Assembly: GCF_022763305.1 (NCBI RefSeq)
Contig: NZ_JALEGT010000055.1
Location: 124,001-188,000 of the forward strand
Origin: Marivita sp.
Lineage (GTDB): Bacteria; Pseudomonadota; Alphaproteobacteria; Rhodobacterales; Rhodobacteraceae
DNA: 64,000 bases
Direction of reading: 5' to 3'
Part shown: in pieces, positions 1 through 64,000 of the stretch
How positions within the stretch are numbered: the first letter of the stretch is position 1
Layout: each line of letters starts with the position of its first letter
Position numbers and translations under genes: made by a program
The notes under the pieces: model-generated
Databases searched by the model: none
Told to the model about the DNA's origin: nothing
Seen by the model: the letters and a program-made list of their open reading frames with translations, nothing else

Positions 1-505
1 CTTCTTCTTCGGCTGCCAGTTCCTGAATGGACTTGCCGGACGCCTGCAGTTCGGCCTCTTCGGGCGAACGCGCGACGTTGAGGCTGATGGTGACCATCAC
101 CTCGGGGTGCAGGTGCACTTCGACCTCGTGCAGACCCAGTACCTTGATCGGCTTGCGGATGATGATCTGCTTGCGGTCAAGGGTGAAGCCTTCGGCGGTT
201 GCCACATCTGCGGCGTCACGGGTGGTGACGGAGCCGTAGAGGTTGCCGCCGTCCGACGCCTGACGAATCACCACGAACTGCTGACCACCAAGACGGTCGG
301 CCATCGCTTCGGCCTCTTTCTTGGTTTCCAGGTTCTGTGCTTCGAGCTGGGCTTTCTGGTTTTCGAACGACGCGATGTTCTCTTTCGAGGCGGTCAGCGC
401 CTTGCCCTGCAGCAGCAGGTAGTTGCGTGCGAAGCCGGGCTTGACGTCGACGACATCGCCCATCTGGCCAAGCTTGGCGACGCGTTCCAGAAGGATAACT
501 TGCAT
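1..505 (-). CDS. rplI: 50S ribosomal protein L9 (3' end cut by window edge)
   Basis: Large-subunit protein bL9, which binds 23S rRNA domain V near the L1 stalk. The minus-strand frame opens with ATG at 505 and reads [16 protein letters not shown], the standard L9 start with its Gly/Lys-rich rRNA-binding N-domain. It stays open for 168 codons to base 1, ending in an acidic run (ELAAEEE) that lies beyond the usual 148-150 residues; such C-terminal extensions are known in this family. The stop lies outside the window. It is the third gene of the rpsF-rpsR-rplI operon, 12 nt after rpsR, with an AGGAGAGA-type ribosome site in the gap. Confidence 0.95.
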
Positions 506-517
506 GTCAGTCTCTCC

Positions 518-745
518 TTACTTCACTGCGTAGGGCAGGAGGGCGAGGAAGCGGGCGCGCTTGATCGCACGGGCCAGCTCGCGCTGTTTCTTGGCGGACA
601 CGGCTGTGATGCGCGACGGCACGATCTTGCCACGCTCAGAGATGTAGCGCTGCAGCAGCTTGGTGTCTTTGTAGTCGATCTTGGGTGCGTTGTCGCCCGA
701 GAAGGGGCACACCTTGCGACGGCGGAAAAATGGTTTCGTAGCCAT
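518..745 (-). CDS. rpsR: 30S ribosomal protein S18
   Basis: Small-subunit protein bS18, partner of S6 on the platform of the 30S subunit. The 75 residues contain the family signature: a basic [10 protein letters not shown] start, the [13 protein letters not shown] core and [20 protein letters not shown]. Length is normal for the family. It lies 25 nt after rpsF and 12 nt before rplI in the same orientation, so the three are read as one ribosomal operon. Nothing is unusual. Confidence 0.97.
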
Positions 746-770
746 GGATTAGCGTCCTTTCTTCAGGCGA

Positions 771-1154
771 TCAATTGCGACGTTCGCGGCGTTCGCCACG
801 GTCGCCGCGGTCACCACGATCACCGCGGTCGTCACGCTTCTGCATCTGGACCGAGGGGCCGTCTTCGTGGGCGTCGACCTTGATGGTCAGGACGCGCATC
901 ACGTCGTCATGCAGACGCATCAGGCGCTCCATTTCCTGCACGGCTTCCGACGGCGCGTCGGTGCGCAGAAAGGCATAATGGCCCTTGCGGTTCTTGTTGA
1001 TCTTGTAGGCCATCGTCTTGACGCCCCAGTATTCGTGATCAACGAGCTTGCCGCCGTTGTCCGAAAGAACTGTGCCGAAATGTTCGATGAGGCCTTCAGC
1101 CTGCGCGTTGGACAAGTCCTGACGCGAGATAAAAACATGCTCGTAAAGCGGCAT
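771..1154 (-). CDS. rpsF: 30S ribosomal protein S6
   Basis: Small-subunit protein bS6, which binds 16S rRNA together with S18. I chose ATG at 1154 (MPLYEHVFISRQDLS) because this is where family homology begins and a GGAG ribosome site sits just upstream. An in-frame extension up to 1271 exists but looks like leader sequence. The 127-residue product has the ferredoxin-like S6 core (for example GHYAFLRTDAP). It ends in a tail of tandem Asp-Arg-Gly-type repeats followed by RRERRN, an arginine-rich disordered tail after residue ~105. First gene of the operon with rpsR and rplI. Confidence 0.95.
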   Translation of the reverse strand: MPLYEHVFISRQDLSNAQAEGLIEHFGTVLSDNGGKLVDHEYWGVKTMAYKINKNRKGHYAFLRTDAPSEAVQEMERLMRLHDDVMRVLTIKVDAHEDGPSVQMQKRDDRGDRGDRGDRGERRERRN

Positions 1155-1262
1155 GTGCACTCCGTTTCTGTTCTGGCGCATTTCATAGGACAGGCGTTTC
1201 ACCCTTCCGCCCCTGTCCACGAGAGTCTGCGCGGTCATGATCGTCTTGCGAAAGGAGCGCTT

Positions 1263-1290
1263 CGTATACACGGATCGGTGCCAAGATCAA
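1263..1290 (-). promoter_or_regulatory. Possible sigma-70 promoter of rpsF-rpsR-rplI
   Basis: Read on the minus strand, TTGATC (1290-1285) and TATACG (1268-1263) are separated by 16 nt. The site lies about 110 nt before the S6 start. It is a moderate match only, assigned because a ribosomal operon must start in this interval. No other feature was seen between 1155 and 1449. Confidence 0.35.
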
Positions 1291-1449
1291 GCCGCGCCGA
1301 TCCCCTGCGCCCGGGCGTCACACGCGCGCCAGCAAGATGCCCAAGGAGCGTCCGACCCTTGCCGTGAATTCGACCCATTTGGGCAACACAGTGTTTCCTG
1401 AGTGTAAACGGTAAGTCGGCCGAACGACCTGCGGCCGGGGAGAAACATC

Positions 1450-1653
1450 ATGGTCCACTACGACGAAAACTACGTGCGCGGCAACGGCTCGGTCGGAAAG
1501 CTGGTGAAACGGATCTGCGGATTTGCCTGCGTGATCGCCGTTCCGGGGATTTGGGTCGCGGTTCAGGGGGCACTTCCCGAAGCCCGGATCATGGGGTTGG
1601 GGCTCTCGGTGATCGTGATGGGCTTGGCGGGTCTCTGCTTTCTCGGGCGTTGA
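1450..1653 (+). CDS. Small hypothetical membrane protein, 67 aa
   Basis: I do not recognise a named family. The product has a short polar N-terminus (MVHYDENYVRG), a basic stretch and two hydrophobic segments, roughly residues 23-41 and 47-64, so it is probably a two-span inner-membrane protein with both ends in the cytoplasm. A GGGGAGA ribosome site lies 7 nt before the ATG, and codon use matches the neighbours. It stands alone between the divergent rpsF operon and yceI. Function cannot be inferred. Confidence 0.7.
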   Translation: MVHYDENYVRGNGSVGKLVKRICGFACVIAVPGIWVAVQGALPEARIMGLGLSVIVMGLAGLCFLGR

Positions 1654-1753
1654 CTGTTCATCCGGACACAGGATCTGTTGAGTTTCGAAGAATTGCCGCT
1701 GCCCGCGTCAACGGCAACTTGTGAGGCATCGAAACGCCTTACAGGACAGACAC

Positions 1754-2338
1754 ATGAAACAGACCCTTCTTGCTGCAGCGCTCGTCGCCCTGCCGCTGGC
1801 CGCGCAGGCCGAACCGGTGGCCTATACGCTGGACAACAGCCACAGCCAGATCCTCTTCTCCTACAACCATCTTGGCTATTCCACGACCTGGGGCATGTTC
1901 TCGGGCTTCGGTGGCGACATCCAGTTCGATCAGGAAGACCCGGCGAATTCCTCGGTCAGCGTGTCGTTCCCGGTGCGCTCCATGTTCACGGGATGGGAAG
2001 GCCGGTTCGAGCACTTCATGTCCGCTGATTTTTTCGGAGCGGGTGAGGATGAGATGGTCACCTTCACATCGACCGCGATCGAAGTGACCGGTGAGACCAC
2101 CGCGAACATCACCGGTGACCTGACCCTGAACGGCATCACCAAACCGGTGACATTGGCGGCAACGCTGAACCAGGCGGGCGATCACCCGATGGAGGGCAAG
2201 CCCTGGGCCGGGTTCGACGCCACGACAACTCTGGTGCGCAGCGAGTTCGAACTGGGCATGTTCGCGCCCTTCGTCAGTGACGAGGTCAAGGTGCACATCT
2301 CCATCGAAGCAATGCAGGCGACTGACACCGACTCCTGA
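1754..2338 (+). CDS. YceI family periplasmic protein
   Basis: YceI proteins are secreted lipocalin-like beta barrels that bind polyisoprenoid chains such as ubiquinone. ATG at 1754 starts a clear signal peptide (MKQTLLAAALVALPLAAQA, cleavage near residue 19). The mature part opens with the typical YTLDNSHSQILFSYNHLGYS and contains the GDLTLNGITKPVTL block. Total 194 aa, normal for the family. An upstream in-frame ATG at 1721 is rejected because it would bury the signal peptide. The convergent gene at 2417-3637 carries a second YceI domain fused to cytochrome b561, so the two products may handle the same lipid or quinone. Confidence 0.93.
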   Translation: MKQTLLAAALVALPLAAQAEPVAYTLDNSHSQILFSYNHLGYSTTWGMFSGFGGDIQFDQEDPANSSVSVSFPVRSMFTGWEGRFEHFMSADFFGAGEDEMVTFTSTAIEVTGETTANITGDLTLNGITKPVTLAATLNQAGDHPMEGKPWAGFDATTTLVRSEFELGMFAPFVSDEVKVHISIEAMQATDTDS

Positions 2339-2362
2339 TCGGTTGGCTGTCTCTTGAAACCG

Positions 2363-2394
2363 AAAAACCCCGGACGATGTGTCCGGGGTTTTTT
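2363..2394. terminator. Strong, probably bidirectional intrinsic terminator
   Basis: A 13-bp perfect stem (left arm AAAAACCCCGGAC at 2363-2375, right arm 2381-2393) encloses a 5-nt loop and ends in six T. The A-run on the left also gives a T-run on the other strand. It lies between the convergent yceI (stop 2338) and b561-YceI (stop 2417) genes and should end both transcripts. Confidence 0.9.
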
Positions 2395-2416
2395 GTTGCG
2401 CTACGGTGACGACGGT

Positions 2417-3637
2417 TCAGTTCGTGTTTGCTGTGGCCTGCCGTTCTGCCGTCAGGGCAACCGTGACGCGGACCTCGAAGCCAAGCTGGCTTTCATCGGT
2501 CATGCCCTGTCCAATCTCGAAGGCGCGGCGGTCCAGAGTGGTTGAGCCGGACATCTGCGCCGTGTCACCGTCGAGGGTCAGATCGAAGGGCAGGCTGACT
2601 GGCTGTTCGAACCCACGCAGGCTGAGCGTGCCATCCGCGACATATCCCGCGTCCGTGGCACGGATATCCGCTGTAAACCGTGCGGTCGGAAAAGCGTTTG
2701 CCGCGAGGAAATCGTCGGTCAGGGCCTGCTGCGTGACGGACCCGAGCGTCAGGGAGGCGATGCCGATCTCAACCGTGACCGAGCCTGCATTGCCCTCTGT
2801 CACGCTCTCGTCGAAAGTGATGTCCGCGGTCCAGTCGGCGAACGTGCCCGAAACCTCGGCGCCCATCTGGCGAATGGACAGGCCCAAAGTGCCCTCGCGC
2901 ACATCCCAGTCGCTTTCGACCTCGGCCAGCGCAGGCGCCTGCGCCGCCTCGGCGCTGTCGGTGTGATAGAGCCCCAGCGCGCCACCCAGCCCGATCGCGC
3001 TTGCCCAGACCAATGTCGCCAGCACGGGGGGCAGGAGGGTGGCCCGGTCTCTTGGGGTCGCCTGGGTCGGAGTGCCGCCCCCCGGCCACATCCGCGCCAG
3101 CGTGCCATCCTTATCAAGGATCGCGTGTTTCATCGCCCCTGCGACATGCAGGACCAGCGAGATCACCAACACTCGCTCGAACACGAGATGCAGGCCTGCT
3201 GCAGTCTCGGACAGGGCCAGGTTTTCGGGCACCAGAGGCAGGTTCTGTCCGAACGGCCACCAGATCGGGGCAAAACCCTCGGTGGCGGCGTGATGCACCC
3301 ATCCCGACAGCGGCACCAGTACGAGCGAGCCATAAAGAAGCCAGTGCACGATCTCGGCCAGCAGGGTTTCGGTCTTGCGGTCGGGATGAAGCGGCGCCGG
3401 TTTCGGCTGGCTGATCGCCCACAGGATGCGCGCAATCGCCACGAAGAAGAGCGTGACCCCCACGGTCTTGTGCAGCGAAAAGAACCACGCCTTGTCGGCC
3501 AGCTGCGCGGCCGTGTCGTAGGGCATGTCGTTGGCAATGATCCCCAGCGGGATCACCGCGAGAATCCCGAGGGCGGTCAGCCAGTGGAAGGTCTTGGCAA
3601 CGGCACCGTATTGGGCGGGGGTGTTCGAAGCGGGCAT
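2417..3637 (-). CDS. Cytochrome b561-YceI fusion protein
   Basis: The 406-aa product joins two domains. Residues ~8-185 are a four-helix cytochrome b561/CybB-type membrane domain with candidate heme-ligand histidines (TFHWLTALG, FSLHKTVG, LHLVFE, LVLHVAGA). A linker helix at ~202-222 precedes a C-terminal YceI lipocalin-like domain (~240-395) with SIRQMGAEVSGTF and DGTLSLRGFEQPVSLPF blocks. YceI binds isoprenoid quinones and b561 proteins oxidise quinol or other donors, so the fusion may present quinone to a heme path at the periplasmic face; that is inference. Faces the stand-alone yceI across a shared terminator. Confidence 0.93.
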   Translation of the reverse strand: MPASNTPAQYGAVAKTFHWLTALGILAVIPLGIIANDMPYDTAAQLADKAWFFSLHKTVGVTLFFVAIARILWAISQPKPAPLHPDRKTETLLAEIVHWLLYGSLVLVPLSGWVHHAATEGFAPIWWPFGQNLPLVPENLALSETAAGLHLVFERVLVISLVLHVAGAMKHAILDKDGTLARMWPGGGTPTQATPRDRATLLPPVLATLVWASAIGLGGALGLYHTDSAEAAQAPALAEVESDWDVREGTLGLSIRQMGAEVSGTFADWTADITFDESVTEGNAGSVTVEIGIASLTLGSVTQQALTDDFLAANAFPTARFTADIRATDAGYVADGTLSLRGFEQPVSLPFDLTLDGDTAQMSGSTTLDRRAFEIGQGMTDESQLGFEVRVTVALTAERQATANTN

Positions 3638-3784
3638 GGGATGTCTCCGGCGGTCTGCGATGCATCACAGCTACTGCACCGGGCGCGCTGTGCAATCTTC
3701 GCCAATGCACACAAAGAGTGCAGCAGCGTTGCGTCGCTGCGGCCGGGATTGTAAGGGCAGGGACAACACAAAAGGAGGGGTGCC

Positions 3785-4720
3785 GTGAGCCGAGCTTTTC
3801 TTTTTCCCGGACAGGGGGCGCAAACCATTGGCATGGGCAAGGATCTCGCCGAGGCGTATCCAAGCGCGCGGGCGGTTTTCGAAGAAGTGGACGACGCCCT
3901 TGGCGAAAAGCTGAGCGCGCTGATCTGGGAGGGAGACATCGAGACCCTGACCCTGACCGCCAATGCGCAGCCCGCCTTGATGGCGACCTCTCTTGCCGCT
4001 GTTCGGGCGCTGGATGCCGAAGGTGTGGCAATCACCTCTGGCGCCTATGTCGCCGGGCATTCGTTGGGCGAGTATTCGGCACTTACAGCGGCAGGTGCCC
4101 TTTCGGTCAGCGACGCGGCGCGGCTGTTGCGCGCACGCGGCACCGCGATGCAGGACGCGGTTCCGGTGGGTGTTGGCGCAATGGCAGCGGTGCTTGGGCT
4201 CGGCCTCGAAGATGTGCGCCGGGTAGCCGAGGCGGCCGCACAAGGTGAGGTCTGTGCGGCGGCCAATGACAACGATCCGGGGCAGGTTGTGGTCTCGGGC
4301 CACAAGGCCGCCGTGGAACGCGCGGTGGATTTGGCGAAAGAGGCCGGGGCAAAACGCGCGGTCCTGCTGCCCGTCAGCGCCCCGTTCCACTGTGCGCTGA
4401 TGGCTCCGGCGGCCGAGGCGATGGCCGACGCGCTGGGCCGTGTGACGATCAACACGCCGGTGGTGCCGGTTGTGGCAAATGTGCGCGCGGAGGCGGTGAG
4501 CGATCCGGAAACCATTCGCGCGCTTCTGGTGGACCAGATCACCGGCGCGGTGCGCTGGCGCGAGTCCGTGAGCTGGATGGTCGCGCAGGGCGTGGACGAT
4601 TTCTGGGAAATCGGTGCGGGCAAGGCCCTGATCGGGATGGTGCGGCGGATCGAGAAATCGGTGGCCACCCGCGCGGTGGGTACGGCTGGCGATGTGCAGG
4701 CAGCCACGCAACCCGCCTGA
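3785..4720 (+). CDS. fabD: Malonyl-CoA:ACP transacylase
   Basis: Moves malonyl from CoA to acyl carrier protein to supply fatty acid synthesis. The 311-aa protein starts MSRAFLFPGQGAQ, has the nucleophile motif GHSLGEYSAL with Ser93 and the catalytic His202 in SAPFHCALM. The start is GTG at 3785, chosen because a strong AGGAGG ribosome site lies just upstream. First of fabD-fabG-acpP, all on the plus strand. Between fabD and fabG is a 24-bp perfect palindrome that may affect how much fabG message is made. Confidence 0.97.
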   Translation: MSRAFLFPGQGAQTIGMGKDLAEAYPSARAVFEEVDDALGEKLSALIWEGDIETLTLTANAQPALMATSLAAVRALDAEGVAITSGAYVAGHSLGEYSALTAAGALSVSDAARLLRARGTAMQDAVPVGVGAMAAVLGLGLEDVRRVAEAAAQGEVCAAANDNDPGQVVVSGHKAAVERAVDLAKEAGAKRAVLLPVSAPFHCALMAPAAEAMADALGRVTINTPVVPVVANVRAEAVSDPETIRALLVDQITGAVRWRESVSWMVAQGVDDFWEIGAGKALIGMVRRIEKSVATRAVGTAGDVQAATQPA

Positions 4721-4726
4721 CAGCCT

Positions 4727-4772
4727 CCAGAATTTTATGGGCGGGGCCCAGAATCTTCGTACGAAGATTCTG
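4727..4772. repeat. Intergenic palindromic repeat (CGTACG type), copy 1
   Basis: Positions 4749-4772 are a perfect 24-bp palindrome, each arm CAGAATCTTCGT or its complement, centred on CGTACG. It is preceded by CCAGAATTTTATGGGCGGGG (4727-4746). The same CCAGAATTTTATGGGGCGGG string beside a CGTACG palindrome recurs on the opposite strand at 23453-23501 after lpdA, so this is a dispersed element rather than a local accident. It has no T-run. Sitting in the 90-nt fabD-fabG gap, it would fold in the mRNA. Confidence 0.75.
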
Positions 4773-4810
4773 ACCACCCGAGGTTAAGACAAGATGAAAA
4801 GGACCACGAC

Positions 4811-5548
4811 ATGTTCGATCTGACAGGCAAAACCGCGCTGATCACCGGCGCATCGGGCGGCATCGGCGGCGAGATTGCCCGCGCGCTGCACGCCGCCGGG
4901 GCCACCGTCGGCTTGTCCGGCACCCGCACCGAACCGCTCGAGGCGCTGGCGGCGGAGCTGGGCGACCGCGCCCATGTCCTGCCCTGCAATCTGAGCGATC
5001 CCGAGGCGGTCGCAGCTTTGCCGAAACTGGCTGCGGACGCGATGGGCGGTGTCGACATCCTGGTGAACAACGCCGGCATCACCCGCGACAACCTCTTCAT
5101 GCGCATGTCAGATGACGAATGGCAGTCGGTGATCGACGTGAACCTGACCGCCACGTTCAAGCTCTGCAAAGGCGTGCTGCGCGGCATGATGAAAGCGCGC
5201 TGGGGCCGCATCGTGAACATCTCGTCCGTCGTGGGCGCCACCGGCAATCCGGGGCAGGGCAACTATGCCGCCGCCAAGGCAGGCATGGTCGGCATGTCCA
5301 AGTCATTGGCCTACGAGGTGGCCAGCCGCGGCATCACCGTCAACGCCGTCGCCCCCGGTTTCATCGAAACCGCCATGACCGACAAGCTGACCGACGATCA
5401 GAAATCCGCCATCCTCGGACAGATTCCCTCGGGTCGCATGGGCACCCCCGCAGAGATCGCCGCAGCGGTTCTTTATCTGGCCAGCCCCGAGGCGGCCTAT
5501 GTCACCGGAACCACGCTGCATGTGAATGGCGGCATGGCAATGCTCTGA
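4811..5548 (+). CDS. fabG: 3-oxoacyl-ACP reductase
   Basis: NADPH-dependent reduction of beta-ketoacyl-ACP in the fatty-acid elongation cycle. The 245-aa classical SDR has TGASGGIG at 13-20, NNAG at 86-89, and the catalytic Ser139, Tyr152 and Lys156 (QGNYAAAKAG). The C-terminus GGMAML is typical of FabG. An AAGGA ribosome site precedes ATG 4811. It lies between fabD and acpP on the same strand, which settles it as FabG rather than a general SDR. Confidence 0.96.
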   Translation: MFDLTGKTALITGASGGIGGEIARALHAAGATVGLSGTRTEPLEALAAELGDRAHVLPCNLSDPEAVAALPKLAADAMGGVDILVNNAGITRDNLFMRMSDDEWQSVIDVNLTATFKLCKGVLRGMMKARWGRIVNISSVVGATGNPGQGNYAAAKAGMVGMSKSLAYEVASRGITVNAVAPGFIETAMTDKLTDDQKSAILGQIPSGRMGTPAEIAAAVLYLASPEAAYVTGTTLHVNGGMAML

Positions 5549-5635
5549 TTTCACAGGGGAAACGGGGATTGTGCAGGTGCAGAAATGCCTGAAATCCCAT
5601 GTGTTTTTCCCCACACGCGTTTGTGTTGAAAGCGT

Positions 5636-5663
5636 TTGCCATCCCGATTCCATGTGCTATAGC
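5636..5663 (+). promoter_or_regulatory. Possible acpP promoter
   Basis: TTGCCA (5636-5641) and TATAGC (5658-5663) with a 16-nt spacer lie 155 nt before the acpP start, in the 269-nt fabG-acpP gap. acpP is usually expressed far above the other fab genes, so its own promoter is expected here. The match is moderate. Nothing else was seen in the gap. Confidence 0.35.
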
Positions 5664-5817
5664 GGCGCTGGTTCCGGACCAGTCCCGCACCGCGCGGGCC
5701 AGTACGGTCTTCGGCGTTCGACCGGGACGCAAACCGCCGCCCGCAAGGGCAAGATCAATTCCGCCCGGGCGCGGGCTAATCCGGCCTCCGCGCCGACGAA
5801 ACTGTGAGGAAGAAAAC

Positions 5818-6051
5818 ATGAGCGACGTCGCAGATCGCGTTAAGAAAATTGTTGTCGAGCACCTTGGTGTCGAAGAGGACAAAGTGGTTGAGAACGCGTC
5901 GTTCATCGACGATCTCGGCGCTGACAGCCTCGACACCGTCGAGCTGGTCATGGCTTTCGAGGAAGAGTTCGGCATCGAGATTCCGGACGACGCAGCCGAA
6001 ACCATCCAGACCTTCGGCGATGCGGTGAAGTTCATCAAAGACGCGCAGTAA
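5818..6051 (+). CDS. acpP: Acyl carrier protein
   Basis: Carries growing acyl chains on a 4'-phosphopantetheine arm. The 77-aa acidic four-helix protein has the attachment motif [10 protein letters not shown] with Ser37. I chose ATG 5818 ([10 protein letters not shown]) because family homology starts there and GAGGAAG precedes it; the longer in-frame ORF upstream is leader. Followed by an intrinsic terminator at 6078. Confidence 0.98.
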
Positions 6052-6077
6052 CCGTCTGACCTTTCTGATTTTCGAAG

Positions 6078-6106
6078 AACGCGCTCTACGATCAGGGCGC
6101 GTTTTT
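6078..6106 (+). terminator. Intrinsic terminator after acpP
   Basis: AACGCGC (6078-6084) pairs with GCGCGTT (6097-6103), extendable by a G-U and a C-G pair, followed by five T. It lies 27 nt after the acpP stop and overlaps the 3' end of the convergent mazG gene (stop at 6092). Confidence 0.8.
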
Positions 6107-6913
6107 CTTTTCCGCCTTCTCCAACGCCTTGGCCGCATCCCACAGCGCGTCCATCTCGGCCAAGGTGCTATCCTTCGGCGTGCGCCCCTCTGCCGCCAAC
6201 GCCGCCTCGATGCTCTCGAACCGGCGGGTGAACTTGGCATTGGCGGCGCGCAGGGCCGCCTCGGGATCAAGCCCCATGTGGCGCCCTAGATTGACCATCA
6301 CGAACAGCAGATCGCCGAACTCCTCGAACTGTTCATCCGCGTCCTGCACCTCGCGCAATTCCTGCGCTTCCTCGACGATTTTGTCGAGGACCTCGTCCGT
6401 GGACGGCCAGTCGAACCCGACCCGCGCCGCGCGGTTCTGCAGTTTCAAAGCCCGCGTCAAGGCGGGCAACCCCTTGGCCACCCCGTCCAGTACGCCGGTC
6501 TCCTTCTTGCCCGCGCGTTCCGCCGCCTTGATCTTTTCCCAGTCCTGCACTTGCTGCTCGGCGGATTTGTCTCGGCTCTCGTCACCGAACACATGCGGAT
6601 GCCGCGCCACCATCTTGTCGGAAATCGCGTTGGCCACGTCGTCAAAGCTGAACATCCCGGCCTCTTCGGCCATCTGCGTGTGATAGACGGACTGGAGCAG
6701 CAGATCGCCCAATTCACCCTTCAATTCGTCCCACGCCGCGCGCTCGATGGCGTCCGCAACCTCGTACGCCTCTTCGATCGTGTAGGGGGCGATTGACGCG
6801 AAATCCTGTTCGATGTCCCAGGGGCAACCGGTTTCGGGGTCGCGCAGACGGCGCATGATCTCGAGCAACCGGGGCATCCCGCCCTTTGGGTCATGGATCA
6901 GATCGTCACTCAT
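6092..6913 (-). CDS. mazG: Nucleoside triphosphate pyrophosphohydrolase MazG
   Basis: Hydrolyses NTPs to NMP and pyrophosphate, a house-cleaning enzyme that removes aberrant nucleotides. The 273 aa hold two MazG domains: the first with RDPETGCPWDIEQ and the acidic helices EEAYEVADAIE and ELGDLLLQSVYH, the second around EEAQELREV and EFGDLLFVMVNLGRH. The ExxE...ExxD metal-binding pattern is present. Length matches E. coli MazG. Divergent from the amidohydrolase at 6977, with which it shares a 63-nt promoter gap, and its 3' end carries the acpP terminator. Confidence 0.95.
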   Translation of the reverse strand: MSDDLIHDPKGGMPRLLEIMRRLRDPETGCPWDIEQDFASIAPYTIEEAYEVADAIERAAWDELKGELGDLLLQSVYHTQMAEEAGMFSFDDVANAISDKMVARHPHVFGDESRDKSAEQQVQDWEKIKAAERAGKKETGVLDGVAKGLPALTRALKLQNRAARVGFDWPSTDEVLDKIVEEAQELREVQDADEQFEEFGDLLFVMVNLGRHMGLDPEAALRAANAKFTRRFESIEAALAAEGRTPKDSTLAEMDALWDAAKALEKAEKKNAP

Positions 6914-6976
6914 TGCGGCCCCCGTGAAATGCTGCTCTGATGCAGGGATGCGGCATCAGCGCGAGGGAGTCCACCC

Positions 6977-8137
6977 ATGCCCATCATCAACCGGATCGGC
7001 GATTACGCCGAGGACATGAAGACATGGCGGCGGCACCTGCACATGCATCCCGAACTGAGCCTCGATTGCCATCAGACGGCAGCCTTCGTGGTCGACCGGC
7101 TGCGGGAGTTCGGGGTGGACGAAATCCACGACGGCATCGCGCAATCCGGTGTCGTGGCGCTGATCCACGGGCAGGGCGAGGGCCCCGTCACCGGTCTGCG
7201 CGCGGACATGGACGCGCTGCCCATCGAGGAAACGACCGGTGCGGACTGGACGTCGACCATCCCCGGCAAGATGCACGCCTGCGGCCATGACGGGCATACG
7301 ACGATGCTGCTGGGTGCGGCCCGGTATCTGGCCGAGACCCGCCGGTTCAAAGGCACCGTCGCGCTGATCTTCCAGCCGGCCGAGGAAACCGTGGGTGGTG
7401 CCCGCATCATGGTCGAGGAAGGCATCATGGACCGGTTCGGCATCGAAGAGGTCTATGCTCTGCACACCGACCCTTTTGCCGAGGAAGGCCAGTTGCGCAC
7501 AACGCCCGGCCCGATCATGGCGGCGGTGGATGACTTCCACATCACCGTGCGCGGGGTCGGGGGGCACGGGGCCTATCCGTCCTCCTGCAAGGACCCCATG
7601 CCCTGCGCCTTGGCCATCGGGCAGGCCTTGCAGACCATCGTGTCGCGCAATGCCGACCCGCTCTTGCCGCTTGTGGTGTCGTTGACGATGATTTCGGGCG
7701 GGACCGCGACCAACATCATTCCCGAAACCATAAGCATGTCCGGCACCGTCCGCAGCTTTGACCCCAATCTGCGCGACATGGTGAAACGGCGCATCACCGA
7801 GATCGCCGAAGGGCAGGCCGCCAGCTACGGTGTTGCGGTCGAGGTGGACTATGTCCGCAACTACCCCGCGACGGTCAATCACGCGGCGCAGGCTGAATTC
7901 GCCGGGCGCATCGCAGAAGAGGTCGTTGGCGCATCGAAGACGATCACCGACCTGCGCGCGGAAATGGGCGCCGAGGACTTTTCCTACATGCTCGAAGCAC
8001 GACCCGGCGCGTTCCTGTTTCTGGGGCAGGGGATTGGCCCGTCCTGCCACCACCCGGCCTTCGATTTCAACGACGAGGTGGCGACCATCGGCGCGTCCTT
8101 TTTTGCCCGTCTGATCGAAACCCGGCACGGAGTGTGA
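6977..8137 (+). CDS. M20D family amidohydrolase (hippurate hydrolase-like)
   Basis: Dinuclear-metal amidohydrolase of the HipO/IAA-amino-acid hydrolase group, cleaving N-acyl amino acids or related amides. The 386-aa protein shows RRHLHMHPELS, DMDALPI, HACGHDGH (100-107), FQPAEE (132-137) and the dimerisation-domain GVGGHGAYPSS. It lacks a signal peptide, so it is cytoplasmic. The agmatinase-family gene follows after 3 nt, suggesting both act on a guanidino or amide nitrogen source. The substrate cannot be fixed from sequence. Confidence 0.9.
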   Translation: MPIINRIGDYAEDMKTWRRHLHMHPELSLDCHQTAAFVVDRLREFGVDEIHDGIAQSGVVALIHGQGEGPVTGLRADMDALPIEETTGADWTSTIPGKMHACGHDGHTTMLLGAARYLAETRRFKGTVALIFQPAEETVGGARIMVEEGIMDRFGIEEVYALHTDPFAEEGQLRTTPGPIMAAVDDFHITVRGVGGHGAYPSSCKDPMPCALAIGQALQTIVSRNADPLLPLVVSLTMISGGTATNIIPETISMSGTVRSFDPNLRDMVKRRITEIAEGQAASYGVAVEVDYVRNYPATVNHAAQAEFAGRIAEEVVGASKTITDLRAEMGAEDFSYMLEARPGAFLFLGQGIGPSCHHPAFDFNDEVATIGASFFARLIETRHGV

Positions 8138-8140
8138 GCC

Positions 8141-9103
8141 ATGGCGCTTGAAGATGCGAAAACCCAGATCGACCACGCCTTCACCCGCGACGACCTGAAA
8201 GGCGCCAGTTTCGAGAACGCTTTCGCCGGGGCCACGTCCTTTCTGCGCCGCCGCTACACCAAGGACCTGACCGATGTGGACGTCGCCATCACCGGCGTGC
8301 CCTTCGATCAGGCGGTGACCCACCGCACCGGCACCCGCTTCGGCCCCCGCGCCATCCGCGAGGCGTCGAGCCTGCAGCCTTACGACAAGCCCTATGGCTG
8401 GGATTACAACGTGCTCGAAGACTTCGCGATTGCCGATTACGGCGATCTGGCCTTCGACTATGCCAAAGTGTCCGAATTCCCCGAAACGCTGAAAAACCAC
8501 ATCGCCGGCATTCTCGCGCAGGATACGGCGACGGTCACGCTGGGGGGCGATCACTCCATCACCCTGCCAATCCTCGAGGCCTATGCCGAGAAATACGGGC
8601 CCCTGAGCTTGCTGCAGTTCGATGCCCATACCGACACCTGGGCCGATGACGACATGGAGCGGATCGACCACGGCACGTTCCTCTACAAGGCGGTCAAGCT
8701 GGGTCTGGTGGACCCGACGCGCTCGGTTCAGGTGGGCATCCGCACCGACAAACCCGACACGCTCGGCTTCAACATCATCGACGCGCGCGAGATGCACCGC
8801 ATCGGACCCGAGGCCGTGGCAGAACAAATCTGCGAGATTCTCAAGGATTATCCGACATACCTCACCTTCGACATCGACTGTCTCGACCCGGCCTTCGCTC
8901 CCGGCACCGGCACGCCTGTCTGGGGTGGCCCGTCCAGCGCGGACATCGCGGTCATCCTGCGAAATATCGCCGGGATCGAACTGATGGGCGGGGATGTGGT
9001 TGAAGTCAGCCCGCCTTTCGATACTACGGGGGCCACGGCGATTGCGGGAGCCCATGTCGCGACAGAGATTCTGTCTTTGTGGGGGTGGACCCGCCGCGCC
9101 TGA
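8141..9103 (+). CDS. speB: Agmatinase/ureohydrolase family enzyme
   Basis: Mn-dependent ureohydrolase that releases urea from a guanidino compound, classically agmatine to putrescine. The 320-aa sequence has all three metal motifs: GGDHS (135-139), DAHTD (161-165) and DIDCLDP (244-250) followed by APGTGTP. It follows the M20 amidohydrolase by 3 nt, so the pair is probably an operon. Other members of this family act on guanidinobutyrate or similar compounds, so the gene symbol is by family only. Confidence 0.88.
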   Translation: MALEDAKTQIDHAFTRDDLKGASFENAFAGATSFLRRRYTKDLTDVDVAITGVPFDQAVTHRTGTRFGPRAIREASSLQPYDKPYGWDYNVLEDFAIADYGDLAFDYAKVSEFPETLKNHIAGILAQDTATVTLGGDHSITLPILEAYAEKYGPLSLLQFDAHTDTWADDDMERIDHGTFLYKAVKLGLVDPTRSVQVGIRTDKPDTLGFNIIDAREMHRIGPEAVAEQICEILKDYPTYLTFDIDCLDPAFAPGTGTPVWGGPSSADIAVILRNIAGIELMGGDVVEVSPPFDTTGATAIAGAHVATEILSLWGWTRRA

Positions 9104-9160
9104 ATGTCAGTACAGGTGATCAAGGGGCATGTGTCCCATCGAGGCAAGGATAAGGACGTC

Positions 9161-9565
9161 GTGAAAGTGTTTTTCTGGACGCTGGTCTTGATCGTTTTGG
9201 GAGGACTGGCCTGGATTCGGCTCGCTCCGTCCGATCCGGCGGTCTGGCATGTCGACCCCAAGGTGACGGCCGATCAGGATCTGGCCGGAGGTGTCCGCAG
9301 GCGTATCCCGGCCGAGGACGGCACCTTTGCCCAACTCGACCGCATCATCCTCGCGACCCCCCGCACCGAAGTGCTGGCGGGCAGCGTGGAAGAGGGCAAG
9401 GTCACCTACATCACCCGGTCGCAATGGATGGGCTTTCCCGACTACACCACTGTGATGCAGAACGAAGACGTGCTCGAGCTTTTCGCCCGCCTGCGCTTCG
9501 GTCAGTCCGACATGGGGGTGAACAAGGCGCGTGTGGACGGCTGGTTGGAGCGGCTGGGTCAATAG
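9161..9565 (+). CDS. DUF1499 family membrane-anchored protein
   Basis: Function unknown. From GTG 9161 the product is 134 aa, with one N-terminal helix (KVFFWTLVLIVLGGLAWIRL) and then the DUF1499-type domain (SDPAVWHVDP, then QLDRIILATPRTEVLAG and YITRSQWMGFPDYTTV). The same frame is open from an ATG at 9104 touching the speB stop. I prefer GTG 9161 because an AAGGA precedes it and the hydrophobic anchor then starts at once. It lies between speB and prfA and may be co-transcribed with them. Confidence 0.8.
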   Translation: MKVFFWTLVLIVLGGLAWIRLAPSDPAVWHVDPKVTADQDLAGGVRRRIPAEDGTFAQLDRIILATPRTEVLAGSVEEGKVTYITRSQWMGFPDYTTVMQNEDVLELFARLRFGQSDMGVNKARVDGWLERLGQ

Positions 9566-9602
9566 ACCTTGACCACACCGCGTGGATGCCCGACAGAACC
9601 GC

Positions 9603-10652
9603 ATGATCCCCGAAGACCGCCTGCACCAGATCCTGTCGCGTTTCGAATACCTTGAGGCCCAGATGGCCGAGGGGTCGGGCGACATCGCGGCCATTGGTCG
9701 GGAATATTCCGATCTGCGCCCTGTCGTCGACCAGATCAGCGAATGGAAACAGGTCCGGGCCGATATCGCCGAGGCCGAGGCGATGCTGTCCGATCCCGAA
9801 ATGCGGGAACTGGCGCAGGAGGAACTTCCCGCGCTCAAGGCGCGCCTGCCCGAGGTGGAACACGCCCTGCAACTGGCGCTTTTGCCGAAAGACAAGGCCG
9901 ATGCGCGCCCCGCCATGCTGGAGATCCGCCCCGGCACCGGGGGCGAAGAGGCGGCCCTGTTCGCCGGAGACCTGCTGCGCATGTATCAACGCTATGCCGA
10001 AGCACGTGGCTGGCGGTTCGAAATCATCGAGGAACAGGCGACCGAGTTGGGCGGCATCAAGGAAGTCGTTGCCAACATCACGGGCGACAATGTCTTTGCC
10101 CGCCTCAAGTTCGAATCCGGGGTCCACCGCGTCCAGCGCGTGCCCGAAACCGAAAGCGGCGGCCGCATCCACACCTCCGCCGCGACCGTCGCCGTCCTGC
10201 CCGAGGCCGAGGATGTGGACATTCAGATCAACGCCAACGATCTGCGCATCGACACCATGCGCAGCTCCGGCGCGGGCGGCCAGCACGTCAACACCACCGA
10301 TTCGGCGGTGCGGATCACCCACATCCCCAGTGGCATCGTCGTCACCAGTTCCGAGAAATCCCAGCACCGCAACCGCGAGATCGCGATGCAGGTGTTGCGC
10401 ACACGCCTCTTCGATATGGAGCGGCAAAAGGTCGATGCCGAACGCTCGGCCAATCGCAAATCGCAGGTGGGCTCCGGGGACCGGTCGGAACGTATCCGCA
10501 CCTACAACTTCCCGCAGGGCCGTCTGACGGATCATCGCATCGGCCTCACGCTTTACAAGCTGGATGCGGTGATGGCGGGTGATCTGGACGAAATCATCGA
10601 CGCGCTGACCGCCGATGCCCAGGCCACGATGCTGGCCGAGATGGGGGCATGA
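9603..10652 (+). CDS. prfA: Peptide chain release factor 1
   Basis: Reads UAA and UAG and triggers peptide release. From ATG 9603 the product is 349 aa. It shows the codon-recognition tripeptide in PxT form (PET, 181-183) and the catalytic GGQ (225-227) in [11 protein letters not shown]. An alternative ATG at 9582 would add seven residues not seen in the family. It overlaps prmC by 4 nt (ATGA), which fits because PrmC methylates the GGQ glutamine of this protein. Confidence 0.97.
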
Positions 10653-11497
10653 CCGGCACCGAGGCTTTGGTCCGCGCTGTCGCCACATTGCGCGGGGCTG
10701 GGATCGACGACCCCGCCCGCGACGCCCGCCGCCTTCTGGCGCATGTTCTGGGGGTCGCGGCGGGACGGCTGACGCTGGTGCTGCCGGACCTGATCAACGA
10801 CGTAGAGGCCGAGCGCTTCGATGCCCTGATCGCGCGCCGCGCCGCGCGCGAGCCGGTGTCGCACCTGACGGGCATCCGCAGCTTCTATGGTCGCGATTTT
10901 CGGGTCTCTGCGGCCGTTCTCGATCCCCGGCCGGAGACGGAAACACTGATAGAGCAGGCACTTGCAGCGGATTTCTCATCCATTCTCGACCTTGGAACGG
11001 GATCGGGCTGCATCCTACTGACCCTGCTTGCGGAACGCCCCGATGCGCAGGGCACCGGCACCGATCTCAGCCCCGATGCGCTGGCTGTCGCGCAGGACAA
11101 TGCGGCCCGACTGGGCCTCGACACCCGCGCGACATGGCGGCAGGGGGCGTGGTTCAATGCTGTGCCGAGCGATGCGACATTCGATCTTGTCGTGTCGAAT
11201 CCCCCGTATATCGCGCTGAATGAAATGCCCGATCTCGCACCCGAGCTCGCCTTCGAGCCGCGCATGGCGCTGACGGATGGGGCAGATGGTCTTGACGCCT
11301 ACCGCGCCATCGCCGCTGAGGCCGTGCCGCATCTGACCCCACAGGGACGTCTGATCGTCGAGATCGGCCCCACGCAGGGCCCGGCAGTGGCCGACCTCTT
11401 TCGCGCCGCGGGTCTTGATTCCGTCATGGTCCATACCGACCTAGATTACAGGGACCGGGTCGTTTCCGGCGTAAACCTGCCACGAACCGACCCTTGA
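10649..11497 (+). CDS. prmC: Release factor glutamine methyltransferase
   Basis: SAM-dependent methylation of the GGQ glutamine in RF1/RF2. The 282-aa protein has an N-terminal helical domain, the SAM loop DLGTGSG (114-120) and the catalytic NPPY (184-187). Its ATG overlaps the prfA stop by 4 nt, so the substrate and its modifying enzyme are translationally coupled. Standard gene order and length. Confidence 0.97.
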
Positions 11498-11540
11498 CGG
11501 CGAAAATCCGAACAGTTCGACGCAAATTCTACTTGTAAGC

Positions 11541-11570
11541 TTGGGTCGGACGTGGTTACTCGGATATATT
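11541..11570 (+). promoter_or_regulatory. Possible promoter of the DUF4167 gene
   Basis: TTGGGT (11541-11546) and TATATT (11565-11570) with an 18-nt spacer lie in the 206-nt gap between prmC and the DUF4167 gene, leaving a leader of about 125 nt. The -10 is good and the -35 only fair. I saw no riboswitch-like or terminator structure in the leader. Confidence 0.35.
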
Positions 11571-11703
11571 GCAGCGGTCGAGGCTGGTTTGCACCCCTCT
11601 CGCGCGATTGTAAGCCCAAACATGGATGCCATTGCACAGGACCCGCGCACAAAGCGCACACAGCAATCGCAAACACAGCTGACAGAAGGCTGATAAGTAA
11701 CAC

Positions 11704-12264
11704 ATGCGTTCTTCAAACAAACGTTCGCGGAACAAGAACAACCGCAACCGTCCGAATTCCGTCGGCAATGTCGTCAACCGTGTCTTCGACAGCTCCGGCC
11801 CCGAGGGCAAGGTGCGCGGCACGCCGCAACAGATCATTGACAAGTACAACCAGCTTGCCCGCGATGCGCAGCTCAGCAACGATCGGGTGAATGCAGAGAA
11901 CTTCCAGCAGCACGCCGAACATTACATGCGCCTGCTCAGCGAAGCTCAGCGCGAACAGGACGCGCGCCGCGAACAGCAGGAACGCGAAAACCGCGACCGT
12001 CAGGCACAGCGCGACGCCGATCGCGCCGCACGTGGCGATCAGGACGACGGCGCGCAGGCGACGAACGATCCGGCGGACTCGCCCCAGCCCGATGTCATCG
12101 ACACCAGCGATGACAGCAACGACAGCGGTCTGGTCGAAACGCCCGAAGCCAAGGCCGAGGAAAAACCCAAGAAACCGCGCGCGCCCCGCAAGCCGCGCAA
12201 GAAGCCGGAACCCAAGGCCGAAGACGCCCCGGCAGAAACGGCCACACCGGACGCAGCGGAATAA
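11704..12264 (+). CDS. DUF4167 domain protein
   Basis: Alphaproteobacterial protein of unknown function. The 186 aa begin with a very basic segment (SSNKRSRNKNNRNRP), then the conserved DUF4167 core (residues ~15-80: RVFDSSGPEGKVRGTPQQI, YNQLARDAQLSNDRVNAE, FQQHAEHY). From ~90 on it is a disordered charged region: a Glu/Arg/Gln-rich stretch, an acidic Ser/Asp stretch and a Lys/Pro/Arg-rich end. The composition suggests nucleic-acid or ribosome binding, which is inference. A monocistronic unit with its own terminator at 12269. Confidence 0.9.
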   Translation: MRSSNKRSRNKNNRNRPNSVGNVVNRVFDSSGPEGKVRGTPQQIIDKYNQLARDAQLSNDRVNAENFQQHAEHYMRLLSEAQREQDARREQQERENRDRQAQRDADRAARGDQDDGAQATNDPADSPQPDVIDTSDDSNDSGLVETPEAKAEEKPKKPRAPRKPRKKPEPKAEDAPAETATPDAAE

Positions 12265-12268
12265 CAAG

Positions 12269-12295
12269 AAAGCCGGGGATCAGCCCCGGCTTTTT
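12269..12295. terminator. Intrinsic terminator after the DUF4167 gene
   Basis: A perfect 10-bp stem, AAAGCCGGGG (12269-12278) with CCCCGGCTTT (12284-12293), 5-nt loop and five T. It lies 4 nt after the DUF4167 stop and 11 nt before the convergent rsmA stop, with A-residues on the left arm, so it may serve both genes. Confidence 0.9.
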
Positions 12296-12305
12296 GCTGT
12301 CTGGA

Positions 12306-13142
12306 TCAGGCCAGTTGCCGCGCGAGGGCGCAGAACGCTTCCAGCGACACGCGTTCAGCCCGCTCGGTCGGGGGAATACCCACCGCGTTCAGATGATCCT
12401 CGATCTCCGGTGACAGCCCTTTCAGCGACGCCCGCAGCATCTTGCGCCGCTGGTTGAAGCCAGCGGCCACAACCCGCTCCAGCACTTTGGCATCCGCTTC
12501 GAAGCGCGGCGCGGGCAGGGCGCGCAGATGCACGACTGCGGAACTCACCTTGGGGGGCGGGCTGAAGGCCTCTGGCGGCAGGTGCATCGCGATATGCGCA
12601 TCGCAGCGCCATTGCGCCAGCACGGCCAGACGGCCATACGCCTTGTCACCCGGCTTGGCGACAATGCGCTGTGCCACCTCTTTCTGGAACATCAGGGTGA
12701 GGCTCGACCAGACCGGCGGCCAGACCGCAGGAGTCAGCCATCGCACCAGCAATTCTGTGCCGACATTGTAGGGCAGGTTGGCACAGATCGCGATGGGCGG
12801 CGTCAGATGCGCCAACGCATCCACCTCGAGCGCATCCCCCTCGATCACCTCGAGCCTGCCCGGATAGGCCGCCGCGATCTCGGCCAGGGCAGGCAGGCAG
12901 CGCGAATCCTTCTCGACCGCCAGCACCTTACGCGCCCCTTCGGCCAGAAGCCCGCGCGTCAGCCCGCCGGGGCCGGGGCCAACCTCGAGCACATCCGTGC
13001 CGCTCAGGTCGCCCGCCTGCCTCGCGATCTTGGCGGTCAGGTTCAGGTCGAGAAGAAAGTTCTGCCCCAGCGCTTTCTTCGCGCTCAGCCCATGGGTCGC
13101 GATCACCTCGCGCAGGGGTGGCAATCCGTCAAGTGCGGCCAT
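12306..13142 (-). CDS. rsmA: 16S rRNA dimethyladenosine transferase RsmA/KsgA
   Basis: Dimethylates two adjacent adenosines near the 3' end of 16S rRNA in late 30S assembly. The 278 aa contain [11 protein letters not shown], the SAM motif [10 protein letters not shown] (53-62) and the catalytic NLPYNV (122-127). It is the last gene of the lptF-lptG-lptD-surA-pdxA-rsmA run, separated from pdxA by 82 nt, an order widely conserved in proteobacteria. Confidence 0.97.
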
Positions 13143-13224
13143 GACAGCCTCCGCTTACAGAGCACCATCCCTGCGTCGTTTTTTCAAAGATATGCAAAGT
13201 CCGCCCCATTCGTTCGCGCAGCAC

Positions 13225-14193
13225 TCAAACCCGTGCGCAGGCCATCTGCCACGCCATGCGCAGCGCCTCGATGGTCGAGCTTGGGTTGGCTGTGCCGGTG
13301 CCCGCAATGTCAAAGGCTGTGCCATGGTCGGGCGAAGTGCGGATGATCGGCAGGCCCAGCGTCACGTTTACACCCCGGTCGAAATCGAGCGTCTTGATCG
13401 GGATCAGCGCCTGATCGTGATACATGCAAATCGCCGCGTCATAGCGCTGACGGGCTGCGGCGTGAAACATCGTGTCTGCGCTCATCGGGCCTTCGAGGCT
13501 CAGGCCCTCCTTGCGCAGCGCGGCCAGCACGGGCGCGATCAGCGTCTGTTCCTCGGTGCCCATCTTCCCGCCTTCCCCGGCATGGGGGTTCAGCCCGGCC
13601 ACTGCAAGACGGGGCTTTGGGATGCCGAACTGCGTCACCAGCGCGTCATGGGTGATGCGGATGCGGGTCTCCAGCAAATCGCGGGTCAGGCTGCGCGGCA
13701 CATCAGACAGCGGGATATGGATCGTCACCGGCACGACCCGCAACTGTGGCCCTGCCAGCATCATCACCACGTCGGTCCTGTCGCAGAGATGCGCAAGAAA
13801 TTCCGTATGGCCGGGAAAGCCGAACCCGGCACCGTCCTGCAGCGCCTGTTTGTGGATCGGCAGCGTGCAGATACCACCCGCCTTGCCGGACGCCGCCAGC
13901 GCCACCGCGCGTTCGATCACCGCCACGACGCCCTTTGCCTGCGCCGGTTGCGCGACACCCGGGGTGCGTGGGCCGTCAAAGCGGTGCGGCAGAACGGGCA
14001 GGGCGGATCCCAGGGCCGACACCTCGTCCGGTGCCGCAATCTCGACCCAGTCCGTGCCCTCGGGCAGATGGTCCGGGTCTCCGATCAGGAAGAACGGCAC
14101 CTCTCCGCGCAACGCTGCCCAAGCCATACCAGCCAGCTCGGGTCCGATCCCGGCCGGCTCCCCGATGGTCAGGGCAATCGGCGCTGGGGTCAT
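13225..14193 (-). CDS. pdxA: 4-hydroxythreonine-4-phosphate dehydrogenase
   Basis: Oxidative decarboxylation of 4-phosphohydroxy-L-threonine in pyridoxal 5'-phosphate synthesis. The 322-aa protein shows TIGEPAGIGPEL at the start, metal-ligand histidines in FPGHTEFLAHL, LNPHAGEGG and MYHDQALIPIK, and the end motif TSPDHGTAFDIAGTG. ATG 14193 overlaps the surA stop by 4 nt. Standard neighbour of surA and rsmA. Confidence 0.97.
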   Translation of the reverse strand: MTPAPIALTIGEPAGIGPELAGMAWAALRGEVPFFLIGDPDHLPEGTDWVEIAAPDEVSALGSALPVLPHRFDGPRTPGVAQPAQAKGVVAVIERAVALAASGKAGGICTLPIHKQALQDGAGFGFPGHTEFLAHLCDRTDVVMMLAGPQLRVVPVTIHIPLSDVPRSLTRDLLETRIRITHDALVTQFGIPKPRLAVAGLNPHAGEGGKMGTEEQTLIAPVLAALRKEGLSLEGPMSADTMFHAAARQRYDAAICMYHDQALIPIKTLDFDRGVNVTLGLPIIRTSPDHGTAFDIAGTGTANPSSTIEALRMAWQMACARV

Positions 14194-15419
14194 TGCGTGA
14201 CGATGCGGGCGTCTGCGCGCAACTGGGCGAGATAGCTTTCCGACAAGGACTGAAGCCGCTGGTTGCGCAGTCCGATCGCGAACTGGTCCCGATCCACGTC
14301 GTCATTCACCTCGGCGGTCCGACCGCACAGCATCAGGAACACCAGCGTCTGCCCGTTCGAGCGCGTCAACGCCGTGGAAACCTCGCCGGGATCGAGCTTT
14401 GCCAGTTCGAACGCGATGTCCGTCGGGATCTCGGCCGGGGGCAAAGCCTGGCGGTCCAGCACCTCCGCAGGCTGGCCCTTGGCGACACCGTAGAGGTCAT
14501 CACAGCGGTCCACCCGGCTGGCCAGCACGCGCGCCTGGGCCAGGGTCGCTTCAGAGCGGCCTCCTGGGAGGTAATACGCGGCATATTCGATGGCGGAATA
14601 GGTCGGTGCGGTGAAACCGGTCTCTTCGACCGCGCGCAGCTGGAACAGCGCCACGGCGTTCGGGATCGGGATCGGATCGGTCACTTCACCCGGTGCCAGC
14701 GCAAGCACGAGGGGACGCAGCACCGGCGGCAGGTCTTCGAGGTTCTGCCACGGCAGACGTCCGCCAGCACCGCGTGAGGCGGTGGCGGAATACTGACGGG
14801 CCTGCGCCGAGAACTCGGCTTCCGAGGTGATCTGGCTGATCCGCTGGGCGCGCGCCTGAACGGCTTCGGCCTGCGGCGGCGGTGCCGGCATGATGATCTC
14901 CGACAGCAAGACCCGAACCGACGATCCGCCGGACGCGCCAAGCGCACGGTCCACTTCGGCTTCGGAGAGCGTCACCCGACCGGCAAAACGGGCCTGCACC
15001 AGCAACCGCCAGCTCAGACCGGCGCGCACGAAATCGCGGAAGGTCTGCGCCGAAACACCGGCTCCCTCAAGCGCCTGGATAAACTCATCCCGGCTGAGAT
15101 TGGCGCGCTGCGCAAACTCCTCCATCCCGTCCAGCACCTCTTCGGTCGAGGGCACGATCCCGGCGGCTTCGGCGGCCTGCAGGCGCAGCCGGTCGTTGAT
15201 CAGCTGCTCCCGGGCCAGCTCGTTGGTGTCGCCCGGCGCCCGCAGCACGGTCAGCATGCGCGCGCGCTGCTCCAATTCGTAGGCTGTGACGACGCTGTCA
15301 TTGATCTTGATGACTGGCGCAAAAAGGTTCTGGGCCCCGGCTGTCACCGGGCCGAATGCCAGCGCCACCCCAAGGGCCAGGGCACTCAGGTTGCGAAGGG
15401 ATGTGCTCAGTAGCTGCAT
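14190..15419 (-). CDS. surA: SurA-type periplasmic peptidyl-prolyl isomerase
   Basis: Chaperone/isomerase that escorts outer-membrane proteins, including LptD, across the periplasm. The 409-aa product has a signal peptide (cleavage about residue 29, VTAGAQ), an N-terminal SurA domain (APVIKINDSVVTAYEL) and one recognisable parvulin-like region (~170-270: LSEIIMPAPPP, QARQYSATASRGAGGRL). E. coli SurA has two parvulin domains; the second region here (~290-390) is more diverged. Its start overlaps the lptD stop by 13 nt, tying the chaperone to its client. Confidence 0.92.
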   Translation of the reverse strand: MQLLSTSLRNLSALALGVALAFGPVTAGAQNLFAPVIKINDSVVTAYELEQRARMLTVLRAPGDTNELAREQLINDRLRLQAAEAAGIVPSTEEVLDGMEEFAQRANLSRDEFIQALEGAGVSAQTFRDFVRAGLSWRLLVQARFAGRVTLSEAEVDRALGASGGSSVRVLLSEIIMPAPPPQAEAVQARAQRISQITSEAEFSAQARQYSATASRGAGGRLPWQNLEDLPPVLRPLVLALAPGEVTDPIPIPNAVALFQLRAVEETGFTAPTYSAIEYAAYYLPGGRSEATLAQARVLASRVDRCDDLYGVAKGQPAEVLDRQALPPAEIPTDIAFELAKLDPGEVSTALTRSNGQTLVFLMLCGRTAEVNDDVDRDQFAIGLRNQRLQSLSESYLAQLRADARIVTQ

Positions 15420-17563
15420 GAACGGCGGTACTCCTTGCCGCTGCCGCCGGTGCTGAAGCCAGTCAGCGCGACGGTCAGGCCGAAATCGGTAGATGGTTCG
15501 AGGTTAGTGGAAGAGGCAAAGCTGCGCGAGACCGAAAAGTCCACCGCGACACATTCGTTGCGGTATTCCGCACCAATTCCTGCCTCCAGAAACTGTCCTT
15601 CGACAATGTCGTATCGGGTGTTTCCGGTCGCGGTCCAGTTGCGGTCGATATTGTAGCGCCCGTTGACGCGCCATTGCGATTGCGCGGCGTCGCGCTCTTC
15701 CAGCGGATCGGTGGTCAGAAGAATGTAGGACGCGCCAAGGACATAGCGGTCGCGGGTGACGTTGGCGCGCATCTCGGCCTTGCTGAAGCGGGTTTCCCCC
15801 GTGTCGTACAGGCCGCGGGCGAGCAGTTGCAACCCGTTCTTGTGCGCAAACTGGCCCGCGATCAGCCAGTCCGACGCGGTGTCGTCCTGCCCGGACGAGC
15901 GCGAGAAAGCGGTGTCTTCCTCGTCGCGCCAGACCCGGCCCAACACCAGCGATGCGCGCCAGCCTTCGGAGTCCTCGCGCATCCAGCGCAAGCCTGCCGC
16001 GCCCACAAGACCCCGTTCCCGCCGATCCGGTGCCGGAAAGCGCGAGAGCGACAGAAGGTTGCCCTCGTCGAATTCGGCGCGGGTGCTTTCATCATTCGGT
16101 ACGCCCGACCGGTCTCCGCCGATCCATCCCACCTGTGCGATGGGTTCAAGAAGAACCCGGCCGCCATTGGTTGTCTGCTTGACGAGCGGCCAGCGCAGTT
16201 CGAGCGATCCGGCCGGAGTGACCTCGGTGTAATCGCCCTCGGCCACGGCATCCTGCTCGACGATGAAATGGTCAACCCAGACCTGCGTTACCGCCCCGGC
16301 GCGCAGCCCGCCGGGCAGGGTCCAGCGGTCGCGCCAGCTCAGGTCCAGATTGGCCCGCGCCACGTCGCGCCCATCGACAATGCTGTCGGCATCGCTGCCG
16401 TCGATATCCCGATCCGAATAGCGGTAATGCCCGTGCAGCTGGAACCCCAGACGGACCTCGCCGCCCACGCGTTGCGGGAAATAGCGGCGGTTGTAACGCA
16501 GATCACCGATGATGGTCGGCTGGGTGGCATTGTTTTCGCCGTCGGTCAGGCTTTCGTAATGGATGAGCCCCAGGGAAAAGAACTGGTCCCGGTCGGTGCG
16601 GGACAGAGTGATGGCGCTGTCCAGCCGGTCCTTCTTGAACGCGCTGTTGTAGTCGTTGAGATAGGCTTCGTCGCTGACCGCCTCGATGTCGAAGGACAGG
16701 CGGAAATTGCGGGGCAGGGCGAACGCCCCTTCGGCAAAGAGCAGCCCGCGCGCCTCGCCGCTTTGCAGGCTGTCCTGGCTGAGAGCGCCGTTGACCGTGA
16801 TGTTGCCTGTCCGAAACGCCTGTCGGTATCTTAGCTCAAGCGTGCGGGTGATGGGCGACACGTAGGGTGTAAGCGTCAGATCCGCGTGATCGCCGATGGG
16901 AATGAAGTAGGGCAGCTTGATCCCGAACCCCAGCAGCGTCGAAGTCTTGAGTTCGGGAATCAGAAACCCGCGCGCCCGTTTGAGCGTCGGATCGGGAAGG
17001 CGCATGCGGGGAATGTAGAAGACGGGCACACCCAGAACACGCAGTTGCGCATTGTCGAAATAGATCTGGCGTTCTTCGGCATCATGCACGACCCGGGTGG
17101 CCCGGATCGCCCAAAGTGGGGGACGGTCGCTGCCACAGACCTGGCAGGACGTGGCCGCCACCTGGCTCATCGTCGTGTAGCGCCCCTCGACCCTGACCGC
17201 GCGGGCCGAGGCGATCTGCAACTGGTCATCCAGAACGAACCGCGCGCTTTCCAGCAATCCATTCCTGAAACCCTGGTCCAGCTCGGCCTCCGTGGCTGTC
17301 AGGACATCGCCATTCGGCTGGGTGATGCGGATCGGGCCCTCAATCCGCACCCTGTCGGTCGCGCGATCGTAGATGATCGTCGAGGCGGTCAGTCGCGTTC
17401 CGTCGTAGAGCGCCTCGACATTGCCGGTCGCGACAAGCGTCTCTCCGCCGCGCTCGACCAGAACCTGATCCGCCAGCAGCATCACGTCGCTGGTCTGCGC
17501 CTGCGCCGGGGCCGACCCGAGAAGTGCGGCCAGCATCATGCCAAGAAGCGCCCGCCGCATCAC
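15407..17563 (-). CDS. lptD: LPS-assembly outer membrane protein LptD
   Basis: Outer-membrane beta barrel that, with LptE, inserts lipopolysaccharide in the outer leaflet. The 718 aa comprise a signal peptide (to ~22), a periplasmic OstA/LptA-like beta-jellyroll (~25-150: VLVERGGETLVATGNVEA) and a C-terminal barrel. Four cysteines are visible, a CQVC pair near residue 138 and two at the C-terminal end (NECVAV, RSCSY). They fit the N-to-C disulfide logic of E. coli LptD, though the N-terminal pair here is adjacent. Overlaps lptG by 4 nt and surA by 13 nt. Confidence 0.95.
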   Translation of the reverse strand: MMRRALLGMMLAALLGSAPAQAQTSDVMLLADQVLVERGGETLVATGNVEALYDGTRLTASTIIYDRATDRVRIEGPIRITQPNGDVLTATEAELDQGFRNGLLESARFVLDDQLQIASARAVRVEGRYTTMSQVAATSCQVCGSDRPPLWAIRATRVVHDAEERQIYFDNAQLRVLGVPVFYIPRMRLPDPTLKRARGFLIPELKTSTLLGFGIKLPYFIPIGDHADLTLTPYVSPITRTLELRYRQAFRTGNITVNGALSQDSLQSGEARGLLFAEGAFALPRNFRLSFDIEAVSDEAYLNDYNSAFKKDRLDSAITLSRTDRDQFFSLGLIHYESLTDGENNATQPTIIGDLRYNRRYFPQRVGGEVRLGFQLHGHYRYSDRDIDGSDADSIVDGRDVARANLDLSWRDRWTLPGGLRAGAVTQVWVDHFIVEQDAVAEGDYTEVTPAGSLELRWPLVKQTTNGGRVLLEPIAQVGWIGGDRSGVPNDESTRAEFDEGNLLSLSRFPAPDRRERGLVGAAGLRWMREDSEGWRASLVLGRVWRDEEDTAFSRSSGQDDTASDWLIAGQFAHKNGLQLLARGLYDTGETRFSKAEMRANVTRDRYVLGASYILLTTDPLEERDAAQSQWRVNGRYNIDRNWTATGNTRYDIVEGQFLEAGIGAEYRNECVAVDFSVSRSFASSTNLEPSTDFGLTVALTGFSTGGSGKEYRRSCSY

Positions 17564-18654
17564 CCGTCCTCCCGGTGCAGGATCAGACCGAGCGCGAGCA
17601 GGACCGATGCAAGCGGTGGGACCCAGGCAGCCACCAGCGGATTCAACTGCCCGTTCTCACCCAGAATCTGTGCGAAGTTCCGCACGTAATACAATGAAAA
17701 GCCAAGCAGAACCGCCGACAGTACAGCAATACCCGTACCACCCATCCGGCTGTGCCGCATGGTAAAGGCCGCCCCGATCAGCACCATCGAGATCAGGAAC
17801 ACCGGCCGCGCCAGTTCCATCTGCAACCAAACCGCATGCCGCCGCGCCGAAAAGCCCGCCTCTTCGAGATCGGTGATGAAGCCCTGCAACTCCCACACGG
17901 AAATGGCCGATGGCCGCCCGAACCGATCCTTGATGCTGTCCTCGGTCAGGGTCGACGCCACGCGCAACACCTCGTGGCGCACAGAATTCGTTTCGGGGTT
18001 CACGCCCGCGACCAGGGGCCAGACCTTGGCCTCGCGCAACGTCCATGCGCCATCCTCGAGCTCTGCCTCCGCTGCCTCGATCCGGCGCACCGGACCGCCC
18101 CCTTCGGCATAGGCCACGAACATCACGTCATAGAGCACGGTGCCATTGGCATTGGCCCGCGCCGCGCGGATCACCGTCTGACCGCGCGGGTCGGACTGGC
18201 GCAGCCATAGCCCCTCCGCGCCGATGGACAGGGCCGAGGTGCCGCCATTGCGATAGGTCTCGCGCAGATCGGAATAGGCTTTCGACGTGGCCGCCACGAT
18301 CGGATTGCCCATGGCCACCGTCAGCCCGCCGATCACCGCCGCCACGACGATCGGCCCCACCAGTGCCGTGAGCCCGGATCGCCCGGCGGCGCGCGCCACA
18401 ACCAGTTCCGACGACCGCGCCAGCGCGACAAAGAGAGCGATGGAGGACAGGATCATCACCAGCGGCAGGATCTGGTACAGACCTTCCGGCGTATTGAGCA
18501 GCGTCAGCCGCATCACCTCGGCAAAGCTGACCGAATTATCAAGCCGCCGTATCTGCTCGACCAAGTCGAGAAGCACTTGAAACAGAAAGAAAATTCCAAA
18601 GATCGCCAGAAAGGTCCACAGAAATCGGCGCGCAAAGTAAAAATGCAGCGTCAT
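17560..18654 (-). CDS. lptG: LPS export ABC transporter permease LptG
   Basis: One of the two inner-membrane permeases of the LptB2FG transporter that extracts LPS. From ATG 18654 (MTLHFYFARRFLWTF) the product is 364 aa with N-terminal helices, the LNTPEGLYQILPLVMIL coupling region, a periplasmic beta-jellyroll in the middle and three C-terminal helices. A longer frame to 18768 is only an overlap with lptF. The start overlaps the lptF stop by 4 nt and the stop overlaps lptD by 4 nt. Confidence 0.95.
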   Translation of the reverse strand: MTLHFYFARRFLWTFLAIFGIFFLFQVLLDLVEQIRRLDNSVSFAEVMRLTLLNTPEGLYQILPLVMILSSIALFVALARSSELVVARAAGRSGLTALVGPIVVAAVIGGLTVAMGNPIVAATSKAYSDLRETYRNGGTSALSIGAEGLWLRQSDPRGQTVIRAARANANGTVLYDVMFVAYAEGGGPVRRIEAAEAELEDGAWTLREAKVWPLVAGVNPETNSVRHEVLRVASTLTEDSIKDRFGRPSAISVWELQGFITDLEEAGFSARRHAVWLQMELARPVFLISMVLIGAAFTMRHSRMGGTGIAVLSAVLLGFSLYYVRNFAQILGENGQLNPLVAAWVPPLASVLLALGLILHREDG

Positions 18655-19781
18655 GCCGACACCTCCGCCGCTGCGCCGCGCGGCTGTCGGAAGGGACGCG
18701 CCGCCAGATGCAGCACGATCCCCGCCATCGCGAGCCCCACGATGGAGGGAAGATAGATCAGCGGCCACAGGGCGGCACTGCTGCGCGTCGGATCGGTCAC
18801 AGCGCTTTCCACCAGCTTGATGACCACCAGCAGGAAAATCGCGATCACGATCTGGCGGCCCACACCAAAGCGGCTGAAGCTTCCGGTCAGAAGCGTGGCG
18901 AACCCGATCAGCGCTGCCACCAGCCCCAGCAGCGCCTGCTGGAAACGCCCGTGCAGTTCCTCGTTGATCCGGGCAAGAGGCACGTCGGTTAGCGCCGCCA
19001 TCTCCTCGGGCCGGGTCAGCATGTCCCAGGTGGCCAGGTGCCGGGGCCGCAGGCTCATGTTCTGGTTCTGCACGATCAATGTGCTGATGTCGTACGTGAA
19101 ATCCTGGAAAATCGTGGTGGACAATGTCCGCGTATCGGGCCGGAGCGTCTGCGCGAGGCCACTCACCATGACAAGACGCGGGCCTTCTTCGGCCTGCACC
19201 ACATAGGCGCGCTCGGCCGTGTAGGTCACTTCACGGTCCGCCTGCCTCCGATCCGACAGGTAGACGTCCCGCAATTCACCTTCGGGGGTGATTTCACGGA
19301 TAAAGAAGGTCACCCCGGGCCCCGGATGCAGGAACGTGCCTTCGCGCAGAAGCCGTGCGCTCACCGACCCCGAGATCTCGACCTCGCGCTGCTTGAGCTG
19401 CGCAACAGAGGCCGGAACAAGGAAATGGGTCAAGACCGACATCATCAGTGCCACGATCAGGCCGAACATCACCACAGGTCGCGCCAATCGCCACGGGCTG
19501 TAGCCGGTGGCCTGCACCACGGTCAGTTCAGAATCCCCCATCAGCCGGTTGGTGACATAGACGGCGGCGGCAAAAGACGCCATCGGCAGCACCAATGCGA
19601 TCACGCCGGGCAGGCTAAGGGCCGTGAACTCAAGGAACACGCCCGCCGAATGACCGTCGGCGATCAGCCGGTCAAACAGCACCACCGCGCGGTTCACCCA
19701 GTAGACGGCCACCAGAACAAGCGAAAAGAACCCAAAGAGGACCATGAGTTGCGACAGCATGTATCTGTCGAATCTTGGCAC
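18651..19781 (-). CDS. lptF: LPS export ABC transporter permease LptF
   Basis: Second permease of the LptB2FG machine. I place the start at GTG 19781 (PRFDRYMLSQLMVLFGFF) because an AAGGGG ribosome site lies upstream and the family starts here; the frame is open further upstream to 19931 without plausible coding content. Product 376 aa, with the LptF/LptG pattern of three N-terminal helices (ADGHSAGVFLEFTALSLPG), periplasmic domain and three C-terminal helices. First gene of the LPS-assembly operon, divergent from pepA. Confidence 0.93.
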   Translation of the reverse strand: MPRFDRYMLSQLMVLFGFFSLVLVAVYWVNRAVVLFDRLIADGHSAGVFLEFTALSLPGVIALVLPMASFAAAVYVTNRLMGDSELTVVQATGYSPWRLARPVVMFGLIVALMMSVLTHFLVPASVAQLKQREVEISGSVSARLLREGTFLHPGPGVTFFIREITPEGELRDVYLSDRRQADREVTYTAERAYVVQAEEGPRLVMVSGLAQTLRPDTRTLSTTIFQDFTYDISTLIVQNQNMSLRPRHLATWDMLTRPEEMAALTDVPLARINEELHGRFQQALLGLVAALIGFATLLTGSFSRFGVGRQIVIAIFLLVVIKLVESAVTDPTRSSAALWPLIYLPSIVGLAMAGIVLHLAARPFRQPRGAAAEVSA

Positions 19782-19912
19782 TACGGACCCCTTCACACGA
19801 CATGAGGTGGGCCGGGATGGCCCACACCCTAGGGTTTGCGGGAAAAGCCGCCTCTGGTCAACCGGGCGCACGGGCGCTAGGCCTATATCCAAACCAACAT
19901 GAGGAGCAGAAC

Positions 19913-21388
19913 ATGGCGGAACTTCGCGCACTCACCTTCGTGCCGGTCGATCTGGAGTCTCTGGCCACGGCGGAGGGACGGATTGCCGTCTTCATCACGC
20001 CCGATCTCAAACTCAGCGCCGGGGCGCGTCGGCTGAACCGGTTGACCAAGGGCGCGCTAGCCCGGGCAACCGGCTCGGAGGCATGGGACAAGCTGGGTGA
20101 AGGCAAGGCGATGTCGCTCAACTGGCCTGCCGGGCTGCAGGCGCAGGCGGTGGATCTGGTCAAGCTTCCGCGTCGCCCGGCACCGGATCTCGCGCGCAAG
20201 GCCGGGGCGGCGCTGGCGCTGTCTGCCGGGTCATCCGCAGTCACGGTGCTTGTGGAGGGCACCGGGCGCCCCGAGGAAATCGCACTGGGGCTTGCGCTGC
20301 GCGGCTACGGGTTCGACGATCACAAAACGAAAAAAGGCGATCCGTTCGGGACGGCCACCCTGATGTGCACCAAACCCGACGAGGCCGAGGCCGCCGCCGC
20401 GCCACGGCTGGCTGTGGCGGAAGGGGTCCATTTCACGCGGAACCTTGTGAACGAGCCGGCCAACATCCTGACCACCACCGAATTCGCCAAGCGTCTGGAA
20501 GGCCTGCGCGATCTTGGGGTCGAGGTCGAGGTGCTCGAGGAAAAGGCGCTGGCAAAGCTGGGCATGCGCGCCTTGCTCTGTGTGGGGCAAGGGTCTGAAA
20601 GCCCGTCCAAAGTGGTCATCATGCGCTGGAAGGGCGGGGCCAAGGGCGACGCGCCTTTGGCGCTGATCGGTAAGGGGGTGGTGTTCGACACCGGGGGCAT
20701 CTCGCTCAAACCCGCGGCTGGTATGGAGGACATGACCATGGACATGGGCGGCGCGGGTGTGGTCGCCGGTGTCATGCACGCCGTCGCCAAACGCAAGGCC
20801 AAGGCCAATGTCGTGGGACTTGTGGGGCTGGTCGAGAACATGCCCTCGGGCAGCGCCGTGCGTCCGGGTGACGTGGTGACGTCGATGAAGGGTGACACGA
20901 TCGAAGTCGTGAACACCGACGCCGAAGGCCGTCTGGTGCTGTGTGATGTCATGTGGCACGCGCAGGAGACCGAAAAACCCGCCGCGATGATCGACCTCGC
21001 CACCCTGACGGGGGCCTGCATCATCGCGCTGGGTCACGAGAACGCCGCCGTCTATTCCAATGACGACAGCTTTGCCGGCACATTCCTCAAGGCTGCCGAA
21101 ACCGAGCGCGAGGGCGCGTGGCGGATGCCACTTGGGCAGGCCTATGACGACATGCTGAAATCTCCGGTGGCAGACATGAAGAACATCGGCGGCCGTCCCG
21201 CCGGGTCGATCACGGCGGCGCAGTTCCTCAAACGGTTCGTCAAGGACGACATGCCATGGATTCACCTCGACATCGCGGGGGTTGCCCATGTGAAGAGCGA
21301 TCAGGAGCTGTCGCCCAAAGGGGCCACGGGCTGGGGGGTGCGGGCGCTCGACCGGCTGATTTCGGACCGGTTCGAGGCCAAGGACTGA
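19913..21388 (+). CDS. pepA: Leucyl aminopeptidase
   Basis: M17 di-zinc/manganese aminopeptidase, also known in some bacteria as a DNA-binding architectural factor. ATG 19913 (MAELRALTFVPVDL) follows a GAGGAG ribosome site. Product 491 aa with the catalytic block IGKGVVFDTGGISLKP, DMGGAGVV, VNTDAEGRLVL and a C-terminal GATGWGVRAL. holC follows after 4 nt, an association also seen in E. coli (pepA-holC). Divergent from lptF across about 130 nt. Confidence 0.96.
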   Translation: MAELRALTFVPVDLESLATAEGRIAVFITPDLKLSAGARRLNRLTKGALARATGSEAWDKLGEGKAMSLNWPAGLQAQAVDLVKLPRRPAPDLARKAGAALALSAGSSAVTVLVEGTGRPEEIALGLALRGYGFDDHKTKKGDPFGTATLMCTKPDEAEAAAAPRLAVAEGVHFTRNLVNEPANILTTTEFAKRLEGLRDLGVEVEVLEEKALAKLGMRALLCVGQGSESPSKVVIMRWKGGAKGDAPLALIGKGVVFDTGGISLKPAAGMEDMTMDMGGAGVVAGVMHAVAKRKAKANVVGLVGLVENMPSGSAVRPGDVVTSMKGDTIEVVNTDAEGRLVLCDVMWHAQETEKPAAMIDLATLTGACIIALGHENAAVYSNDDSFAGTFLKAAETEREGAWRMPLGQAYDDMLKSPVADMKNIGGRPAGSITAAQFLKRFVKDDMPWIHLDIAGVAHVKSDQELSPKGATGWGVRALDRLISDRFEAKD

Positions 21389-21392
21389 CCTC

Positions 21393-21851
21393 ATGGGCGC
21401 GGCCTATTTCTACCACCTGACGCAAAAGCCGCTTGAGGCGACCTTGCCCATGCTTCTGGGCAAGGCGCTTGGTGCGGGATGGCGCGTTGCGGTGCGGGGA
21501 ACCGATGCCGCGCGGATGGACTGGCTGGATCAGAGACTGTGGCTGGGACCGGAAGAGGGGTTCCTGCCACACGGGCTGGCGGGCGGGCCGCATGACGCGG
21601 CGCAGCCGGTTCTGCTGACCGTGGCGCATGAGGCGGCAAACGATCCGCAATGCCTTATGAGTGTCGACGGGGCCGAAGTGGCCCCGGACGAAGTGAACCG
21701 ATTGGAACGGGTCTGTATCCTTTTCGACGGCAATGACCCCGCAGCCGTTGAGGTCGCACGCGGCCAGTGGCGCAGCCTGACCGGTTCGGGATGTTCGGCG
21801 CAATACTGGTCCGAGGAGTCCGGGCGCTGGGAAAAGAAGGCGGAAGCCTGA
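21393..21851 (+). CDS. holC: DNA polymerase III chi subunit
   Basis: Chi links the clamp loader to SSB at the replication fork. The 152-aa product fits the family: start AAYFYHLTQKPLEATLPMLLGKAL, central GFLPHGLAGG, and the C-terminal RLERVCILFDGNDPAAVEVARGQW split across strands of the Rossmann-like fold. Starts 4 nt after pepA and surely shares its message. Confidence 0.93.
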   Translation: MGAAYFYHLTQKPLEATLPMLLGKALGAGWRVAVRGTDAARMDWLDQRLWLGPEEGFLPHGLAGGPHDAAQPVLLTVAHEAANDPQCLMSVDGAEVAPDEVNRLERVCILFDGNDPAAVEVARGQWRSLTGSGCSAQYWSEESGRWEKKAEA

Positions 21852-21893
21852 TTTCACACGCGTTAACAGAAGGTTAAACGGTCAGGAGGTGTG

Positions 21894-21935
21894 ACCCATT
21901 GTTTCGCACGCGAAACATTGGGTCCGTTCCGGACC
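21894..21935. other. Two overlapping hairpins between holC and lpdA
   Basis: Left hairpin 21894-21923: arms ACCCATTGTTTCG and CGAAACATTGGGT, one mismatch, 4-nt loop. Right hairpin 21921-21935: GGTCCG with CGGACC. They share the bases GGT, so both cannot form completely at once. The pair lies 83 nt before lpdA. No T-run follows, so a simple intrinsic terminator is unlikely. No gene was seen in the 166-nt gap. Confidence 0.55.
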
Positions 21936-22017
21936 TAACCGCCAAGCCCCATTGTGAGCCCTGACGCTTTGGCCTACGCTTTGCCTCAAACCTGACCTTG
22001 AGAGAGGAGAGCAGGCG

Positions 22018-23409
22018 ATGAGCAAGAGCTTCGACATGATCGTGATCGGCGCAGGCCCCGGCGGCTATGTCGCCGCCATCCGCGGCGCACAGCTTGGGCT
22101 GAGCGTGGCCATTGTCGAACGCGAACATCTCGGCGGCATCTGTCTCAACTGGGGCTGTATCCCCACGAAGGCCATGCTGCGCACCTCCGAGGTGTTCCAC
22201 CTCATGCACCGCGCCAAGGAATTCGGGCTGAAGGCCGAGGGCATCGGTTATGATCTCGACGCCGTCGTCAAACGCTCGCGCGGGATTGCGAAACAGTTGA
22301 ATTTCGGGGTGGGGCATCTTCTGAAGAAGAACAAGGTCACCGTGGTGATGGGCGAGGCCACGATCCCCGCCAAGGGCAAAGTGCAGATCAAGACGGACAA
22401 GGGCGTCGAAGACCTGAGTGCGAAGAACATGGTCATCGCCACCGGCGCCCGTGCGCGGGAACTGCCGGGGCTTGAGGCGGATGGCGATCTGGTCTGGACC
22501 TACAAACACGCGCTGGTGCCGAACCGGATGCCGAAAAAGCTGCTGGTGATTGGATCGGGCGCCATCGGCATCGAATTCGCGAGCTTCTACAACACGCTGG
22601 GTGCCGACACGACGGTGGTCGAAGTGATGGACCGCATCCTGCCGGTCGAGGATGCCGAAATTAGCGGTTTCGCAAAGAAACAGTTCGAAAAGCAGGGCAT
22701 GAAAATCCGCGAAAAGGCGATGGTCAAGCAACTGGATCGCGGCAAGGGCACGGTCACTGCCCATATCGAACAGGGCGGAAAGGTGACGAAAGAGGTGTTC
22801 GACACCGTTATCTCGGCCGTTGGCATTGTCGGCAACACCGAAGGGCTGGGGCTCGAGGCGCTGGGCGTGAAGGTCGACCGCACCCATGTGGTGACCGACC
22901 CGATGTGCCGCACCGGGGTCGAGGGCGTCTATGCCATCGGTGACATCGCCGGTGCGCCGTGGCTTGCCCACAAGGCGAGCCACGAAGGCGTGATGGTGGC
23001 CGAACTGATCGCCGGTGGGCATCCGCATGCGGTGGAGCCGGACAGCATCGCGGGCTGCACCTATTGCCAACCGCAGGTGGCCAGCGTCGGCCTGACCGAG
23101 GCGCAGGCCAAGGACATGGGCTATGACGTCAAAGTCGGGCGCTTCCCCTTCATCGGCAATGGCAAGGCGATCGCGCTGGGGGAACCCGAGGGCATGATCA
23201 AGACGGTGTTCGATGCGAAAACCGGCGCGCTCTTGGGGGCGCATATGGTGGGTGCCGAAGTGACCGAGTTGATCCAGGGCTATGTGGTCGGGCGGCAGCT
23301 TGAGACCACCGAGGAAGACCTGATGCAGACGGTCTTCCCGCATCCAACCCTGTCGGAGATGATGCACGAAGCGGTGCTGGATGCCTGGGGCCGGGCCATT
23401 CACTTTTAA
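22018..23409 (+). CDS. lpdA: Dihydrolipoyl dehydrogenase (E3)
   Basis: FAD disulfide oxidoreductase that reoxidises dihydrolipoamide in 2-oxoacid dehydrogenase complexes. The 463 aa show the FAD GAGPGGYVAA, the redox-active CLNWGC (Cys42, Cys47), the NAD-binding GSGAIGIEFA, YAIGDIAG, and the C-terminal HPTLSEMMHEA with the His-Glu pair. No E1 or E2 gene is adjacent, so it could serve pyruvate dehydrogenase, the glycine system or another complex encoded elsewhere. Confidence 0.95.
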   Translation: MSKSFDMIVIGAGPGGYVAAIRGAQLGLSVAIVEREHLGGICLNWGCIPTKAMLRTSEVFHLMHRAKEFGLKAEGIGYDLDAVVKRSRGIAKQLNFGVGHLLKKNKVTVVMGEATIPAKGKVQIKTDKGVEDLSAKNMVIATGARARELPGLEADGDLVWTYKHALVPNRMPKKLLVIGSGAIGIEFASFYNTLGADTTVVEVMDRILPVEDAEISGFAKKQFEKQGMKIREKAMVKQLDRGKGTVTAHIEQGGKVTKEVFDTVISAVGIVGNTEGLGLEALGVKVDRTHVVTDPMCRTGVEGVYAIGDIAGAPWLAHKASHEGVMVAELIAGGHPHAVEPDSIAGCTYCQPQVASVGLTEAQAKDMGYDVKVGRFPFIGNGKAIALGEPEGMIKTVFDAKTGALLGAHMVGAEVTELIQGYVVGRQLETTEEDLMQTVFPHPTLSEMMHEAVLDAWGRAIHF

Positions 23410-23427
23410 TCCGGCGTTAACCGAATC

Positions 23428-23501
23428 TTCCTAAGTATTTTCTGGAGTGTTTTGAGATTTTTCGTACGAAAAATCTCAGCCCGCCCCATAAAATTCTGGG
23501 G
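23428..23501. repeat. Intergenic palindromic repeat (CGTACG type), copy 2
   Basis: Perfect 26-bp palindrome at 23453-23478, each arm TGAGATTTTTCGT or its complement, followed by the complement of CCAGAATTTTATGGGGCGGG (23480-23499). This is the same two-part element as at 4727-4772 in reverse orientation. Just before it, CTTCCTAAGTATTTTCTGG (23428-23446) loosely resembles the AAATAT core of the other repeat kind in this window. It lies between lpdA and the convergent SDR gene and may serve as their terminator. Confidence 0.75.
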
Positions 23502-23538
23502 GCTCGGTTTGGCTTGGCTCGGCGTGGGCAGGCAGGGG

Positions 23539-24282
23539 TCAGACGTGCTGTCCGCCATTCACCTCGATCTCGGTGCCGGTGACATAGCCGCTCTGACCCG
23601 AGCACAGGAAATAGATCACATCCGCCACCTCCGACGGCTGACCAAGCCGCCGCATCGGCAGTTTCTCGACGATCTTGTCGGTGCCTTCGCTCAGGATGCT
23701 GGTTTCGACCTCACCCGGCGCAATGGCATTCACGCGCACCCCCAAAGGCCCGAAATCATGGGCCATTTCCCGTGTGAGCGCGGCAAGGGCCGCCTTGGAC
23801 GTCGCATAGGCCGCCCCGGCAAACGGGTGAACGCGGGACCCTGCAATCGACGTGACATTGACGATGGCACCCTGCGCCTTTGCGAGCTCCTCTTTCAGCC
23901 CGCGTCCCAGAACCACCGACGCGAAGAAATTGACGTGAAACACCTTGCCCCAGTCGCGCAGATCGGTGTCGAGCGTGCTGAGCCGTTCTCCCGCAGGCCC
24001 CTTTGGCGAGATCCCTGCATTGTTCACCAGCGCATCGAGCCGCCCGCCGTCCAGCCGTTCCTTGACGATACGGACCGCCTCCATCGTCTGCTGCGGATCG
24101 CTCAGATCAACCTGGATGTGGTTGCGCTCGCCGCCGGGCCAGGGGCAGTTGGGCGAAAACGCCTGCCGCGAACAGCTGATCACGCGCCAGCCTTCGGCGG
24201 CGAATTTCTTGACCGTGGCGTGGCCGATGCCCCGGCTTGCGCCGGTGAGCAGAAGGGTGCGGGGGTGATCGGTGTCTGACAT
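23539..24282 (-). CDS. SDR family oxidoreductase
   Basis: NAD(P)-dependent short-chain dehydrogenase, substrate unknown. 247 aa with the nucleotide loop TGASRGIG (13-20), NNAGISPKG, and the catalytic Ser-Tyr-Lys in NVTSIAG and AAYATSKAAL, then APGEVET. Last gene of a minus-strand run that begins with the alpha/beta hydrolase at 25842; it lies 48 nt after the HD-domain gene with a 7-bp hairpin (24296-24313) in between. Gene order gives no clear pathway. Confidence 0.88.
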   Translation of the reverse strand: MSDTDHPRTLLLTGASRGIGHATVKKFAAEGWRVISCSRQAFSPNCPWPGGERNHIQVDLSDPQQTMEAVRIVKERLDGGRLDALVNNAGISPKGPAGERLSTLDTDLRDWGKVFHVNFFASVVLGRGLKEELAKAQGAIVNVTSIAGSRVHPFAGAAYATSKAALAALTREMAHDFGPLGVRVNAIAPGEVETSILSEGTDKIVEKLPMRRLGQPSEVADVIYFLCSGQSGYVTGTEIEVNGGQHV

Positions 24283-24330
24283 GAAGGCACCCTAGGCCGA
24301 GTCGTCACTCGGCGCGAGGGGCAAAGCGTG

Positions 24331-24909
24331 TCAGGATCGGCCGGCGAAGAACGCGGCGACCTTTGGCTGAAGCCACGCCCAGATCTTCGGCGCGCCTGTG
24401 GCGATCTTGGGGCCGATCCGGGCTTCGAACATGTCGTGGGTCACCGAGTAGTCGATCCACGATCCGCCGCCGGACGCCAGATTCTGCATCGGTGGCTGCA
24501 TTCGGTCGATGGATTTCGCGAATTGCGCCTCGGGGCTTTCATTGGCTTCGAATTCGTCCCAGAGCGCCCGGAACGCCGATGCCTGATCGGCAGGCAGAAG
24601 GCCGAAAATCCGATCGGCGGCTGCCGCTTCGCGCAGGGCCATTGCGTCCGCGTCATGGTCGCCGAAGACCGGTGCGTCGCCCGCGTCGATTTCGACGAGG
24701 TCATGCAGAAGGAGCATCCGGATCACCTTGTTGATGTCGAGCGATGTTTCGGAATGTTCCGCCAGCACAAGCGCGTAGAGCGCGATGCGCCAGGAATGCT
24801 CGGCGCTGTTCTCGTAGCGGCTGCCATCACAGAGCGTGGTGGCGCGCAGCACGGATTTCAGGCGGTCGACTTCGGTCAGGAACGCCATCTGTTGATCGAG
24901 CCGGGACAT
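24331..24909 (-). CDS. HD domain phosphohydrolase (YfbR/HDDC2-like)
   Basis: Metal-dependent HD-fold protein, most like the 5'-deoxynucleotidase group. The 192 aa start at ATG 24909 and show the metal pattern H...HD...D: ENSAEHSWRIALYAL, then LLLHDLVEIDAGD. The C-terminal half is helical with DRMQPPMQNL, as in HDDC2-like proteins. It follows the 78-aa unknown gene by 30 nt. The exact nucleotide substrate is not readable from sequence. Confidence 0.85.
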   Translation of the reverse strand: MSRLDQQMAFLTEVDRLKSVLRATTLCDGSRYENSAEHSWRIALYALVLAEHSETSLDINKVIRMLLLHDLVEIDAGDAPVFGDHDADAMALREAAAADRIFGLLPADQASAFRALWDEFEANESPEAQFAKSIDRMQPPMQNLASGGGSWIDYSVTHDMFEARIGPKIATGAPKIWAWLQPKVAAFFAGRS

Positions 24910-24939
24910 CGGACCTCTTTCGTTAGGGGACCCGAAGGC

Positions 24940-25176
24940 TCAGTTCCCGAAATTGGCGTCTTTCTTCTGGCCCTCGATCCGGGCACGGATGAAGGCGCGG
25001 GCCTTGCGTTCGGCAAGGCGCACGCGGATCGCCGTGAGAAACGCCTCTTCCAGCGTGGTCGAGGCCGCGCCCAGTTCCGCCGCGACCTCCATGAAGAAGC
25101 GGTCATCGTCGAGATGCTTCATCGCCTTGAGCGTGTCATCCGCAAGCTTTTCGGCGATCTCGTTGACCATCGACAT
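24940..25176 (-). CDS. Conserved small protein of unknown function, 78 aa
   Basis: I do not recognise a named domain. The product is all-helical and charged, with no membrane segment or signal peptide: an N-terminal helix MVNEIAEKLADDTLKAMK, an acidic DDDRFFMEVAAELGAAS segment, then a strongly basic RVRLAERKARAFIRARIEG helix. Codon use matches neighbours. Start ATG 25176 follows the alpha/beta hydrolase stop by 12 nt, with a GGACCC-type weak ribosome site, so it is almost certainly co-transcribed with the flanking hydrolases. Confidence 0.75.
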   Translation of the reverse strand: MSMVNEIAEKLADDTLKAMKHLDDDRFFMEVAAELGAASTTLEEAFLTAIRVRLAERKARAFIRARIEGQKKDANFGN

Positions 25177-25188
25177 TGGATTGGGTCC

Positions 25189-25842
25189 TCAGCGGCTGTT
25201 CTCGGTCAGGCGGCGTTTCACATAGCCGGACACATGGTCGATCATCGTGTCCATATGCGGTTCCTTGAAGAAATGGTCCGCACCTTCGATCTCGGTATGG
25301 GTGACGGTGATGCCTTTCTGTTCCGAAAGCTTGCTCACCAGAGACTTCGTGTCGGCGGGCGGGGCCACGCGGTCGCCGGTGCCGTTGATGATCAGGCCGG
25401 AGGACGGGCAGGGCGCGAGGAACGAGAAATCGTACATGTTGGCGGGCGGGGAGACCGAGATGAAGCCGGTGATCTCGGGGCGGCGCATCAGAAGCTGCAT
25501 GCCGATCCACGCGCCAAAGCTGAAACCTGCGACCCAGCAATGTTTGGAATTGTTGTTCATCGACTGCAGGTAGTCGAGCGCGGAGGCCGCATCGCTGAGT
25601 TCGCCGATCCCCTGGTCATATTCGCCCTGGCTGCGCCCGACGCCGCGGAAGTTGAAGCGCAGCACGGTGAAGCCCATGTTGTAGAAGGCGTAATGCAGGT
25701 TGTAGACCACCTTGTTGTTCATCGTCCCGCCGAATTGCGGGTGCGGGTGCAGGATGATGGCAATCGGCGCGTCGCTTTCCTTTTGGGGATGATAGCGGCC
25801 TTCGAGGCGGCCTTCGGGTCCGGGAAAAATCACCTCGGGCAT
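25189..25842 (-). CDS. Alpha/beta hydrolase
   Basis: Cytoplasmic serine hydrolase of the dienelactone-hydrolase-like fold; substrate unknown. The 217 aa include the strand-turn HPHPQFGGTM, RFNFRGVGRSQG, the nucleophile elbow GFSFGAW with Ser108, and the late EGADHFFKEP with the catalytic His. First gene of the minus-strand run 25842-23539 and divergent from iscR, so its promoter shares the iscR upstream region including the Irr-like box. Confidence 0.9.
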   Translation of the reverse strand: MPEVIFPGPEGRLEGRYHPQKESDAPIAIILHPHPQFGGTMNNKVVYNLHYAFYNMGFTVLRFNFRGVGRSQGEYDQGIGELSDAASALDYLQSMNNNSKHCWVAGFSFGAWIGMQLLMRRPEITGFISVSPPANMYDFSFLAPCPSSGLIINGTGDRVAPPADTKSLVSKLSEQKGITVTHTEIEGADHFFKEPHMDTMIDHVSGYVKRRLTENSR

Positions 25843-25890
25843 AGGCGGTGGTGGCTCCTGCTTGGGCGCGGGTGCAGCGGTCCGTAAATC

Positions 25891-25919
25891 TTGACAGCTT
25901 CACTCAGGCTTCTTAGAAT
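25891..25919 (+). promoter_or_regulatory. iscR-suf operon promoter, near sigma-70 consensus
   Basis: TTGACA (25891-25896) and TAGAAT (25914-25919) with the ideal 17-nt spacer, the best promoter match in the window. It lies about 100 nt before iscR and its -10 hexamer is contained in the Irr-like palindrome at 25913-25927. The leader also holds a perfect 6-bp hairpin (CGGGGG at 25930, CCCCCG at 25940) and an inverted repeat at 25967-25990. Confidence 0.8.
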
Positions 25920-25927
25920 GGTTCTAA
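25913..25927. promoter_or_regulatory. Irr-box/ICE-like operator over the iscR -10
   Basis: Perfect palindrome TTAGAA-TGG-TTCTAA. It matches the iron-control-element (Irr box) pattern known in Rhizobiales and Rhodobacterales, where the heme-sensing regulator Irr acts under low iron. It covers the -10 TAGAAT, so bound Irr should block RNA polymerase. The match to the motif is seen; binding by Irr is inferred. Confidence 0.75.
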
Positions 25928-25966
25928 ATCGGGGGTCTGCCCCCGAATTGGTTATCCGCACATAGG

Positions 25967-25990
25967 CAATTGGCCATGCAAGGTCAATTG
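25967..25990. promoter_or_regulatory. Inverted repeat in the iscR leader
   Basis: CAATTGGCC (25967-25975) and GGTCAATTG (25982-25990) form a 9-bp inverted repeat with one mismatch and a 6-nt centre, ending 27 nt before the iscR ATG. It could be an operator, for example for IscR autoregulation, or an RNA hairpin near the ribosome site. I cannot tell which. Confidence 0.45.
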
Positions 25991-26017
25991 TGTCGCAGGG
26001 GCGTTTGGGAGACGGCC

Positions 26018-26476
26018 ATGAAACTGAGTACCAAAGGACGCTATGCGATGGTCGCTCTCGCCGATATCGCGCTGCAGCCCGAAGGCACGTTGGTGACACT
26101 GGGCGATATTGCCCAGCGGCAGGATATTTCACTGCCCTATCTCGAGCAGTTGTTCGTCAAGCTGCGGCGCGCCGGATTGGTGACGTCGGTACGCGGCCCC
26201 GGTGGCGGGTACCGGCTGGCCAAGGCGGCCAGCGATATTCGCGTGGTCGATGTTCTGGGCGCTGTCGACGAGACGGTGGACGCGATGCACAAGGGGGCGG
26301 GGGCCTCGGGTGGTCTGTCGGGCAGCCGGGCGCAATCCATGACCAACCGGTTGTGGGAAGGTCTGTCGGCGCATGTCTATGTGTTCCTGCACCAGACGCG
26401 CCTGTCGGATGTGGTGGGCAATTCGCTGGCACCCTGTCCGGCGGTGCCGAACCTCTTTGCCGTGGTGGACGAGTGA
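26018..26476 (+). CDS. iscR: Rrf2 family Fe-S regulator IscR
   Basis: Transcription factor controlling Fe-S cluster assembly. From ATG 26018 (MKLSTKGRYAMVAL) the product is 152 aa with an Rrf2 winged helix-turn-helix (DIAQRQDISLPYLEQLFVKL, GPGGGYRL). The three cysteines that hold the cluster in E. coli IscR are absent: residues 90-104 read MHKGAGASGGLSGSR, and the only cysteine is Cys140. This matches the atypical one-cysteine IscR described for Rhodobacter sphaeroides. First gene of the isc-suf operon, behind a strong promoter with an Irr-like box. Confidence 0.95.
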   Translation: MKLSTKGRYAMVALADIALQPEGTLVTLGDIAQRQDISLPYLEQLFVKLRRAGLVTSVRGPGGGYRLAKAASDIRVVDVLGAVDETVDAMHKGAGASGGLSGSRAQSMTNRLWEGLSAHVYVFLHQTRLSDVVGNSLAPCPAVPNLFAVVDE

Positions 26477-26509
26477 TGGGATCGCATTGGCTGCACCAAT
26501 ACGATGGTC

Positions 26510-26575
26510 AGGGGGCGCTGCCCCCTCTTGGCCTGCGGCCAATTCACCCCCGAAGTATTTTTGAACCAGAGAAGC
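26510..26575. repeat. Intergenic hairpin repeat (AAATA-core type) between iscR and nifS
   Basis: Contains two hairpins, AGGGGGC/GCCCCCT (26510-26526) and TTGGCC/GGCCAA (26528-26542), followed by CACCCCCGAAGTATTTTTG and CCAGAGAAGC. On the complementary strand this reads CTTC...CAAAAATACTTCGGGGG then the hairpins, the same layout as the copies at 39257, 43662 and 43828. It fills the 113-nt gap between iscR and the desulfurase and could partly uncouple iscR from the suf genes. Confidence 0.7.
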
Positions 26576-26589
26576 CGGGGGCGGTCTGA

Positions 26590-27633
26590 GTGGGGCGGGT
26601 GTATCTGGATCACAACGCGACCACGCCGCTGCGTCCCGAGGCGCGTGCGGCAATGATCGCGGCGATGGATGTGGTGGGCAATCCGTCCTCGGTCCATGCC
26701 GAGGGGCGCGCGGCAAAGGCGCTTTTGGAGCGTGCGCGGGCGCAGGTGGCGCAGGCGTTCGGCGCGGATGGGGCGGATGTGGTCTTTGTCTCGGGGGCCA
26801 CCGAGGCGGCGGCGCTGGCCTGTGCCGGGCGCGGGCTGGTCGGGGCCGAGATCGAGCATGATGCGGTGCGGGCCTGGATCGATCCGGTGCTGGCGGTGGA
26901 TGCCGCGGGGCAGGTGTCCGTGACCGCGCCGGAGAACACGGCGCTGCAACTGGCCAATTCCGAGACCGGGATCGTGCAGGACCTGCCGCCGGGATTGGCC
27001 GTGGTGGATGCGACGCAGGCCTTTGGCAAGCTGCCCGTGGCCTTCAACTGGCTGGGCTGCGAGATGGCCCTGATTTCGGCGCACAAGCTTGGGGGACCCA
27101 AGGGTGTCGGCGCGTTGGTGATGAAGCGCGGGACCGATCTTGCGGCGCAGATCCGGGGCGGTGGGCAGGAGATGGGCCGCCGGTCCGGGACGGAGAACGT
27201 GATCGGGATTGCCGGATTCGGGGCTGCGGCCGAGGCGGCGGCGCGCGATCTGGATCACGGGATCTGGGATGAGGTGGAAAAACTTAGAAACATTCTAGAT
27301 TCGGCTATTGAGGCTGACGCTAAAGAGACTATTTTTGTCGGGAAAGATGCGAGGCGCCTGCCGAACACGACCTGTTTTGCAACCCCCGGCTGGAAGGGGG
27401 AGACTCAGGTGATGCAGATGGACCTCGCCGGTTTTGCGATCAGCGCCGGGTCCGCCTGTTCGAGCGGCAAGGTGAAGGCCAGCGCGGTGTTGACGGCGCT
27501 GGGGTTCGATACGGCCACCGCCAGCAGCGCGATCCGCGTGTCGCTGGGGCCGCAGACAACCGAAGACGACGTGATGCGGTTTGCCGAAACCTGGCAGGCC
27601 AAACGACAGAAACACCGCGCGCGGGCCGCGTGA
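26590..27633 (+). CDS. Cysteine desulfurase, NifS/IscS type
   Basis: PLP enzyme delivering sulfur from cysteine to cluster assembly. The 347-aa product (GTG start at 26590, YLDHNATTPL) has the PLP lysine Lys166 in SAHKLGGPKG and the mobile-loop catalytic Cys290 in SAGSACSSGK, a group I loop. It is shorter than E. coli IscS (404). The operon also encodes the group II enzyme sufS. Codons 231-250 (27280-27339) are A/T-rich and atypical and contain an Irr-like motif; see that entry. sufB follows after 24 nt. Confidence 0.93.
   Translation: MGRVYLDHNATTPLRPEARAAMIAAMDVVGNPSSVHAEGRAAKALLERARAQVAQAFGADGADVVFVSGATEAAALACAGRGLVGAEIEHDAVRAWIDPVLAVDAAGQVSVTAPENTALQLANSETGIVQDLPPGLAVVDATQAFGKLPVAFNWLGCEMALISAHKLGGPKGVGALVMKRGTDLAAQIRGGGQEMGRRSGTENVIGIAGFGAAAEAAARDLDHGIWDEVEKLRNILDSAIEADAKETIFVGKDARRLPNTTCFATPGWKGETQVMQMDLAGFAISAGSACSSGKVKASAVLTALGFDTATASSAIRVSLGPQTTEDDVMRFAETWQAKRQKHRARAA
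27280..27339. promoter_or_regulatory. A/T-rich patch inside nifS with Irr-like box and possible internal promoters
   Basis: Of 20 codons here, 14 end in A or T, including AGA and CTA, against GC-rich codons on both sides. It contains TTAGAA-ACA-TTCTAG (27284-27298). Read on the minus strand, TAGAATGTTTCTAA matches the iscR -10/Irr box (TAGAATGGTTCTAA) at 13 of 14 bases. A sense promoter candidate, TTGAGG-16 nt-TATTTT (27308-27335), lies about 320 nt before sufB. Internal sense and antisense promoters are reported for the Rhodobacter isc-suf operon; that this patch is one is inference. Confidence 0.55.
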
Positions 27634-27657
27634 GAAACAGGATCAGGGGGCACGAAC

Positions 27658-29181
27658 ATGGCTGCTTTGGATAATGTGACCGTCAAGGAAGGCGTGGATC
27701 AGGAAACCGTCGAAGCGGTGCGCCAGGTCGGTGGCAAGTACAAGTACGGCTGGGACACCGATATCGAGATGGAGTACGCGCCGAAGGGGCTGACCCCGGA
27801 CATCGTACGTCTGATCTCTGAAAAGAACGACGAGCCGGAATGGATGACCGAGTGGCGTCTGCAGGCCTATGAGCGCTGGCTCCAGAAGGAAGAGCCGACG
27901 TGGGCGATGGTTGAATACCCCGAGATCGACTTTCAGGACCAGTATTACTATGCGCGACCCAAAAGCATGGAGACCAAGCCCAAGTCGCTGGACGAGGTCG
28001 ATCCCAAGCTGCTGGCGACCTATGAAAAGCTGGGTATTCCGCTCAAGGAGCAGATGATCCTTGCTGGGGTCGAGGGGGCCGAGGATGCGCCGGCCGAGGG
28101 CCGCAAGGTGGCGGTCGATGCGGTATTCGACTCCGTCTCCGTCGGCACGACCTTCCAGAAGGAACTGAAAGAGGCGGGCGTGATCTTCTGTTCGATCTCG
28201 GAGGCGATCAAGGAGCATCCGGAGCTGGTCAAGAAGTACCTGGGGTCCGTGGTGCCGGTGTCGGACAACTTCTATGCGACACTGAACAGCGCGGTTTTCT
28301 CGGACGGCTCGTTCGTCTACGTCCCGCCGGGGGTGCGCTGCCCGATGGAGCTGTCGACTTATTTCCGGATCAACGCGGAAAACACCGGGCAGTTCGAACG
28401 CACGCTGATCATTGCGGACAAGGGATCCTACGTGTCCTACCTTGAAGGGTGCACAGCGCCGCAGCGCGACACCGCGCAGCTTCATGCGGCGGTGGTCGAG
28501 ATCATCGTCGAGGAAGACGCCGAGGTGAAATATTCCACCGTCCAGAACTGGTATCCGGGTGACGAGAACGGCAAGGGTGGCATCTACAATTTCGTGACCA
28601 AGCGCGCAGACTGCCGGGGCGACCGGGCGAAGGTGATGTGGACACAGGTCGAAACCGGCTCTGCCGTGACGTGGAAATACCCGTCCTGCATCCTGCGCGG
28701 TGATGACAGCCAGGGCGAGTTTTATTCGATCGCCATCGCCAACAACATGCAGCAGGCCGATACCGGCACGAAGATGATCCATCTGGGCAAGAACACCAAG
28801 AGCCGGATCGTGTCGAAAGGCATCAGCGCGGGCAAGGCGCAGAACACCTATCGGGGTCTGGTGTCGATGCACCCGAAGGCCAAGAACAGCCGGAACTATA
28901 CCCAGTGCGACAGCCTGCTGATCGGTGACAAGTGCGGGGCACATACGGTTCCCTATATCGAGGTGAAGAACAACTCGAGCCGAGTCGAACACGAGGCGAC
29001 CACATCCAAGGTGGATGACGATCAGCTGTTCTACTGCCGCCAGCGCGGCATGGACGAGGAAGAGGCCGTGGCGCTTGTCGTCAACGGGTTCTGCCGCGAT
29101 GTGCTGCAGGCGCTGCCGATGGAGTTTGCCATGGAGGCGCAACAGCTTGTGGCGATCTCGCTTGAAGGGTCCGTGGGTTAA
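27658..29181 (+). CDS. sufB: Fe-S cluster scaffold subunit SufB
   Basis: Core of the SufBC2D scaffold, receiving sulfur and iron to build clusters. 507 aa with the conserved SufB blocks [36 protein letters not shown], and the C-terminal beta-helix region [16 protein letters not shown] with the cysteine in [14 protein letters not shown]. Length is normal (E. coli 495). GGGGG precedes ATG 27658. An 8-bp hairpin without T-run follows at 29193. Confidence 0.97.
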
Positions 29182-29192
29182 GGAGAGCCGGG

Positions 29193-29211
29193 GCGGACCA
29201 CACTGGTCCGC
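29193..29211. other. Hairpin after sufB
   Basis: GCGGACCA (29193-29200) pairs perfectly with TGGTCCGC (29204-29211) around a 3-nt loop, 11 nt after the sufB stop. Without a T-run it is more likely an mRNA-stability or processing element than a terminator. Confidence 0.5.
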
Positions 29212-29226
29212 GCCGCAAGACATGCC

Positions 29227-29406
29227 ATGCCGATCTCCTCGATCCTGATCACGTCAGTTGTGACCGGTGTGTTCTGCGCGGTGTTTGCAGTGGTGGTGGA
29301 TGCGGTGACCGACGCGCTGGCCATGTGGATGGCGATTGCACTGGCTTTTGCGTCCGGATTTCTGGGGTCGCTGTTTGCGCAGCTTGTATTGAAGAGGAAG
29401 ACATGA
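29227..29406 (+). CDS. Small membrane protein, 59 aa, in the suf operon
   Basis: Unnamed. ATG 29227 opens a 59-codon frame ending at TGA 29404-29406. It begins [16 protein letters not shown] and consists of two hydrophobic segments, about residues 5-25 and 33-52, ending in KRKT, so a two-span membrane hairpin with a basic cytoplasmic tail is likely. The stop overlaps the YbjQ start by 4 nt (ATGA), strong evidence that it is translated and coupled. Function unknown. Confidence 0.65.
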
Positions 29407-29723
29407 TCATCACGACGACCAACAGCATCGAAGGCCAGAAGATCCTTGAATACAAGGGGATCGTGGTGGGTGAGGCGATCATGGGGGCCAATGTGGTCCG
29501 GGACGTTTTCGCGTCGATCACCGACATCGTCGGAGGCCGGTCGGGCGCTTATGAGGCCAAGCTGCAGGACGCGCGCGATGTGGCGATGCGCGAGTTGGAA
29601 CAGCGGGCGCTGGCGCTTGGGGCCAATGCGGTTGTGGGCGTCGATCTGGATTACGAAGTGGTCGGCAATTCGATGCTGATGGTGTCGGCAAGCGGCACCG
29701 CCGTGCTGACCGATCGCGGCTAG
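29403..29723 (+). CDS. YbjQ/UPF0145 family protein
   Basis: Homopentameric small protein family sometimes listed as heavy-metal-binding; biochemical role not established. The 106-aa product has the family blocks [32 protein letters not shown] and [18 protein letters not shown] 29403 follows GAAGAGGAAG and overlaps the 59-aa membrane-protein stop by 4 nt; sufC begins 63 nt later. Its position inside the suf operon suggests a link to metal or membrane handling, which is inference. Confidence 0.9.
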
Positions 29724-29786
29724 ACCGGGTTTACAGAAGAGATACAGCCCGCCGGGGTGGGCAAGTGACTGGAAAAGGGCAAGAAC

Positions 29787-30541
<755 letters not shown>

Positions 30542-30542
<1 letters not shown>

Positions 30543-31819
30543 TGGCGTTGCCGCAGATCAAACAGGACGCCACGGACGCGCGGTTGGCCGCGCTTGAGAT
30601 GCCCCAGGGCGGCTGGGCGCAGGCGGCGCGCGAAGACGCGATTGCGCGGGTGCGCAGCATGGGTCTGCCAAGCGGTCGGGACGAGTATTGGAAATACACG
30701 CGCCCGGACACTCTGGTGCAGCCCGAGGCCCCCAAGGCAGCCCTTCTCGAAACCGACGAAGCGCCGATCTTCGGCGAGGTGGACCGGCTCAAGATCGTGT
30801 TCATCGACGGTGTGTTCAGCGCCGAGGAGTCGGATGATCTCGCGATGGAGCATGTCAGCATCGACCGTCTGGCCGATGCGCGGGACATTCACTGGGCCAA
30901 GGACGTCTATGGCGTGCTTGAAGCCCGCGGGCAATCTCCGGTGCAGCGCCCCTTGGCGGCGCTGAACACGGCGTTCGCCACCGATGGGCTGCTGATCCAT
31001 GTCACGGGCACCGCGCCCAAGCCGATCAGCCTGATTTATCGCCATGAATCAGAGGTTTCTGATGCGATCCTCCACCATGTCGTGAAGATCGACGCAGGTG
31101 CCGAACTGACGCTGCTGGAGAACGGCCCGGCTGCGGCGCGCTTCAACAAGTGCATGGAGGTCGAGATCGCGGATGGCGGTACGTTCCACCATGTCCGTGC
31201 ACAGGGGCGTGACCATGAACGTCGTGCCGTGACGGCCATTTTCACCCGGTTGGGTGAGGAATCGGTGTTCAAGTCCTTCACCCTGACGGCCAACGGTGTG
31301 CTGACGCGGAACGAATGCGTGATCGAGCTGACCGGCGACAATGCGACCGCGCACGTGGCCGGGGCCTGTGTGGGTGACGGCGACTTCCACCATGACGACA
31401 CGGTGTTCATCACCCATGACGCGCTGAACTGCGAAAGCCGTCAGGTGTTCAAGAAAGTGCTGCGCAACGGTGCAACGGGCGTATTCCAGGGGAAAATCCT
31501 TGTGAAGGAAGGCGCGCAGAAGACCGACGGCTACCAGATCAGCCAGTCGCTGCTGCTGGACGAGGACAGCCAGTTCCTCGCCAAGCCGGAGCTTGAAATC
31601 TACGCGGACGACGTGGCCTGTTCGCACGGCTCGACATCCGGTGCGATCGACGAGGAGGGCCTTTTCTACCTGCGCTCGCGCGGGATCGAAGAGGGGCCGG
31701 CGACGGACCTGCTCACCATCGCCTTCCTTGCCGAAGCCGTCATGGAGATCGAGGACGAAGCCCTGCAGGACGAGATCAACGGCCGTGTCGAGGCGTGGCT
31801 GTCACGGCGGCGCGGCTGA
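30542..31819 (+). CDS. sufD: Fe-S assembly protein SufD
   Basis: SufB paralogue that pairs with it in SufBC2D. The 425-aa product has the beta-helix core with SSFT-like strands and the conserved C-terminal end YADDVACSHGSTSGAIDEEGLFYLRSRG (listed here in parts: YADDVACSHGSTSG, then EEGLFYLRSRG), including the functional His in the SHGST segment. I take ATG 30542, overlapping the sufC stop by 1 nt; a GTG one codon earlier is possible. Confidence 0.95.
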
Positions 31820-31825
31820 GCGGAG

Positions 31826-32314
31826 ATGCCCTTCACGCAGGATATCGCGGCCACGTATCGCGGGCCGGGCAAGGTTGTGCGCCGTCTGGTGAATGCCGGA
31901 CAGCGCGAGGACCGGGCCTTGGCCATCCTGATGGGGGCCTGTGCGATCCTGTTCATTGCCCGATGGCCTGCCTTGGCGCGTCAGGCGCATCTGGAAGGGC
32001 TTGAACTGAACATGCTGTTGGGCGGCACGCTCATGGCGACGCTGTTCCTGGCCCCGTTGCTGTTCTACGCGCTGGCCTTTGTGGCGCATCTGATCGCGCG
32101 GGCGGTTGGCGGCAAAGGTCCGTCCTTCAATGCACGGATTGCCCTGTTCTGGAGTCTCTTGGCCTCGTCCCCGCTGATCCTGCTGAACGGGCTGGTGGCT
32201 GGCTATATCGGCGCGGGCATTCAGTTGACCATCGTGGGTCTGATCTGGTTCTGCGTGTTCATGTGGTTCTGGATCGCGGGCATGCTGTCCGTGTATCGCG
32301 GAGGCGCTGCGTGA
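31826..32314 (+). CDS. Yip1-like integral membrane protein, 162 aa
   Basis: Polytopic membrane protein of the Yip1-like domain type, role unknown. An N-terminal cytoplasmic segment (MPFTQDIAATYRGPGKVVRRL) precedes about four hydrophobic helices, around residues 31-47, 63-90, 106-130 and 136-155. It starts 6 nt after sufD and overlaps the next membrane gene by 4 nt. Such genes occur in the suf operons of related bacteria, as far as I recall, but no function in cluster assembly is established. Confidence 0.8.
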   Translation: MPFTQDIAATYRGPGKVVRRLVNAGQREDRALAILMGACAILFIARWPALARQAHLEGLELNMLLGGTLMATLFLAPLLFYALAFVAHLIARAVGGKGPSFNARIALFWSLLASSPLILLNGLVAGYIGAGIQLTIVGLIWFCVFMWFWIAGMLSVYRGGAA

Positions 32315-32901
32315 CGATTGCGGGGTTCTTCCGGCTGGCGGTGAACACCGTTGTCGCCCCGCGCGATGTCGCCCGGCTGCTTCTGGCGATGAACCTGCCG
32401 TCGCAGGCGCTCTGGCTGGCCTTTGCGCTGGTGATCGTGCTCAACACGCTGATGTTCTCGGTCTCGCTGTTGCTGGTTCCGGCGGATGATATGTTCGGCC
32501 CGGTGCTCGCCAGCCCGACCGTGTTCGGCACCATGTTGGGCCTCTCGGTCGGCGCTTTGATCGTGGCGGTGACCCTGTGCGGTCGTCCGCTGGGCGGTAC
32601 GGCAAGCTTTGCGCAGATCGCCATTCTGGTGATCTGGCTGCAGGCGTTGCGGGTCCTGATGCAGGGCGTGGTGGCCGTGCTGGGGCCGGTGAGCCTGTTC
32701 CTGTCGGGGGTCGTGATCAGTGCCGCGTCGGTGCTGGGCATCTGGATCTTCGTCAATTTCATTGATGTGGCCCATGAGACCGGCAGCCTGCTGCGCGCAG
32801 GTTTGGTCTTGTTGCTGGCCGTTGTCGGCATGATGCTGGGGCTGAGTCTGATCTTCAGCCTTCTTGGCGTCCAGACCGGAGGAATACCTGGATATGTATG
32901 A
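32311..32901 (+). CDS. Yip1-like integral membrane protein, 196 aa
   Basis: Second membrane protein between sufD and sufS. I place the start at GTG 32311, overlapping the preceding stop by 4 nt (GTGA); an in-frame ATG at 32263 would overlap by 52 nt. The product begins MTIAGFFRLAVNTVVAPRDV, then has about five hydrophobic helices. The repeated 'domain then APRDVARLLLAMNLP' entry helix is typical of bacterial Yip1-like proteins. It overlaps sufS by 8 nt. The two genes probably form a membrane pair; role unknown. Confidence 0.78.
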   Translation: MTIAGFFRLAVNTVVAPRDVARLLLAMNLPSQALWLAFALVIVLNTLMFSVSLLLVPADDMFGPVLASPTVFGTMLGLSVGALIVAVTLCGRPLGGTASFAQIAILVIWLQALRVLMQGVVAVLGPVSLFLSGVVISAASVLGIWIFVNFIDVAHETGSLLRAGLVLLLAVVGMMLGLSLIFSLLGVQTGGIPGYV

Positions 32902-34114
32902 CGTCACCGAGATCCGCCGCGATTTCCCGATCCTGTCGCGCGAGGTGAATGGCAAGCCGCTGGTCTATCTCGACAACGGGGCCAGCGCGCAGAAGCCTCA
33001 GGTGGTGATCGACGCGATCACCCGCGCCTATGCCGAGGAATACGCCAACGTCCATCGCGGGCTGCATTACCTGTCGAATCTCGCGACCGAAAAGTACGAG
33101 AGCACGCGGGGGGTGATCGCCAAGTTCCTTGGTGTGAAGGACGAAGACGAGATCGTCATGAACACCGGCACCACGATGGGGATCAACACCGTGGCTTATG
33201 GCTGGGGGATGCCGAACCTGCAGGCGGGGGACGAGATCATCCTGTCGGTGATGGAGCATCACGCCAATATCGTGCCCTGGCATTTCCTGCGCGAACGTCA
33301 GGGTGTGGTGATCAAGTGGGTCGATGTGGACAGCACCGGCTATCTGGACCCGCAGGCGGTGATCGACGCGATGGGGCCAAAGACCAAGCTGGTCGCGGTC
33401 ACGCATCTGTCCAACGTGCTGGGCACGGTTGTCGATGTGAAAACCATCTGCGAGGCCGCGCGGGAGCGTGGGATTGCCACGCTGGTCGATGGATCTCAGG
33501 CGGCGGTGCACATGCCCGTCAATGTCGAGGAGATCGGCTGCGATTTCTACGCCATCACGGGGCACAAGCTGTACGGTCCTTCGGGGTCTGGTGCAATTTA
33601 CATGCGCAAGGCGCGGATGGCCGAGATGCAGCCTTTCCTTGGCGGTGGGGACATGATCCGCGAGGTCCACAAGGACGAGATCACCTGGAACGACGCGCCG
33701 ATGATGTTCGAGGCGGGCACTCCCGGCATCGTGCAGCAGATCGGGCTTGGTGTCGCGCTCGACTACATGATGGGGATCGGGATGGAGAACATCGCGGCCC
33801 ACGAGAAAAAGCTGCGCGACTATGCTCGCGCGCGTCTGGACGGCCTGAATTGGCTGCAAGTGCAGGGTACAACGCCTGACAAGGCGGCAATCTTCAGTTT
33901 CACGTTGGATGGCGCCGCGCATGCGCATGACATCTCGACCATTCTGGACAAGAAAGGGGTCGCGGTGCGGGCGGGGCAGCATTGCACCGGGCCGCTGATG
34001 GAACATCTGGGCCTGACCGCCACCTGCCGCGCCTCGTTCGGGATGTACAACACGGAAGAAGAAGTGGACATATTGGTGGATGCGCTCGAACTGGCGCATG
34101 ATCTATTTGCCTGA
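32894..34114 (+). CDS. sufS: Cysteine desulfurase SufS
   Basis: Group II cysteine desulfurase supplying persulfide to the SUF scaffold. From ATG 32894 (MYDVTEIRRDFPIL) the product is 406 aa, exactly the E. coli length, with PLP Lys225 in ITGHKLYGPSG and catalytic Cys364 in RAGQHCTGPL. A GGAGGA ribosome site precedes this ATG by 10 nt, which decides it over an ATG 30 nt upstream. No sufE or sufU is next to it; a sulfur-acceptor gene must lie elsewhere. Confidence 0.96.
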   Translation: MYDVTEIRRDFPILSREVNGKPLVYLDNGASAQKPQVVIDAITRAYAEEYANVHRGLHYLSNLATEKYESTRGVIAKFLGVKDEDEIVMNTGTTMGINTVAYGWGMPNLQAGDEIILSVMEHHANIVPWHFLRERQGVVIKWVDVDSTGYLDPQAVIDAMGPKTKLVAVTHLSNVLGTVVDVKTICEAARERGIATLVDGSQAAVHMPVNVEEIGCDFYAITGHKLYGPSGSGAIYMRKARMAEMQPFLGGGDMIREVHKDEITWNDAPMMFEAGTPGIVQQIGLGVALDYMMGIGMENIAAHEKKLRDYARARLDGLNWLQVQGTTPDKAAIFSFTLDGAAHAHDISTILDKKGVAVRAGQHCTGPLMEHLGLTATCRASFGMYNTEEEVDILVDALELAHDLFA

Positions 34115-34128
34115 ACTGGGGGGAGAGA

Positions 34129-34557
34129 ATGGCAAACCTATCGCTGCGCCGCGCGCGCACCATCATCCGGAAGACGCTTGAAGCGGGGCGTGCAGCGGAC
34201 ATGAAACCGCTGTCGGTCATCGTGCTGGACGCGGGCGGCAATGTGCAGGCGTTCGAGCGCGAAGACGGCGCAAGCCCGGGTCGCTTCCAGATCGCCCATG
34301 CCAAGGCCTATGGGTCGGTCATGCTGGGCATGGCGGGCGGCGCGCAGAAAAAACGCGCGGAGGAACAGTCCTATTTCATCACCGCTGCCGGTGCGGCCCT
34401 TGGCGGGCATATGGTGCCGGTGCCGGGGGGAGTTCTGGTGCGGGACGCAAAAGGCGCGATCCTTGCCGCCGTGGGCGTGACAGGCGACACCTCGGACAAC
34501 GATGCAGCTGCCGCCAAGGCCGGGATCGAAGCGGTGGGTCTGACCGCCGAAATATAA
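34129..34557 (+). CDS. GlcG/HbpS family (DUF336) protein
   Basis: Small alpha-beta protein family that includes heme-binding HbpS and GlcG; true ligand here unknown. The 142 aa show LSLRRARTIIRKTLE, the PLSVIVLDAGGNVQAFEREDG strands (two parts: PLSVIVLDAGG and NVQAFERED), GRFQIAHAKAYGSV and the Gly-rich GGHMVPVPGGVLVRD. It begins 14 nt after sufS with GGGGAG upstream, in the slot where related operons often carry SufT or an A-type carrier. No signal peptide, so cytoplasmic. Confidence 0.88.
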   Translation: MANLSLRRARTIIRKTLEAGRAADMKPLSVIVLDAGGNVQAFEREDGASPGRFQIAHAKAYGSVMLGMAGGAQKKRAEEQSYFITAAGAALGGHMVPVPGGVLVRDAKGAILAAVGVTGDTSDNDAAAAKAGIEAVGLTAEI

Positions 34558-34568
34558 GGAACAGCATC

Positions 34569-35351
34569 ATGGCGCGGCCCGTCGTCGGCATCATCGGCAA
34601 CCAGCATCTGATCAACGATCAGTATCCCGCGCATGCGGGCGGGTCGATGAACTCGGAAGCGGTGGCCAAGGTGGCCGAGTGCCTGCCGCTTCTGGTGCCC
34701 GCCGATCCGCGCTTTCTGTCGGTCGAGGAACTGCTCGAGGTGTGCGACGGGTTCCTGCTGACCGGCGGGCGGCCCAATGTGCATCCCGAGGAATATGGCG
34801 AGACCGCCACCGAGGCGCATGGCGCGTTCGACCGGGCGCGCGATGCGATCACGCTGCCGCTGGTGCGGGCCTGCGTGGAGCGGGGTCAGCCGTTTCTGGG
34901 CATCTGTCGGGGCTTTCAGGAAGTGAACGTCGCCATGGGTGGCACCTTGCACCCCGAGATCCGGGATTTGCCGGGGCGGATGAACCACCGGATGCCGCCG
35001 GATGGTACGCTGGAGGAAAAGTTCGCCCTGCGCCATGTGGTGACGCTGCAGGAGGGCGGTGTGTTCCATCGCCTGTTCGGATCGACCGAGGTGATGACGA
35101 ATACGCTGCACGGGCAGGGGATCAAGACGCCGGGCGCGCGGATCGTGATCGAAGGCCACGCGCCCGATGGCACGCCCGAGGCGACCTATGTGAAGGACGC
35201 GCCGGGTTTTACCCTGTCGGTGCAATGGCACCCGGAATGGGACGCGGCCAATGACCCGGTGTCGCGGCCGCTGTTCCAGGCCTTTGGCGACGCGGTGCGG
35301 GCCTGGGCACAGGGAGACGTGGTGGGCGGACACCGCGTCGACGCGGTGTAA
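34569..35351 (+). CDS. Gamma-glutamyl-gamma-aminobutyrate hydrolase family (C26) protein
   Basis: Class I glutamine-amidotransferase-like peptidase, as PuuD, cleaving gamma-glutamyl amides. The 260 aa have GFLLTGGRPNVHPEEYG, the nucleophile elbow FLGICRGFQEVNVA with its Cys, and the His in SVQWHPEWD. Starts 11 nt after the DUF336 gene, so it is likely the last gene of the isc-suf transcript. Its stop touches a perfect 20-bp palindrome. Confidence 0.9.
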   Translation: MARPVVGIIGNQHLINDQYPAHAGGSMNSEAVAKVAECLPLLVPADPRFLSVEELLEVCDGFLLTGGRPNVHPEEYGETATEAHGAFDRARDAITLPLVRACVERGQPFLGICRGFQEVNVAMGGTLHPEIRDLPGRMNHRMPPDGTLEEKFALRHVVTLQEGGVFHRLFGSTEVMTNTLHGQGIKTPGARIVIEGHAPDGTPEATYVKDAPGFTLSVQWHPEWDAANDPVSRPLFQAFGDAVRAWAQGDVVGGHRVDAV

Positions 35352-35370
35352 GTCTCCGTCGACGGAGACT
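35351..35370. repeat. Perfect 20-bp palindrome (GTCGAC centre) between convergent genes
   Basis: AGTCTCCGTC followed by its complement GACGGAGACT. Its first base is the last base of the stop codon before it, and the convergent kynU stop is at 35379. It belongs with the other perfect palindromes with CGTCGACG or CGTACG centres in this window (4749, 23453, 39331). No T-run; possibly a two-way terminator or processing site. Confidence 0.75.
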
Positions 35371-35378
35371 CTCGCGCT

Positions 35379-36587
35379 TCAGGTCACGGCTTTGCGCTGC
35401 TTGAATTCAGGTGTGTCCCAAAGCCGGTCGCGCATGATGGTCGAAAAGATCTCGACCGCTTGGTCCACGTCCTCAAGGCTCAGATAAAGCGGTGTGAAGC
35501 CGAAGCGCATGATGTCTGGCGCGCGGAAATCGCCGATCACCTTGTGCGCGATCAGCGCCTGCATTGCGGCATAGCCTTCGTCGAATCTGAAGCTGACCTG
35601 CGATCCGCGTTCGTGGGCGTTTCGCGGGCTGGCGAGGGTCAGATCGGGGCAGGAGGCCTCGACCCCGGCGATGAACCGTTCCGAGAGGTCTATGGACCGC
35701 GCGCGCAGGTCCTGGAGGTTAACGTCGTCCCACACGTCGAGCGCGGCGTCCAAGGCCGCCATCTGCACGATAGGGGGCGTGCCGACGCGCATCCGGGAAA
35801 TGCCGGCGCCCGGTTTGTAGCCAAGGTCGAACGCGAAGGGACTGTCATGCCCCAGCCAGCCCGACAGCGCGGGCAGCGCCATGTCGGCATGGCGGGGCGA
35901 GACATAGATGAAGGCAGGCGCACCGGGGCCGCCGTTGAGGTATTTATAGGTGCAGCCGACCGCGAAATCGGCCTTGGCACCGGCAAGGTCCACGGGGATC
36001 GCGCCTGCGGAATGGGCCAGATCCCAGACGGTGACGACGCCGTGTTCATGCGCCTTGGCCGTGAGTGTCGCCATATCGTGTTTGCGCCCGGTGCGGTAAT
36101 CCACCTCGGTGATCATCGACACGGCGATCTCATCTGTGATGGCGGCTTCGACCTCCTCGGGCGCGACGAGGCGCAGTTCATAGTCCGGACCAAGGAGCGA
36201 GATCAGCCCTTCGGCCATGTAGAGGTCGGACGGGAAGTTGCCGGTGTCCGACAGGATCACGCGCCGGCCCGGGTTCAGCTTCAGTGCGGCTGCCAGCGCC
36301 TGAAACACCTTGATCGACAGCGTGTCGCCCACAACAACATGCCCCGGCTCGGCCCCGATCAGACGCCCGATCCGGTCCCCCAGACGCGCGGGCATGTCCA
36401 TCCAGCCGCAGGCGTTCCAGCCGGTGATCAGGTGATCGCCCCATTCGTCTGTCACGGTCTGCGCCACGCGGGCAGCGGCGGATTTCGGCAAGGGTCCCAA
36501 AGAGTTGCCGTCGAGATAGATCATGCCTTCGGGCAGGTGAAACGCGGCGCGGGTGGCGGTGAAATCGGTCATGATGGGGTCTTTCAT
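35379..36587 (-). CDS. kynU: Kynureninase
   Basis: PLP enzyme cleaving kynurenine to anthranilate and alanine. 402 aa with [22 protein letters not shown], the PLP lysine in [28 protein letters not shown] and a C-terminal [15 protein letters not shown] 36587 overlaps the kynA stop by 4 nt; an ATG at 36572 ([14 protein letters not shown]) is an equally plausible start. Third gene of SDR-kynA-kynU. Confidence 0.96.
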
Positions 36588-37417
36588 AGCTTGGTCCGCA
36601 GGTGCCAGAGATCGGGGAAAAGCTCAACCTCGAGCATGCGCTTGAGATAGGACACGCCGCCCGTCCCTCCGGTGCCGCGCTTGAGCCCGATCACCCGCTC
36701 CACCGTGGTGACATGGTTGAAGCGCCAGCGGCGGAAATAGTCCTCGAGATCGACCAGCTTTTCCGCCAGTTCATAAAGATCCCAATACCGGCTTGGATCG
36801 CGATAGACCTCGGCCCAGGCGGCCTGTACCGCCTCGTTCGGCTGGTGCGGTTTATGGCGGTCGCGGTTCAGAACCTCGTCCGGCACCGCCACCACCTGCG
36901 CCAGCCGCATCAGCGCACAGTCATAGAGCGAGGGCTTGTCCATTTCGGCGGTCAGGCGCGCGGTCAGGTCGGGCCGGTGGGCGTGGGGCTTGAGCATCGC
37001 CGGATTGCGGTTGCCCAGCAGGAATTCGATCTCGCGATATTGCGCCGACTGAAAGCCCGAGCTTTGACCAAGGGTCTCGCGGAAGGTGGTGTAATCGCTG
37101 GGCGTCATGGTGCGCAGCACGTCCCATGCGGAATTGAGCTGTTCGAAGATGCGCGAGACGCGGGCGAGCATCTTGAAGGCAGGGCGAATCTCGGCGGCGG
37201 ACAGCGTCGCGCGGGCGGCGTGCAATTCGTGCAGCGCGAGCCGCATCCACAACTCCGACGTCTGGTGCTGGACGATGAACAGCAATTCGTCATGGGCGCT
37301 GCTGAGCGGATGCTGGGCGGTCAGCACCGCGTCGAGGCCCAGATAGTCGGTATAGGACATGCGCCCGTCAAAGGACATCTGCGCGCCGTCGCGGGCGGGA
37401 TCGTATGGGTCGCTCAA
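36584..37417 (-). CDS. kynA: Tryptophan 2,3-dioxygenase
   Basis: Heme enzyme opening tryptophan to N-formylkynurenine. 277 aa with [29 protein letters not shown], and the C-terminal heme-ligand region [16 protein letters not shown] then GTGGTGG. The start is TTG at 37417, read from sequence because a perfect GGAGGTGAG ribosome site lies just upstream and the TTG overlaps the preceding SDR stop. A coupled operon with kynU. No kynB (formamidase) is next to it. Confidence 0.96.
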
Positions 37418-38169
37418 AACTCACCTCCGGCGATCTGTATCGCCTGGCCGTTGACGCTGCCCGAGTTGGGCGCGCAAAGCCAGAGCGCGGCCTCGGCCAC
37501 TTCTTCGGGCGCAATCAGACGTCCATGCGGGTTTGCGCCGACCATCACCGCGCGCGCTTCGTCCTCGGTCATGCCGGTGCGGGCCATGATCCGGTCGATG
37601 TTCTGCGGGACGATGTCGGTGTCGACATAGGCCGGGCAGATGGCGTTGAACGTGTAGGGTTTGCCAAGGTAGTCGGCGGCCAGCCCCCGGATCAGGCCGA
37701 TCATGGCGTGTTTCGACGCGGTGTAGCAGGGCGCGCCCTTTAGGCCCCGCAACCCGGCGATGGAGCTGATGGCGATCACGCGGCCCCAGTCGGTTTGGTG
37801 CATCGACTTGAGGCTTTCGCGGATCGCGAGGAACGTGCCGTCAAGATTGGTTGCCATCATGTTACGCCAGAACGCCATGTCCATCTTGTGCAGCGCGCGG
37901 CCTTCTGCGATCCCGGCATTGGGCACGCAGATCTGGATCGGCCCCCGGTGGGCCACGGCACTCGCGATGCCGTCGACCACCGACGCCTCATCCTGCACAT
38001 CCATGACGAGGGCGTGCAGATCATGCGCGCTGGCGGCGGCGTCCAGCACATCGGCGCGGCGGCCTGTGATCGTCACCTCTGCGCCTGCGCCGCGCAGGGC
38101 CTTGGCGATGGCAAGGCCGATTCCCGTACCGCCGCCCGTGACCAGCGCGTGTTTGCTTTCGAGTGTCAT
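37414..38169 (-). CDS. SDR family oxidoreductase in the kyn operon
   Basis: Short-chain dehydrogenase, substrate unknown. From ATG 38169 ([18 protein letters not shown]) with GGGAGG upstream, the product is 251 aa. The cofactor loop TGGGTGIG and the catalytic Ser, Tyr and Lys ([16 protein letters not shown]) are present. The usual NNAG is PNAG, a minor variation. The end [11 protein letters not shown] and [11 protein letters not shown] resemble 3-hydroxybutyrate-dehydrogenase-like SDRs. It is first in the operon and its stop overlaps kynA, so it may act on a tryptophan-pathway intermediate; that is inference. Confidence 0.85.
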
Positions 38170-38187
38170 GTGGCCTCCCATGTCCTT

Positions 38188-38282
38188 TGTGCGTGACCGT
38201 ATAGGTCTGGTCGCCAGTGGCAAGATGGCCCACCTGCGGGGGCTTGCTTTTCTCATTCACGTTCATGAATGTGTGCGTGACC
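38188..38282. promoter_or_regulatory. Divergent promoter region with an 11-bp direct repeat
   Basis: TGTGCGTGACC occurs at 38188-38198 and again at 38272-38282, 84 nt apart, each close to one of the divergent starts (SDR 38169, MBL 38297). Between them is CATTCA-6 nt-TGAATG (38254-38271). These are candidate operators for shared control of the kyn operon and the MBL gene. Clear -35/-10 elements were not found. Confidence 0.4.
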
Positions 38283-38296
38283 ACAGGAGGAGCGTC

Positions 38297-39244
38297 ATGC
38301 GTATCACACCCATTCTTGTCATCGGCTGTCTGGCCCAGACGGCCGCCGCCAGCGAAGACATTGCGGACAAGTATCCGCAGTCCGAGCTTTACGACAAACC
38401 GGTCGAGGTGATCCCGCATGTGTTTTCCGCCATCGGGGCGACAGCTCCGCCGACCTACGAGAATTCCGGCCACAACAACAACCTGAGTTTCGTCATCACC
38501 GGCGATGGCGTGGTGGTGATCAATGGCGGGGCCTCGGCCCGGCTGGCCAAGGCGCTGCATGACGAGATCAAGGCAATCACCGACCAGCCGGTGAAGCTGG
38601 TGATCAACGAGAACGGGCAGGGTCATGCGATCCTCGGCAATTCCTACTGGGCCGGGTTGGGTGTCGACATCCTGGCCCATGAAGATGCCATCGCGGTGGT
38701 CGAGGCGGATGGCGATTTCATCCTGCAGGGCATGCAGCGCTACAATCAGGACAAGGCCGAAGGCACCACGATCGCCGTGCCGAACCTCAGCTTTTCGGAC
38801 AGACATGTGGTCGAGATGGGAGAGGTAACGCTGGAAGTGTTGCACTTGGGTCCGGCGCATGATCCGGGCGATGTGCAGGTCTGGATCCCGCAATGGGGCA
38901 TCGTCATCGCGGGCGACATCGCGTTCCACGAGCGCATGCCGCCGATCTTTGCCGAAACCGACACGGATGCCTGGATCGAAACCTTCGACGGGCCGTTCAC
39001 CGCTCTGGGAGCGACCTATGTGATTCCCGGCCATGGCCATCCGACGAACATGGCGCAGGTGACGCGCTATACCAGCGATTACATCAAGGATCTGCGCGCC
39101 AAGATCGGGGCGCATATCGACGAGGGCGGTGATCTCGCAGGTGCCTTCTATGTGGACCAGTCCAACTGGGCGCATCTTGATACGTTCGAGGAGTTGGCGA
39201 CCAAGAATGCGGGCCGGGTGTTCGAAGAAATGGAATGGGAATGA
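38297..39244 (+). CDS. Secreted metallo-beta-lactamase-fold protein with degenerate metal motif
   Basis: 315 aa with a signal peptide (MRITPILVIGCLAQTAAA) behind an AGGAGG ribosome site. The fold is visible (VVVINGGAS, VLHLGPAHDPGD, VIAGDIAFHERMPP, VIPGHGHP). But the position of the metal motif HxHxDH holds NENGQGHAILGN (104-115): both motif-1 His, the Asp and the last His are replaced. The later ligands His188, Asp207 and His246 remain. It may bind one metal or none, or act non-hydrolytically. Divergent from the kyn operon; function unknown. Confidence 0.85.
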   Translation: MRITPILVIGCLAQTAAASEDIADKYPQSELYDKPVEVIPHVFSAIGATAPPTYENSGHNNNLSFVITGDGVVVINGGASARLAKALHDEIKAITDQPVKLVINENGQGHAILGNSYWAGLGVDILAHEDAIAVVEADGDFILQGMQRYNQDKAEGTTIAVPNLSFSDRHVVEMGEVTLEVLHLGPAHDPGDVQVWIPQWGIVIAGDIAFHERMPPIFAETDTDAWIETFDGPFTALGATYVIPGHGHPTNMAQVTRYTSDYIKDLRAKIGAHIDEGGDLAGAFYVDQSNWAHLDTFEELATKNAGRVFEEMEWE

Positions 39245-39256
39245 AGGCACGCCTCT

Positions 39257-39352
39257 GCCCTTCTTCTTGCTGAAAATATCCCGGGGAGTTTGAGGGGCTG
39301 GCCCCTCAATCGTTTCCGTCAACGGAAACGGAAGATGCGTCGACGCATCTTC
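39257..39352. repeat. Composite repeat: AAATAT-core plus three consecutive hairpins
   Basis: TTCTTCTTGCTGAAAATATC and CCGGGGAG (39261-39288) carry the core shared with the copies at 26510, 43662 and 43828. Three hairpins follow: TGAGGGG/CCCCTCA (39291-39308), CGTTTCCGT/ACGGAAACG (39311-39330) and a perfect 22-bp palindrome with arm GAAGATGCGTC (39331-39352), centred on GTCGAC. The array occupies the gap between the MBL gene and betC. Confidence 0.75.
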
Positions 39353-39424
39353 GCCCGGACCGGATTGACGCCATCCCCTGATCCCACCAATGTCGCGCCA
39401 AAACCAGCGCGAGGGGGGGCGATC

Positions 39425-40930
39425 ATGCAGCCGAACATTCTGATTCTGATGGTGGACCAGCTGAACGGGACGCTTTTCCCGGATGGTCCCGCCGACTGGT
39501 TGCACGCCCCCAACCTCAAGAAACTGGCCGCACGGTCCACCCGGTTTCGGAACGCCTACACCGCCAGCCCGCTCTGCGCGCCGGGGCGGGCGGCGTTCAT
39601 GTCCGGGCAGTTGCCCTCCGCCACCGGGGTCTATGACAACGCGGCCGAATTTCCGTCTTCGATCCCGACCTACGCGCATCACCTGCGGCGGGCGGGATAT
39701 TACACGGCGCTGTCGGGCAAGATGCACTTCGTCGGTCCCGACCAGCTCCACGGGTTCGAGGCGCGTCTGACCACGGACATCTACCCCGCCGATTTCGGCT
39801 GGACGCCGGATTACCGCAAACCGGGCGAACGCATCGATTGGTGGTATCACAACATGGGTTCGGTCACGGGCGCGGGCGTGGCCGAGATCACCAACCAGCT
39901 CGAATATGATGACGAGGTGGCCTATCAGGCCAAGCTTGCGCTTTATGACCTGTCGCGCGGCAAGGACGACCGGCCGTGGTGCCTGACCGTCAGCTTCACC
40001 CATCCGCATGACCCTTATGTCGCAAGGCGCAAGTACTGGGACCTCTATGAGGACTGCGACCACCTGCTGCCCGAAATCCCCGCGATGGCCTATGAGGATC
40101 ATGACCCGCACGCAAAGCGCATTTTCGATGCCAATGACTGGCGCAATTTCGACATCACCGAGGACGACATCCGCCGGTCGCGCCGCGCCTATTTCGCGAA
40201 TATTTCGTATCTGGACGACAAGATCGGCGAGATCCTGCAGGTGCTTGAAGACACGCGGCAGGAGGCGATCATCCTGTTCGTGTCGGACCATGGCGACATG
40301 CTGGGCGAGCGGGGGCTGTGGTTCAAGATGTGCTTCTACGAAGGATCGTCGCGGGTGCCGCTGATGATTTCGGCGCCTGACATAGCGGCGGGTCTGGTGA
40401 CCGATCCGGTTTCGACCATCGATGTCTGCCCGACGCTCTGTGCCTTGGCTGGTGTGAGCATGGACGAGGTGATGCCCTGGACCACGGGGGAATCGCTGGT
40501 GCCTCTGGGGCAGGGCGGCGAACGGACCAGCCCCGTGGCGATGGAATACGCGGCCGAGGCGTCTTATGCGCCGCTGGTGTCGCTGCGCTATGGCAAGTGG
40601 AAATACAACCGTTGTGCGCTCGACCCCGATCAGCTGTTTGATCTTGAAGCCGATCCGCACGAATTGACCAACCTCGCAGATCACCCCGACCATCAGGGCA
40701 CGGTGCAGACCCTGCGGGCAAAGTCCGAGGCACGGTGGGACCTGGCGCGGTTCGATGCGGAGGTGCGTGCCTCTCAGGCCAAACGCTGGGTGGTCTACGA
40801 GGCGCTGCGGCAGGGCGGATACTACCCGTGGGACTACCAGCCGCTGCGCGATGCGTCAGAGCGGTTCATGCGCAACCACATGGATCTGAACGTGCTCGAG
40901 GACAGCCAGCGCTTTCCGCGCGGGGAATAA
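39425..40930 (+). CDS. betC: Choline-sulfatase
   Basis: Type I sulfatase releasing choline from choline-O-sulfate, feeding glycine-betaine synthesis. From ATG 39425 (MQPNILILMVDQLNG, GAGGGGGG upstream) the 501-aa product has the formylglycine motif CAPGR with Cys51, LSGKMHFVGPDQLHGFE, VSDHGDMLGERGLW and the choline-sulfatase C-terminus (RWVVYEALRQG, YYPWDYQP). No signal peptide, consistent with cytoplasmic BetC. The other bet genes are not adjacent. Confidence 0.95.
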   Translation: MQPNILILMVDQLNGTLFPDGPADWLHAPNLKKLAARSTRFRNAYTASPLCAPGRAAFMSGQLPSATGVYDNAAEFPSSIPTYAHHLRRAGYYTALSGKMHFVGPDQLHGFEARLTTDIYPADFGWTPDYRKPGERIDWWYHNMGSVTGAGVAEITNQLEYDDEVAYQAKLALYDLSRGKDDRPWCLTVSFTHPHDPYVARRKYWDLYEDCDHLLPEIPAMAYEDHDPHAKRIFDANDWRNFDITEDDIRRSRRAYFANISYLDDKIGEILQVLEDTRQEAIILFVSDHGDMLGERGLWFKMCFYEGSSRVPLMISAPDIAAGLVTDPVSTIDVCPTLCALAGVSMDEVMPWTTGESLVPLGQGGERTSPVAMEYAAEASYAPLVSLRYGKWKYNRCALDPDQLFDLEADPHELTNLADHPDHQGTVQTLRAKSEARWDLARFDAEVRASQAKRWVVYEALRQGGYYPWDYQPLRDASERFMRNHMDLNVLEDSQRFPRGE

Positions 40931-40989
40931 CTAAAACTTTCTGAACATCGACCGTTATCTGGCCATAATTGGTCTTCAGAATTAACGGC

Positions 40990-41727
40990 ATGTTCAGAAC
41001 TCTCATTTTCGCAACCGCGATTGTCGCGGCGACCGTTGTGACCGCAGAGCCAAATGGCGTGATCCGCGTGATTGACGGGGATACATTCGACATCGACGGC
41101 ACGCGCGTGCGTTTGCACGCCATCGACGCGCCTGAAACCGACCAGATGTGTGGCGATGCCGCGAGCCCCGCCTGGGCCTGTGGAGAGTGGGTGCGTGCGC
41201 AAACCCGCGCTCTGTATGAAGGGCGCACCGCCCGGTGTACCGCGCTTGATACCGACCAGTATGGGCGCACGGTCGCCAAATGCGCTGTCGACGGTCGGGA
41301 TGTGGGCGAACGGCTGGTCAGTGACGGTCTGGCCTTTGCCTATCGCCAGTACGGACTGGATTATGACTTGGCCGAGAAGGGGGCCGCCGTGAATGGGCGG
41401 GGCCTGCATGCCACCGGTGTGATGTCGCCTGCGGCGTTCCGCTCGGCACAGCGCGCGCAGGCGCGGCCCGAGCCGTCACGCGCGACAGGCGCCAAGACAG
41501 TCACCGTCACCAAGGGCAGTCCCTCCGGGAAAAGCTGGCTGCCGAACGTGATCAACCCGAACTGCAGGATCAAAGGCAATATCAGCCAGGGCGGTCGGGA
41601 AAAAATCTATCACGTGCCGGGACAGGAGTATTACGACAAGACGCGCATTTCACCCACCAAGGGCGAACGCCGGTTCTGCTCCGAGGCCGAAGCCCGTGCC
41701 GCCGGATGGAGAAAAGCGCGAAACTGA
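40990..41727 (+). CDS. Secreted thermonuclease-like protein with C-terminal sunset-type domain
   Basis: From ATG 40990 a 245-aa protein with a signal peptide (to about residue 19, VVTA-EP). Residues ~22-145 are a staphylococcal-nuclease fold (VIRVIDGDTFDIDGTRVRL, HAIDAPETDQ, DQYGRTVAKC, GERLVSDGLAFAY) holding the usual Asp and Arg residues. A linker leads to a C-terminal module (CRIKGNISQGG, EKIYHVPGQEYYDKT, RRFCSEAEARAAGWRKA) that matches the pattern of the 'sunset' domain. Several cysteines fit a periplasmic or secreted protein. Probable nucleic-acid degradation outside the cytoplasm. Confidence 0.88.
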   Translation: MFRTLIFATAIVAATVVTAEPNGVIRVIDGDTFDIDGTRVRLHAIDAPETDQMCGDAASPAWACGEWVRAQTRALYEGRTARCTALDTDQYGRTVAKCAVDGRDVGERLVSDGLAFAYRQYGLDYDLAEKGAAVNGRGLHATGVMSPAAFRSAQRAQARPEPSRATGAKTVTVTKGSPSGKSWLPNVINPNCRIKGNISQGGREKIYHVPGQEYYDKTRISPTKGERRFCSEAEARAAGWRKARN

Positions 41728-41734
41728 CGGTGGT

Positions 41735-41748
41735 TTGATCCGGGTCAA
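41735..41748. promoter_or_regulatory. FnrL/Fnr-type box before ydcH
   Basis: TTGATCCGGGTCAA: TTGA and TCAA half-sites separated by 6 nt, the FNR/FnrL pattern, differing from the TTGAT-N4-ATCAA ideal at one base. It lies 60 nt before the YdcH start, a position suited to activation. Suggests oxygen-dependent control; binding itself is inferred. Confidence 0.65.
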
Positions 41749-41808
41749 AGTGAAAGATGCATATCTCTGACAATTTCACTCCAACGACATCAGGAGAGGA
41801 GTGGTTCC

Positions 41809-42045
41809 ATGTCACACACACCGCATGAATTGGCCGAGGAATTCCCGGATCACGTTGAAAAGATGAGCGCGCTCAAGCAATCGGATGCGCATTTCGCCAA
41901 GCTGTTCGACAGCTATCACGAGATCAATCGCAGCGTTCACCGCGCTGAAACCAATGTGGAGCCGATGGACGCCCTGGCCGAAACCGAGCTTCGCAAGCAG
42001 CGCGGCGCGCTGAAGGACCAGATCTGGAGCTATCTGCAGAAGTGA
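41809..42045 (+). CDS. YdcH family (DUF465) protein
   Basis: Small helical-hairpin protein of unknown function. The 78 aa show the family pattern HELAEEFPDHVEKMSALK, DAHFAKLFDSYHEINRSVHR and LRKQRGALKDQIWSYL, two long charged helices. Cytoplasmic. An FnrL-type box lies upstream. The stop is directly followed by the convergent glutathione-peroxidase stop (42046); an 8-bp perfect hairpin at 42061-42079 may end the message. Confidence 0.92.
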   Translation: MSHTPHELAEEFPDHVEKMSALKQSDAHFAKLFDSYHEINRSVHRAETNVEPMDALAETELRKQRGALKDQIWSYLQK

Positions 42046-42564
42046 TCAGTCAAGAAGCGCCGTGATCGCGTCGATCACGGGTTTCGACATCGGCCGCGCG
42101 TTCGATCCGAACGTCGCGGCCACGCTGCCATCGGGCGCAATCAGAACCTTGTTGAAATTCCAGCTGGGGCTGAAACCGGTGTCGGCGGCAAGCCACTGGT
42201 AGAACGGGTGTGCGGTGTCCCCGCGGACCGACGTGATCGTGGTCATCGGGAAGTCGAGACCGAAATTCACCTCGCAGAAATCCTTCACCTCTTCGTCGGA
42301 CGCCAGTTCCTGCCGGAAATCGTTGGAGGGCACGGCAAGCACGACCAATCCCCGATCACGGTACGTGTCATAGAGCGTTTGAAGCCCGTCATATTGCGGC
42401 GTGTATCCACAACGCGACGCGGTGTTGACCACCAGAACCGGCTGGCCGCGCCAGTCTGAAAGGTCTATTTCGCCCCCGTCGATGGACGGAAAGGTGAAAT
42501 TGGACATCGCGGCCTGTGCAAGCGTGGAGCAAAAGGTCAGAACGAGGGCGAGAATCAAACGCAT
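42046..42564 (-). CDS. Periplasmic glutathione peroxidase-type thiol peroxidase
   Basis: Reduces hydroperoxides with thioredoxin- or glutathione-type electrons. 172 aa with a signal peptide (MRLILALVLTFCSTLAQA), the catalytic motif NTASRCGYTPQY (peroxidatic Cys52, not selenocysteine), a second candidate resolving Cys97 in DFCEVN, and WNFNKVLI supplying Trp and Asn of the active tetrad. AGGAGG precedes ATG 42564. Export to the periplasm is less usual than the cytoplasmic form. Confidence 0.92.
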   Translation of the reverse strand: MRLILALVLTFCSTLAQAAMSNFTFPSIDGGEIDLSDWRGQPVLVVNTASRCGYTPQYDGLQTLYDTYRDRGLVVLAVPSNDFRQELASDEEVKDFCEVNFGLDFPMTTITSVRGDTAHPFYQWLAADTGFSPSWNFNKVLIAPDGSVAATFGSNARPMSKPVIDAITALLD

Positions 42565-42616
42565 GAGAAAGCCTCCTTACGCTCAGACCTAGGCGATTGG
42601 TCGAGAAAGAAAAGCC

Positions 42617-43237
42617 TCAGAGCGTGCGGAACACCATGACAAGCCCGCGATCCTGCGCGTGGTCGTGATCGGCGTTCTCGTAGATCGGAATGTCGTGAAA
42701 GCGGACCGGGGTGATGAGCCCATGTGCCACCATCAGCGCGAGGCGCGAACCGAAACCGGCACCATCAAAGACCGGCGGGATGACGCCACAGGCAAACAGC
42801 GCACCGGGCTTTGCGACGCGCATCAATTCGGGGAACACCTCGGGGCCGACATGGCCGTGGGTGAAAGTCCCGCTCGACACAAAACCGCCATAGCTGGCAT
42901 CCGCCAGTGGCAGCGTTTGCGTAAGGTCCGCACAGATGCGGTTGCGGTAAAGCCCCTTCGCTGCGGCCGCGTCCAGCATGGCCTGCGAGATGTCGATCCC
43001 GTCCACATCCATCCCGGGCAGATGTTCCGCCAGCAGACCGGTGCCCGCTCCGATGTCGAGCACGGGGCCGCGCGCATCCGCCTCCGACAGAAAGACCCGC
43101 GCCACCTCGCGCGGGGCGACATAGCCATGGCTTTCGCCGAAGCTGCTGTCATAGCTCGTGGCCCAATCGTCATAGAGCGCACGGGCATCGGCGGCCCCCC
43201 TGATGCTGTAGGCGCGTTCGAGATTGTGATCGGACAT
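42617..43237 (-). CDS. Class I SAM-dependent methyltransferase
   Basis: 206-aa small-molecule methyltransferase of unknown substrate. SAM motif I is LDIGAGTGLLAEHLPG (about 60-75), motif II MDVDGIDISQAML, and an acidic post-motif LTQTLPLADASYGGF. The N-terminal YDDWATSYDSSFGE is typical of UbiE/Methyltransf_11-like enzymes. A single gene divergent from the DksA-like gene and 53 nt after the peroxidase start region; no pathway context. Confidence 0.87.
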   Translation of the reverse strand: MSDHNLERAYSIRGAADARALYDDWATSYDSSFGESHGYVAPREVARVFLSEADARGPVLDIGAGTGLLAEHLPGMDVDGIDISQAMLDAAAAKGLYRNRICADLTQTLPLADASYGGFVSSGTFTHGHVGPEVFPELMRVAKPGALFACGVIPPVFDGAGFGSRLALMVAHGLITPVRFHDIPIYENADHDHAQDRGLVMVFRTL

Positions 43238-43353
43238 GATGGTTCTCCCCTGAGCCAGAGGTCAGGATGACGGTCCGAGACCCGGGCGACAAGCCCCTTG
43301 CAGGCCAATCGTCACAACGCCATATTTTCAGGATCACAGTTCCGGAGGCGGTC

Positions 43354-43623
43354 ATGGCAGGCGGTTGGGCACGCGATGGCGCGGTGCAGGATCAGATCGA
43401 CGCGTCGATCAATGATGAACTCGCCCGTCTCAAGGCGCGCAGGGGGCCGCAGGGCGAAAGCCTGACCCATTGTGCCGACTGCGAAGAACCGATCGCCGAG
43501 AAGCGTCGTATTGCGCTGCCGGGCGTGAAGCTTTGCATCGACTGCCAGCAGGAGCGCGACGGGGTCTACCAGGCGCGCGGCGGGATCAACCGTCGGGGAT
43601 CAAAGGACAGCCAGTTGAAGTGA
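43354..43623 (+). CDS. DksA/TraR family C4 zinc-finger protein
   Basis: Short DksA/TraR relative, 89 aa from ATG 43354 (MAGGWARDGAVQDQI) behind GGAGG. Zinc ligands Cys40, Cys43, Cys61 and Cys64 (HCADCEEPI, LCIDCQQE) are intact. It lacks the long DksA coiled coil, so it resembles YbiI/TraR, which can reach the RNA polymerase secondary channel. Preceded by an inverted gap shared with the methyltransferase. Followed at once by a CGCC/GGCG hairpin and the paired repeats at 43662-43871. Confidence 0.9.
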   Translation: MAGGWARDGAVQDQIDASINDELARLKARRGPQGESLTHCADCEEPIAEKRRIALPGVKLCIDCQQERDGVYQARGGINRRGSKDSQLK

Positions 43624-43661
43624 CATCGCCCAAAGGCGACGTTTGGTGCCCGGTCGTCCGC

Positions 43662-43711
43662 TTGGGGGCTTTGCCCCCAAACCCCCAGGATATTTTCGGC
43701 AAGAAGAAAGG
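43662..43711. repeat. AAATAT-core hairpin repeat, minus orientation
   Basis: Hairpin TTGGGGGC/GCCCCCAA (43662-43680), then ACCCCCAGGATATTTTCGGC and AAGAAGAAAG. On the complementary strand this reads CTTTCTTCTTGCCGAAAATA, TCCTGGGGGT, then hairpin, the clearest copy in the window. It lies 38 nt after the DksA-like gene and faces a second copy at 43828. Confidence 0.75.
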
Positions 43712-43827
43712 GGCCCTCCTGAAGGAAGACCCCCGCGAAGGCAGAGCCTTCTCCTTGCACGGTCATCGGCGTCCCCGCCTGTACCGTGTCATGATCCTGC
43801 ACGATATTCGTTAATAACGCGCTAATG

Positions 43828-43871
43828 GCTTTCTTCTTGCCCCAAATATCCCCGCCGGAGGCTCCCGCAGG
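43828..43871. repeat. AAATAT-core repeat, plus orientation
   Basis: GGCTTTCTTCTTGCCCCAAA then TATCCCCGCCGGAGGCTCCC: the same CTTTCTTCTTGCC...AAATATCC...G core as the copy at 43662 but in the other orientation, so the 278-nt gap between the DksA-like gene and pepF holds two copies facing each other. Another small hairpin, GAAGGC/GCCTTC (43737-43751), lies between. No gene was seen in the gap. Confidence 0.7.
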
Positions 43872-43901
43872 TGTCACGGGCGCCGCCATCTGGCGTGGGC
43901 A

Positions 43902-45722
43902 TCAGCCCTCCATCGCCTCCAATTCGTCGATGAAGCCCGAGATCATGCTCAGCCCCTTGTCCCAGAATTTGGGGTCGCTCGCATCCAGGCCAAAGGGGGC
44001 CAGCAACTCCTTGTGGTGTTTCGATCCACCCGCCTTGAGCATGTCGAAATACTTGTCTTGGAAGCCGTCGGGGGTTTCTTCGTAAACCGCATAGAGCGCG
44101 TTCACGAGGCCGTCGCCGAAGGCATAGGCATAGACATAGAAGGGTGAATGCACGAAATGGGGGATATAGGCCCAGAAGGTCTCGTAACCCTCCATGAACT
44201 CGAAGGCCGGTCCGAGGGATTCCGCCTGAACGGACATCCAGAGCGCGTTGATGTCGTCCGGCGTCAATTCACCGCCCCGGCGCGCGTCGTGCAGTTTGCA
44301 TTCGAAATCGTAAAAGGCGATCTGCCGAACCACCGTGTTGATCATGTCCTCGACCTTGCCCGCCAGCAGCACCTTTTTCTCGGCATCGTCCTTGGCGTTG
44401 TCGAGCATGCGGCGGAAGGTCAGCATTTCGCCGAAGACGCTTGCGGTTTCCGCAAGGGTGAGCGGCGTCGAGGCGAGCATTTCGCCCTGTTCGGCGGCCA
44501 GCACCTGATGCACGCCGTGTCCCAGTTCGTGCGCGAGGGTCATCACGTCGCGCGGTTTGCCGAGGTAGTTGAGCATCACGTAAGGGTGCACATCCGTAAC
44601 CGTTGGATGTGCAAAAGCACCGGGGGCCTTGCCCGGTTTGACGGCGGCGTCGATCCAGCCCTTGGTGAAGAACGGTTTGGCGATCTCGCCCATACGCGGG
44701 TCGAACGCGGTGTAGGCGTTCATCACGGTCGCCTCGGCATCGTCCCAGGTGACGGTGCGGGTGGACTCCATCGGCAGGGGCGCGTTGCGGTCCCAGACCT
44801 GCATCACTTCAAGGCCCAGCCATTTGCGCTTGAGCTCGTAATATCGGTGGCTGAGCTTGGGGTAGGCGGCGACTACGGCGTTGCGCAGGGCCTCGACCAC
44901 TTCGGGTTCGACATCGTTGGAGAGGTGACGTCCGGTCTGGGCCGTGGGCATGCCGCGCCAGCGGTCCATGACTTCTTTTTCCTTGGCCTGCGTGTTGTGA
45001 ACGCGGGCGAAGACCTTGATGTTTTCGGCGAATACTGCGGCCAGTTCGCGGGCAGCGGCTTCGCGTTTGCTGCGGTCCTGTTCGGTCAGCAGGTTCAGCG
45101 TGCCTTCGATGTTGAGCGGTTCGCCGTCCACTTCGAATTCGAGCCCCGCGATGGTTTCGTCGAAGAGGCGCTCCCATGCGTCGCCGACCACACCCATGTC
45201 ATGCAGGAATTTCTCCATCTCGTCCGACAGCTGGTAGGGCTTCATCGCGCGGATGCGGCGGATGGCGGGTTTGTAGCGGGCGAGGTCTGAATTGGCATCG
45301 AACAGCGCGTCGATGGTGGCGTCCTCGATGCGGTTCAGTTCCAGCGTGAAGAAGACCAGTGGCGTGGTGTAGATGGTGATCTTTTCCTGATGGTCGGACA
45401 GGAACTTCGCGCGCTGGGCGTCGGTGGTCAGCTGATAGTAGCGCAGACCCGCGTAAGACATGATCCGGCCCGCGATGTTCTCGATCTTCTCGTGACGGTG
45501 GATCGCGGTAAGGAATTCGTCTGCGGACAGATCGGCCAGCTTGCCTTCGTAATCGGCTGCAAAGCTGCGGCAGGCGTCTTCGAGCCAGTCGAGATCGCGC
45601 TTCAGTTCGGCGGCGCCATCCGAGGGGTAAAGGTCGGTCAGGTCCCATTCCGGCAGATCCCCCAGGTTCTTGTTGCCGCTCTGGGCGTTGGCGTCATAGG
45701 TCGGGGAAGGGGTGCGCAGCAT
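43902..45722 (-). CDS. pepF: Oligoendopeptidase F (M3 family)
   Basis: Cytoplasmic zinc peptidase degrading short peptides. 606 aa with the zinc-binding HELGHG (in MTLAHELGHGVHQ) and the downstream glutamate in LAETASVFGEMLTF, as in PepF. The C-terminal end has SPFYVYAYAFGDGLVNALY typical of M3B. A GGAG ribosome site precedes ATG 45722. Monocistronic, convergent with the DksA-like gene. Confidence 0.95.
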   Translation of the reverse strand: MLRTPSPTYDANAQSGNKNLGDLPEWDLTDLYPSDGAAELKRDLDWLEDACRSFAADYEGKLADLSADEFLTAIHRHEKIENIAGRIMSYAGLRYYQLTTDAQRAKFLSDHQEKITIYTTPLVFFTLELNRIEDATIDALFDANSDLARYKPAIRRIRAMKPYQLSDEMEKFLHDMGVVGDAWERLFDETIAGLEFEVDGEPLNIEGTLNLLTEQDRSKREAAARELAAVFAENIKVFARVHNTQAKEKEVMDRWRGMPTAQTGRHLSNDVEPEVVEALRNAVVAAYPKLSHRYYELKRKWLGLEVMQVWDRNAPLPMESTRTVTWDDAEATVMNAYTAFDPRMGEIAKPFFTKGWIDAAVKPGKAPGAFAHPTVTDVHPYVMLNYLGKPRDVMTLAHELGHGVHQVLAAEQGEMLASTPLTLAETASVFGEMLTFRRMLDNAKDDAEKKVLLAGKVEDMINTVVRQIAFYDFECKLHDARRGGELTPDDINALWMSVQAESLGPAFEFMEGYETFWAYIPHFVHSPFYVYAYAFGDGLVNALYAVYEETPDGFQDKYFDMLKAGGSKHHKELLAPFGLDASDPKFWDKGLSMISGFIDELEAMEG

Positions 45723-45776
45723 GGGTCGTCTCCTGTTCTTCGTTGCCTTGGAACCTGTGCCGTGCGGGCGAAAGGT

Positions 45777-46637
45777 TCAAGGGGCAAAGCCGTAGAGCGC
45801 GGCGGGATTGTCGGTAAAGAGCTTCTGTCGGCTGATCTGATCGGGGATCGCGTCGAGCAGCGTGTTGAGCTGTTCGCCCGCGTCCGGCATCGGCACGCCG
45901 TTCAGCATCAGATGCGGCCAGTCGCTGCCCCAGAGAATGCGGTCGGGATTTGCACGGGCCAGTCTCTGGATCAGCGGCTGTGGTTCTGGCGTATGGCGGT
46001 AGGTGGCGCTGAGCTTGGTCCAGACATGACCCTCGGCCAACAGGCGTTCCAGCGCCGTTTGGCCATCGGTGATCCCAAGGGCGGGATCGGGCCAGGCGCA
46101 ATGATCGAAGACGATCTGCACGGGCAGGCTGGGCACCTGCAGGGCCAGGTCTTCGAGGTGCAGATGGGAATGGGCCAGCATTTCCACATGCAGTCCATGA
46201 TCCGCCAGCATCGGCGCGAGGCGCTTCATGCCGTCCCAGCTGAGCAATCCGCCATGGACATAGTTCAGACGGACCGCCTTGCAGTTCTGGTCCGCCAGCG
46301 CGCGGATGTCGGCCGCGGTCGCATCGTCGGAAATCAGGCAGACGGCGCGGAACCCGTCACCCATGCGGCGGGTCGCCTCGAGCGTGATGCTGTTATTGCC
46401 GCCATAGAGGATCGAATGCACGATGACCCCGCGTGTGCAGCCCAGCAACCCGAGATGTGAGCGGTAGCGGTCGAGCCACGTGTCCAGCGTGCCGGGCGGC
46501 GGGTTTTCCACGCGGCCGTCCCACAGAGCGAAATCGTCCCCGATGAGATGCACATGCGCGTCGCAGGCTCCGTCTGGCAGCGGCGCACTGGGCAGGGTGA
46601 TTGTCAAAGGCGGTGCGGCGGCGGTGGGCTTATCCAT
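45777..46637 (-). CDS. Amidohydrolase 2 family metal-dependent hydrolase
   Basis: TIM-barrel hydrolase related to 2-pyrone-4,6-dicarboxylate lactonase (LigI) and similar enzymes. 286 aa with the N-terminal CDAHVHLIGDD, internal HSHLHLEDLA and FDHCAWPDPALG, and the C-terminal WGSDWPHLML with the catalytic Asp. Its ATG overlaps the DNA-ligase stop by 8 nt, so it is the last gene of the exonuclease-hydrolase-ligase operon. Substrate unknown; a link with DNA repair is not obvious. Confidence 0.88.
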   Translation of the reverse strand: MDKPTAAAPPLTITLPSAPLPDGACDAHVHLIGDDFALWDGRVENPPPGTLDTWLDRYRSHLGLLGCTRGVIVHSILYGGNNSITLEATRRMGDGFRAVCLISDDATAADIRALADQNCKAVRLNYVHGGLLSWDGMKRLAPMLADHGLHVEMLAHSHLHLEDLALQVPSLPVQIVFDHCAWPDPALGITDGQTALERLLAEGHVWTKLSATYRHTPEPQPLIQRLARANPDRILWGSDWPHLMLNGVPMPDAGEQLNTLLDAIPDQISRQKLFTDNPAALYGFAP

Positions 46638-48222
46638 AGGTTTCCAGAAGGTCTTTCAGGTCGTCGAGCGTGTTGGCTTCTTGCAGCGGCTTGTGCTGCC
46701 GCCAGCGGGACATGCGCGGAAAGCGCAGGGCAATGCCGGATTTGTGGCGCGGCGAGGCGTGGATGCCTTCGAACGCGATCTCGAACACGTGGTGCGGCGT
46801 GACCTGGCGAACGGGGCCAAAGCGCTGCTGGGTGTTCTTGCGCACCCAGGCGGTGATCTTGCGGAATTCTTCGTCCGTCAGGCCGGAATAGGCTTTGGTG
46901 AAGGGCACCAGATCGTTGCCGTCCCAGACCGCGAAGGTGAAATCGGTGAAGAGATTGGCGCGGCGGCCGTGGCCCTGCTGGGCGTAGATCATGACAGCGT
47001 CGACCGTGAGCGGGTCAAGCTTCCATTTCCACCAATCGCCCTTTTTGCGGCCTGCGAGGTAGGGGCTGTCCTTGCGTTTGAGCATCAGCCCCTCAGCGCG
47101 ATTGTCGCGCGCGGTGGCGCGGGTTTGGGCGAGGGTCTCCCATGTGTCGAACGGCAAGGGCGGCGCGGCTTTGACGGGGGCATCTTCGGGCAAGTCCCGA
47201 AGCACCGCATCCATGCACGCGCGGCGCTCCTGCAGGGGCAGGTCGCGCAGATCCTCGCCCTCGTGTTCGAGCAGATCATAGGCGAGCAGGATCACCGGCG
47301 CGTCCTTGAGCAGCTTTTTCGGTACGGTCTTGCGGCCGATGCGTGCCTGCAACGTGTTGAAGGGGAAGGGCTGGGTGCCGTCCCACGCGACGATCTCGCC
47401 GTCCAGAACGATACCATCTGGTAAAAAATCAGTCAGACGTGCGAATTCCGGAAAGCGGTCGGTCATCAGCTCTTCTCCGCGCGACCAGACGTGGTGGGTG
47501 CCATTGCGCAGGATCACCTGTCCGCGGATGCCGTCCCATTTCCATTCCGCCTGCCAGTCCTGCGGCGCGCCCAAGGCTTCGGGGCCGTCCTCCAACTGGT
47601 AGGCGAGGTAGAACGGGTAGGGGCGGCTTTCGTCGGCCTCGGCGTCTTCGGCTTCGATGAGCGCGTGATAGCTTGTTGTCTCGGGCGTCCAGCCACCCAT
47701 CAGGCGATGGGCGAGGCTGGCTTCGTCTTGCTCTGTGGCCTGCGCCAGTGCGCGGGTCATGAGTTTCTGGCTGACGCCAATGCGAAAGCCTCCGGTGATC
47801 AGTTTGTTGAAGAGGAACCGCTCGGTCGGGTCGAGTTGATCCCACGCGTCCAGAATGCGCGCCTTGCGCCCGTCGATGTCGAGAATGGCGAGGGATTTCA
47901 ACTCGGTGATCCAGTGGGTCAGGGGCAGGTCGCTGATGCGGCTTGGCGGCGGCAGCGTCAGCGCGATGGTCTCTGCCAGATCGCCGACAATCGGATAGCT
48001 TTCCTCAAGCAGCCAGAGCGGGATACCGCCCACCTCGGCCGCCCATTCGCGCAGTTGGGTGGTGGTCACGGCCCGCTTGGGGCGGCGGCCCGAGAAAAGC
48101 GCGATGGTCCAGAGCTTGTCGTCGTCGCTGGCGGTGCGGAAGAAATCGGCCAAAGCCTGTGTCTTGAGGCTGGTCTTGGTGGTCTGGTCAATGGTGGTGA
48201 ACAGCGCGGCGAAGTCCTTCAT
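46630..48222 (-). CDS. ATP-dependent DNA ligase (ligase-associated repair cluster)
   Basis: Seals DNA nicks using ATP. From ATG 48222 (MKDFAALFTTIDQTTK) the product is 530 aa, with an N-terminal helical DNA-binding domain, the adenylation lysine Lys228 in EWKWDGIRGQ, motif III DGEIVAWDG, motif IV EGLMLKRKDSPY, motif V KWKLDPLTVDAVMIY and an OB domain. This is the LigB/LigD-lig-like type found beside Exo, Lhr and PdeM in the ligase-associated DNA damage system. Here the partner Lhr and PdeM genes are missing locally. Overlaps both neighbours. Confidence 0.94.
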   Translation of the reverse strand: MKDFAALFTTIDQTTKTSLKTQALADFFRTASDDDKLWTIALFSGRRPKRAVTTTQLREWAAEVGGIPLWLLEESYPIVGDLAETIALTLPPPSRISDLPLTHWITELKSLAILDIDGRKARILDAWDQLDPTERFLFNKLITGGFRIGVSQKLMTRALAQATEQDEASLAHRLMGGWTPETTSYHALIEAEDAEADESRPYPFYLAYQLEDGPEALGAPQDWQAEWKWDGIRGQVILRNGTHHVWSRGEELMTDRFPEFARLTDFLPDGIVLDGEIVAWDGTQPFPFNTLQARIGRKTVPKKLLKDAPVILLAYDLLEHEGEDLRDLPLQERRACMDAVLRDLPEDAPVKAAPPLPFDTWETLAQTRATARDNRAEGLMLKRKDSPYLAGRKKGDWWKWKLDPLTVDAVMIYAQQGHGRRANLFTDFTFAVWDGNDLVPFTKAYSGLTDEEFRKITAWVRKNTQQRFGPVRQVTPHHVFEIAFEGIHASPRHKSGIALRFPRMSRWRQHKPLQEANTLDDLKDLLETYG

Positions 48223-49103
48223 GCCACATGTGTCCGCAAGAATGCGCCGAGCCGGGCCACAGCGCGGTCTGCGGCGGGCGAGCGGCCGACATGCAGGTGC
48301 CACACATGGGCCATGTCCGGCCAGAGGTCGAGCGTCGCATCGTCCATGGCCGCTTCGAGACGGCGTGCGTCCTGTGCCAGCGCTTCGCTGGCGGACGCCT
48401 GAATGATCGTCGGTGGAAGGGTCGTCACATCGCCCAGAAGGGGCGAGACCGCCGGGTCGGCCGGATCGATCCTTGGCAGGAAGCAGGTCATGATGCGGCG
48501 CGGCCAATCGGGCGGGATCAGGATTTCGTCTTTGGCCGCCGCAAATCGCTGCGCCAGATCGCCCGAAAGATCAGCCACCGGTGCGATCAGCGCCAAAGCC
48601 TTGGGGCTGGGCGCCTTGGTGTCGCGGGCGTGCTGGGCCACCTGCAGCGCGAGGCAGCCGCCAGCACTGTCCCCGGCAATCGCCGCCGGGGGCATGCCCG
48701 CCTCGGTCAACCTTTCAAAGGCGGCGCAGGCATCGTCGCGGGCGGCGGGGAATGGATGTTCAGGGGCCAGCCGGTATCTCACGGCGACTGCGCGCATGCC
48801 CGACGCGCGCGCCAGATGCGCGACCAGAGCGGCATGGGTGTGCGGGCTGCCGATGGTAAATCCGCCACCATGCAGATACATCAGAAGCGGTGCATCCGGC
48901 GCGACCTCGGGCGGTGTGAACCACAGCGCGCCGGTCTTGTCCCGGTGCGGTTTGATGTCCCTTGGCAGTGCCGCGCCAAGCGGTGCGGTCAGGGCGAACA
49001 GCTGTCGCAGCAGCTTTTGGGACGACACGTATTTGAGTGTACGCCGTTCGATCGTCCGGGCCTGCCAGCGAAAGAAACGGTCGATGCGGGTCAACTCGGT
49101 CAT
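48219..49103 (-). CDS. Alpha/beta hydrolase of the HSL/acetylesterase family
   Basis: Esterase-like serine hydrolase. 294 aa with the oxyanion motif HGGGFTIGSPHTH, the nucleophile GDSAGG, an Asp region and His in DMAHVWHLH. It sits between the exonuclease and the ligase, overlapping each by 4 nt, which makes co-translation with DNA-repair genes certain at the mRNA level but functionally unexplained. Substrate unknown. Confidence 0.9.
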   Translation of the reverse strand: MTELTRIDRFFRWQARTIERRTLKYVSSQKLLRQLFALTAPLGAALPRDIKPHRDKTGALWFTPPEVAPDAPLLMYLHGGGFTIGSPHTHAALVAHLARASGMRAVAVRYRLAPEHPFPAARDDACAAFERLTEAGMPPAAIAGDSAGGCLALQVAQHARDTKAPSPKALALIAPVADLSGDLAQRFAAAKDEILIPPDWPRRIMTCFLPRIDPADPAVSPLLGDVTTLPPTIIQASASEALAQDARRLEAAMDDATLDLWPDMAHVWHLHVGRSPAADRAVARLGAFLRTHVA

Positions 49104-50122
49104 GCGGCGTCTCCGATTGTGGGGGTCGCGTCGTCCTCATCGGTGCCGAACTCGGTTCTCAGAACCTGCGCGTTGAAGCCCACGGAGTTCAGCCATCGCA
49201 CGAAGATGTCCGTATAACCATGCGTCGCATATATGTTTTCTGCTCCGGTTTCACGAATTGCCGACATCAGGCCGTCCCAGTCTGCATGGTCCGAGATCAC
49301 GAAACCCCGATCCGCTGCGCGGCGGCGCCGCACGCCGCGCAACCGCATCCAGCCAGATGCAAAGGCGGTCGAGGATGGCCCGAACCGGCGGGCCCATTGC
49401 GACCCGAGCGCGGAGGGTGGCGCGATGATCAGCGCACCGGGGTGGTCCTTTGGTTTGAGGTCAGGTGTCACATGGATGGTATCAGGAAGGTCATAGCCTT
49501 GATGTCGCAGGACGTCGTTGGTGTTCTCGATGGCGCCATGGGTCAGGATGGGGCCGATCTCGGGGTCGATCATGGACAGCAGGCGCTGTGCCTTGCCCAG
49601 TGAATAGGCCCCGAGAATCGAGGCTTTGCCTTCAGCGGCGTTGCGCGCCCACCAAGCGTTCAGGTCGCTTGCGACCTTGGCTTGGTCGTCCCATTTGAAA
49701 ACAGGCAGGCCAAAGGTGCATTCCGTGATGAAACTATGGCACGTAACGGGTTCAAAAGGTTCGGAAATACCGTCTGAAACAACCTTGTAGTCTCCGGACG
49801 CGACCCATATCTCGCCGGCGACTTCAACCCGGATCTGCGCAGAGCCGGGCAAGTGACCTGCCGGGTGAAACGACACCAAAGCGTCGCCAATTTTACGGGG
49901 CTCGAGGAACTTAACCGTTTCTACAGAAATATCGCCCAACCTGTGCCGCATGACCGGGGCGCACGCCTCGGTGCACAGGTACTGTCGATGGCCGGGGCGG
50001 GCGTGGTCGGCATGACCATGGGTGATCAGGGCGCGATCCACCGGGCGCCAAGGGTCGATGTAGAAATCTCCGGCGGGGCAGTAGATGCCGCGATCGGTCA
50101 GGCTGAGGACAGGACTGGACAT
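49100..50122 (-). CDS. Ligase-associated DNA damage response exonuclease
   Basis: Metallo-beta-lactamase/beta-CASP nuclease, in other bacteria a 3' exonuclease acting with the ATP-dependent ligase. 340 aa starting SLTDRGIYCPAGDFYIDPW, with the metal motif THGHADH (34-40), HPAGHLPGSAQIRVE, SGDYK, TECTFGLPVF and the late VISDHADW. First gene of the four-gene coupled operon exo-esterase-ligase-amidohydrolase. A TATACT hexamer lies about 9 nt before its ATG, hinting at a very short leader. Confidence 0.94.
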   Translation of the reverse strand: MSSPVLSLTDRGIYCPAGDFYIDPWRPVDRALITHGHADHARPGHRQYLCTEACAPVMRHRLGDISVETVKFLEPRKIGDALVSFHPAGHLPGSAQIRVEVAGEIWVASGDYKVVSDGISEPFEPVTCHSFITECTFGLPVFKWDDQAKVASDLNAWWARNAAEGKASILGAYSLGKAQRLLSMIDPEIGPILTHGAIENTNDVLRHQGYDLPDTIHVTPDLKPKDHPGALIIAPPSALGSQWARRFGPSSTAFASGWMRLRGVRRRRAADRGFVISDHADWDGLMSAIRETGAENIYATHGYTDIFVRWLNSVGFNAQVLRTEFGTDEDDATPTIGDAA

Positions 50123-50220
50123 GAGCTAGAGTATAGAGGCCACCGCGCGCACCGCCAGAGGCTTGCCAAGCGGTTCGCGCTGCGTAGGGTGAAGGCTGCC
50201 AGACCATCAGGAGTTCCTTC

Positions 50221-50991
50221 ATGCACATCGCCGGTTTTCGCCATCGCCTGCTGTCACGCGCGCCTTCGGCGGGTACCTTTCTGAAAACCCCAGCCTTTCA
50301 ATTGATCGAGGTGCTTGCCCAGTCCGAACTGGATTTCGTGTGTCTTGATGCGGAACATGCTCCCCTCGACCGGAGCGCCATCGACGCCTGCTGCGCCATG
50401 GGACGCGCGCTTGATTTTCCGGTGCTTGTGCGTGTCGGCGATGGATCGCCACGCGAGATTCTGCAGGCGATGGATTGCGGCGCGGTTGGTGTCGTTGTGC
50501 CCCATGTCGACAGCGCGGCCAAGGCGGCAGAGGTGGCGCGTGCGGCTCGGTTCGGGAAGGGCGGACGCGGGTTTGCGGGTTCGACGCGATGGGCAGGTTA
50601 TGCCACCCAATCCATGCCTGACTTGTTGGCACGGTCGCAGGCGGAAACGGTGGTGATGGCTCAGATCGAAGAACCCGAAGGTGTCGAGGCGTGCGAGGCC
50701 ATTGCGGCGACCGACGGGATCGACGCCCTGTTCGTGGGGCCTGCGGATTTGTCGGTTGGATACGGGCATGACACGCAGACCTCGGACGATTTGATGCAGG
50801 CCCTGGACCGGGTCGGCAAGGCGGCCAAGGCAGCGGGCAAAGCGTATGTGTCTTGGGTGGCAAACGCGCAGAAGGCAAAGGAATGGTCTGCCTACGGGAT
50901 GAGCTGTTTCTTCATCTCGTCGGAACATGCCTGGATGCGGGCAGGCGCCACAGCCGAAGCGCGCGGTGTGCACGAGATCGGCTCTGACTGA
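50221..50991 (+). CDS. HpcH/HpaI aldolase family protein
   Basis: Class II pyruvate-type aldolase (2-oxo acid aldolase or related lyase). 256 aa with LDAEHAPLD (42-50), QAMDCGAVGVVVPHVDSA, MAQIEEPEGVEACEAI supplying the metal-binding Glu, and FVGPADLSVGYG with the metal Asp. Natural substrate unknown. Single gene, divergent from the exonuclease with about 98 nt between. The 194 nt after it hold no feature that I can support. Confidence 0.9.
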   Translation: MHIAGFRHRLLSRAPSAGTFLKTPAFQLIEVLAQSELDFVCLDAEHAPLDRSAIDACCAMGRALDFPVLVRVGDGSPREILQAMDCGAVGVVVPHVDSAAKAAEVARAARFGKGGRGFAGSTRWAGYATQSMPDLLARSQAETVVMAQIEEPEGVEACEAIAATDGIDALFVGPADLSVGYGHDTQTSDDLMQALDRVGKAAKAAGKAYVSWVANAQKAKEWSAYGMSCFFISSEHAWMRAGATAEARGVHEIGSD

Positions 50992-51185
50992 GCTGACAGG
51001 TCATAAAGGTCGGCAAGGTTGGGCAAGGCAACATGCAGGGTCATGCTGCCAAGGTAAGAAAGCAGGGCATGCATCTCAGCGCTGATGTCCGACACATACG
51101 AGCTGCGGATGTCCGCCTGACGGAGCACTCAGCTTGGCAGCGGTGTCAGACAGTGCGGTACTCCCGGCGACGGAATGGAGAGCGT

Positions 51186-52124
51186 CTAGGCGGAAATGCC
51201 GGAAAACAGCGAAATCGCGGCACCGGTGACCTGTCGGCGGGTCGAGGAGCGTTCCATCAGGACCTCGTGTTCCGCGCCGTCAACCAGCAGGAGCTTACCG
51301 CCTTTCCAGCGGGTCATGCGGTCGCGAATGGCGGTCGGGTCTACAATGCGTTCGTTCGACCCGACAAAGCAGAGCGCCGGGATCGCCGGAGAGGGCATGG
51401 AGGCCAACGCCTTGCATTCTTGCAGCGCCGTGAGCAGCCAGGCGTATGAGGGTCCCCCAAGCCCGAATTTCGGCTCGGCCTCGACATGCTGGCGCATCAC
51501 CTCGAACATGTCCGGGTCCGAGGTGAGCAGGTTGTTCTCGAAGGGTTCGGACGCGGGATAGCTCTTGATCGAGGTGCCCGGCGCGAGGCGGTGGCCCTGA
51601 CCCAGCGCCATCGCGATACGCGGCAGGGTCCAGGCGAAGGGGCGCAGATATCCGGCCATCTGGATGCCCCACATCGGACCCGTGAACATGACCGACGCCA
51701 TGTCGCTGCCGGACATCAGGGCACGCAGACCGATGCAGCCCCCCATGGAATGGGCGACCATGTGCCAGGGGCGAGGCAGATCCCGTTTGCGCGCAAACGC
51801 GCAAAGGGCCGCCCAGTCCTTCTGGAAGTCCGGAAAGCGCCCGACATGCCCGACCATCGGGTTCGCGCCCAGACGGTCCGACAGGCCCTGACCGCGCCAG
51901 TCGAGCGATATGGCGTCAAAGCCCGCGCGGACGAAATCCTTGGCGGTGCGGCCATATTTTTCGATGTATTCGCTGCGCCCCGGCAGAATGAAGACAGTGC
52001 CCCGGGCGTCCTGCGCGGCCGCATGACCCGCCCGAAGGCGCACGCCATCGGAGCTTTGCAGCCAGACGGCCTGCGTATCAGGCCCGCGGGCCAGGTCGTC
52101 GTGGTAGGGCGCAGCGTCCGCCAT
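51186..52124 (-). CDS. Alpha/beta hydrolase, lysophospholipase (PldB)-like
   Basis: Serine hydrolase of the monoacylglycerol lipase/PldB group. 312 aa with LPGRSEYIEKYGRTAKDF, SLDWRGQGLSDR, the nucleophile AHSMGG (Ser126), and the late DGAEHEVLME with the catalytic His. Its ATG overlaps the SCP2-gene stop by 1 nt (TGATG), so the two are coupled; a lipid-binding SCP2 partner fits a lipid substrate. Confidence 0.9.
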   Translation of the reverse strand: MADAAPYHDDLARGPDTQAVWLQSSDGVRLRAGHAAAQDARGTVFILPGRSEYIEKYGRTAKDFVRAGFDAISLDWRGQGLSDRLGANPMVGHVGRFPDFQKDWAALCAFARKRDLPRPWHMVAHSMGGCIGLRALMSGSDMASVMFTGPMWGIQMAGYLRPFAWTLPRIAMALGQGHRLAPGTSIKSYPASEPFENNLLTSDPDMFEVMRQHVEAEPKFGLGGPSYAWLLTALQECKALASMPSPAIPALCFVGSNERIVDPTAIRDRMTRWKGGKLLLVDGAEHEVLMERSSTRRQVTGAAISLFSGISA

Positions 52125-52414
52125 CAGGCGAGGGTGGCCGCCAGTTTCATCGCCATACCCATATCGCCGTCGATGGTCAGACGGCCGGACATGAAGGCGG
52201 AGGTCGGGTTGAGCTCACCGTCGAAGATTTCGCGATAGGTGTCGGCATCGGCATTGAACGTGACATCAGCATCGGCGGTGCCTTCGCGTGCGCCGTCGCC
52301 ATCGACCACCATGCTGCCTTCGCCTTCGATGTTGAATTGCGCGGTGCCGTCGATGCCGCTGCCTGCCAGTTTCTCATTCATGGCGGCAACTGCCTGTGCC
52401 ACAACATCGCTCAT
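52124..52414 (-). CDS. SCP2 sterol-binding domain protein
   Basis: Small lipid-binding protein. From ATG 52414 (MSDVVAQAVAAMNEKLAG) the 96-aa product follows the SCP2 pattern: GTAQFNIEGEGSMVVD strands, DADVTFNADADTYREIFDG and the end helix DGDMGMAMKLAATLA. AAGGAGACGAG precedes the start; an upstream in-frame ATG at 52459 is rejected for lack of homology. Forms a coupled pair with the lysophospholipase-like gene. Confidence 0.92.
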   Translation of the reverse strand: MSDVVAQAVAAMNEKLAGSGIDGTAQFNIEGEGSMVVDGDGAREGTADADVTFNADADTYREIFDGELNPTSAFMSGRLTIDGDMGMAMKLAATLA

Positions 52415-52504
52415 ACGCTCGTCTCCTTGTGATCGCGTTCGGAACTGCGAGGCTGGCATTTGCCGAACCCCGCGCTACACTGACCATGAGGTATGAGGTT
52501 CATG

Positions 52505-53059
52505 ATGCGCAAATACAAATCTGCCGTTGCGGCATTTCTCATGGGGATGGCCGTGATGCTGGGTCCGGCCCACGCCGAGGACAGTGTCGCGCGCGATCTG
52601 ATGGACCAACTGGCACAGGCCGAGGATGAGCGGGCTGCTGACCGGCTCGAGCGGCAGCTTCGGCAGGAATGGTCGAAATCCGGCTCGGCGGTGATGGATT
52701 TGCTGCTGAAGCGGGGGCAGGACGCGCTCGATGTGGACGATGTGGATGCGGCGCTGGAACATTTGACGGCGCTCACGGACCATGCGCCCGAATTTGCCGA
52801 AGGCTGGCATGCCTTGGCCCTGGCCTATTACCGGGCGGACCAATTCGGTCCGGCGGCGGATGCGCTGGAACGGACGCTGGCGCTGAACCCCGTCCATTTC
52901 GGTGCGCTGCGGGGATTGGGCGCGATCTTTGAGCAGGTCGACAAACCCCACCTTGCGTATGACGCCTATTCGCGGGTACTCAGCCTGCGGCCGCATGATT
53001 CCGACGTGATCGACGCGTTGGAACGGCTGGAGCGGCGGGTGAACGGGCAGACGCTTTGA
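52505..53059 (+). CDS. Secreted TPR-repeat protein
   Basis: About 184 aa with a signal peptide (KYKSAVAAFLMGMAVMLGPAHA), an acidic helical linker (DELMDQ-like, AQAEDERAADRLERQL) and tetratricopeptide repeats (EFAEGWHALALAYYRADQFG, AADALERTLALNPVHFGALR, LAYDAYSRVLSLRPHDSDV). Probably a periplasmic scaffold. I choose ATG 52505 because a GAGG lies 6 nt before it; ATGs at 52493 and 52502 in the same frame are poorly spaced. It precedes the Suv3-like helicase by about 40 nt. Confidence 0.85.
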   Translation: MRKYKSAVAAFLMGMAVMLGPAHAEDSVARDLMDQLAQAEDERAADRLERQLRQEWSKSGSAVMDLLLKRGQDALDVDDVDAALEHLTALTDHAPEFAEGWHALALAYYRADQFGPAADALERTLALNPVHFGALRGLGAIFEQVDKPHLAYDAYSRVLSLRPHDSDVIDALERLERRVNGQTL

Positions 53060-53098
53060 TTATCTGACGCCCGAGCAAGGACGGCAAAGGACGTCAAC

Positions 53099-56062
53099 AT
53101 GGCCGGACATGCACGGGTTGCGGCCATTCTCGGCCCGACCAACACAGGCAAGACCCATTACGCCATCGACCGGATGCTGGGCTATCGGACCGGCATGATC
53201 GGCTTGCCTCTGCGTCTTCTGGCGCGCGAGGTTTATGACAAGATCGTCGCGGCCCGTGGGCCGTCGGTAGTGGCGCTGGTCACGGGTGAAGAACGCATCG
53301 TGCCGCCGCGCGCGCAATACTGGGTCTGTACGGTCGAGGCGATGCCCGAAGGCATGGGCTGCGATTTTGTCGGTGTGGACGAGATCCAGCTTTGTGCCGA
53401 TCCCGAGCGTGGGCATGTCTTCACCGACCGGCTGCTGCGGATGCGCGGGTTGCACGAGACGCTGTTCATGGGCTCGGACACGATGCGCGGACCCATCGCG
53501 GCGCTTGTGCCGGGTGTGGAGTTCGTGCGCCGGGAACGGATGAGCCAACTGTCCTATACCGGATCGAAAAAGATCAGCCGCTTGCAGCCGCGGACGGCGA
53601 TTGTCGGGTTCTCGGTCGAGAACGTCTATGCCATCGCGGAACTGCTGCGCCGTCAGAAGGGCGGCGCGGCCGTGGTCATGGGGGCCTTGTCGCCCCGGAC
53701 GCGCAATGCGCAGGTGGATCTCTACCAGAATGGCGAGGTGGATTTCCTCGTGGCGACCGATGCCATCGGGATGGGGCTGAACCTTGACATCAACCATGTC
53801 GCGTTTTCATCGCTGACCAAGTTCGACGGGCGTCGGATGCGGCCGCTCATGCCCAATGAGTTGGCCCAGATCGCGGGCCGTGCGGGGCGGGGCATGTCGC
53901 ATGGGACGTTCGGCGTGACCGGCGAGGCCGGGCCTTTGGCCGAAGAGGTGGCTGAGGCGATCTGCAACCACCGCTTCACTCCGCTTAAAAAGCTGAACTG
54001 GCGCAATGCCGATCTTCGGTTCGGCACGATCGATGCGCTGATTGCCTCGCTCGAGGAAAGCCCCAAGGATGAATTGCTGGTCAAAGCGCGTGAGGCGGAT
54101 GACCTGCAGGCGCTCAAGGCGCTGAGCACCGTGGCCGAGGTGCAGGCGCGGGCGTCCGATCCGAAATCGGTGCAGCTTTTGTGGGATGTGTGCCGGATTC
54201 CCGATTTCCGGGGGATCAGCCATGCGGAACATGCGGGGCTTCTGGAAGTTATCTATGGACATCTGCACCAACGCGGAGCCATCCCCGATGATTTCCTTGG
54301 GCGGCAGGTCAACCGGATCGACCGGACAGATGGCGACATTGACACGTTGTCGAAACGATTGGCGTATATCCGCACATGGACCTATGTCGCGCAGCGGAAA
54401 GCGTGGGTGCATGACGAAAGCCATTGGCGCGAGCAGACACGCGCTGTAGAAGACCGACTGTCGGACGCGCTGCACGAGCGCCTGACCCAGAGATTTGTTG
54501 ACCGGCGCACATCCGTGCTCTTGCGGCGGTTGAAACAGAAGGAGGCCCTTTTGGCCGAAGTGAATGACAAGGGTGAAGTCACCGTCGAAGGCGAATTCGT
54601 CGGCAGGCTCGAAGGGTTCCGGTTCCGCCAGGACAAGGATGCAACCGGGCAGGAAGCCAAGACGCTGAAGACCGCGTCGATGCAGGCGCTTGCCCCGCAT
54701 TTCCATCTGCGGGCGGATCGGTTCTACAACGCGCCCGATACCGAGATGGATTTCACCGAGCAGGGCGGCCTCATGTGGGGCGATCAGGCGGTGGGCAAAC
54801 TAACCGCCGGAGATGATCCCTTGAAGCCGCGTGTCGTCGCCTTTGTCGATGAAGAGGCGGGGGCGGATGTCGCGTCCAAGGTGCAGCGACGGTTGCAGCA
54901 TTTCATCGACCGCAAGATTGCTGCGCTGTTCGAGCCTCTGATCAACCTTCAGAAAGACGAGACACTGACCGGCCTTGCACGCGGCTTTGCGTTCCGCATG
55001 GTCGAGGCGATGGGTATCCTGCCGCGCGCCGACGTTGCGGATGATGTCAAGGCGCTGGACCAGGAGGCGCGGGGGCTGCTGCGCAAGCATGGTATTCGCT
55101 TTGGTCAGTTCACCGTGTTCATGCCGCTCTTGCTCAAGCCTGCGCCTACGCGGCTGCGGCTGGTGCTCTGGAGCCTGTCGAAGAACCTCGACGAATTCCC
55201 CGAGGCACCGCCTCCGGGGCTGGTGACGGTGCCGAACACGCCGGGCACGCCCGCCGAGCATCACACCGTGTCCGGCTACCGCGCGGCAGGTGACCGCGCG
55301 ATCCGTATCGACATGCTCGAACGTCTGGCCGATCTGCTTCGTGCGCAGGACAGCCGGGGCGGATTCGAAGCGAATCCCGATATGCTCTCGATCACCGGTC
55401 TGACGCTCGAACAGTTTGCCGATCTCATGGGCGGGCTGGGCTACAAGGCGGAGAAAGGCGAGCGCGAGAAAGTGCGTGCGGTCGATGCCGTGGTCCCCGA
55501 GGCGAACACCGCTGCCGCCGCAGAGCAGGACGCAGCGGTTGATGGTGCCGTTCCCGTCGAAGATACGCCTGTGATGGATGCAGGGCAGGACGCTGCGCCC
55601 GGTGCGGCAACAGCCCCTGCCGATGCGCCTGAGGCTGCCGATGTTCCTGACGCGGCCGAAGCGATGCCGGAAACCGGTGTCGCACCAGTTGCCGACGCGC
55701 CGGGCGATCCTGTTGCCGAGGTGCCCGTTCCGGTCAATTCGGAGACCGAGATCGACCCGGGTGCGGCACCCGATGCCGCGCTGGCCGGGCCGGAAATTGA
55801 GGTGTTCTACACCTTCACATGGCGGGGCAACCGGCCTGAGCGTCAGCCGCGTCGCGAAGGTGGGGCTGGCAAAGGCCGTCGCGACGGAGGCAAGCCGCAG
55901 GGCGACCGTCCGCGTGGCAAGGGCAAGCCCAAAGGCAAGGGTCAGCCACCGCGCGATGCCGGGGCAAAGACCTTCCAAGCGCGTCCGCCCAAGAAGGAAA
56001 AGCAGATTGATCCGGACAATCCCTTTGCTGCAGCCCTCATGGGGCTGAAGACGAAGGACTGA
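53099..56062 (+). CDS. Suv3-like superfamily 2 helicase
   Basis: Bacterial homologue of the mitochondrial RNA helicase SUV3, restricted mainly to alphaproteobacteria. 987 aa: Walker A GPTNTGKTH (12-20), Walker B-like DEIQ (94-97), SF2 motif VI AQIAGRAGRG (about 255-265), and SUV3-type C-terminal domains to ~790. From ~800 to ~900 is a low-complexity Ala/Pro/Asp/Glu region, then a basic Gly/Arg/Lys tail (GKPKGKGQPPRD) and a conserved end IDPDNPFAAALMGL. Likely RNA turnover or DNA/RNA remodelling. Followed after 1 nt by an S4 gene. Confidence 0.93.
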   Translation: MAGHARVAAILGPTNTGKTHYAIDRMLGYRTGMIGLPLRLLAREVYDKIVAARGPSVVALVTGEERIVPPRAQYWVCTVEAMPEGMGCDFVGVDEIQLCADPERGHVFTDRLLRMRGLHETLFMGSDTMRGPIAALVPGVEFVRRERMSQLSYTGSKKISRLQPRTAIVGFSVENVYAIAELLRRQKGGAAVVMGALSPRTRNAQVDLYQNGEVDFLVATDAIGMGLNLDINHVAFSSLTKFDGRRMRPLMPNELAQIAGRAGRGMSHGTFGVTGEAGPLAEEVAEAICNHRFTPLKKLNWRNADLRFGTIDALIASLEESPKDELLVKAREADDLQALKALSTVAEVQARASDPKSVQLLWDVCRIPDFRGISHAEHAGLLEVIYGHLHQRGAIPDDFLGRQVNRIDRTDGDIDTLSKRLAYIRTWTYVAQRKAWVHDESHWREQTRAVEDRLSDALHERLTQRFVDRRTSVLLRRLKQKEALLAEVNDKGEVTVEGEFVGRLEGFRFRQDKDATGQEAKTLKTASMQALAPHFHLRADRFYNAPDTEMDFTEQGGLMWGDQAVGKLTAGDDPLKPRVVAFVDEEAGADVASKVQRRLQHFIDRKIAALFEPLINLQKDETLTGLARGFAFRMVEAMGILPRADVADDVKALDQEARGLLRKHGIRFGQFTVFMPLLLKPAPTRLRLVLWSLSKNLDEFPEAPPPGLVTVPNTPGTPAEHHTVSGYRAAGDRAIRIDMLERLADLLRAQDSRGGFEANPDMLSITGLTLEQFADLMGGLGYKAEKGEREKVRAVDAVVPEANTAAAAEQDAAVDGAVPVEDTPVMDAGQDAAPGAATAPADAPEAADVPDAAEAMPETGVAPVADAPGDPVAEVPVPVNSETEIDPGAAPDAALAGPEIEVFYTFTWRGNRPERQPRREGGAGKGRRDGGKPQGDRPRGKGKPKGKGQPPRDAGAKTFQARPPKKEKQIDPDNPFAAALMGLKTKD

Positions 56063-56063
56063 G

Positions 56064-56447
56064 TTGTCCGAGCCGGCGCAGAAGCTTCGGATCGACAAAT
56101 GGCTTTGGCATGCGCGTTTCTTCAAGACGCGCAGCCTTGCCGCCAAGGTCGTGTCCGGGGGCAAGTTGCGGGTGAACGGTCAGCCGATTTCCAAACCGGC
56201 CTACATGGTGTCGGCGCTGGATGTGCTGACCTTTCCGCAGGCCAATGACGTGCGGGTCATCAAGGTGCTGGCCATGGGGGAACGGCGTGGGCCTGCGCCC
56301 GAGGCGCAGCAGCTTTACGAGGACCTCGATCCGCCGAAACCGCGCGAGGCGGTGATCGAACAGGTACCGCGTTTCGACGGCAAGGGACGCCCGACCAAGA
56401 AAGATCGTCGCGCCCTGCAACAAACCCGGTCAGACCTGCTTGAATGA
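56064..56447 (+). CDS. S4-domain RNA-binding protein (Hsp15-like)
   Basis: RNA-binding protein of the Hsp15 type, which in E. coli acts on stalled 50S subunits with nascent chains. 127 aa with S4 core LRIDKWLWHARFFKTRSLAAK and VSGGKLRVNGQPISKPA, then a basic tail (GRPTKKDRRALQQ). The start is TTG 56064, 1 nt after the helicase stop, with AAGGA well placed inside the helicase 3' end, so the two are coupled. Confidence 0.92.
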   Translation: MSEPAQKLRIDKWLWHARFFKTRSLAAKVVSGGKLRVNGQPISKPAYMVSALDVLTFPQANDVRVIKVLAMGERRGPAPEAQQLYEDLDPPKPREAVIEQVPRFDGKGRPTKKDRRALQQTRSDLLE

Positions 56448-56496
56448 TTTTTCCGAGTGGCTTAGCTAGCTTGCGAACGATCAATGGACCGAATGC

Positions 56497-56835
56497 ATGA
56501 CCTATATTGTCAACGACGCCTGCATTGCCTGCAAATACACCGATTGTGTCGAAGTCTGCCCGGTGGACTGCTTTTACGAAGGCGAGAACATGCTGGTGAT
56601 CCACCCGGACGAGTGCATTGATTGTGGCGTGTGCGAACCGGAATGCCCGGCAGATGCGATCCGCCCGGACACGGAGCCGGACATGGAGAAGTGGGTCGAG
56701 TTCAACCGCAAATATGCCGAGCTTTGGCCGGTGATCATCACCAAGAAAGACCCGCTGCCCGAGGCGGAAGAACGGGACGGCGAAAGCGGCAAGCTTGAAA
56801 AGTACTTCTCTGAAGCGCCCGGTGAAGGCGGCTGA
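56497..56835 (+). CDS. fdxA: 7Fe-8S ferredoxin
   Basis: Low-potential electron carrier with one [3Fe-4S] and one [4Fe-4S] cluster. 112 aa with cysteines at 9, 12, 17, 21 and 25 ([18 protein letters not shown]) and 40, 43, 46, 50 ([12 protein letters not shown]), the exact FdxA spacing, followed by a longer helical C-terminus. It begins 49 nt after the S4 gene and ends at a strong terminator (56908). Confidence 0.96.
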
Positions 56836-56907
56836 TGATTCGCCCTGTTGGCGATATCTGGCTCAGAGTCGCCATCTAACCTGTTGTATTTGCGATTAAA
56901 GGCCGAC

Positions 56908-56939
56908 GGCCACGCGCCCCTACCGCGTGGCCCTTTTTT
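56908..56939 (+). terminator. Intrinsic terminator after fdxA
   Basis: GGCCACGCG (56908-56916) with CGCGTGGCC (56924-56932), 7-nt loop, then six T. It lies 72 nt after the fdxA stop. The rest of the 275-nt gap to carD shows a TTATAC -10-like hexamer just after it (56942-56947) and a T-run at 57066, but no certain promoter. Confidence 0.88.
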
Positions 56940-57110
56940 GTGTTATACTCTGTTTACAAAATGACACCTGTGGGACATGCGCCTCAATCGGCGCTGGTAA
57001 AAAAGCTGACATAAGCTTGTTCTGAAACACTGAATGTAACGACCGGAAGCGAAGCCTCCGTTCGATTTTTTTGTCTGTGTCACACGGGCGCACGCCAAGG
57101 AAGGTTCTGA

Positions 57111-57629
57111 ATGACCAAATCGAAAAAATCCGAATTCCGTCCGAATGATTACGTTGTCTACCCGGCACATGGCGTTGGCCAGATCGTGTCGATCGAAGAG
57201 CAGGAGATTGCCGGCATCAAGCTCGAGCTCTTCGTGATCTCGTTCGAGAAAGACAAGATGACCCTGCGCGTGCCCACGCACAAGGCATCGGAAATCGGAA
57301 TGCGGTCGCTGAGTTCGCCCGACGTGGTGAGCCAGGCGATGAAGACGCTGAAGGGCAAGGCCAAGGTCAAGCGCGCGATGTGGTCGCGCCGTGCGCAGGA
57401 GTACGAACAGAAGATCAACTCGGGTGATCTGATCGCGATTGCCGAGGTTGTGCGTGACCTGCACCGCGCGGATGACCAGCGTGAGCAAAGCTATTCCGAG
57501 CGTCAGCTTTACGAAGCCGCCCTTGAACGTCTGACCCGTGAAGTTGCGGCCACCTCGGGTGGGGACGAACTGGCTGCGGCCAAGCAGGTTGGCGACGTGC
57601 TGATGTCGCGGGCACCTGCGGCAGCCTGA
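57111..57629 (+). CDS. carD: CarD family transcription regulator
   Basis: RNA-polymerase-interacting factor that stabilises open complexes. 172 aa with the RNAP-interaction Tudor-like domain (FRPNDYVVYPAHGVGQIVSI, LELFVISFEKDKMTLRVP) and the helical C-terminal domain (RRAQEYEQKINSGDLIAIAE, SYSERQLYEAALERLTREVA) containing the DNA-contacting basic and aromatic positions. AAGGAAGG precedes ATG 57111. Monocistronic, own terminator. Confidence 0.95.
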   Translation: MTKSKKSEFRPNDYVVYPAHGVGQIVSIEEQEIAGIKLELFVISFEKDKMTLRVPTHKASEIGMRSLSSPDVVSQAMKTLKGKAKVKRAMWSRRAQEYEQKINSGDLIAIAEVVRDLHRADDQREQSYSERQLYEAALERLTREVAATSGGDELAAAKQVGDVLMSRAPAAA

Positions 57630-57648
57630 TTTTTTACCAAATGGTCGT

Positions 57649-57679
57649 AAAAGCGGTCCCGGTCGGGGCCGCTTTTTTT
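57649..57679. terminator. Intrinsic terminator after carD
   Basis: AAAAGCGGTCCC (57649-57660) with GGGGCCGCTTTT (57665-57676), one G-U pair, 4-nt loop, seven T ending at 57679. It touches the stop codon of the convergent antiporter gene and may end both transcripts. Confidence 0.9.
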
Positions 57680-59556
57680 CATGCGGCGTCGTTGTTCGCG
57701 TTCTCGAGCGCGCTGAGCAGGGACGCCTCGAGCTCCTTTTCCAGTTCCTTCGCGCGGGCGATATAAGCCTCGTTCTGGGCGGACGGAATATTGGGATCCC
57801 ACAGTTCGGCCAGTTCGCGTACGGTGTAGCGGTCGTGATGGTAGAACAGCTTTTCCGCTTCCGAGGCTTCGTAATCCGTCAGACCGATGTTTTCGAGCAC
57901 GTAGCGCCCGGCGCGCAGGGAGCTGTCGAAAAGTTCGCGCACGATGTCATTCGCTCCGGCCTTGTAGAGCCGGTAGGTGTGCGTCCTGTCGCGGGAGCGG
58001 GCGACGATGTGGATGTCGGGGCGCAGACGCCGCGCATAGGTGACAAGCCGCTCGGCCGCGACGGGATCGTCCAGCGCCACCATCAGCACGCGCGCGGTGT
58101 CGATCCCGGCAGCATGCAGAAGGTCGGGGCGCAGGGGATCACCGAAAAAGCCCTGATAGCCGAAACGCCGCATCAGCTGGATGGTTTGCAGGTTGTTGTC
58201 GATCACAACCGTCTTGGCACCCACGGATTGCACGAGGCGGTTGACGATCTGACCGAAGCGGCCGATCCCCGCGATGATCACCGTGCCTTGCTGGTCGATC
58301 TCGTCATGTTGAAGGTCGCCATCCGGGTCCTTCATGCGCTTGGACAGGTATTCATAAAGGATAAAGGCCAGCGGTGTGATCAGCATCGACAGGGCGATGA
58401 TCAGCAACAGCCTGTCCGCGAGATAGGCCGGCAGGATGGCCTGCTGGAGGGAGAACGAGATCAGCACGAAACCGAATTCACCGGCTTGGGCCAGACCCAG
58501 AGTGAAGAGCCACTGATCGCGTCCGCGCAGTTTGAAGATGCGGCCCAGAGCGTACAGGATCAGGCCCTTGAGCGTCATGATCCCGAGGGCGAGGCCAAGA
58601 AGGGCAACCGGTTCGGAGAAGAAGAGGCCAAAGTCGATGCCTGCCCCCACGGTGATGAAGAACAGCCCGAGCAAGAGGCCCTTGAAAGGTTCGATGTCGG
58701 ATTCAAGTTCGTGCCGGAACTCGCTGTTGGCCAGAACCACGCCGGCAAGGAAGGTGCCAAGGGCAGGGGACAGGCCTACGGCGGTCATCAGGAAGGCGAT
58801 GCCGATGACGATCAGAAGCGCCAGAGCGGTATACATCTCGCGCAGCCGGGCGGCATGGATGAAGCGGAACAGCGGACGCGCGCCGTAGACACCTCCGATG
58901 ATGATCAGGGCGACAGCCCCCAGCGTCACCAGTGTCACGCCCCAGCCGGGCAGTCCCTCGATCAGGGACATGCTGTGATGCGCATCGTCGATCATCTCCA
59001 GCGGTGCCCGGGAAATCGAGCCATCGGGATTTAGCGAGGGGCCGGCGGGTACGGACAGAAGCGGCAGGATGATCAGCATCGGGATCACCGCAATGTCCTG
59101 TGTCAGCAGAACCGAAAAGGTCGATCTGCCGCCACTGGTCTGCATCAAGCCTTTCTCGCTCAGGGTCTGCAGCACGATGGCGGTAGAAGAAAGTGCGAAG
59201 ATCATCCCGATGGCAAGAGCGGTCTGCCAGACATAGCCCAGGTAGATGGCCCCTGACATCACGGCCAGCATGGTGACAATCACCTGCAGGCCGCCCAGAC
59301 CGATCAGCCGGTGGCGCATGTCCCAGAGCGCACGGGGCTCGAGTTCGAGGCCGATCAGGAAGAGCATCATCACAACGCCGAATTCCGCGAAATGCTGCAG
59401 ATCCGTCGTGTCGGCCACAAGCCCGAGACCCGGACCGATGGCCACACCGGCAAGGAGATAGCCCAGCACCGACCCCAGACCGAGCCGCGCCGCAATGGGA
59501 ACGGCGATCACTGCAGCCAGCAGGAACACCGACGCCAGGAAAAGAAATTCACCCAT
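57679..59556 (-). CDS. CPA2 monovalent cation:proton antiporter (KefB/KefC type) with TrkA-N domain
   Basis: K+/H+ or Na+/H+ antiporter of the inner membrane. From ATG 59556 (MGEFLFLASVF) the product is 625 aa: about twelve helices with GLGSVLGYLLAGVAIGP and FLIGLELEPR, then an RCK/TrkA-N nucleotide-binding domain (VIIAGIGRFGQIVNRLVQ, near residue 415) and a charged C-terminal tail. The frame extends to 59613 but the family starts at MGEF. No kefF/kefG ancillary gene is next to it, so gating by glutathione adducts cannot be concluded. Confidence 0.9.
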   Translation of the reverse strand: MGEFLFLASVFLLAAVIAVPIAARLGLGSVLGYLLAGVAIGPGLGLVADTTDLQHFAEFGVVMMLFLIGLELEPRALWDMRHRLIGLGGLQVIVTMLAVMSGAIYLGYVWQTALAIGMIFALSSTAIVLQTLSEKGLMQTSGGRSTFSVLLTQDIAVIPMLIILPLLSVPAGPSLNPDGSISRAPLEMIDDAHHSMSLIEGLPGWGVTLVTLGAVALIIIGGVYGARPLFRFIHAARLREMYTALALLIVIGIAFLMTAVGLSPALGTFLAGVVLANSEFRHELESDIEPFKGLLLGLFFITVGAGIDFGLFFSEPVALLGLALGIMTLKGLILYALGRIFKLRGRDQWLFTLGLAQAGEFGFVLISFSLQQAILPAYLADRLLLIIALSMLITPLAFILYEYLSKRMKDPDGDLQHDEIDQQGTVIIAGIGRFGQIVNRLVQSVGAKTVVIDNNLQTIQLMRRFGYQGFFGDPLRPDLLHAAGIDTARVLMVALDDPVAAERLVTYARRLRPDIHIVARSRDRTHTYRLYKAGANDIVRELFDSSLRAGRYVLENIGLTDYEASEAEKLFYHHDRYTVRELAELWDPNIPSAQNEAYIARAKELEKELEASLLSALENANNDAA

Positions 59557-59691
59557 TCTGATCAGGCCTTTCGCACTCGTCCAAGCATGCCGGTTTTTGC
59601 ACGCGAGAGGCAACCAATTGGATCAGAGGCTGCCGATTTTTTCGGCATCCCGGTATCCTGTGCTCAATAGGGTGGCGGGTCGGTGTGGTCT

Positions 59692-62220
59692 TCACCCGTC
59701 GGGCATACCCAGAACGACGTTTCGGCCGTTCTTGGAATAGCGCAATTCGCTGTCGCCGATGGCGGCGACGCGTCCGCCGTCCAGCCTGTCGCCCACCTGA
59801 ACCTTCTGATACCGGCCATTGGACAGACGCACGAGGGCGCGGCGGTTGGACGGCTTGCCGTAGACACCGATCAGGTTGATCCGACGGAGGTTGATGGCGT
59901 TTGTCACGGTCGCCTGACGTGCGACGTTTGCGGTGGAGGGGATGCTGGGCTGAACCGTGCGCGGTGCCACGGCGGCAGCGGCGACCTGCGTGACCTCGGC
60001 GGGCGCGGCTTCCTGACGGGCGCGCGACCGTTCGACGATCTGGGCGAAATCACGTGGGCGGGTGACCGGAGCGACCGATTGCGCCACGGCGAATTGCGTG
60101 GCGTCGGGCTGTGACTCTTCCTCTTGCGCCTTGAGCGTTTCGGGTCGCGCGGCGGGCCGGAGGGCTGCAAGCTCGGCCAGGGTGCGTCCGCCAAGCTGTG
60201 CCCGTTCGTTGCCTTCGATCAGGCCTTCGGGACGGACACGCGGTCGGAAGCCTTCGAGCTCGGGTGCGACGACAGCGCTGCCCGCGTTCTCGTCTGGCGC
60301 GGTCGGAACCACGTCCGGTACCGTGCGCTGCGGTGGCACCACGGGGGGCAGGCCGGCAAAGATACGAACGCCGTCGGGGTTCACGGCACCTTCGGGTGTT
60401 GCGACCACAAGACCACGCTCGTCCAGAGTGAAGGTGGTTCCGGGCGGCGCCGGATTCGGCTGGGACAGATAGGTCTGATCGTTGCGCAACCGTTCAGCGC
60501 CGGGCAGGGCGACGGCATCGAATTGTTGCACCTCTCCGTCGATGGAGGCCACGTACAGATCGTCGAGCGTTGTCAGGGTCGGTGTGGTCGGAGCCTCGGG
60601 GGAGCGCTGCCAGATGCCGGTCGCGGCATAGCGCGCATCGGCTTCTTCCGGGGTCAGCGCGGCAGGCGGTGGCAGGACATCCGACAAGCCGTCGGACATG
60701 TCCAGCGGTGCGTCCATTACATCGAGCGCCGCGATCTCGACGGTTTCGTCTTCCTCGGGCGCGGCTGTGATAGAGCCATCCAGCGGCAGCAGTTCCACAT
60801 CCGGCATGCGCGCGATCGACGGGGTCGCGTCTTCGCGGTCGAAGAAGCGGGACAGGCCATCGTCGAGGAACACGCTGGCCCAGGCCGCAACGGCGAGGAG
60901 GAAGATCAACAAGGCGCTGGTGAGCATGAGCCCGAGGAACCGGGGCTTGCCACCGATCTGGGGTTCGGTGCGCGCCCCGAAAACGGTCATCCGCGCGCGC
61001 TCGTCCTCGACCGGCGCAGCCGCCGCGGGAAGAGGATCAGTCTTGCGCCCGGCGCGCATGGCGGCGATCCGGGCCACGGCGGCGCGAGCGGGCTCGGGAT
61101 CGTGTCTTGGGGTCGGCGGATTGGCCGAGAACTCCGGCGTTGGTGCTGTCACCGGGGGTACGGGACGCGCGGCTGCAGGATCGGCTTCGAGCGCTTTGGA
61201 TTTTCGGCGGCTGAAGAAGCCAAAGCCTTTGCGTTCTACGGGTTCTTCGGTCGCATCAACCTGCAGGACCGCAGACGTCACATCGCTGTCCCGCGTGGAT
61301 TTGCGCGCACCTCCCAGTTTCAACCGCGGCGCTGGGGCCGCGTCGGGCGCCGGGCTGTCGATGCGCGGGGCGGCAGGGGCACTTGTGGGGTCGGGGGCGG
61401 TGCGCGATGCGCGGATCGAGGCGAACGAGGGCGTTGCCGAAGGGTCTGCCGTGGGGGCGCTCAGGGTCGGCTGGGGCGTTGGTGCGTCAGGGACGTCAGA
61501 ATCCAGCGGTGTCGAGGCCTCGGGATCATCGCCCGCTTCAACGTCCGCGGCGGCACCCGGTGCAAGCGCCTCGGCAGCGTCTTCCTCGACCTCCGCCTCG
61601 GGTGCGGATGGAGTTGGCGCAGCTTCGTCAGCTGGGTCCGATGATGGTTCAGATGCTGGCCCGACGTCGGCAGACGGGGCGATTGCCGGTGCGTCGACGA
61701 TGCGGATGGCAGTGGCGTCGCGCTCGGGCGCGGTCCCGTCCCATCCGGCGGCCGGGCCGAAGAACACCTCGCCATCGAACGCACCCTCCGACGCGACCGC
61801 GACAAAGCTCACTGGATTGAAATGGTGGCTTTTGGCGAAGGTTTCGGCTTCGTCCAGCGTTTCCTTGGCCACGGCCGCGATATGGATGGTTCCATGCGAC
61901 TTGGACCAGTCGAACTGCAGATCGTCGACCGCATAGGGCGTGGCCCCGTCCAGAACAGCGCGGATGTCCTGTTGCAGGACATCGCCGGTCTGGCCGGTAT
62001 CCGGGATCGACAGATATTTGATCTGCTCGTTCGGGATGACGAGCTTCACCTGTCCGCCCTTGGGCGACAGGGCGTCCGCCTCGGACCGCAATTCGGCGAG
62101 GACGCCGCGCAGATCGGCGGCATCCAGGGCGACATCGCCGATGAGCGCCCAACCGTTGGACACACGGCGCAGCAGCGAGATGCCTTCGAATGAAAGAGTC
62201 AGGGCAAAGTCTGGCTTCAT
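59692..62220 (-). CDS. Large single-span protein with GspL/PilM-like and GspC/PilP-like ends
   Basis: 842 aa, not a named family to me. Residues 1-~150 resemble the GspL/PilM cytoplasmic domain (LVIPNEQIKYLSIP, ATPYAVDDLQFDW). About 150-400 is low-complexity Ala/Pro/Asp/Glu/Ser. One membrane helix lies at ~427-449 (LGLMLTSALLIFLLAVAAWA). The periplasmic part is Pro/Ala-rich and ends (~777-842) in a small beta domain (INLIGVYGKPSNRRALVRL, GDRLDGGRVAAIGDSELRYS) like GspC/PilP homology regions. It may combine in one chain parts that secretion systems keep separate. No secretion-system gene is nearby. Confidence 0.75.
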   Translation of the reverse strand: MKPDFALTLSFEGISLLRRVSNGWALIGDVALDAADLRGVLAELRSEADALSPKGGQVKLVIPNEQIKYLSIPDTGQTGDVLQQDIRAVLDGATPYAVDDLQFDWSKSHGTIHIAAVAKETLDEAETFAKSHHFNPVSFVAVASEGAFDGEVFFGPAAGWDGTAPERDATAIRIVDAPAIAPSADVGPASEPSSDPADEAAPTPSAPEAEVEEDAAEALAPGAAADVEAGDDPEASTPLDSDVPDAPTPQPTLSAPTADPSATPSFASIRASRTAPDPTSAPAAPRIDSPAPDAAPAPRLKLGGARKSTRDSDVTSAVLQVDATEEPVERKGFGFFSRRKSKALEADPAAARPVPPVTAPTPEFSANPPTPRHDPEPARAAVARIAAMRAGRKTDPLPAAAAPVEDERARMTVFGARTEPQIGGKPRFLGLMLTSALLIFLLAVAAWASVFLDDGLSRFFDREDATPSIARMPDVELLPLDGSITAAPEEDETVEIAALDVMDAPLDMSDGLSDVLPPPAALTPEEADARYAATGIWQRSPEAPTTPTLTTLDDLYVASIDGEVQQFDAVALPGAERLRNDQTYLSQPNPAPPGTTFTLDERGLVVATPEGAVNPDGVRIFAGLPPVVPPQRTVPDVVPTAPDENAGSAVVAPELEGFRPRVRPEGLIEGNERAQLGGRTLAELAALRPAARPETLKAQEEESQPDATQFAVAQSVAPVTRPRDFAQIVERSRARQEAAPAEVTQVAAAAVAPRTVQPSIPSTANVARQATVTNAINLRRINLIGVYGKPSNRRALVRLSNGRYQKVQVGDRLDGGRVAAIGDSELRYSKNGRNVVLGMPDG

Positions 62221-62377
62221 AAGGGTATTTTAGCAGTCCTTGGCACGGGATGGGAGTCACTTACGCGCATGTTGAACGCGATAAGGCGATCTTTCGCGCG
62301 GGGAAAAATCGGTGCTTGTCGGCAGCGCAACGGGGGTGGATGCTTGGCCTGTTATGAATTGCAAAATAGAGGTCATC

Positions 62378-63076
62378 ATGCCCAAAGTCACAGGTTTCTT
62401 TGCTGCGCTGCTTTTCGTGCTCGGAATTTCGCCGCTTTGGGCCGACCCGACAGGTCAGATCACCGTCACCGGAGAAGGCAGCGTTTTTGCCGTTCCTGAC
62501 ATGGCCGTCATCACCATGGGGGCGGCTGCCGAGGCGGAAACTGCCAAATCCGCGATGGATCAGACCTCGGTCATCACCGGGGCGATTCTCGATCGGCTCA
62601 GTGAAGCGGGGATCGTAGAACGCGATATCCAGACATCCGATCTCCGTCTGATGCCGGTATGGTCGAACCGGTCCGCGTCGCAGTCGCGCCCCGAGATCGA
62701 GGGCTATTCCGCGTCCAACCGCGTGACTGTCCGGGTGCGTGACCTGGACGCGCTTGGCGGCATCCTCGATGCGGTCCTCGGCGATGGGGCAAATCAGCTC
62801 GACGGGTTGCAATTCATGGTGTCCAATCCCGAGCCGCTCCTTGACGAAGCGCGGGTCAAGGCGGTTGCAGCCGCCCGTGCACGGGCCGAGCTTTTTGCAA
62901 CGGCGGCCGGGGTTGAACTGGGACCGCTTCTCAGCCTGACCGAGGCCGGTGCGCAGACATACAGGCCCGAGTTGATGGGCATGGCGCGCATGGCCGAGGA
63001 GGCGGTGCCGCTGGCACAGGGCGAGGCCGAGTTGCGCGCGAATGTGACACTTGTCTACCAGATCCTGTCTGAATGA
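62378..63076 (+). CDS. SIMPL domain (DUF541) exported protein
   Basis: 232-aa periplasmic protein of the SIMPL/YggE type, role uncertain (oxidative-stress links in some bacteria). Signal peptide VTGFFAALLFVLGISPLWA; mature start QITVTGEGSVFAVPDMAVI, then SNRVTVRVRDLDALGGILDA and the C-terminal AELRANVTLVYQI. ATG 62378 follows AGAGG; an ATG at 62354 in the same frame is a less likely alternative. Divergent from the 842-aa gene across 157 nt with no other feature seen. Confidence 0.88.
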   Translation: MPKVTGFFAALLFVLGISPLWADPTGQITVTGEGSVFAVPDMAVITMGAAAEAETAKSAMDQTSVITGAILDRLSEAGIVERDIQTSDLRLMPVWSNRSASQSRPEIEGYSASNRVTVRVRDLDALGGILDAVLGDGANQLDGLQFMVSNPEPLLDEARVKAVAAARARAELFATAAGVELGPLLSLTEAGAQTYRPELMGMARMAEEAVPLAQGEAELRANVTLVYQILSE

Positions 63077-63153
63077 TCTGGGCTCTATGACGGACGGGCC
63101 AGCCTGCCTATAGTGGCTGCAAAAAGACACGAGCAGCACGCCAGAGGAACCGC

Positions 63154-64000
63154 ATGGCCCGCCGTCCGGCACGAACCGAAACCGTCAATGTCCTGATCGT
63201 CGGGCAAATGGGCCGCCTTGCTTACGAGGCGCTTCTGTTTGCCCTGTCACTGCGCCGCAACACGCGCGACCCGCGTTTCCGGCTTTTCGTGGCCGAACCA
63301 AAGCCCGGCCCCAAGTGGAAAACCGATCCCAGCATCAGGCCTGAACCGCTGCGGGACATGATCGAAGCACAGGGCGCGACGATCCTGCCGTTCGAGGCCC
63401 GACATTTTGGCAGCGACTATCCTTATGGCAACAAGATCGAGGCGCTCTTTGCGCTGCCGAAGGGCGAGCCTTTCGTCTTCTTCGACACCGACACGCTGGT
63501 CACGGGCGAACTTGGCGACGTGCCGTTCGATTTTTCCAAGCCCGCGGCATCGCTTCGTGTCGAAGGGACATGGCCGCAGATCGAACTCTACGGGCCGGGG
63601 TATTCGGACATCTGGAAATCGCTTTACGACCGGTTCGGGCTCGATTTCCAAAGCTCCCTCGATCTGTCGCAGCCGGACGAGTACTGGCGGCGCTATCTCT
63701 ATTTTAATGCCGGGTTTTTCTATTACAGCTGTCCGCATGTGTTCGGGCAGATCTTTCTCGACATGGCGCTGTCAATCTGGAAGGATCCACCGCGCGAACT
63801 GGTTTGTCAGCAATTGACGCCATGGCTCGACCAGATCGCGCTGCCCCTCGTGATCCATTCGCTGGGCGGCGGGCGCGACGCGCTGCCCGAAGGCTATCTC
63901 GACGGGGACACGACGGTGCATTATCGGAACATGCCGCTCCTTTTTGCGCGCGAGAGCGATGCGGTGGTGGAATTGTTGACGGACCTTGCGGCACCCAACC
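63154..64000 (+). CDS. Glycosyltransferase-like protein (5' part, cut by window end)
   Basis: The frame from ATG 63154 is open to the last base (282 codons), so the stop is outside. The start MARRPARTETVNVLIVGQMG precedes a Rossmann-like region; GEPFVFFDTDTLVTGEL (about 104-120) has a DTD motif like the DxD of GT-A glycosyltransferases, followed by YLYFNAGFFYYSC. This pattern fits a sugar transferase acting on a small or cell-envelope acceptor, but the family is not certain. A CAGAGGAACC ribosome region precedes it. Confidence 0.7.
   Translation, partial: MARRPARTETVNVLIVGQMGRLAYEALLFALSLRRNTRDPRFRLFVAEPKPGPKWKTDPSIRPEPLRDMIEAQGATILPFEARHFGSDYPYGNKIEALFALPKGEPFVFFDTDTLVTGELGDVPFDFSKPAASLRVEGTWPQIELYGPGYSDIWKSLYDRFGLDFQSSLDLSQPDEYWRRYLYFNAGFFYYSCPHVFGQIFLDMALSIWKDPPRELVCQQLTPWLDQIALPLVIHSLGGGRDALPEGYLDGDTTVHYRNMPLLFARESDAVVELLTDLAAPN

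What the first reader, a model, noticed from the sequence alone, without database searches (positions are those of the whole stretch)
27280..27339. Codon-atypical A/T-rich patch in nifS carrying a near copy of the iscR Irr box
Fourteen of 20 codons end in A/T, including AGA and CTA, in a gene that is otherwise GC-rich in third position. The patch contains TTAGAA-ACA-TTCTAG. Read on the minus strand, TAGAATGTTTCTAA agrees with the iscR promoter's TAGAATGGTTCTAA at 13 of 14 bases, so the resemblance covers the -10 as well as the palindrome. A sense promoter candidate (TTGAGG-16-TATTTT) lies in the same 60 bases. Internal sense and antisense promoters are known in the Rhodobacter isc-suf operon. 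Here protein coding appears to have been bent to keep a regulatory site.
Basis: partly seen in the sequence, partly recalled or inferred. Interest (0 to 1): 0.75.

Follow-up and report, generated by a model that had tools for sequence, protein, structure and literature searches.

The report
Conserved iron-regulated promoter inside iscS
Inside a gene for an iron-sulphur cluster enzyme lies what looks like a second, iron-regulated on-switch for the genes downstream; it is kept so strictly in a large family of bacteria that it has dictated part of the enzyme's own amino-acid sequence.

Summary
Window 27280-27339 in iscS/nifS has 14 of 20 codons ending in A/T, against 55 of 327 elsewhere in the gene. 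It holds an Irr-like palindrome, a TTG (-35) and TATTTT (-10). It is not chance: in 90 distinct related iscS genes, 82 use AGA and 82 use CTA at the same two codons. A model of the element hits 312 of 394 genomes of the family, drawn from 393 genera.

It matches a promoter already described in Rhodobacter sphaeroides: P3 inside iscS, with an Irr site ~50 nt upstream of the start and an IscR site around the start, both gel-shifted (PMC6956336).

New here: family-wide conservation; the box goes with Arg-Asn-Ile/Val where boxless relatives mostly have Arg-Asp; the box changes state repeatedly; and 11 near-complete genomes without a detectable irr have no intact internal box (two decayed), while the ten with enough upstream sequence also lack the iscR-promoter box. 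Function in this organism is inferred.

The parts
25891..25919 (+). iscR promoter: TTGACA-17-TAGAAT
   Evidence: sequence; counterpart of P2 in PMC6956336 by position
25913..25927 (+). Irr-like box over the iscR -10, TTAGAATGGTTCTAA
   Evidence: a box here in 158 of 168 loci with enough upstream sequence, up to 1 mismatch (sample not random)
26018..26476 (+). iscR (Rrf2 family; IscR model hit is below its curated cut-off)
26590..27633 (+). iscS/nifS, cysteine desulfurase of NifS/IscS type (hits below the curated cut-offs)
27280..27345 (+). patch conserved at nucleotide level: P3-like element
27284..27298 (+). internal Irr box TTAGAAACATTCTAG, centre 27291
   Evidence: R. sphaeroides site TTAGAAATATTCTAGA differs from the window at 1 of 16
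27308..27313 (+). -35 element TTGAGG (TTG conserved)
   Evidence: TTG in 112 of 119 box-bearing genes
27330..27335 (+). -10 element TATTTT
   Evidence: exact in 116 of 119 box-bearing and 10 of 35 boxless genes
27327..27341 (+). putative IscR box GACTATTTTTGTCGG
   Evidence: 14 of 15 with R. sphaeroides GACTATTTCTGTCGG; nothing else within 3 mismatches in the window, the iscR promoter included
27341..27341 (+). inferred transcription start of P3 (A27331 taken as -10)
   Evidence: inference from the P3 description
27658..29181 (+). sufB, first gene downstream of the internal promoter
29787..34114 (+). further downstream genes of the operon, named sufC (29787), sufD (30539) and sufS (ORF 32864-34114) from recall, with other ORFs between
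   Evidence: ORFs; gene names recalled; sufS-like match at this place

Best explanation
The patch is the counterpart of promoter P3 of the R. sphaeroides isc-suf operon: a sense sigma-70-type promoter inside iscS that gives the suf genes a transcript of their own besides that from the iscR promoter. Irr binds the palindrome about 50 nt upstream of the start and damps the rise of suf expression in iron shortage; IscR binds around the -10/start and represses. Shown here: the sequence, its nucleotide-level conservation, its spread, an irr gene in this genome, and co-loss of boxes with irr. Shown elsewhere, in R. sphaeroides: start site, promoter activity, Irr and IscR binding. Inferred: that this holds in this Marivita-like organism. 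The DNA site overrules codon choice and two amino acids: it must read TT-AGA-A over codons 232-234 and TT-CTA over 235-236, which rules out the usual Asp at 234 and the usual CGC and CTG codons.
For: Codon constraint at the patch far above the rest of four genes. Element in 312 of 394 family genomes and 160 of 196 order genomes; exact box-9-TTG-19-TATTTT architecture with at most 1 mismatch in 202 of 394, reversed control 0 in the 394 rows. Same motifs, place and spacing as experimentally mapped P3. Box and TATTTT go together: 116 of 119 against 10 of 35. Irr gene present and above the Irr model cut-offs. Element in 303 of 368 genomes with Irr and 9 of 26 without; among genomes at least 90% complete 274 of 328 against 6 of 19. 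In R. sphaeroides suf genes are higher in an irr mutant (PMC3413700 passages).
Against: No transcript data for this organism. The R. sphaeroides genome itself was not fetched; identity with P3 rests on motifs and distances printed in the paper. In R. sphaeroides P3 shows no significant iron response in wild type and Irr effects are about 2-fold. At least 25 genomes have irr but no internal box, so the box is dispensable. Six genomes without a detected irr keep an exact internal box (all fragmented, 71-96% complete). Seven of 168 loci have the internal but not the iscR box. Whole-genome motif count is not above control. The proposed IscR motif has no like at the iscR promoter.
Confidence: 0.88

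Rival explanations
1. Irr bound inside iscS acts mainly as a roadblock to read-through from the iscR promoter, setting the iscS:suf ratio, rather than through P3.
For: The box lies inside the transcribed gene. A few genomes keep the box with a spoiled -10: 3 of 119 lack exact TATTTT, and G155 and G211 keep the box with ATTATCTGG or ATTATTTTC in place of ACTATTTTT. In R. sphaeroides the Irr effect is stronger when the upstream promoters are present.
Against: Box and TATTTT are tightly associated (116 of 119 against 10 of 35), and P3 is a proven promoter in R. sphaeroides.
Confidence: 0.06
2. The patch is a minus-strand (antisense) promoter like that of iscR.
For: TAGAAT on the minus strand; antisense promoters exist in this operon in R. 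sphaeroides (P4, P5).
Against: 0 of 119 box-bearing genes have a minus-strand TTG at 15-18 nt (40 at 19 nt); P4 and P5 lie in and before iscR, not in iscS.
Confidence: 0.02
3. The patch is conserved for the protein, for mRNA folding or translation speed, or is a foreign A/T-rich insert.
For: Rare codons and low GC3 in the patch.
Against: Synonymous choices are fixed against the genes' own usage (4.6 and 4.8 excess bits); the protein is poorly conserved at codons 238-246 (pair identity 0.22-0.52); the pattern coincides with a known operator and promoter. RNA folding was not computed.
Confidence: 0.02

Closest known systems
Promoter P3 of the Rhodobacter sphaeroides isc-suf operon (Nie, Remes, Klug 2019, PMC6956336; abstract, sections 3.2, 3.5, Discussion, legends and passages seen)
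   Same: Inside iscS, sense strand; Irr site 15 of 16 identical at about -50; IscR motif 14 of 15 identical around the start; TTG and an A at -10; suf genes downstream.
   Different: Another genus; start and binding not measured here; in that text I found synteny, but no promoter conservation, discussed.
Irr boxes / ICE at mbfA and ccpA in R. sphaeroides (PMC3413700, passages seen)
   Same: Irr-bound palindromic sites near promoters; at ccpA the start lies about 40 nt downstream.
   Different: Those are upstream of genes; this one lies in coding sequence.
Intragenic binding sites in E. coli: sigma-54 (PMC4591121, abstract and outline seen) and PhoB (PMC10294691, abstract and one section seen)
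   Same: Sites inside genes; some sigma-54 sites are conserved promoters with long 5' leaders.
   Different: PhoB sites are reported inert and not conserved; here operator and promoter together are kept in most sampled genera of a family and change the protein.

Membership tests
P3 promoter of the isc-suf operon | Position inside iscS, reading toward suf | tested here: met
P3 promoter of the isc-suf operon | Irr site about 50 nt upstream of the start | tested here: met
   15 of 16 identical; 50 nt to the inferred start; the start itself is inferred
P3 promoter of the isc-suf operon | TTG around -34 and A at -10 | tested here: met
P3 promoter of the isc-suf operon | IscR site around the start | tested here: inconclusive
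   14 of 15 identical, binding not testable here
P3 promoter of the isc-suf operon | Measured transcription start and promoter activity | not testable with these tools
   needs dRNA-seq and a reporter
Irr-regulated site | Palindrome TTAGAAN3TTCTAR | tested here: met
Irr-regulated site | irr gene in the genome | tested here: met
   198.9 and 197.6 bits, cut-offs 150 and 170
Irr-regulated site | Site missing where irr is missing | tested here: inconclusive
   9 of 26 against 303 of 368; 0 of 11 exact in irr-less genomes at least 97% complete, but 6 fragmented irr-less genomes keep an exact internal box
Irr-regulated site | Irr binding | not testable with these tools
   gel shift exists only for R. 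sphaeroides
Antisense promoter | Minus-strand -35 at 15-18 nt from TAGAAT | tested here: not met
   0 of 119

The most novel reading that the evidence does not exclude
Irr sets the balance between the iscRS and suf parts of the operon through two boxes at two geometries: one over the iscR -10, one at -50 inside iscS that also hinders read-through. Selection on this switch has overruled the protein code of a housekeeping enzyme in most sampled genera of the Rhodobacteraceae. Irr then does act at the iscR promoter in vivo, contrary to the negative gel shift.
Probability: 0.2. Interest if true: 0.65.

Novelty: new member of a known kind. Interest (0 to 1): 0.45.

Why it matters
Intragenic regulator sites are mostly reported as poorly conserved noise (PMC10294691, one section). 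This is a clear opposite case: a promoter with its operator kept inside coding DNA in about four fifths of sampled genera of a family (312 of 394 genomes), at a visible cost in codons and amino acids, and missing more often where its regulator is missing. It turns a one-organism observation (P3 in R. sphaeroides) into a family trait, offers with/without pairs inside one genus, and reopens whether Irr acts at the iscR promoter.

Tried and rejected
Antisense promoter: rejected on spacing and conservation. Replacement box elsewhere where the internal one is missing: besides the iscR box none (up to 1 mismatch) in the flanks held of the boxless loci. Absence of the internal box explained by absence of irr: only in part; 25 of the 30 genomes have irr but no internal box. 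Internal translation start in the P3 leader (SD-like 27395-27402, ATG 27412): codon 270 is GGG in 20 of 154, so not kept. Constraint from a P4-like promoter inside iscR: no window above 0.28 bits, at the gene start. Whole-genome motif count: not above control. Class sample: 14 of 190 match; 12 are outside the family, E 2.7e-4 to 9.6e-3, mostly partial; I take them as chance, though they are more than the nominal expectation. One listed family member there (G226) has no match. Residue 234 against the box on independent pairs of the tree (7 pairs; usually 5-6 the same way, 0-1 the other; median P 0.03): not used as evidence, because the box itself dictates the codon. Pfam on L112:1517-2086 and on a frame of L115 gave nothing.

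Full report
What is there. The window is from a Marivita-like member of the Rhodobacteraceae: most of the closest named matches are Marivita records, and its genome G000 has 16 relatives of its genus in the set. The locus reads alpha/beta hydrolase (minus strand), iscR, iscS/nifS, sufB, then further suf genes (sufC, sufD, sufS named from recall). The iscS and iscR model hits are below NCBIfam's curated cut-offs; the Irr hits are above theirs. In iscS, codons 231-250 have 14 of 20 third bases A/T, against 55 of 327 in the rest of the gene. They hold TTAGAAACATTCTAG (27284-27298) and TTGAGG-16-TATTTT (27308-27335).

Is it chance? No. I aligned iscS codon by codon in 98 loci. One short piece (L018) was dropped; 90 were distinct. 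At Arg233, 82 of 90 use AGA; at Leu236, 82 of 90 use CTA. Against each gene's own codon use this is 4.6 and 4.8 bits of excess surprise. The best 20-codon windows here average 1.10 excess bits; windows of the gene clear of the patch average -0.07, maximum 0.09. With 12-codon windows over the hydrolase, iscR, iscS and sufB (1,147 windows) the patch reaches 1.77 and the other three genes at most 0.36, at gene starts. The loci were picked by protein likeness, so they lean to close relatives.

How widespread? Of the 90, 84 could be placed for the motif table: 76 with AGA and CTA, 8 without; 6 were left out because the patch string was not found in the locus as read. From the 76, 48 diverse copies gave a sequence-only model of 69 positions. 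It hits 312 of 394 family genomes, drawn from 393 genera, and 160 of 196 in the order sample. In the class sample it hits 14 of 190; the two strong ones are the window's genome and another family member. An independent pattern of box, 9 nt, TTG, 19 nt, TATTTT with at most one mismatch is found in 202 of 394, its reversed control in none. One listed match (G152) looks unlike the rest and may not lie in iscS; the list was cut, so I did not see every match.

What it is. Nie, Remes and Klug (PMC6956336; abstract, sections 3.2, 3.5, Discussion, legends and passages seen) mapped in R. sphaeroides a promoter P3 within iscS whose transcripts span the suf genes; they call it the strongest sense promoter. 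It has an A at -10 and TTG around -34. An Irr site TTAGAAATATTCTAGA lies about 50 nt upstream of the start, with Irr binding shown by gel shift. An IscR-like motif GACTATTTCTGTCGG lies around the start, with IscR binding shown by gel shift. Lack of IscR raised P3 2.5- to 2.8-fold. P3 did not respond significantly to iron in wild type; in the irr mutant it was 2-fold higher in iron depletion than in repletion. A Fur/Mur mutant lowered it under iron depletion, thought indirect. In the window the same motifs sit at the same spacing: the box centre is 50 nt from the start inferred by taking A27331 as -10. I did not fetch the R. sphaeroides genome. A full-text search for that box string finds only this paper. 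Searches for Irr with iscS, Rhodobacteraceae, internal promoter and suf and for Roseobacter, iscR, Irr, suf operon and transcription start site listed no paper whose title or abstract start treats the element in other genera; only open papers were searched.

The coding is bent. The box imposes TT|AGA|A on codons 232-234 and TT|CTA on 235-236. Among 154 distinct iscS genes, the 119 with the box (up to 1 mismatch) have Asn234 in 114 and Ile or Val235 in 119; the 35 without have Asp234 in 32 and Leu235 in 18. This set is not random: 30 genomes were chosen mostly for lacking the element and other loci for having it. The difference follows from the DNA demand itself, so it shows the cost and is no independent test of function. 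On a quick iscS tree made without the patch, the box changes state at least 15 times, 7 forced by well-supported branches; the tree cannot tell gain from loss and has one long branch. In genus g56, of seven genomes that I picked for partial or full model hits, two have the box and five do not.

Two layers. Some boxless genes keep the -10 region: TATTTT is exact in 10 of 35, against 116 of 119 with the box, and several boxless genes keep the longer ACTATTTTTGTCGGGAAA. So the promoter and IscR part can exist without the Irr box.

Test of the regulator. An Irr match at E 1e-30 or better is present in 368 of 394 family genomes. The element model hits 303 of these 368 and 9 of the 26 others (Fisher P 4e-7); among genomes at least 90% complete, 274 of 328 against 6 of 19 (P 2e-6). 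Six of the 26 names were read off from gaps in the printed list. Of the 26, iscS was found in 25 and its patch was readable in 22. Eleven of them are at least 97% complete: none has an exact internal box; G183 has one with one mismatch and G125 one with two. None of the ten with enough upstream sequence has an iscR-side box with up to 1 mismatch (G075 has a two-mismatch site). In some of these the best iscS match is only 42-52% identical, and I did not check that it lies in the isc-suf operon. By contrast, all 27 irr-bearing genomes keep an iscR-side box (two with one mismatch), though 25 of them lack the internal one. Against this: eight genomes without a detected irr keep an exact box at one or both places (six the internal one); all eight are fragmented and 71-96% complete, so irr may simply be missing from the assembly. 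The irr-less genomes may be few lineages; I built no species tree. In the wider set, 158 of 168 loci with enough sequence have an iscR-side box; 7 have only the internal one and 3 neither. Those 3 are genomes of genus g24 with no Irr orthologue, where 46 of 50 genomes have one.

The core idea is right: a regulatory site has overruled codon choice. The minus-strand promoter is not supported: none of 119 genes has a minus-strand TTG at 15-18 nt, 40 have one at 19 nt, and TAGAAT is built into the palindrome. In R. sphaeroides Irr bound P3 but not the iscR promoter in vitro (PMC6956336; PMC3413700 passages), so on present data the internal box is the better proven Irr target; the absence of both boxes in near-complete irr-less genomes suggests that the iscR box is real too.

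The small set in this genome. TTAGAANNNTTCTAR occurs exactly at four places in G000: this one, the iscR promoter, between a peroxidase-family gene (katG-like) and a LysR-type gene, and before an Nfu-like gene. The Nfu hit is below the curated cut-offs, and katG and oxyR are names from recall.

Verdict. Counterpart of a known promoter, hence a new member of a known kind, with family-wide conservation and a coding cost that I did not find described in the searches named. Function in this organism is inferred.

Noticed in passing
window 25913-25927: The iscR-promoter Irr box is present in all 27 irr-bearing genomes, and none with up to 1 mismatch was seen in the ten near-complete irr-less genomes with enough sequence, although Irr did not bind this promoter in vitro in R. 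sphaeroides.
   Followed up: partly
L111:1501-1515: Exact Irr box between a peroxidase-family gene (katG-like) and a divergent LysR-type gene (oxyR-like) in the same genome.
   Followed up: partly
L112:1501-1515: Exact Irr box just before an Nfu-like Fe-S gene, hit below the curated cut-offs.
   Followed up: partly
L207 and L213 (G183, G125): Genomes without a detected irr carry decayed versions of the internal box, one and two mismatches.
   Followed up: partly
window 27395-27414: SD-like AGGGGGAG before in-frame ATG codons in the P3 leader; the SD-like codon is not kept in relatives.
   Followed up: yes
L019 (G005:C91): Second cysteine-desulfurase-like stretch, 42-52% identical to iscS, in a 650-codon open frame.
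   Followed up: no
G197, G424, G456, G477, G490 and others: A few genomes have two matches to the element model; a second operon copy or contamination was not examined.
   Followed up: no
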